Shown here: piece by piece, positions 1 through 11,480 of the stretch
How positions within the stretch are numbered: position 1 is the first letter of the stretch
Layout of the letters: each line of letters begins with the position of its first letter
DNA from: Balneolaceae bacterium
Lineage (GTDB): Bacteria > Bacteroidota > Rhodothermia > Balneolales > Balneolaceae
Direction of reading: 5' to 3'
NCBI GenBank assembly: GCA_003555185.1
Contig: PWFZ01000146.1
Span: 1-11,480 of the forward strand
DNA: 11,480 nucleotides
Notes under the pieces: generated by a model
The model's database searches: none
What the model was told of the DNA's origin: nothing
What the model saw: only the letters and a program-made list of their open reading frames with translations
Program-made: the position numbers and the translations under genes

Positions 1-205
1 CCCCCCTGTCTACTGATGCCTTTAACCCCCTCTTTATATATTGAGAAGCGGTGGGGCCAATAGTACCTGTGACACGGATTATGCTGACAGTGCCTGCATT
101 TTCTTCATCATTTGAAAGATTAAGGGTATCCGTATCCTGCATAACAAATGCAGTTCCCGTAATGAACAGAATGGTAGCAACGATAATATTTAGTTTTTTC
201 ATCAT
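1..205 (-). CDS. NfeD-like membrane-bound ClpP-class serine protease, N-terminal fragment
   Basis: Only the first 68 codons are inside the window; the gene runs off the left edge. Reading leftwards from tandem ATG codons at 205-203 and 202-200, the product starts with MMKKLNIIVATILF, a typical lysine-plus-hydrophobic signal sequence. An acidic linker rich in D, E and N follows, then VSIIRVTGTIGPTASQYIKR at about residues 41-60. This last stretch resembles the first beta strand and helix of the ClpP-like domain of NfeD/STOPP proteases, which read roughly V-x-V-I-x-I-x-G-x-I-x-P-x-x-x-x-Y-x-x-R. In the family, this exported serine protease domain precedes membrane segments and an OB-fold domain, and the protein acts at the inner membrane on membrane substrates such as stomatins. 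The catalytic Ser and Lys lie outside the window, so activity cannot be judged. Another in-frame ATG lies 24 bases upstream, but the signal peptide favours 205 or 202. The family assignment is inferred from a short segment. Confidence 0.6.
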   Translation of the reverse strand, partial: MMKKLNIIVATILFITGTAFVMQDTDTLNLSNDEENAGTVSIIRVTGTIGPTASQYIKRGLKASVDRG

Positions 206-239
206 ACTATTACAATCTAACGCTATCATATATGGTTCC

Positions 240-266
240 AAAAAGAGATTATTCACCTCTTTTTTG
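240..266. repeat. 9-bp AT-rich inverted repeat in the nfeD-like 5' untranslated region
   Basis: AAAAAAGAG (240-248) and CTCTTTTTT (258-266) are perfect reverse complements separated by 9 bases. On the minus strand the repeat lies between the candidate promoter and the nfeD-like start. The stem is mostly A-T, so it would be weak, and no function can be assigned. Confidence 0.4.
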
Positions 267-300
267 TAAACTCATAATACTCAATTCGATAATTAATTTT

Positions 301-308
301 CAAAAATA
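301..308 (-). promoter_or_regulatory. Candidate Bacteroidota -7 promoter element for the nfeD-like gene
   Basis: On the minus strand, positions 308-301 read TATTTTTG, an exact match to the Bacteroidota -7 consensus TAnnTTTG. It lies about 95 bases upstream of the nfeD-like start codon. No -33 TTTG/TTG is seen at the usual spacing (the nearest, at 339-336, is too far), so this is half of a promoter at best. Confidence 0.35.
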
Positions 309-349
309 CATCTCCTATTCCACTAATATTACCTTCAAAGTAACCGGTA

Positions 350-379
350 TTTGTAAAACATCACGTGTCTAACTATTTC
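350..379 (+). promoter_or_regulatory. Candidate promoter for the arginine leader and argF
   Basis: TTTG at 350-353 is followed after exactly 20 bases by TATTTC at 374-379. The spacing fits the Bacteroidota -33/-7 arrangement, but the -7 half only partly matches TAnnTTTG. Transcription would start near 385-390, leaving about 30 bases before the leader peptide ATG at 418. A transcript must start somewhere upstream of 418 for the attenuator to work, which is the main reason for listing this weak match. Confidence 0.3.
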
Positions 380-417
380 CCCTTGCATTTATATCGAAAA
401 AGAGAGAGCTTTCTTGT

Positions 418-483
418 ATGAAATTTGACGCACACAATATTTTTTCTACTTCTCTTCGCCGTCGCCGCCGCTCAGGCGTGTGA
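418..483 (+). CDS. Arginine-rich leader peptide of the arg attenuator (21 aa)
   Basis: This is a short open reading frame from ATG (418-420) to TGA (481-483). The product begins MKFDAHNIF and carries five arginines in a row at residues 14-18, encoded CGC CGT CGC CGC CGC (457-471), then Ser-Gly-Val and stop. A purine run (396-408) sits about ten bases before the ATG and could help initiation. Directly downstream lie mutually exclusive antiterminator and terminator structures, then the gene for ornithine carbamoyltransferase, an arginine biosynthesis enzyme. This is the layout of leader peptides such as those of the his and trp operons, where clustered codons for the end product sense its charged tRNA. 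The peptide itself need have no function; its translation would be the sensor. Assignment rests on the codon run, the RNA structures and the downstream gene together. It is easily missed in annotation because of its size. Confidence 0.85.
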   Translation: MKFDAHNIFSTSLRRRRRSGV

Positions 484-522
484 CTTTAGTGTGTAATATC
501 TAAAAAGTTTTCACAACGCCTG
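473..522 (+). promoter_or_regulatory. Antiterminator helix of the arginine attenuator
   Basis: Positions 473-479 (CAGGCGT) pair perfectly with 516-522 (ACGCCTG). After one bulged base (515), 480-483 (GTGA) pairs with 511-514 (TCAC). After a three-T bulge (508-510), 484-487 (CTTT) pairs with 504-507 (AAAG). That gives 15 pairs closed by a 16-base loop. The helix consumes most of the 5' arm of the terminator, so the two cannot coexist. It also contains the leader stop codon, so a ribosome finishing the leader would cover its 5' half and favour termination. A ribosome stalled at the first Arg codons (from 457) would leave it free. A short competing 1:2 pairing is possible (CACAC 431-435 with GTGTG 478-482, or CGCC 466-469 with GGCG 475-478). 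Confidence 0.75.
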
Positions 523-553
523 CTTAATTCATTTTGAGCAGGCGTTTTTTTTT
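515..553 (+). terminator. Intrinsic terminator of the argF leader (attenuator)
   Basis: A perfect 10-bp stem, AACGCCTGCT (515-524) with AGCAGGCGTT (537-546), has a 12-base loop and an uninterrupted T run through 553. It sits after the Arg leader peptide and before the argF start. No gene ends immediately upstream on this strand except the leader peptide, so its likely role is conditional termination in front of argF rather than closing an operon. Confidence 0.9.
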
Positions 554-616
554 GCTTTCCACTTTTTTCAGATGGCAAAATCAAATTTCTACAACCCTCA
601 CAAAAATTATAGATCC

Positions 617-1588
617 ATGAACCATTTTTTAACCATTGGGGAATACAGCCCCGAAACCATCCAACACTTTATCGACGTCAGTGAGCAGCTACATAAGTCG
701 AAAGAACTAGTTCTTACTTCGAAAAACATAGCATTCATATTCGAAAAACCATCACTTCGAACCAAAGTAGGCACCGAAGCAGCCATTAATCAGTTAGGCG
801 GTAACGTCATTCATGTGGAATCGGACCTCGTTTTATCCAGCGGTAAAGCCGTTCCGTTTAGCTGCAGAGAATCACTTTACGACGCAATGAAAAACCTGTC
901 TCTTTGGTGTGATGCCGTTTTTGCCAGGGTCTACTCCCATCAAACACTGCAGAAAATGAAAGAGTATGGAAATATTCCGGTAATAAACGCGCTATGCGAT
1001 GATCATCATCCCATGCAGGCACTTGCGGATCTCTACACGCTTCAGCAAACATTCGGAAAGGATCAAAAACTCACCATTTCATTCATTGGTGACGCAAACA
1101 ATGTGTCATTTTCCTTAATCGAAATTGCGTTAAAGTTTGGTCATACCGTCCATTTTTCTGCACCGGAGAAATACTCCTGGCCTGATGAAACCCTGAATTA
1201 CTTCGCCCTTTTAGCAACGGAATACAGTGGTTTTTTTATGCAATTCAACGATCCGTTTGATGCCGTCTCCAATGCGGATGCTGTTTATACCGACACTTTT
1301 ATTTCTATGGGTGAAGAGCATCTGTACGAAGATAAAATCAACCATTTTGAACCTTATCAGATTAATGAAAAGCTTTTCAATGAAGCCGGAAAAGAAGCCG
1401 CTTTTATGCACTGTCTTCCTGCTCACCGTGGCGTGGAAGTAACGAACGAGGTAATTGATCATCCCAACTCTTTGGTTTATCAACAGGCTGAAAACCGAAT
1501 GGTGGTTTCGAAGGGTATTTTCGCATCGCTTCTTACGGGTGAGGCAAAGGAATTCAAAACAAATGGAGTATTAAGTGTCCCCTCTTGA
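617..1588 (+). CDS. argF: Ornithine carbamoyltransferase
   Basis: Cytoplasmic enzyme that transfers the carbamoyl group from carbamoyl phosphate to L-ornithine, giving citrulline. With numbering from ATG 617, the carbamoyl phosphate loop EKPSLRTK is at 43-50 (Lys replaces the usual final Arg), Arg104 lies in the FARVYSH segment, and HPMQALADL starts at 131 (the family has HPCQ or HPTQ). The ornithine-side motifs are D226-TFI-SMG (to 232) and HCLPAHRG from 265. These favour ornithine rather than N-acetyl- or N-succinylornithine as substrate. An in-frame ATG at 572 would add 15 residues. I prefer 617 because the protein then begins MNHFLTI as the family usually does, at 323 aa, and an A-rich stretch precedes it, whereas 572 lies just behind the terminator T tract. 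The last four codons and the stop come from a palindromic repeat. Expression is probably controlled by the arginine attenuator upstream; argG follows. Confidence 0.93.
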   Translation: MNHFLTIGEYSPETIQHFIDVSEQLHKSKELVLTSKNIAFIFEKPSLRTKVGTEAAINQLGGNVIHVESDLVLSSGKAVPFSCRESLYDAMKNLSLWCDAVFARVYSHQTLQKMKEYGNIPVINALCDDHHPMQALADLYTLQQTFGKDQKLTISFIGDANNVSFSLIEIALKFGHTVHFSAPEKYSWPDETLNYFALLATEYSGFFMQFNDPFDAVSNADAVYTDTFISMGEEHLYEDKINHFEPYQINEKLFNEAGKEAAFMHCLPAHRGVEVTNEVIDHPNSLVYQQAENRMVVSKGIFASLLTGEAKEFKTNGVLSVPS

Positions 1589-1733
1589 AGGGGGAAGGCT
1601 CCGCTGAGCGGAGACAGGGGGATGACTCTTTGAGCGTTGATTGGGAGTTTACATTGATTTGTAGCTCATAATCCTCACTATCATCCCCCTCAGCACTTAC
1701 GTGCTTCTGCCCCCTTCAAAGGGGGACTTTTTT
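1574..1733. repeat. Pair of inverted REP-like palindromic repeats between argF and argG
   Basis: Two related units of about 50 bases face each other. The left unit is 1574-1625 and the right is 1681-1728. The reverse complement of the right matches the left at its outer part (a CCCC..TTGAAGGGGG hairpin) and its inner end (GGGGGATGA). Their middles differ but are each palindromic: CTCCGCTGAGCGGAG on the left, GCACTTACGTGC on the right. This look, a CCCCCTT/AAGGGGG hairpin plus a variable hairpin plus GGGGGATGA, is that of interspersed repeats in genomes of this group (from memory). The left unit overlaps the argF 3' end. Confidence 0.75.
1710..1733 (+). terminator. Terminator-like hairpin in the argF-argG spacer
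   Basis: CCCCCTT (1710-1716) pairs with AAGGGGG (1719-1725), and a run of six T follows at 1728-1733 after a two-base gap. It is part of the right-hand repeat unit. If active it would reduce read-through from argF into argG. The tip is very tight, so the true stem is probably one or two pairs shorter. Confidence 0.45.
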
Positions 1734-1766
1734 ACAACCAAATTATAAACACAACAAACCAACACC

Positions 1767-3035
1767 ATGAAAAATCAGACCACATATAAAAAAGTAGCAT
1801 CACACGAAGCGGAAAAAGGATCATTTAACACTTGTCTGTTGCTCTACTCCGGCGGACTCGATACCAGCATGATGCTGAAATGGATTCAAGAGGAGTATGA
1901 GTGCGACGTTATTGCACTCACTATTAATATTGGCCAGACCGCCGATAATTTGGACGCCATAAAACAAAAAGCTCTCAAATTGGGAGCAAAAGATGCCATT
2001 GTATATGATGCAAAGGAACAATTTGCCGAGCTTTGCACCGAAGCGGTAAAAGCCAATGCTGATTATCAGGGAGGCTATGCATTGGGATGTCCGCTGGGAA
2101 GAGTGATGATTTCACAGTTAGCCGCTCAGTTTGCGGCAGAGTTCGGCTGCGAAGTAATCGCTCACGGCTGCACTGGAAAAGGGAATGATCAGGTTCGGTT
2201 CGAAGGATACATCACCACGCTGAATCCGGATCTAAAAATTATCGCACCGGTTAGGGAGTGGAGCATGGGGCGTGACGAGCAGATTGCCTATGCCATTGAA
2301 AACGGAATTCCTGTTGATCAAACACAGAAAAGTCCCTATTCCTACGATGAAAATATGTGGGCAAATACCGGCGAAGGGGGTGAGATTGAAAATCCTGAGC
2401 TGATTCCCCCTATCGAAAAGATTCTGAAATGGGCGAACACTCCACAGCAGGCCCCTGATGAAGAGGAACTTGTGAAGATTGGATTTGAGAATGGTGATCC
2501 GGTTTCACTGAATGGAATTGAGTATGACAAAAAAGATCTGATTTTGTTGCTAAACGAAATCGGCGGCAAACACGCCGTTGGTGTTTTCAATCTGATTGAA
2601 GACCGAATTGTGGGTCTAAAAGTTAGAGGCGTTTATGAAAATCCGGCAGCTACTGTGCTAATTCAGGCACACAAAAACCTGGAGCAGCTTGTATCCACAA
2701 GAGAAGAGAATGAGCTGAAAGGATTTATGGATCAAAAGTGGGCATATCTCATCTATGGTGCCAAATATTTTGAACCGGTGATGGATAATATCAGAGCATT
2801 CATCAACGAACAGAACAAAAAAGTAACCGGAGAAGTGACACTGAAACTCTATAAAGGCAATTGTGATGTGGTTGCGCTGAAATCTCCCTATTCGCTGTTT
2901 GATGAGAACCTTGCTACATTTAATAAGTCAGCTGCATTTAACCAGAATGCCTCGGCCGGGTTTATTGAACTTTGGAATCTACCACAGAAAACAGCTTATC
3001 AGCTAAAGCATGCAGTGAAAAAGGAGGTTGTATAG
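1767..3035 (+). CDS. argG: Argininosuccinate synthase
   Basis: ATP-dependent ligase that joins citrulline and aspartate to make argininosuccinate (with AMP and PPi) in the cytoplasm, the penultimate step to arginine. The N-type ATP pyrophosphatase P-loop YSGGLDTS is at residues 27-34. The family signature HGCTGKGNDQVRFE is at 133-146 and binds nucleotide and aspartate. KSPYSYDENMW follows at 188-198. The C-terminal half keeps the family's PAATVLIQAH, TGEVTLKLYKGN and SPYSLFDENLATF segments. At 422 residues it is slightly longer than the usual 400 or so, mainly through a polar N-terminal extension of about 18 residues before the first beta strand. The ATG at 1767 is the only obvious start, with an A-rich but not Shine-Dalgarno upstream region. 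It lies 178 bases after argF across repeat DNA, so co-transcription is plausible but not certain. Confidence 0.96.
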   Translation: MKNQTTYKKVASHEAEKGSFNTCLLLYSGGLDTSMMLKWIQEEYECDVIALTINIGQTADNLDAIKQKALKLGAKDAIVYDAKEQFAELCTEAVKANADYQGGYALGCPLGRVMISQLAAQFAAEFGCEVIAHGCTGKGNDQVRFEGYITTLNPDLKIIAPVREWSMGRDEQIAYAIENGIPVDQTQKSPYSYDENMWANTGEGGEIENPELIPPIEKILKWANTPQQAPDEEELVKIGFENGDPVSLNGIEYDKKDLILLLNEIGGKHAVGVFNLIEDRIVGLKVRGVYENPAATVLIQAHKNLEQLVSTREENELKGFMDQKWAYLIYGAKYFEPVMDNIRAFINEQNKKVTGEVTLKLYKGNCDVVALKSPYSLFDENLATFNKSAAFNQNASAGFIELWNLPQKTAYQLKHAVKKEVV

Positions 3036-3040
3036 TAGCT

Positions 3041-3084
3041 ATCTCCCCTCGCGCTTGCGTCCCGACCCATCGGGAAGGGGAGAT
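3041..3084. repeat. Nested hairpin in the argG-argH spacer
   Basis: ATCTCCCC (3041-3048) pairs with GGGGAGAT (3077-3084), enclosing a second perfect hairpin TCCCGA (3060-3065) with TCGGGA (3070-3075). It starts six bases after the argG stop. A weaker hairpin, AATCATC (3088-3094) with GATGATT (3100-3106), followed by a few T, lies just beyond. This looks like REP-type intergenic repeat material and could also stabilise the argG mRNA 3' end. Confidence 0.65.
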
Positions 3085-3110
3085 CATAATCATCGTTCAG
3101 ATGATTTTTG

Positions 3111-3177
3111 CGAGGGGTGTAATTAAGGGTCGTAATAAATTTATGCCTTTTTAATGGTTTGTGGTGAACACCCCTCG
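3111..3177. repeat. 10-bp inverted repeat in the argG-argH spacer
   Basis: CGAGGGGTGT (3111-3120) and ACACCCCTCG (3168-3177) are perfect reverse complements 47 bases apart. The GC-rich arms flank an AT-rich interior, as expected for the two ends of a small palindromic repeat unit. No reading frame inside looks genuine. Confidence 0.6.
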
Positions 3178-3199
3178 TCTGCCTTCGCTGCTGCATCCA

Positions 3200-3221
3200 C
3201 TCCCTGCCGGTTGGCGGGGAG
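3200..3221. repeat. GC-rich hairpin just upstream of argH
   Basis: CTCCCTGCC (3200-3208) pairs with GGCGGGGAG (3213-3221) through nine pairs, one a G-T wobble, with a GGTT loop. It ends 32 bases before the argH start. No long T run follows, so it is more likely repeat DNA than a terminator. Confidence 0.55.
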
Positions 3222-3253
3222 ACTTTCATTTTCATCCATAATCAACTAAAATA

Positions 3254-4558
3254 ATGACAAAAATCTGGCAAAAGAGCACAACCGATACACAGTCTGATAC
3301 CGCAAAAAAGGTAGAAACCTTCACGGTAGGTAATGATTACGCACTAGACCAAATACTGGTGCCCTACGACGTAAAAGCATCGAAAGTTCACGCGTCGGCA
3401 CTTCGGAAAGCCGGCATCTTAACTCAGGAAGAACTTCAAAAGTTGCATTCCGCTCTTGACGAAATTTTAAAAATCTGGAAAAAAGGAGATTTCGTAATTA
3501 CCGTGGAAGATGAGGATATGCACACGGCTATTGAAAATTATTTAATTGAGAAACTGGGTGATCTCGGTAAAAAAATTCATACGGCTCGCTCACGAAATGA
3601 CCAGGTGCTCACAGCGATGCGGCTTTATGAAAAAGAAAAGCTATCGGATATTTTAAAGAAGGCAAAAGAATGCGCAACTCTGCTTCTTAATTTTGCAGAA
3701 TCTTATAAAACAATGCCGATGCCGGGGTTTACCCACACCCGAAAAGCGATGCTCAGCAGTGTGGGACTTTGGGCTGGAGGTTTTGCTGAGTTGCTAATTC
3801 TACAAATTCACTCATCAACAGGAGTATCAACACTTATTAACAGGTCCCCGCTGGGCAGTGCCGCCGGTTTTGGAACAACCTTCGATATCGATCGCGATTT
3901 TGAAGCCATGGAACTTGGTTTTGAATCTCCTCTTATTTGCTCGACAACCTCACAATTATCCAGAGGGTTTACAGAGCTTCAGCTTGTTCAATTTCTATCT
4001 TCACTAACATCCATAACCAATCGGTTCGCCTCCGATGTGATACAGTACAGCAGTGAATCTTACCACTATTTTGACTTCGATGAATTAGTCTGTACCGGTT
4101 CATCCATTATGCCACAAAAGAAAAACCCTGACGTTGCTGAATTGATCCGGGGACATCACGCCGTTATAACCGGGCACGCTACAACATTGCAAATGTTAAC
4201 CACTAACCTAACAAGTGGGTATCACCGCGATTTACAGCTCTCCAAAGAGCATGTAGTAGATGCACTTGAAAAAACAGAGCAAGTGTTAAAATCAACTCAA
4301 TTACTGATTAAGCACATGGTGCCAAATAAAAAAGCACTCACAAATTCGTGCAGCAGTGAAATTTTTGCCGCAGAGGCTGCTTATGAACTGGTAAAACAGG
4401 AAGGGATGTCGTTCAGGGAGGCGTATCGAAAAGTAGCCACAGACCCGGTCTTATCGGACACACTTACAGCTCGGGAAGTACTGCAAAGGTGCTCACATAT
4501 CGGGTCTCCGGGAAATCCGGGAATAGACCGATTAAAACAACTGCTGAAAGAATTGTAA
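3254..4558 (+). CDS. argH: Argininosuccinate lyase
   Basis: Splits argininosuccinate into arginine and fumarate in the cytoplasm; active as a homotetramer in the aspartase/fumarase superfamily. Motifs in order: EDEDMHTAIE at 85-94 (family E-D-x-H-x-x-x-E), TARSRNDQ at 110-117, PGFTHTRKA at 157-165 with the conserved His161, the mobile-loop signature GSSIMPQKKNPD at 282-293 containing the catalytic serine, and YHRDLQLSKE at 323-332. The family usually has THLQ-A-QP where this protein has THTRKA, a variation that leaves the His intact. Length of 434 is slightly short of the usual 450-470 but both ends look complete: the N-terminus starts with the expected K-x-W and the C-terminus ends in an amphipathic helix. 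It is the third arg gene on the strand, 218 bases after argG across palindromic repeats. No strong terminator follows. Confidence 0.95.
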   Translation: MTKIWQKSTTDTQSDTAKKVETFTVGNDYALDQILVPYDVKASKVHASALRKAGILTQEELQKLHSALDEILKIWKKGDFVITVEDEDMHTAIENYLIEKLGDLGKKIHTARSRNDQVLTAMRLYEKEKLSDILKKAKECATLLLNFAESYKTMPMPGFTHTRKAMLSSVGLWAGGFAELLILQIHSSTGVSTLINRSPLGSAAGFGTTFDIDRDFEAMELGFESPLICSTTSQLSRGFTELQLVQFLSSLTSITNRFASDVIQYSSESYHYFDFDELVCTGSSIMPQKKNPDVAELIRGHHAVITGHATTLQMLTTNLTSGYHRDLQLSKEHVVDALEKTEQVLKSTQLLIKHMVPNKKALTNSCSSEIFAAEAAYELVKQEGMSFREAYRKVATDPVLSDTLTAREVLQRCSHIGSPGNPGIDRLKQLLKEL

Positions 4559-4572
4559 AATTTTGTTTTACA
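4554..4572 (+). terminator. Weak AT-rich hairpin at the argH stop codon
   Basis: TGTAAAA (4554-4560) and TTTTACA (4566-4572) pair around a five-base loop, overlapping the argH stop codon. The stem is nearly all A-T and has no T tract after it. It is the only candidate for a 3' end signal behind argH, but a poor one. Confidence 0.2.
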
Positions 4573-4594
4573 TCCATCCCAAATCAGCACTATT

Positions 4595-4608
4595 GGAAAG
4601 CGCTTTTA
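4595..4608. promoter_or_regulatory. LacI-family-like operator upstream of susC
   Basis: The centre AAAGCGCTTT (4597-4606) is a perfect 10-bp palindrome and fits the LacI/GalR half-site core AAnCGnTT. In the flanks, 4595-4608 agree with about 12 of 14 positions of a CcpA-type cre pattern. It lies some 95 bases upstream of the candidate susC promoter and 37 bases after argH. No LacI-family regulator gene is in the window, so the regulator is unknown. Confidence 0.35.
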
Positions 4609-4690
4609 ATAAGTCTACACTTAATATTTTAAGGATTAAATATGTATTATTGACTTTAATTTAGTCTTTTCAATAGATAGTTGCCTTTAA

Positions 4691-4724
4691 TTGACACTAT
4701 TACGTCTTTATATAATTACCTTTT
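4691..4724 (+). promoter_or_regulatory. Candidate promoter for the susCD pair
   Basis: TACCTTTT at 4717-4724 differs from the Bacteroidota -7 motif TAnnTTTG only at the last base. TTG at 4691-4693 could serve as the -33 element, although 23 intervening bases is slightly long. A start near 4731 would leave a leader of about 50 bases before susC. The whole 224-base spacer is AT-rich and holds no gene. Confidence 0.35.
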
Positions 4725-4782
4725 AAAGTGTAAAATCACGTAAATGTGTATCGCTATTTCTTATAATTAAATACTAAACTTC

Positions 4783-7700
4783 ATGAGCACAAAACGTTAC
4801 CTACAAATTTTCACTTCTGCCCTTTTTGGTATTTGCCTGATGATGAGCACAGCTTACGCTCAACAGACAGTTACCGGACAGGTGACAGATGTAAATAATG
4901 AGCCTCTTGTGGGCGCAACCGTAATAGTTTCAGGCACCGACCGTGGGGCTTCAACCGATGTAAATGGTGAATTTTCACTGCAAGCCTCTCCTGATGAGAC
5001 TTTGATAGTCCGATTCGTTGGGTATCAGAGTCAGGAGATCCTGGTTGGTGATCAAACTGAATTTAACATCACACTTAGAGTTGATGATCAACTTCTGGAT
5101 GATGTAGTTGTCATCGGATACGGTGTTCAGCAGCGGAGTGACCTTACCGGTTCAATAGCCAGCATATCCGGTGATCAGATTCAAAACCAACCCATTGCCA
5201 GCCTCGACGGAGCACTTCAGGGTCGGGCATCGGGAGTTTTTGTAAGTACACCTTCCGGTACTCCGGGCGCGGGAATAACCATGAATATTCGTGGGCAAAC
5301 GTCCATTTCAGGAAGTAGTGAGCCGCTTTATGTAATTGATGGCGTTCCTATTATCTCTGAAGATCTTTCAGGGTTATTTTCTGGCGGACAGGCAACGAAC
5401 TCACTTGCTGATTTGAATCCAAATGACATTGAGTCTATTGAGATTCTGAAAGATGCCTCCGCTACTGCTATTTATGGATCAAGAGGAGCAAATGGAGTCG
5501 TTTTGATTTCAACAAAACGTGGAGTTGCGGGTGAATCAACGATTGGGTTTAGCGCTTACACCGGTTTCCAGCAGGTAACCAATAAACTGGACATGCATTC
5601 ATCACAAGAATTCTTAGAGCTGATGAATGATGCTGCACGTCAGGATAACCGTGATCTTGGAACAAACTACTCCGATACACACGTATCTGATATCTGGGGT
5701 TTTGACCCCAACGATCCTGATCTGCAAAATACCGTTTGGTATGATGAGATTTTCCGGACCTCTCCTATTTCCAACTACGAGCTGAATGCATCCGGTGGTA
5801 CAGAAAACACACGTTACTTTACTTCGCTTTCATATTTCGATCAGGAAGGAACTCAGTTTGGAACAGGGTTTGAACGCATCAGTGGCCGAATAAACCTTGA
5901 CACGAAAATAAATGACTGGCTGGATTTCGGGACAAATCTTACCTTGAACCGAACTCTACAAGACCGTGTAATTAATGACAACTCTCTTTATGGCGTTGTA
6001 ATTAATACGCTTGCAGGTGACCCGTTAATGCCTGTTTATGAAGAAGATGGAAGCTATGCAGATCCGTTCAATTATTTTGGCTGGTGGATGCTTGACAACC
6101 CCCTACTCATTGCTAATGAATATCAACGATTCACAAACACAACTCGAGGTATAGGTACCATATTCGGTGTGGCCAACATCACCGATGAGTTAACCTTCCG
6201 GTCTTCACTCAACATTGACTATACAAGTCTTGAAGATGAGGCCTATACCCCGATCATTTCACGGGAATCTCAGAATGCGCAAAGAAACGGGTTCGGCAAC
6301 TTTGGAACCACTCAGGATTTTACATGGCTTGTTGAAAACTACCTGTCTTATGCCAACACATTCGGCGATCGCCACAATGTAAATGGTTTGGTAGGAACAT
6401 CTTTTCAGCAGTCTAACAGAGACTTCTCCTCGATTAATGCCCAGGGATTTCCAAGTGATCAATTCATCAAACTAAGCGTAGCTTCGCAGGTAACATCAGC
6501 TTCCACAGCTGGTACCAGCTGGGGTCTTGCATCCTACTTTTTCAGAGGTAACTACACATTTGACAACAGATATCTCTTTACCGTTACGGGCCGGGCAGAT
6601 GGCTCTTCACGGTTTGGTGAAAACTTCAGATATGGATTTTTCCCATCCGGTTCTTTTGCATGGAGGATGACAAATGAAAGCTTTATGCAGAATCAAACCA
6701 TCTTTTCTGAGCTTAAACCACGGATTAGTTACGGAATTACAGGCAACCAGGAAGGGATTGGAAACTTTGCCTCAAGAGGGCTCTTTGGCGTTTCCGACTA
6801 CCGTGCAACACCTAGCCTTGTTCCTACTCAACTTAGCAATGCCAACTTAACCTGGGAAAGCACAAAACAACTCGACATCGGAGTAGATATCGGCCTGTTT
6901 GATGACCGCATTAACATGAGCGCGGACTACTTTATAAAAAATACTGAAGACCTTTTGTTAAACAGACTTATCCCCGGGATTTCCGGTTTCTCCAGTGTAA
7001 CAGATAACATTGGGAGAGTGGAAAACAGAGGGTTTGAGTTTGATGTTCGTGGAGTTGTTTTAGCAGATTCAGATTTCTCCTGGACTTCAAGCTTCAATAT
7101 TTCTTTTATCCGGAATGAGGTTAAAGAACTCGAGGTGAACAATCAGGTTTTAAGTGATTCTCACATCCTTTCAGAAGGTCAGCCAATTGGCACTTTCTAT
7201 TTGATTGATCACGAAGGTGTAGATCCTGAAACAGGTAATATGCTTTGGATTGATGCAAATGATGACGGTGTAATTGATTCAGGTGACCGTATGATCGTAG
7301 GAAATGCACAACCTGACTTTTATGGTGGGTTTGGTAATTCTTTCTCCTATAGAGGTTTCGACATGAATGTATTATTCCAGTTCACATACGGAAACGACAT
7401 TTTCAACCATAGCCGTGCATCTTACGAAAATCTTGGCTGGAGCCGAATTGGAATTCCGGGAATATTTCCGCTTCCTGATGGCAACAACCACAGACTTGCA
7501 GATGACCGATGGATGGAGCCCGGTGATGTAACAGACATTCCAAGAGCCTCACTCACTAATCAAAACTGGAGAGAATACTCAACCAGATGGTTAGAAGATG
7601 GTTCCTACCTGCGATTAAAAACGTTAACTCTGGGTTATAATTTCTCCCCGGAATTCACACAGCGTTTAGGAATGAGAACACTTCGAATCTACACGCAAGG

Positions 7701-7845
7701 GCAAAACCTGTTAACGTTTACAAACTACACCGGCCTGGATCCTGAAGTTAATCAGAACGCCAGAAACCCACTCCTTGCAGGTTCCGACTTTGGTACCCTG
7801 CCGCAGTCGAGAACAATCTCCTTCGGCATCAACTTGGAATTTTAA
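4783..7845 (+). CDS. SusC/RagA-family TonB-dependent outer membrane transporter
   Basis: Outer membrane channel that imports a SusD-bound oligosaccharide or peptide, energised by TonB. A signal peptide (positive MSTKR, hydrophobic 8-20) ends with AYA, cleaved before Gln27. A carboxypeptidase-like regulatory beta-sandwich spans about 29-103 (VTGQVTDVNNEPLVGATV start). The TonB box/hinge DDVVVIGYG is at 106-114, followed by the plug. The SusC-specific signature from NPNDIESIEILKDASATAIY to STKRG covers 212-247. The remainder is beta-barrel and ends in the terminal strand SFGINLEF with a final Phe, as outer membrane barrels do. D824-A-N-D-D-G-V-I-D-S-G-D835 is an EF-hand-like acidic loop common in SusC proteins, possibly calcium-binding. 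At 1020 residues the length is typical. The susD gene starts 12 bases downstream, so the two form one transcription unit. The substrate cannot be read from the sequence. Confidence 0.95.
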   Translation: MSTKRYLQIFTSALFGICLMMSTAYAQQTVTGQVTDVNNEPLVGATVIVSGTDRGASTDVNGEFSLQASPDETLIVRFVGYQSQEILVGDQTEFNITLRVDDQLLDDVVVIGYGVQQRSDLTGSIASISGDQIQNQPIASLDGALQGRASGVFVSTPSGTPGAGITMNIRGQTSISGSSEPLYVIDGVPIISEDLSGLFSGGQATNSLADLNPNDIESIEILKDASATAIYGSRGANGVVLISTKRGVAGESTIGFSAYTGFQQVTNKLDMHSSQEFLELMNDAARQDNRDLGTNYSDTHVSDIWGFDPNDPDLQNTVWYDEIFRTSPISNYELNASGGTENTRYFTSLSYFDQEGTQFGTGFERISGRINLDTKINDWLDFGTNLTLNRTLQDRVINDNSLYGVVINTLAGDPLMPVYEEDGSYADPFNYFGWWMLDNPLLIANEYQRFTNTTRGIGTIFGVANITDELTFRSSLNIDYTSLEDEAYTPIISRESQNAQRNGFGNFGTTQDFTWLVENYLSYANTFGDRHNVNGLVGTSFQQSNRDFSSINAQGFPSDQFIKLSVASQVTSASTAGTSWGLASYFFRGNYTFDNRYLFTVTGRADGSSRFGENFRYGFFPSGSFAWRMTNESFMQNQTIFSELKPRISYGITGNQEGIGNFASRGLFGVSDYRATPSLVPTQLSNANLTWESTKQLDIGVDIGLFDDRINMSADYFIKNTEDLLLNRLIPGISGFSSVTDNIGRVENRGFEFDVRGVVLADSDFSWTSSFNISFIRNEVKELEVNNQVLSDSHILSEGQPIGTFYLIDHEGVDPETGNMLWIDANDDGVIDSGDRMIVGNAQPDFYGGFGNSFSYRGFDMNVLFQFTYGNDIFNHSRASYENLGWSRIGIPGIFPLPDGNNHRLADDRWMEPGDVTDIPRASLTNQNWREYSTRWLEDGSYLRLKTLTLGYNFSPEFTQRLGMRTLRIYTQGQNLLTFTNYTGLDPEVNQNARNPLLAGSDFGTLPQSRTISFGINLEF

Positions 7846-7857
7846 AAAACAGGAACC

Positions 7858-9213
7858 ATGAAAAAACTATCAATTACACTACTTTTTACAGCACTCTTCG
7901 TTGCGTTATCATCATGCGACGTTTTGGACACAGAACCGGAAACATCACTTGACCCAAGTGCTGCTTTGGTGGATGGAGCATCTGCTCAGGCCGTTCTTTT
8001 GGGAGCCTACTCAAGGATGCAGGTTGGCTCTTATTATGGTATAGAATACACACTGAACAATGATCTCATTGCTGATAACGCACGCTATCAGGGATTTTTC
8101 GACTCCCAGCTAGAGCTCGATTCAGGAAGTGTACCTATAAGTAATTTATGGATCGGAAATGCGTGGGTAAGTATTTACAGTGTTGTAAATATTGCCAATC
8201 AACTTATTGATGGCGTTCCCACTATAGATGATGAGACGTTTGCCACAAGAGATCGAGTTCTTGGCGAAGCACATGCCATTCGTGCGTTAGCTTACTTTGA
8301 TCTGCTTAGAGTCTTTGGTGAACATTTCGACACAGGTTCAAGTTATGGAATGCCCTTGCTGCTGGAGCCAATCGAAAATAATGACTTCAACCTTATACCT
8401 GACCTTGCCAGAAGTTCTGTAGCTGACACCTATAATCAAATCGTAAGCGACCTGGATACAGCACTTCAGCTTATGGGCGAAGGCTATGTAGATAACACAC
8501 AACTAAGCTACTGGTCTACACTTGCTCTCCGGGCACGGGTTAACCTTTACAGACAGGATTACGCCGCTGCTTTTGATGATGCTGACGAAGTTATAAATTC
8601 AGGGCCTGCTGTTCTGGAAGATGATCTCGATAATGTTTACCTGACTACAGGCACATCTTCAGAATCCATTTTCGATCTTGTGTTCAGCGACCAGGATCAA
8701 AGCGCTTACTACACATTTGCTTATCAGCGCGATGAGTACAACGTAGATCCATCACTGACAGAAGCCTTCGAAGATGGCGATGCCAGAAGGAACTACATTG
8801 AATTTGTAAGAGGAAGCGATAGGCCTGTAAAGTGGTCTGACCCTGATAATGCCAATAACGCTAAAATCTTACGACTCGCAGAAATGTATTTGATCCGATC
8901 GGAGGCAGCCGTTTATCGGGAAGCTACTCCTGCACCGGCTCTTGGAGCGGATGACATCAACGTTATTCGAAACCGTGCCGGCCTTGGAGATGCAGGACCA
9001 TTTACCACCGAAGAAGAATACATAGACGCCCTTTTACAGGAACGACGTATTGAACTGAATTACGAAGGACATCGATTCTTCGATCTCGTTCGTTATGACA
9101 GGGTTGGAGACGTATTGGGCAGAGATGATTTCCGGAAAGTTCTTCCTATACCAAGAGATGAGCTTTTAGCTTCTGATAATCTTGAGCAAAATCCAAACTA
9201 TCCTCTTCCTTAA
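7858..9213 (+). CDS. SusD/RagB-family substrate-binding surface lipoprotein
   Basis: Lid protein that sits on the SusC barrel at the cell surface and captures substrate. The signal peptide MKKLSITLLFTALFVALSSC ends in a lipobox with lipidated Cys20; the following DVLDTEPETS is the usual acidic linker. The alpha-helical TPR-like core includes RALAYFDLLRVFG at 142-154. The family's C-terminal signatures are present: LAEMYLIRSEA, then ERRIELNYEGHRFFDLVR at 395-412, and an IPRDEL..NLEQNPNY ending. At 451 residues it is a little shorter than most SusD proteins (480-600), suggesting compact loops over the binding site. It follows susC by 12 bases and is closed by a strong terminator. No glycoside hydrolase, sulfatase, peptidase or regulator is linked within the window, so a carbohydrate substrate is only the default guess. 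Confidence 0.95.
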   Translation: MKKLSITLLFTALFVALSSCDVLDTEPETSLDPSAALVDGASAQAVLLGAYSRMQVGSYYGIEYTLNNDLIADNARYQGFFDSQLELDSGSVPISNLWIGNAWVSIYSVVNIANQLIDGVPTIDDETFATRDRVLGEAHAIRALAYFDLLRVFGEHFDTGSSYGMPLLLEPIENNDFNLIPDLARSSVADTYNQIVSDLDTALQLMGEGYVDNTQLSYWSTLALRARVNLYRQDYAAAFDDADEVINSGPAVLEDDLDNVYLTTGTSSESIFDLVFSDQDQSAYYTFAYQRDEYNVDPSLTEAFEDGDARRNYIEFVRGSDRPVKWSDPDNANNAKILRLAEMYLIRSEAAVYREATPAPALGADDINVIRNRAGLGDAGPFTTEEEYIDALLQERRIELNYEGHRFFDLVRYDRVGDVLGRDDFRKVLPIPRDELLASDNLEQNPNYPLP

Positions 9214-9240
9214 CGAATAATACTTAGTTACATGTAATTG

Positions 9241-9276
9241 AACCCCACTTTGATTTTTTCGAAGCGGGGTTTTTTT
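9241..9276 (+). terminator. Intrinsic terminator after susCD
   Basis: AACCCC (9241-9246) pairs with GGGGTT (9266-9271). One A-C mismatch separates it from an inner stem CTTTGA (9248-9253) with TCGAAG (9259-9264) around a five-T loop. A run of seven T ends at 9276. It lies 27 bases after the susD stop, so it ends the susCD transcript and separates it from the next gene. Confidence 0.9.
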
Positions 9277-9313
9277 ATATTCCTCTAATTCAAAACATCA
9301 GATAAGTTCCATT

Positions 9314-10213
9314 ATGAAATCACATCTCTTTCTTCTTTTGATCGTTGCATTACCATTATTTGTTTCATGTTCCTCACAACCCCAGACTTTCGATGAGCTT
9401 ACATCAAACATTGAAGAATTCCTTGAAAATGAAGAAGGTACTTTTGCAGTGGCTTTTAAAGACCTGAATAATCCTGATAATGTATTTTATCTGAATGCCG
9501 ACACTCTATTCCACGCGGCCAGTACCATGAAAACTCCGGTAATGATTGAAGTATTCAAACGCATCGAAGCAGATCAGTTTTCTATTTACGACTCTATCAC
9601 CGTAAAAAATGAGTTCACAAGTATTGTTGATGGATCAACGTTTGAAATTGATATCCAGGATGATAGTGATGACCCCATTGAGCACATGGTTGGAGAAAAA
9701 GTGACACTGTACGATCTCGTTCACGCCATGATTACCTACAGCAGTAATATTGCTACAAACATTTTAATTGAAATGGTTGGTGCCGAAGAAACCACTCAAA
9801 CCATGAGAGATATGGGCGCCGAAAACATTCATGTACTTCGAGGTTTATATGATATGAAAGCGTTTGATCAAGGCCTGAGTAACCGTACCACAGCTCGTGA
9901 TCTTGCCATCATTTTTGAAAATCTTGCCCAACACAAGTATCTGACCCAAGAGTCCAACGAAATGATGATCGATATTTTAATGGATCAATATTATCTCGAC
10001 GTAATCCCCCGAAACCTGCCGGATAACTTAATCGTTGCTAATAAAACCGGATCAATATCCGGTGTGGAGCACGATTCAGCTATTGTATACCTACAGGATG
10101 GACGGTCGTATGTATTAATATTTCTATCAAAAGATCTCCCTGATGATGAACGCGGTCGCGAAATTGGTGCTTCTGTTTCTGAAATGATTTACGATTACTA
10201 CGTTGCAAACTAA
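9314..10213 (+). CDS. Class A beta-lactamase-fold serine hydrolase, lipoprotein
   Basis: Envelope protein of the penicillin-binding/beta-lactamase superfamily. A signal sequence ends in LFVSC with predicted lipidated Cys19, so it is probably anchored to a membrane. The active-site serine motif is S70-T-M-K73, the second motif S143-S-N145 (SxN), and the third K244-T-G246, in the order and spacing of class A enzymes. The omega loop is unusual. Between Arg176 and the T-T-A-R-D helix start at 192-196 there is no E-x-x-L-N, so the deacylating glutamate (Glu166 in Ambler numbering) is not recognisable. I infer that it may bind or slowly hydrolyse beta-lactams, or instead be a D,D-peptidase-like or other serine hydrolase, rather than an efficient beta-lactamase. 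It lies 37 bases behind the susCD terminator and so needs its own promoter, which I could not identify. The ATG at 9314 is well placed for the signal peptide. Confidence 0.85.
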   Translation: MKSHLFLLLIVALPLFVSCSSQPQTFDELTSNIEEFLENEEGTFAVAFKDLNNPDNVFYLNADTLFHAASTMKTPVMIEVFKRIEADQFSIYDSITVKNEFTSIVDGSTFEIDIQDDSDDPIEHMVGEKVTLYDLVHAMITYSSNIATNILIEMVGAEETTQTMRDMGAENIHVLRGLYDMKAFDQGLSNRTTARDLAIIFENLAQHKYLTQESNEMMIDILMDQYYLDVIPRNLPDNLIVANKTGSISGVEHDSAIVYLQDGRSYVLIFLSKDLPDDERGREIGASVSEMIYDYYVAN

Positions 10214-10228
10214 TGTTGAGCACGAACC

Positions 10229-10297
10229 AAAACCTGTCAGGTTTTGTATAACTTACATTCTGATTTTTAATGATTGAAAAGAGAAACCTGACAGGTT
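10229..10297. repeat. Inverted pair of CCTGTCAGG palindromes
   Basis: The first palindrome, AAAACCTG-T-CAGGTTTT, covers 10229-10245. The second, AACCTG-A-CAGGTT, covers 10285-10297. Each can fold on itself. In addition, 10231-10244 is a perfect 14-bp reverse complement of 10284-10297, so the pair can form one long hairpin with a 39-base loop. The motif resembles interspersed AACCTGACAGGTT repeats of Bacteroidota genomes (from memory). It lies between two genes and may double as a 3' end signal for the upstream one, since TTTT follows the first palindrome's stem. Confidence 0.75.
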
Positions 10298-10341
10298 CTA
10301 CCGATATAACATTAATATCTCCGAACCATACTATTTTTTGC

Positions 10342-10351
10342 TATTTTTGCA
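10342..10351 (+). promoter_or_regulatory. Bacteroidota -7 promoter element for the rhodanese gene
   Basis: TATTTTTGCA at 10342-10351 matches the extended -7 motif TAnnTTTGCA exactly. A start near 10356 would give a leader of about 44 bases before the ATG at 10400. No clear TTG lies at the -33 position, so the -7 match carries the call. Confidence 0.5.
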
Positions 10352-10399
10352 TTCAACAAACAAGCATTTAGCATTAGTACACCATAACCCCACTTGATT

Positions 10400-11284
10400 A
10401 TGCGCCTTTCCATACTGTCTATTTTAATACTGTTTACTCTATCAGCCTGCGGCGAAAAATCAACCCAGCTGGATAATTATCCAAACTCTCACTTGTTAAC
10501 CTCAGCTCAGGAATTGAATGAGCTCATACAGCAAAACAACATCTTTTTAATTGATGCCCGTGAAGAAGCAGACGGAGAAGTCATTCCGGGCGCCACGCAC
10601 TTTCCTGCAGTTTCATCGCTTATAGATCAGGAAAATCCGGTGGAGTTCTTTTTAATTGGTCCTGAAGCTTTTCAGGAATTAATGCAGGATATTGGCTTAA
10701 ATAATGATGACCGCGTCATTATTTATGATGAAGGTAATTCTCTTGCTGCTGCACGACTTTTTTATGCCATGGATTATTACGGCTTCTCTAACGCATCTGT
10801 ATTAAATGGTGGATTTGAGGGATGGTTGGCTGATGGCCTTCCCACCGAAAACGAACCTGTCACCCGGGAGCGCGGCAACTTTGCATTTGATGTTCAGGAG
10901 TTTCGATCCTGCGATTTCGAATATGTGATGGCAGCAGCCGGTTCAGATGACAAAATTATTTTTGATGCCAGATCAGCCGATGAGTACACCGGTGTAGACG
11001 AACGCGCTGAAAAAAGCGGTCATATTCCCAATGCTGTCAATTTAGAATGGAGCAAGGTTCTTGAGCAGGAAGGTGTGCCCTATTTTCAATCAGCGCAAAA
11101 TATTCAGGATCAATATACCGCATTAGGAATAACACCCGATAAAGAAGTCATTCCCCACTGCCACACCAACGTCCGCGGGTCACACGCCTACTTCACCCTT
11201 CGCCTTATGGGTTACGACTCTGTTCGCCCATACGAAGGCTCATGGGCAGAATATGGCAACAGAGAAGAAGCCATTGTTCAGTAA
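10400..11284 (+). CDS. Tandem-rhodanese sulfurtransferase lipoprotein
   Basis: Probable thiosulfate or 3-mercaptopyruvate sulfurtransferase-type protein carrying sulfur on a cysteine persulfide. It has 294 residues from ATG 10400. A frame extension to TTG 10394 would add two residues, but the ATG places the charged residue and hydrophobic core as expected. Signal sequence MRLSILSILILFTLSAC ends in a lipobox with Cys17, so the enzyme is exported and lipid-anchored, unlike the usual cytosolic members. The first rhodanese domain (about 30-140) has Asp110 where a catalytic Cys would be (IIYDEGNS) and ends with GGFEGW; it is non-catalytic, as usual in tandem enzymes. The second (about 165-290) starts at IIFDARSADEYTG, contains SGHIPNAVNLEW, and carries the active loop Cys254-H-T-N-V-R. 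The family has CRxGxR or CGSGVT loops, so the His and Asn here may shift substrate preference. The next gene starts 30 bases later and is probably co-transcribed. Confidence 0.88.
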   Translation: MRLSILSILILFTLSACGEKSTQLDNYPNSHLLTSAQELNELIQQNNIFLIDAREEADGEVIPGATHFPAVSSLIDQENPVEFFLIGPEAFQELMQDIGLNNDDRVIIYDEGNSLAAARLFYAMDYYGFSNASVLNGGFEGWLADGLPTENEPVTRERGNFAFDVQEFRSCDFEYVMAAAGSDDKIIFDARSADEYTGVDERAEKSGHIPNAVNLEWSKVLEQEGVPYFQSAQNIQDQYTALGITPDKEVIPHCHTNVRGSHAYFTLRLMGYDSVRPYEGSWAEYGNREEAIVQ

Positions 11285-11313
11285 TGTAATATTTCCACAA
11301 TTAATGCTCTGAT

Positions 11314-11480
11314 TTGAAAAATAAAGCAGCTCTATTTTCGGTTTTCTTATTACTGATGGGTTCACTGTTTATGGTGAATAATGCAGTCGCTCAAGAGATT
11401 GAAGATATTGATGGCGCATTTGAGGAGGCGAGGGAACTGGCATTTGATGGCAAATACAGAGCTTCTCGTCAATTAACCCG
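11314..11480 (+). CDS. Exported protein of unknown family, N-terminal fragment with TTG start
   Basis: The reading frame is open to the right edge of the window (55 codons). Starting at TTG 11314, the product begins MKNKAALFSVFLLLMGSLFM, a complete signal peptide with likely cleavage at AVA before Gln27. The mature start reads EIEDIDGAFEEARELAFDGK followed by YRASRQLTR. No ATG in this frame lies near the beginning. The internal ATG at 11356 would remove the positively charged N-terminus and half of the hydrophobic core, so TTG is the better choice. An ATG at 11304 is in another frame and stops after two codons. The A-F-x-x-A-R-x-L-A-x-x-G-K-Y-x-x-(A/S)-R pattern is that of a TPR helix pair. 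It recalls the N-terminus of YaiO-type outer membrane proteins, but 55 residues are too few to decide. It is probably in one operon with the rhodanese gene. Confidence 0.65.
   Translation, partial: MKNKAALFSVFLLLMGSLFMVNNAVAQEIEDIDGAFEEARELAFDGKYRASRQLT

What the first reader, a model, noticed from the sequence alone, without database searches (positions are those of the whole stretch)
418..553. Ribosome-mediated arginine attenuator with a five-arginine leader peptide ahead of argF
Three independent signals coincide. (1) A 21-codon ORF has five consecutive Arg codons at 457-471. (2) A perfect 10-bp terminator with a 9-T tract lies at 515-553. (3) A 15-pair antiterminator (473-487 with 504-522) overlaps the leader stop codon and shares 516-522 with the terminator arm. 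The downstream gene makes an arginine precursor. The geometry is right: a ribosome at the stop codon masks 473-487, while one stalled at the first Arg codons leaves it free. Classical attenuators are well documented for trp, his, leu, ilv, thr and phe operons. Arginine operons are best known for ArgR repression, so an Arg-codon attenuator in this lineage would be an uncommon and perhaps undescribed case.
Basis: partly seen in the sequence, partly recalled or inferred. Interest (0 to 1): 0.88.

Follow-up and report, generated by a model that had tools for sequence, protein, structure and literature searches.

The report
Arginine-sensing leader switch before argF
A short run of arginine codons and a folding RNA switch ahead of the arginine-synthesis genes look like a conserved sensor that lets these bacteria make arginine only when it is scarce, in a bacterial family in which the usual arginine repressor was not found.

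Summary
Confirmed: leader ORF 418-483 (MKFDAHNIFSTSLRRRRRSGV*), antiterminator 473-487/504-522 and terminator 515-553 precede argF-argG-argH. The reading as a classical ribosome-mediated arginine attenuator is well supported by comparison; nothing was tested at the bench. All 34 testable genomes of the order with this argF have an Arg-rich leader and a terminator (one leader weak; antiterminator clear in 31, not in 3). Pairing partners change together across genera. ArgR (PF01316) was found in 0 of 92 family genomes. In one genome without argH or close argF the switch stands before susC-susD, the genes behind argFGH in this window. The family's other arg operon type has a different Arg-rich leader (30 of 30 loci examined, of 42 genomes) without an obvious terminator. 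New variant of a known kind.

The parts
383..385 (+). TTG of the predicted -33 promoter element (TTGCAT)
   Evidence: TTG lies 35-37 bases before the leader start codon in 54 of 56 distinct upstreams of both arg leader types (4 f2/f5 rows without it dropped before the count); 24 of 25 family type I leaders
406..413 (+). predicted -7 box (GAGCTTTC; consensus TAnnTTTG), 12 to 5 bases before the leader ATG
   Evidence: position profile of 56 upstreams; placement of TAnnTTTG at -12 to -5 of the start site read in PMC9723704; only 4 of 6 consensus bases here
418..483 (+). leader ORF MKFDAHNIFSTSLRRRRRSGV*
   Evidence: read; related leaders
430..435 (+). segment 0 (GCACAC, codons 5-6), pairs with 489-494
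   Evidence: full-leader fold; coupled changes in the family, 0 of 20000 permutations as good; scan
457..471 (+). five consecutive Arg codons CGC CGT CGC CGC CGC
   Evidence: 4-5 consecutive Arg codons in 25 of 25 family leaders listed
461..469 (+). segment 1: Arg codons, pairs with 475-478 and 480-484 (protector hairpin 1:2)
   Evidence: MFE of 457-553; 95.2% of cells paired in 21 sequences, no double compensatory change
473..487 (+). segment 2: antiterminator 5' arm, overlaps the leader stop codon
489..494 (+). segment 2' (GTGTGT), partner of segment 0
504..522 (+). segment 3: antiterminator 3' arm, shared with the terminator 5' arm
515..553 (+). intrinsic terminator (stem 515-527/534-546) with nine-T tract
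   Evidence: changes on both sides in 7 of 12 stem pairs counted
572..1588 (+). argF, ornithine carbamoyltransferase; start probably at 617
   Evidence: TIGR00658 294.8 bits, cut-off 280.85; homologue starts
1767..3035 (+). argG, argininosuccinate synthase
   Evidence: TIGR00032 451.4 bits, cut-off 268.2
3254..4558 (+). argH, argininosuccinate lyase
   Evidence: TIGR00838 295.6 bits, cut-off 279.5
4783..9213 (+). susC-susD pair downstream; perhaps in the same regulated unit (inferred from G043 and G076)
   Evidence: G076 has the same order; in G043 the attenuator is the next feature upstream of relatives 79% and 71% identical

Best explanation
It is a ribosome-mediated transcription attenuator that senses charged Arg-tRNA and controls argF-argG-argH, and perhaps the susCD genes behind. 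RNA polymerase starts at or within a few bases of the leader ATG; a ribosome loads on the nearly leaderless mRNA. If arginine is plentiful, the ribosome runs through the five Arg codons to the TGA at 481-483, covers segments 1 and 2, segment 3 stays free and the 3:4 terminator stops transcription. If Arg-tRNA is short, the ribosome stalls in the Arg run, covers segment 1 only, segment 2 pairs with segment 3, the terminator cannot form, and argFGH is transcribed. If the leader is not translated, helices 0:2' and 1:2 hold segment 2, so the default is termination. Shown by sequence comparison: the elements, their conservation and coupled changes. Inferred: start site, ribosome stalling, direction of the response, and the role of 0:2'.
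For: Arg-run leader ahead of argF in 26 of 26 testable family genomes (25; G053 over two contigs) and 8 of 8 testable genomes of two sister families, one weak. A terminator hairpin follows in all 34. Antiterminator in 25 family cores: z -2.45 to -5.80, at most 3 of 200 shuffles as good; also G053, and 5 of 8 sister-family leaders. Cognate 2:3 duplexes beat permuted ones, -18.0 against -15.7 kcal/mol, 0 of 10000 (23 sequences). Terminator stem: 7 of 12 pairs with changes on both sides. Helix 0:2' in the family: -12.5 against -10.0, 0 of 20000; inside one genus 39 of 20000. ArgR 0 of 92. The genes behind are arginine genes.
Against: No expression data. Permutations ignore relatedness; within genera cognate 2:3 pairs are no better than non-cognate ones, and only 1 of 23 cognate duplexes beats every other-genus partner. 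In three sister-family leaders (L135, L136, L139) the antiterminator is not better than shuffles (40, 16 and 14 of 200 as good). The 1:2 helix has no double compensatory change (6 of 10 pairs never vary), and in 6 of 25 cores (L081, L090, L092, L094, L098, L099) the MFE keeps only a short 1:2 hairpin beside part of the 2:3 helix, with the terminator formed. Helix 0:2' is weak in most sister-family leaders and in L127. The predicted promoter spacing is absent in 4 of 8 sister-family leaders and in L099. The terminator scan alone is at chance level.
Confidence: 0.9

Rival explanations
1. An arrest peptide: the nascent Arg-rich chain itself senses free arginine in the ribosome and stalls at the C-terminus, masking segment 2 and causing termination, in the manner of the fungal arginine attenuator peptide (recalled).
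For: The C-terminal part RRRR-P-x-G-V/A is well conserved in the largest genus, and such a stall would give the same sign of regulation.
Against: The residues around the Arg run vary between genera (SGV, PxGV, PxGA, RVR, RNT, CLLGM, P*, PRA, RCRTG), and PxG follows from the hairpin CGCCC-NNN-GGGCG; earlier residues follow the 0:2' pairing.
Confidence: 0.06
2. Not a sensor: the terminator ends an upstream transcript or insulates argF, and the Arg ORF is incidental.
For: The terminator scan alone finds no more sites than shuffles give.
Against: Arg-rich ORF and terminator keep their order in 34 of 34 testable genomes of three families; the antiterminator is clear in 31 of them; pairing partners co-vary.
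Confidence: 0.02
3. The leader controls chiefly mRNA decay or Rho termination, as in the Salmonella speF leader, and the hairpin at 515-546 is a minor part.
For: Arg-codon leaders can act in that way (PMC6386406, passages); the second Arg leader class found here shows no clear intrinsic terminator.
Against: The 25 family cores keep a strong stem with 6-10 T and an antiterminator that uses the same arm.
Confidence: 0.04

Closest known systems
trp/his/leu-type ribosome-mediated attenuators (features recalled)
   Same: Leader peptide with a run of regulatory codons, 1:2 / 2:3 / 3:4 alternative helices, intrinsic terminator ahead of the biosynthetic operon for that amino acid.
   Different: Arginine as the sensed amino acid; predicted leaderless start; an extra helix between early leader codons and bases after the stop; no ArgR found in the family.
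Salmonella speF leader orf34 (PMC6386406, passages read)
   Same: Consecutive Arg codons in a short leader ORF sense arginine supply through ribosome pausing.
   Different: Two consecutive Arg codons; Rho, RNase G and speF translation are the outputs in the passages; a polyamine gene, not an arginine synthesis operon.
Pseudomonas aeruginosa carAB leader (Kwon et al. 1994; title and statements about it seen in PMC4997734; the paper itself not held)
   Same: Leader peptide ahead of genes for an arginine precursor, attenuation proposed; the title says no untranslated region exists.
   Different: PMC4997734 attributes the attenuation to pyrimidines, with arginine control at the transcriptional level; different operon and lineage.
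Polycysteine leaderless short ORFs of mycobacteria (Canestrari et al. 2020; seen only as a cited title and one sentence in PMC13236596)
   Same: Leaderless short ORF with a run of regulatory codons that attenuates an amino acid operon.
   Different: Cysteine; called translation attenuation in the sentence read; Actinobacteria.
Leader peptide attenuation clues in Flavobacterium psychrophilum (PMC9723704, passages)
   Same: Bacteroidetes; strong clues for leader-peptide attenuation ahead of amino acid biosynthesis operons.
   Different: The passages name no arginine operon; supplementary tables could not be read here.

Membership tests
ribosome-mediated transcription attenuator (trp/his type) | short translated leader ORF with a run of codons for the end-product amino acid | tested here: inconclusive
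   ORF and Arg run present and conserved; translation itself not testable
ribosome-mediated transcription attenuator (trp/his type) | mutually exclusive antiterminator and intrinsic terminator sharing an arm | tested here: met
   window; 25 family cores; coupled changes; not clear in 3 of 8 sister-family leaders
ribosome-mediated transcription attenuator (trp/his type) | protector (1:2) helix giving termination without translation | tested here: met
   full helix in the MFE of the window and 18 other cores of 25, shortened in 6; 95.2% of cells paired, no double compensation; effect on termination inferred
ribosome-mediated transcription attenuator (trp/his type) | stop codon placed so that a ribosome there masks the antiterminator arm | tested here: met
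   TGA 481-483 lies inside 473-487; geometry only
ribosome-mediated transcription attenuator (trp/his type) | read-through rises when the amino acid is scarce | not testable with these tools
   needs expression data
ArgR regulon | an ArgR repressor in the genome | tested here: not met
   PF01316 in 0 of 92 family genomes, 0 of 66 of good quality; control rings in 9 of 14 known genomes; own genome is 74.62% complete
known Rfam leader families | match at the gathering score | tested here: not met
   no match in the window; best weak match to an amino acid leader: Phe_leader 23.7 bits against 55
T-box | T-box RNA family match | tested here: not met
   no Rfam match at gathering score in the window

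The most novel reading that the evidence does not exclude
A whole bacterial order controls arginine supply by leaderless Arg leader peptides in place of ArgR, with two separately built switches on two mutually exclusive arg operon types. The first type is a four-helix device in which early leader codons double as an RNA arm that pairs behind the stop codon, and it can be moved between genes, as in G043, where it now drives a SusCD importer predicted to bring in arginine-rich peptides.
Probability: 0.4. Interest if true: 0.78.

Novelty: new variant of a known kind. Interest (0 to 1): 0.66.

Why it matters
Arginine synthesis is a textbook case of control by the ArgR protein (recalled). Here a family without a detectable ArgR appears to use translation of a few arginine codons as the sensor, with an intrinsic terminator as the output. 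It would extend leader-peptide attenuation to arginine biosynthesis in a Bacteroidota-related lineage, link it to leaderless initiation, and offer dozens of natural variants, including one moved to a new operon, for testing how such switches evolve.

Tried and rejected
Rfam at gathering score and at E up to 10 gave no credible family. L098 and L099 were misaligned by MAFFT and left out of A2 and of the covariance model. L074 (core equal to the window's) and L082 (close to L080) were left out of A2 and. The covariance model matches its own 21 sequences by construction. Its weak matches were looked at in four loci (L129-L132): judged by the starts of their ORFs none lay before arginine genes; the other weak matches were not inspected. 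The sigma-70 scan does not suit this lineage. In the upstream count four rows (L134, L135, L136, L139) had been dropped because no TTG lies at that distance; with them the count would be 54 of at most 60. Of the 71 loci only L003 was used; it is the same locus as L077. Literature: the listings of ten searches, and passages of nine papers, showed no arginine biosynthetic attenuator of this kind; most subscription papers are missing from the library, so this is weak evidence of absence. PMC2965389 (passages) says that before its own Firmicutes finding in 2010 leader peptide systems were known to it only from Proteobacteria and Actinobacteria, ermC apart. PMC1262725 (passages) reports no conserved RNA structures ahead of arginine operons in Actinobacteria.

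Full report
What is there. The window (one contig of a 2.66 Mb, 74.62% complete assembly) carries argF, argG and argH in a row, then susC, susD, a serine hydrolase and a rhodanese-like gene. Ahead of argF lie the leader ORF 418-483 with five Arg codons, an antiterminator 473-487/504-522 and an intrinsic terminator 515-553.

Relatives of argF. In the order 37 of 128 genomes have the same kind of argF at E up to 1e-30: 28 of the 92 in family f1, 8 in f2 and 1 in f5. Upstream sequence could be read in 26 of the 28 family genomes (G052 and G067 end at a contig edge; G053's leader lies at the end of one contig and its argF at the start of another) and in 8 of the 9 others (G094 starts 40 bases before its argF match). 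All 34 have a leader ORF rich in Arg: RRRRRSGV* in the window's genus, RRRRPxGV/A* in most of the largest genus, and variants such as RRRRPYGRVR*, ERRRRPKGRNT*, RRRRP*, RRRPIGR*, RRRRPRA*, RRRCRTG*. The weakest is G099 with RRSLFRV*. CGC CGT CGC CGC occurs in the Arg run of 22 of 25 family leaders, as expected if the bases also serve pairing.

RNA switch. In 25 family cores (L074 equals the window) the MFE shows the terminator in each; the full 1:2 protector appears in 19, and in 6 a shorter 1:2 hairpin stands beside part of the 2:3 helix. Folding from the loop of 1:2 to the terminator loop, which leaves out segment 1 and the terminator's 3' arm, gives the antiterminator with z from -2.45 to -5.80 and at most 3 of 200 shuffles as good. 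The same test on ten further leaders: G053 z -3.85; G043 z -3.32; five sister-family leaders z -2.54 to -4.70; three of the RRRCRTG type (L135, L136, L139) z -0.83 to -1.58, not convincing. Pairing segment 2 of one genome with segment 3 of another weakens it: -18.0 kcal/mol for true partners, -15.7 for permuted ones, 0 of 10000 as good (23 sequences). Within a genus the difference vanishes, and only 1 of 23 true pairs beats every other-genus partner. L098 and L099 have a wholly different segment 2 (GGGCGAAATACTTGAT) with a matching segment 3. The terminator stem has changes on both sides in 7 of 12 pairs; for 1:2 and the terminator together 89.7% of cells pair, against 28-54% when partners are slid (21 sequences). 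The 1:2 helix has no double change, so its support is energy and conservation.

A further helix. Codons about 4-8 of the leader pair with bases just after the leader stop, in the loop of the antiterminator: window 430-435 with 489-494. Examples: ACACAGC/GCUGUGU (L077), ACACAGAG/CUCUGUGU (L080), GAACUACAC/GUGUAGUUU (L097, one G-U), AUCAAGUA/UACUUGAU (L098). Over 25 family sequences true partners reach -12.5 against -10.0 for permuted ones, 0 of 20000; within the largest genus (17) 39 of 20000. A scan of 24 leaders has its strong peak there (z -7.3) and none elsewhere. In full-leader folds the helix encloses 1:2 in 24 of 25 family leaders (L127 pairs a later stretch, and L096's fold was cut before its terminator). 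In the 8 sister-family leaders it is clear by eye in L133 only and was not permutation-tested. I infer that it makes termination the default when the leader is not translated.

Start of translation. TTG sits 35-37 bases before the leader start codon in 24 of 25 family leaders and in 54 of 56 distinct upstreams of both leader types, with a TAnnTTT-like box fitting best 12 bases before the start (four sister-family rows without the TTG dropped). In Flavobacterium the TAnnTTTG box occupies -12 to -5 of the start site (PMC9723704, passages), and TTTG near -33 is described for Bacteroides fragilis (PMC7366714, passages). So the RNA should begin at or within a few bases of the ATG. Leaderless mRNAs are rare in those two organisms (5.5%; about 3.7% of 5' UTRs under 10 bases, same passages). 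This is a prediction.

Regulator. The Arg_repressor family is found in 0 of 92 family genomes and 2 of 244 class genomes, both outside the order; the control rings in 9 of 14 known genomes.

A moved switch. The covariance model R1 has 25 family matches of 50 bits or more: 23 before argF, one at G053's contig end, and one in G043 (63.3 bits); 21 sequences of these built the model. Outside the family the one such match is G098, before argF (51.6 bits). In G043 the leader (RRRRCLLGM*), antiterminator and terminator are intact, but the next genes are susC and susD, 79% and 71% identical to the pair behind argH in the window, then the same kind of serine hydrolase. G043 (97% complete) has no close argF and no argH over cut-off; argG was not sought. 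G076, of the window's genus, has argFGH-susCD-hydrolase as in the window; G069 and G066 have argFGH without susCD beside it. The simplest reading is loss of argFGH, leaving the switch on susCD, which suggests that susCD imports something rich in arginine. That is inference from one genome.

A second Arg leader class. Other genera of the family have another arg operon (an acetyltransferase, argG, argC, argD, an argF-like gene, argB; read from the starts of the ORFs, names recalled, not scanned). Its first gene occurs in 42 of 92 genomes (E up to 1e-20), none of which has the window-type argF. In 30 of 30 loci examined a short ORF with at least four Arg precedes it, 13 of them ending RIPRRR* and most others in a similar Arg run; G014 has one too. 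In six loci it starts 161-225 bases before the first gene. TTG lies at -35 or -36 in 29 of 30, and leader codons pair with a distal segment near the gene start (-11.1 against -9.8, 24 of 20000, 29 sequences). No strong terminator was seen by eye. Its mode of action is open.

Placement. G078, of the window's genus, has a contig of the same length as a record titled Bacteroidetes bacterium GSL.Bin13, with the same leader, so the lineage is Bacteroidota-related. That the family is Balneolaceae is a guess from recall; no call tested it.

Verdict. The window works like and fits the classical ribosome-mediated attenuator on the features that sequence can test; the response to arginine is untested. 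Arginine specificity in a synthesis operon, the family without ArgR, the predicted leaderless start and helix 0:2' make it a new variant of a known kind.

Noticed in passing
L153-L182, L144-L149 (family genomes with the other arg operon): A different Arg-rich leader ORF (13 of 30 end RIPRRR*) ahead of the first gene, 30 of 30 loci examined, with a long-range leader-codon helix and no clear terminator.
   Followed up: partly
L143 (G043:C17), L127: Intact arginine attenuator before susC-susD in a genome without argH over cut-off or close argF.
   Followed up: partly
window 9314-10213: Class A beta-lactamase-like serine hydrolase, best NCBIfam match 108.4 bits against a cut-off of 200, with a relative behind argH or susCD in G043, G076, G069 and G066; function unknown.
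   Followed up: no
window 572-617: argF start is probably at 617, as most homologues begin MNHLLTIG/MKHLLTIG or similar.
   Followed up: partly
window 1579-1725: Two short GC-rich inverted repeats between argF and argG (CCCCTCTTGAAGGGGG near 1579; CCCCCTTCAAAGGGGG with a T-tract at 1710).
   Followed up: no
G038:C2 and G038:C17: Two near-identical copies of argF with its leader in one assembly.
   Followed up: no
G042, G043, G048, G056: No argH over cut-off; G042 and G043 are 97% complete, so probable arginine auxotrophs. G057 has a fragment below cut-off.
   Followed up: no
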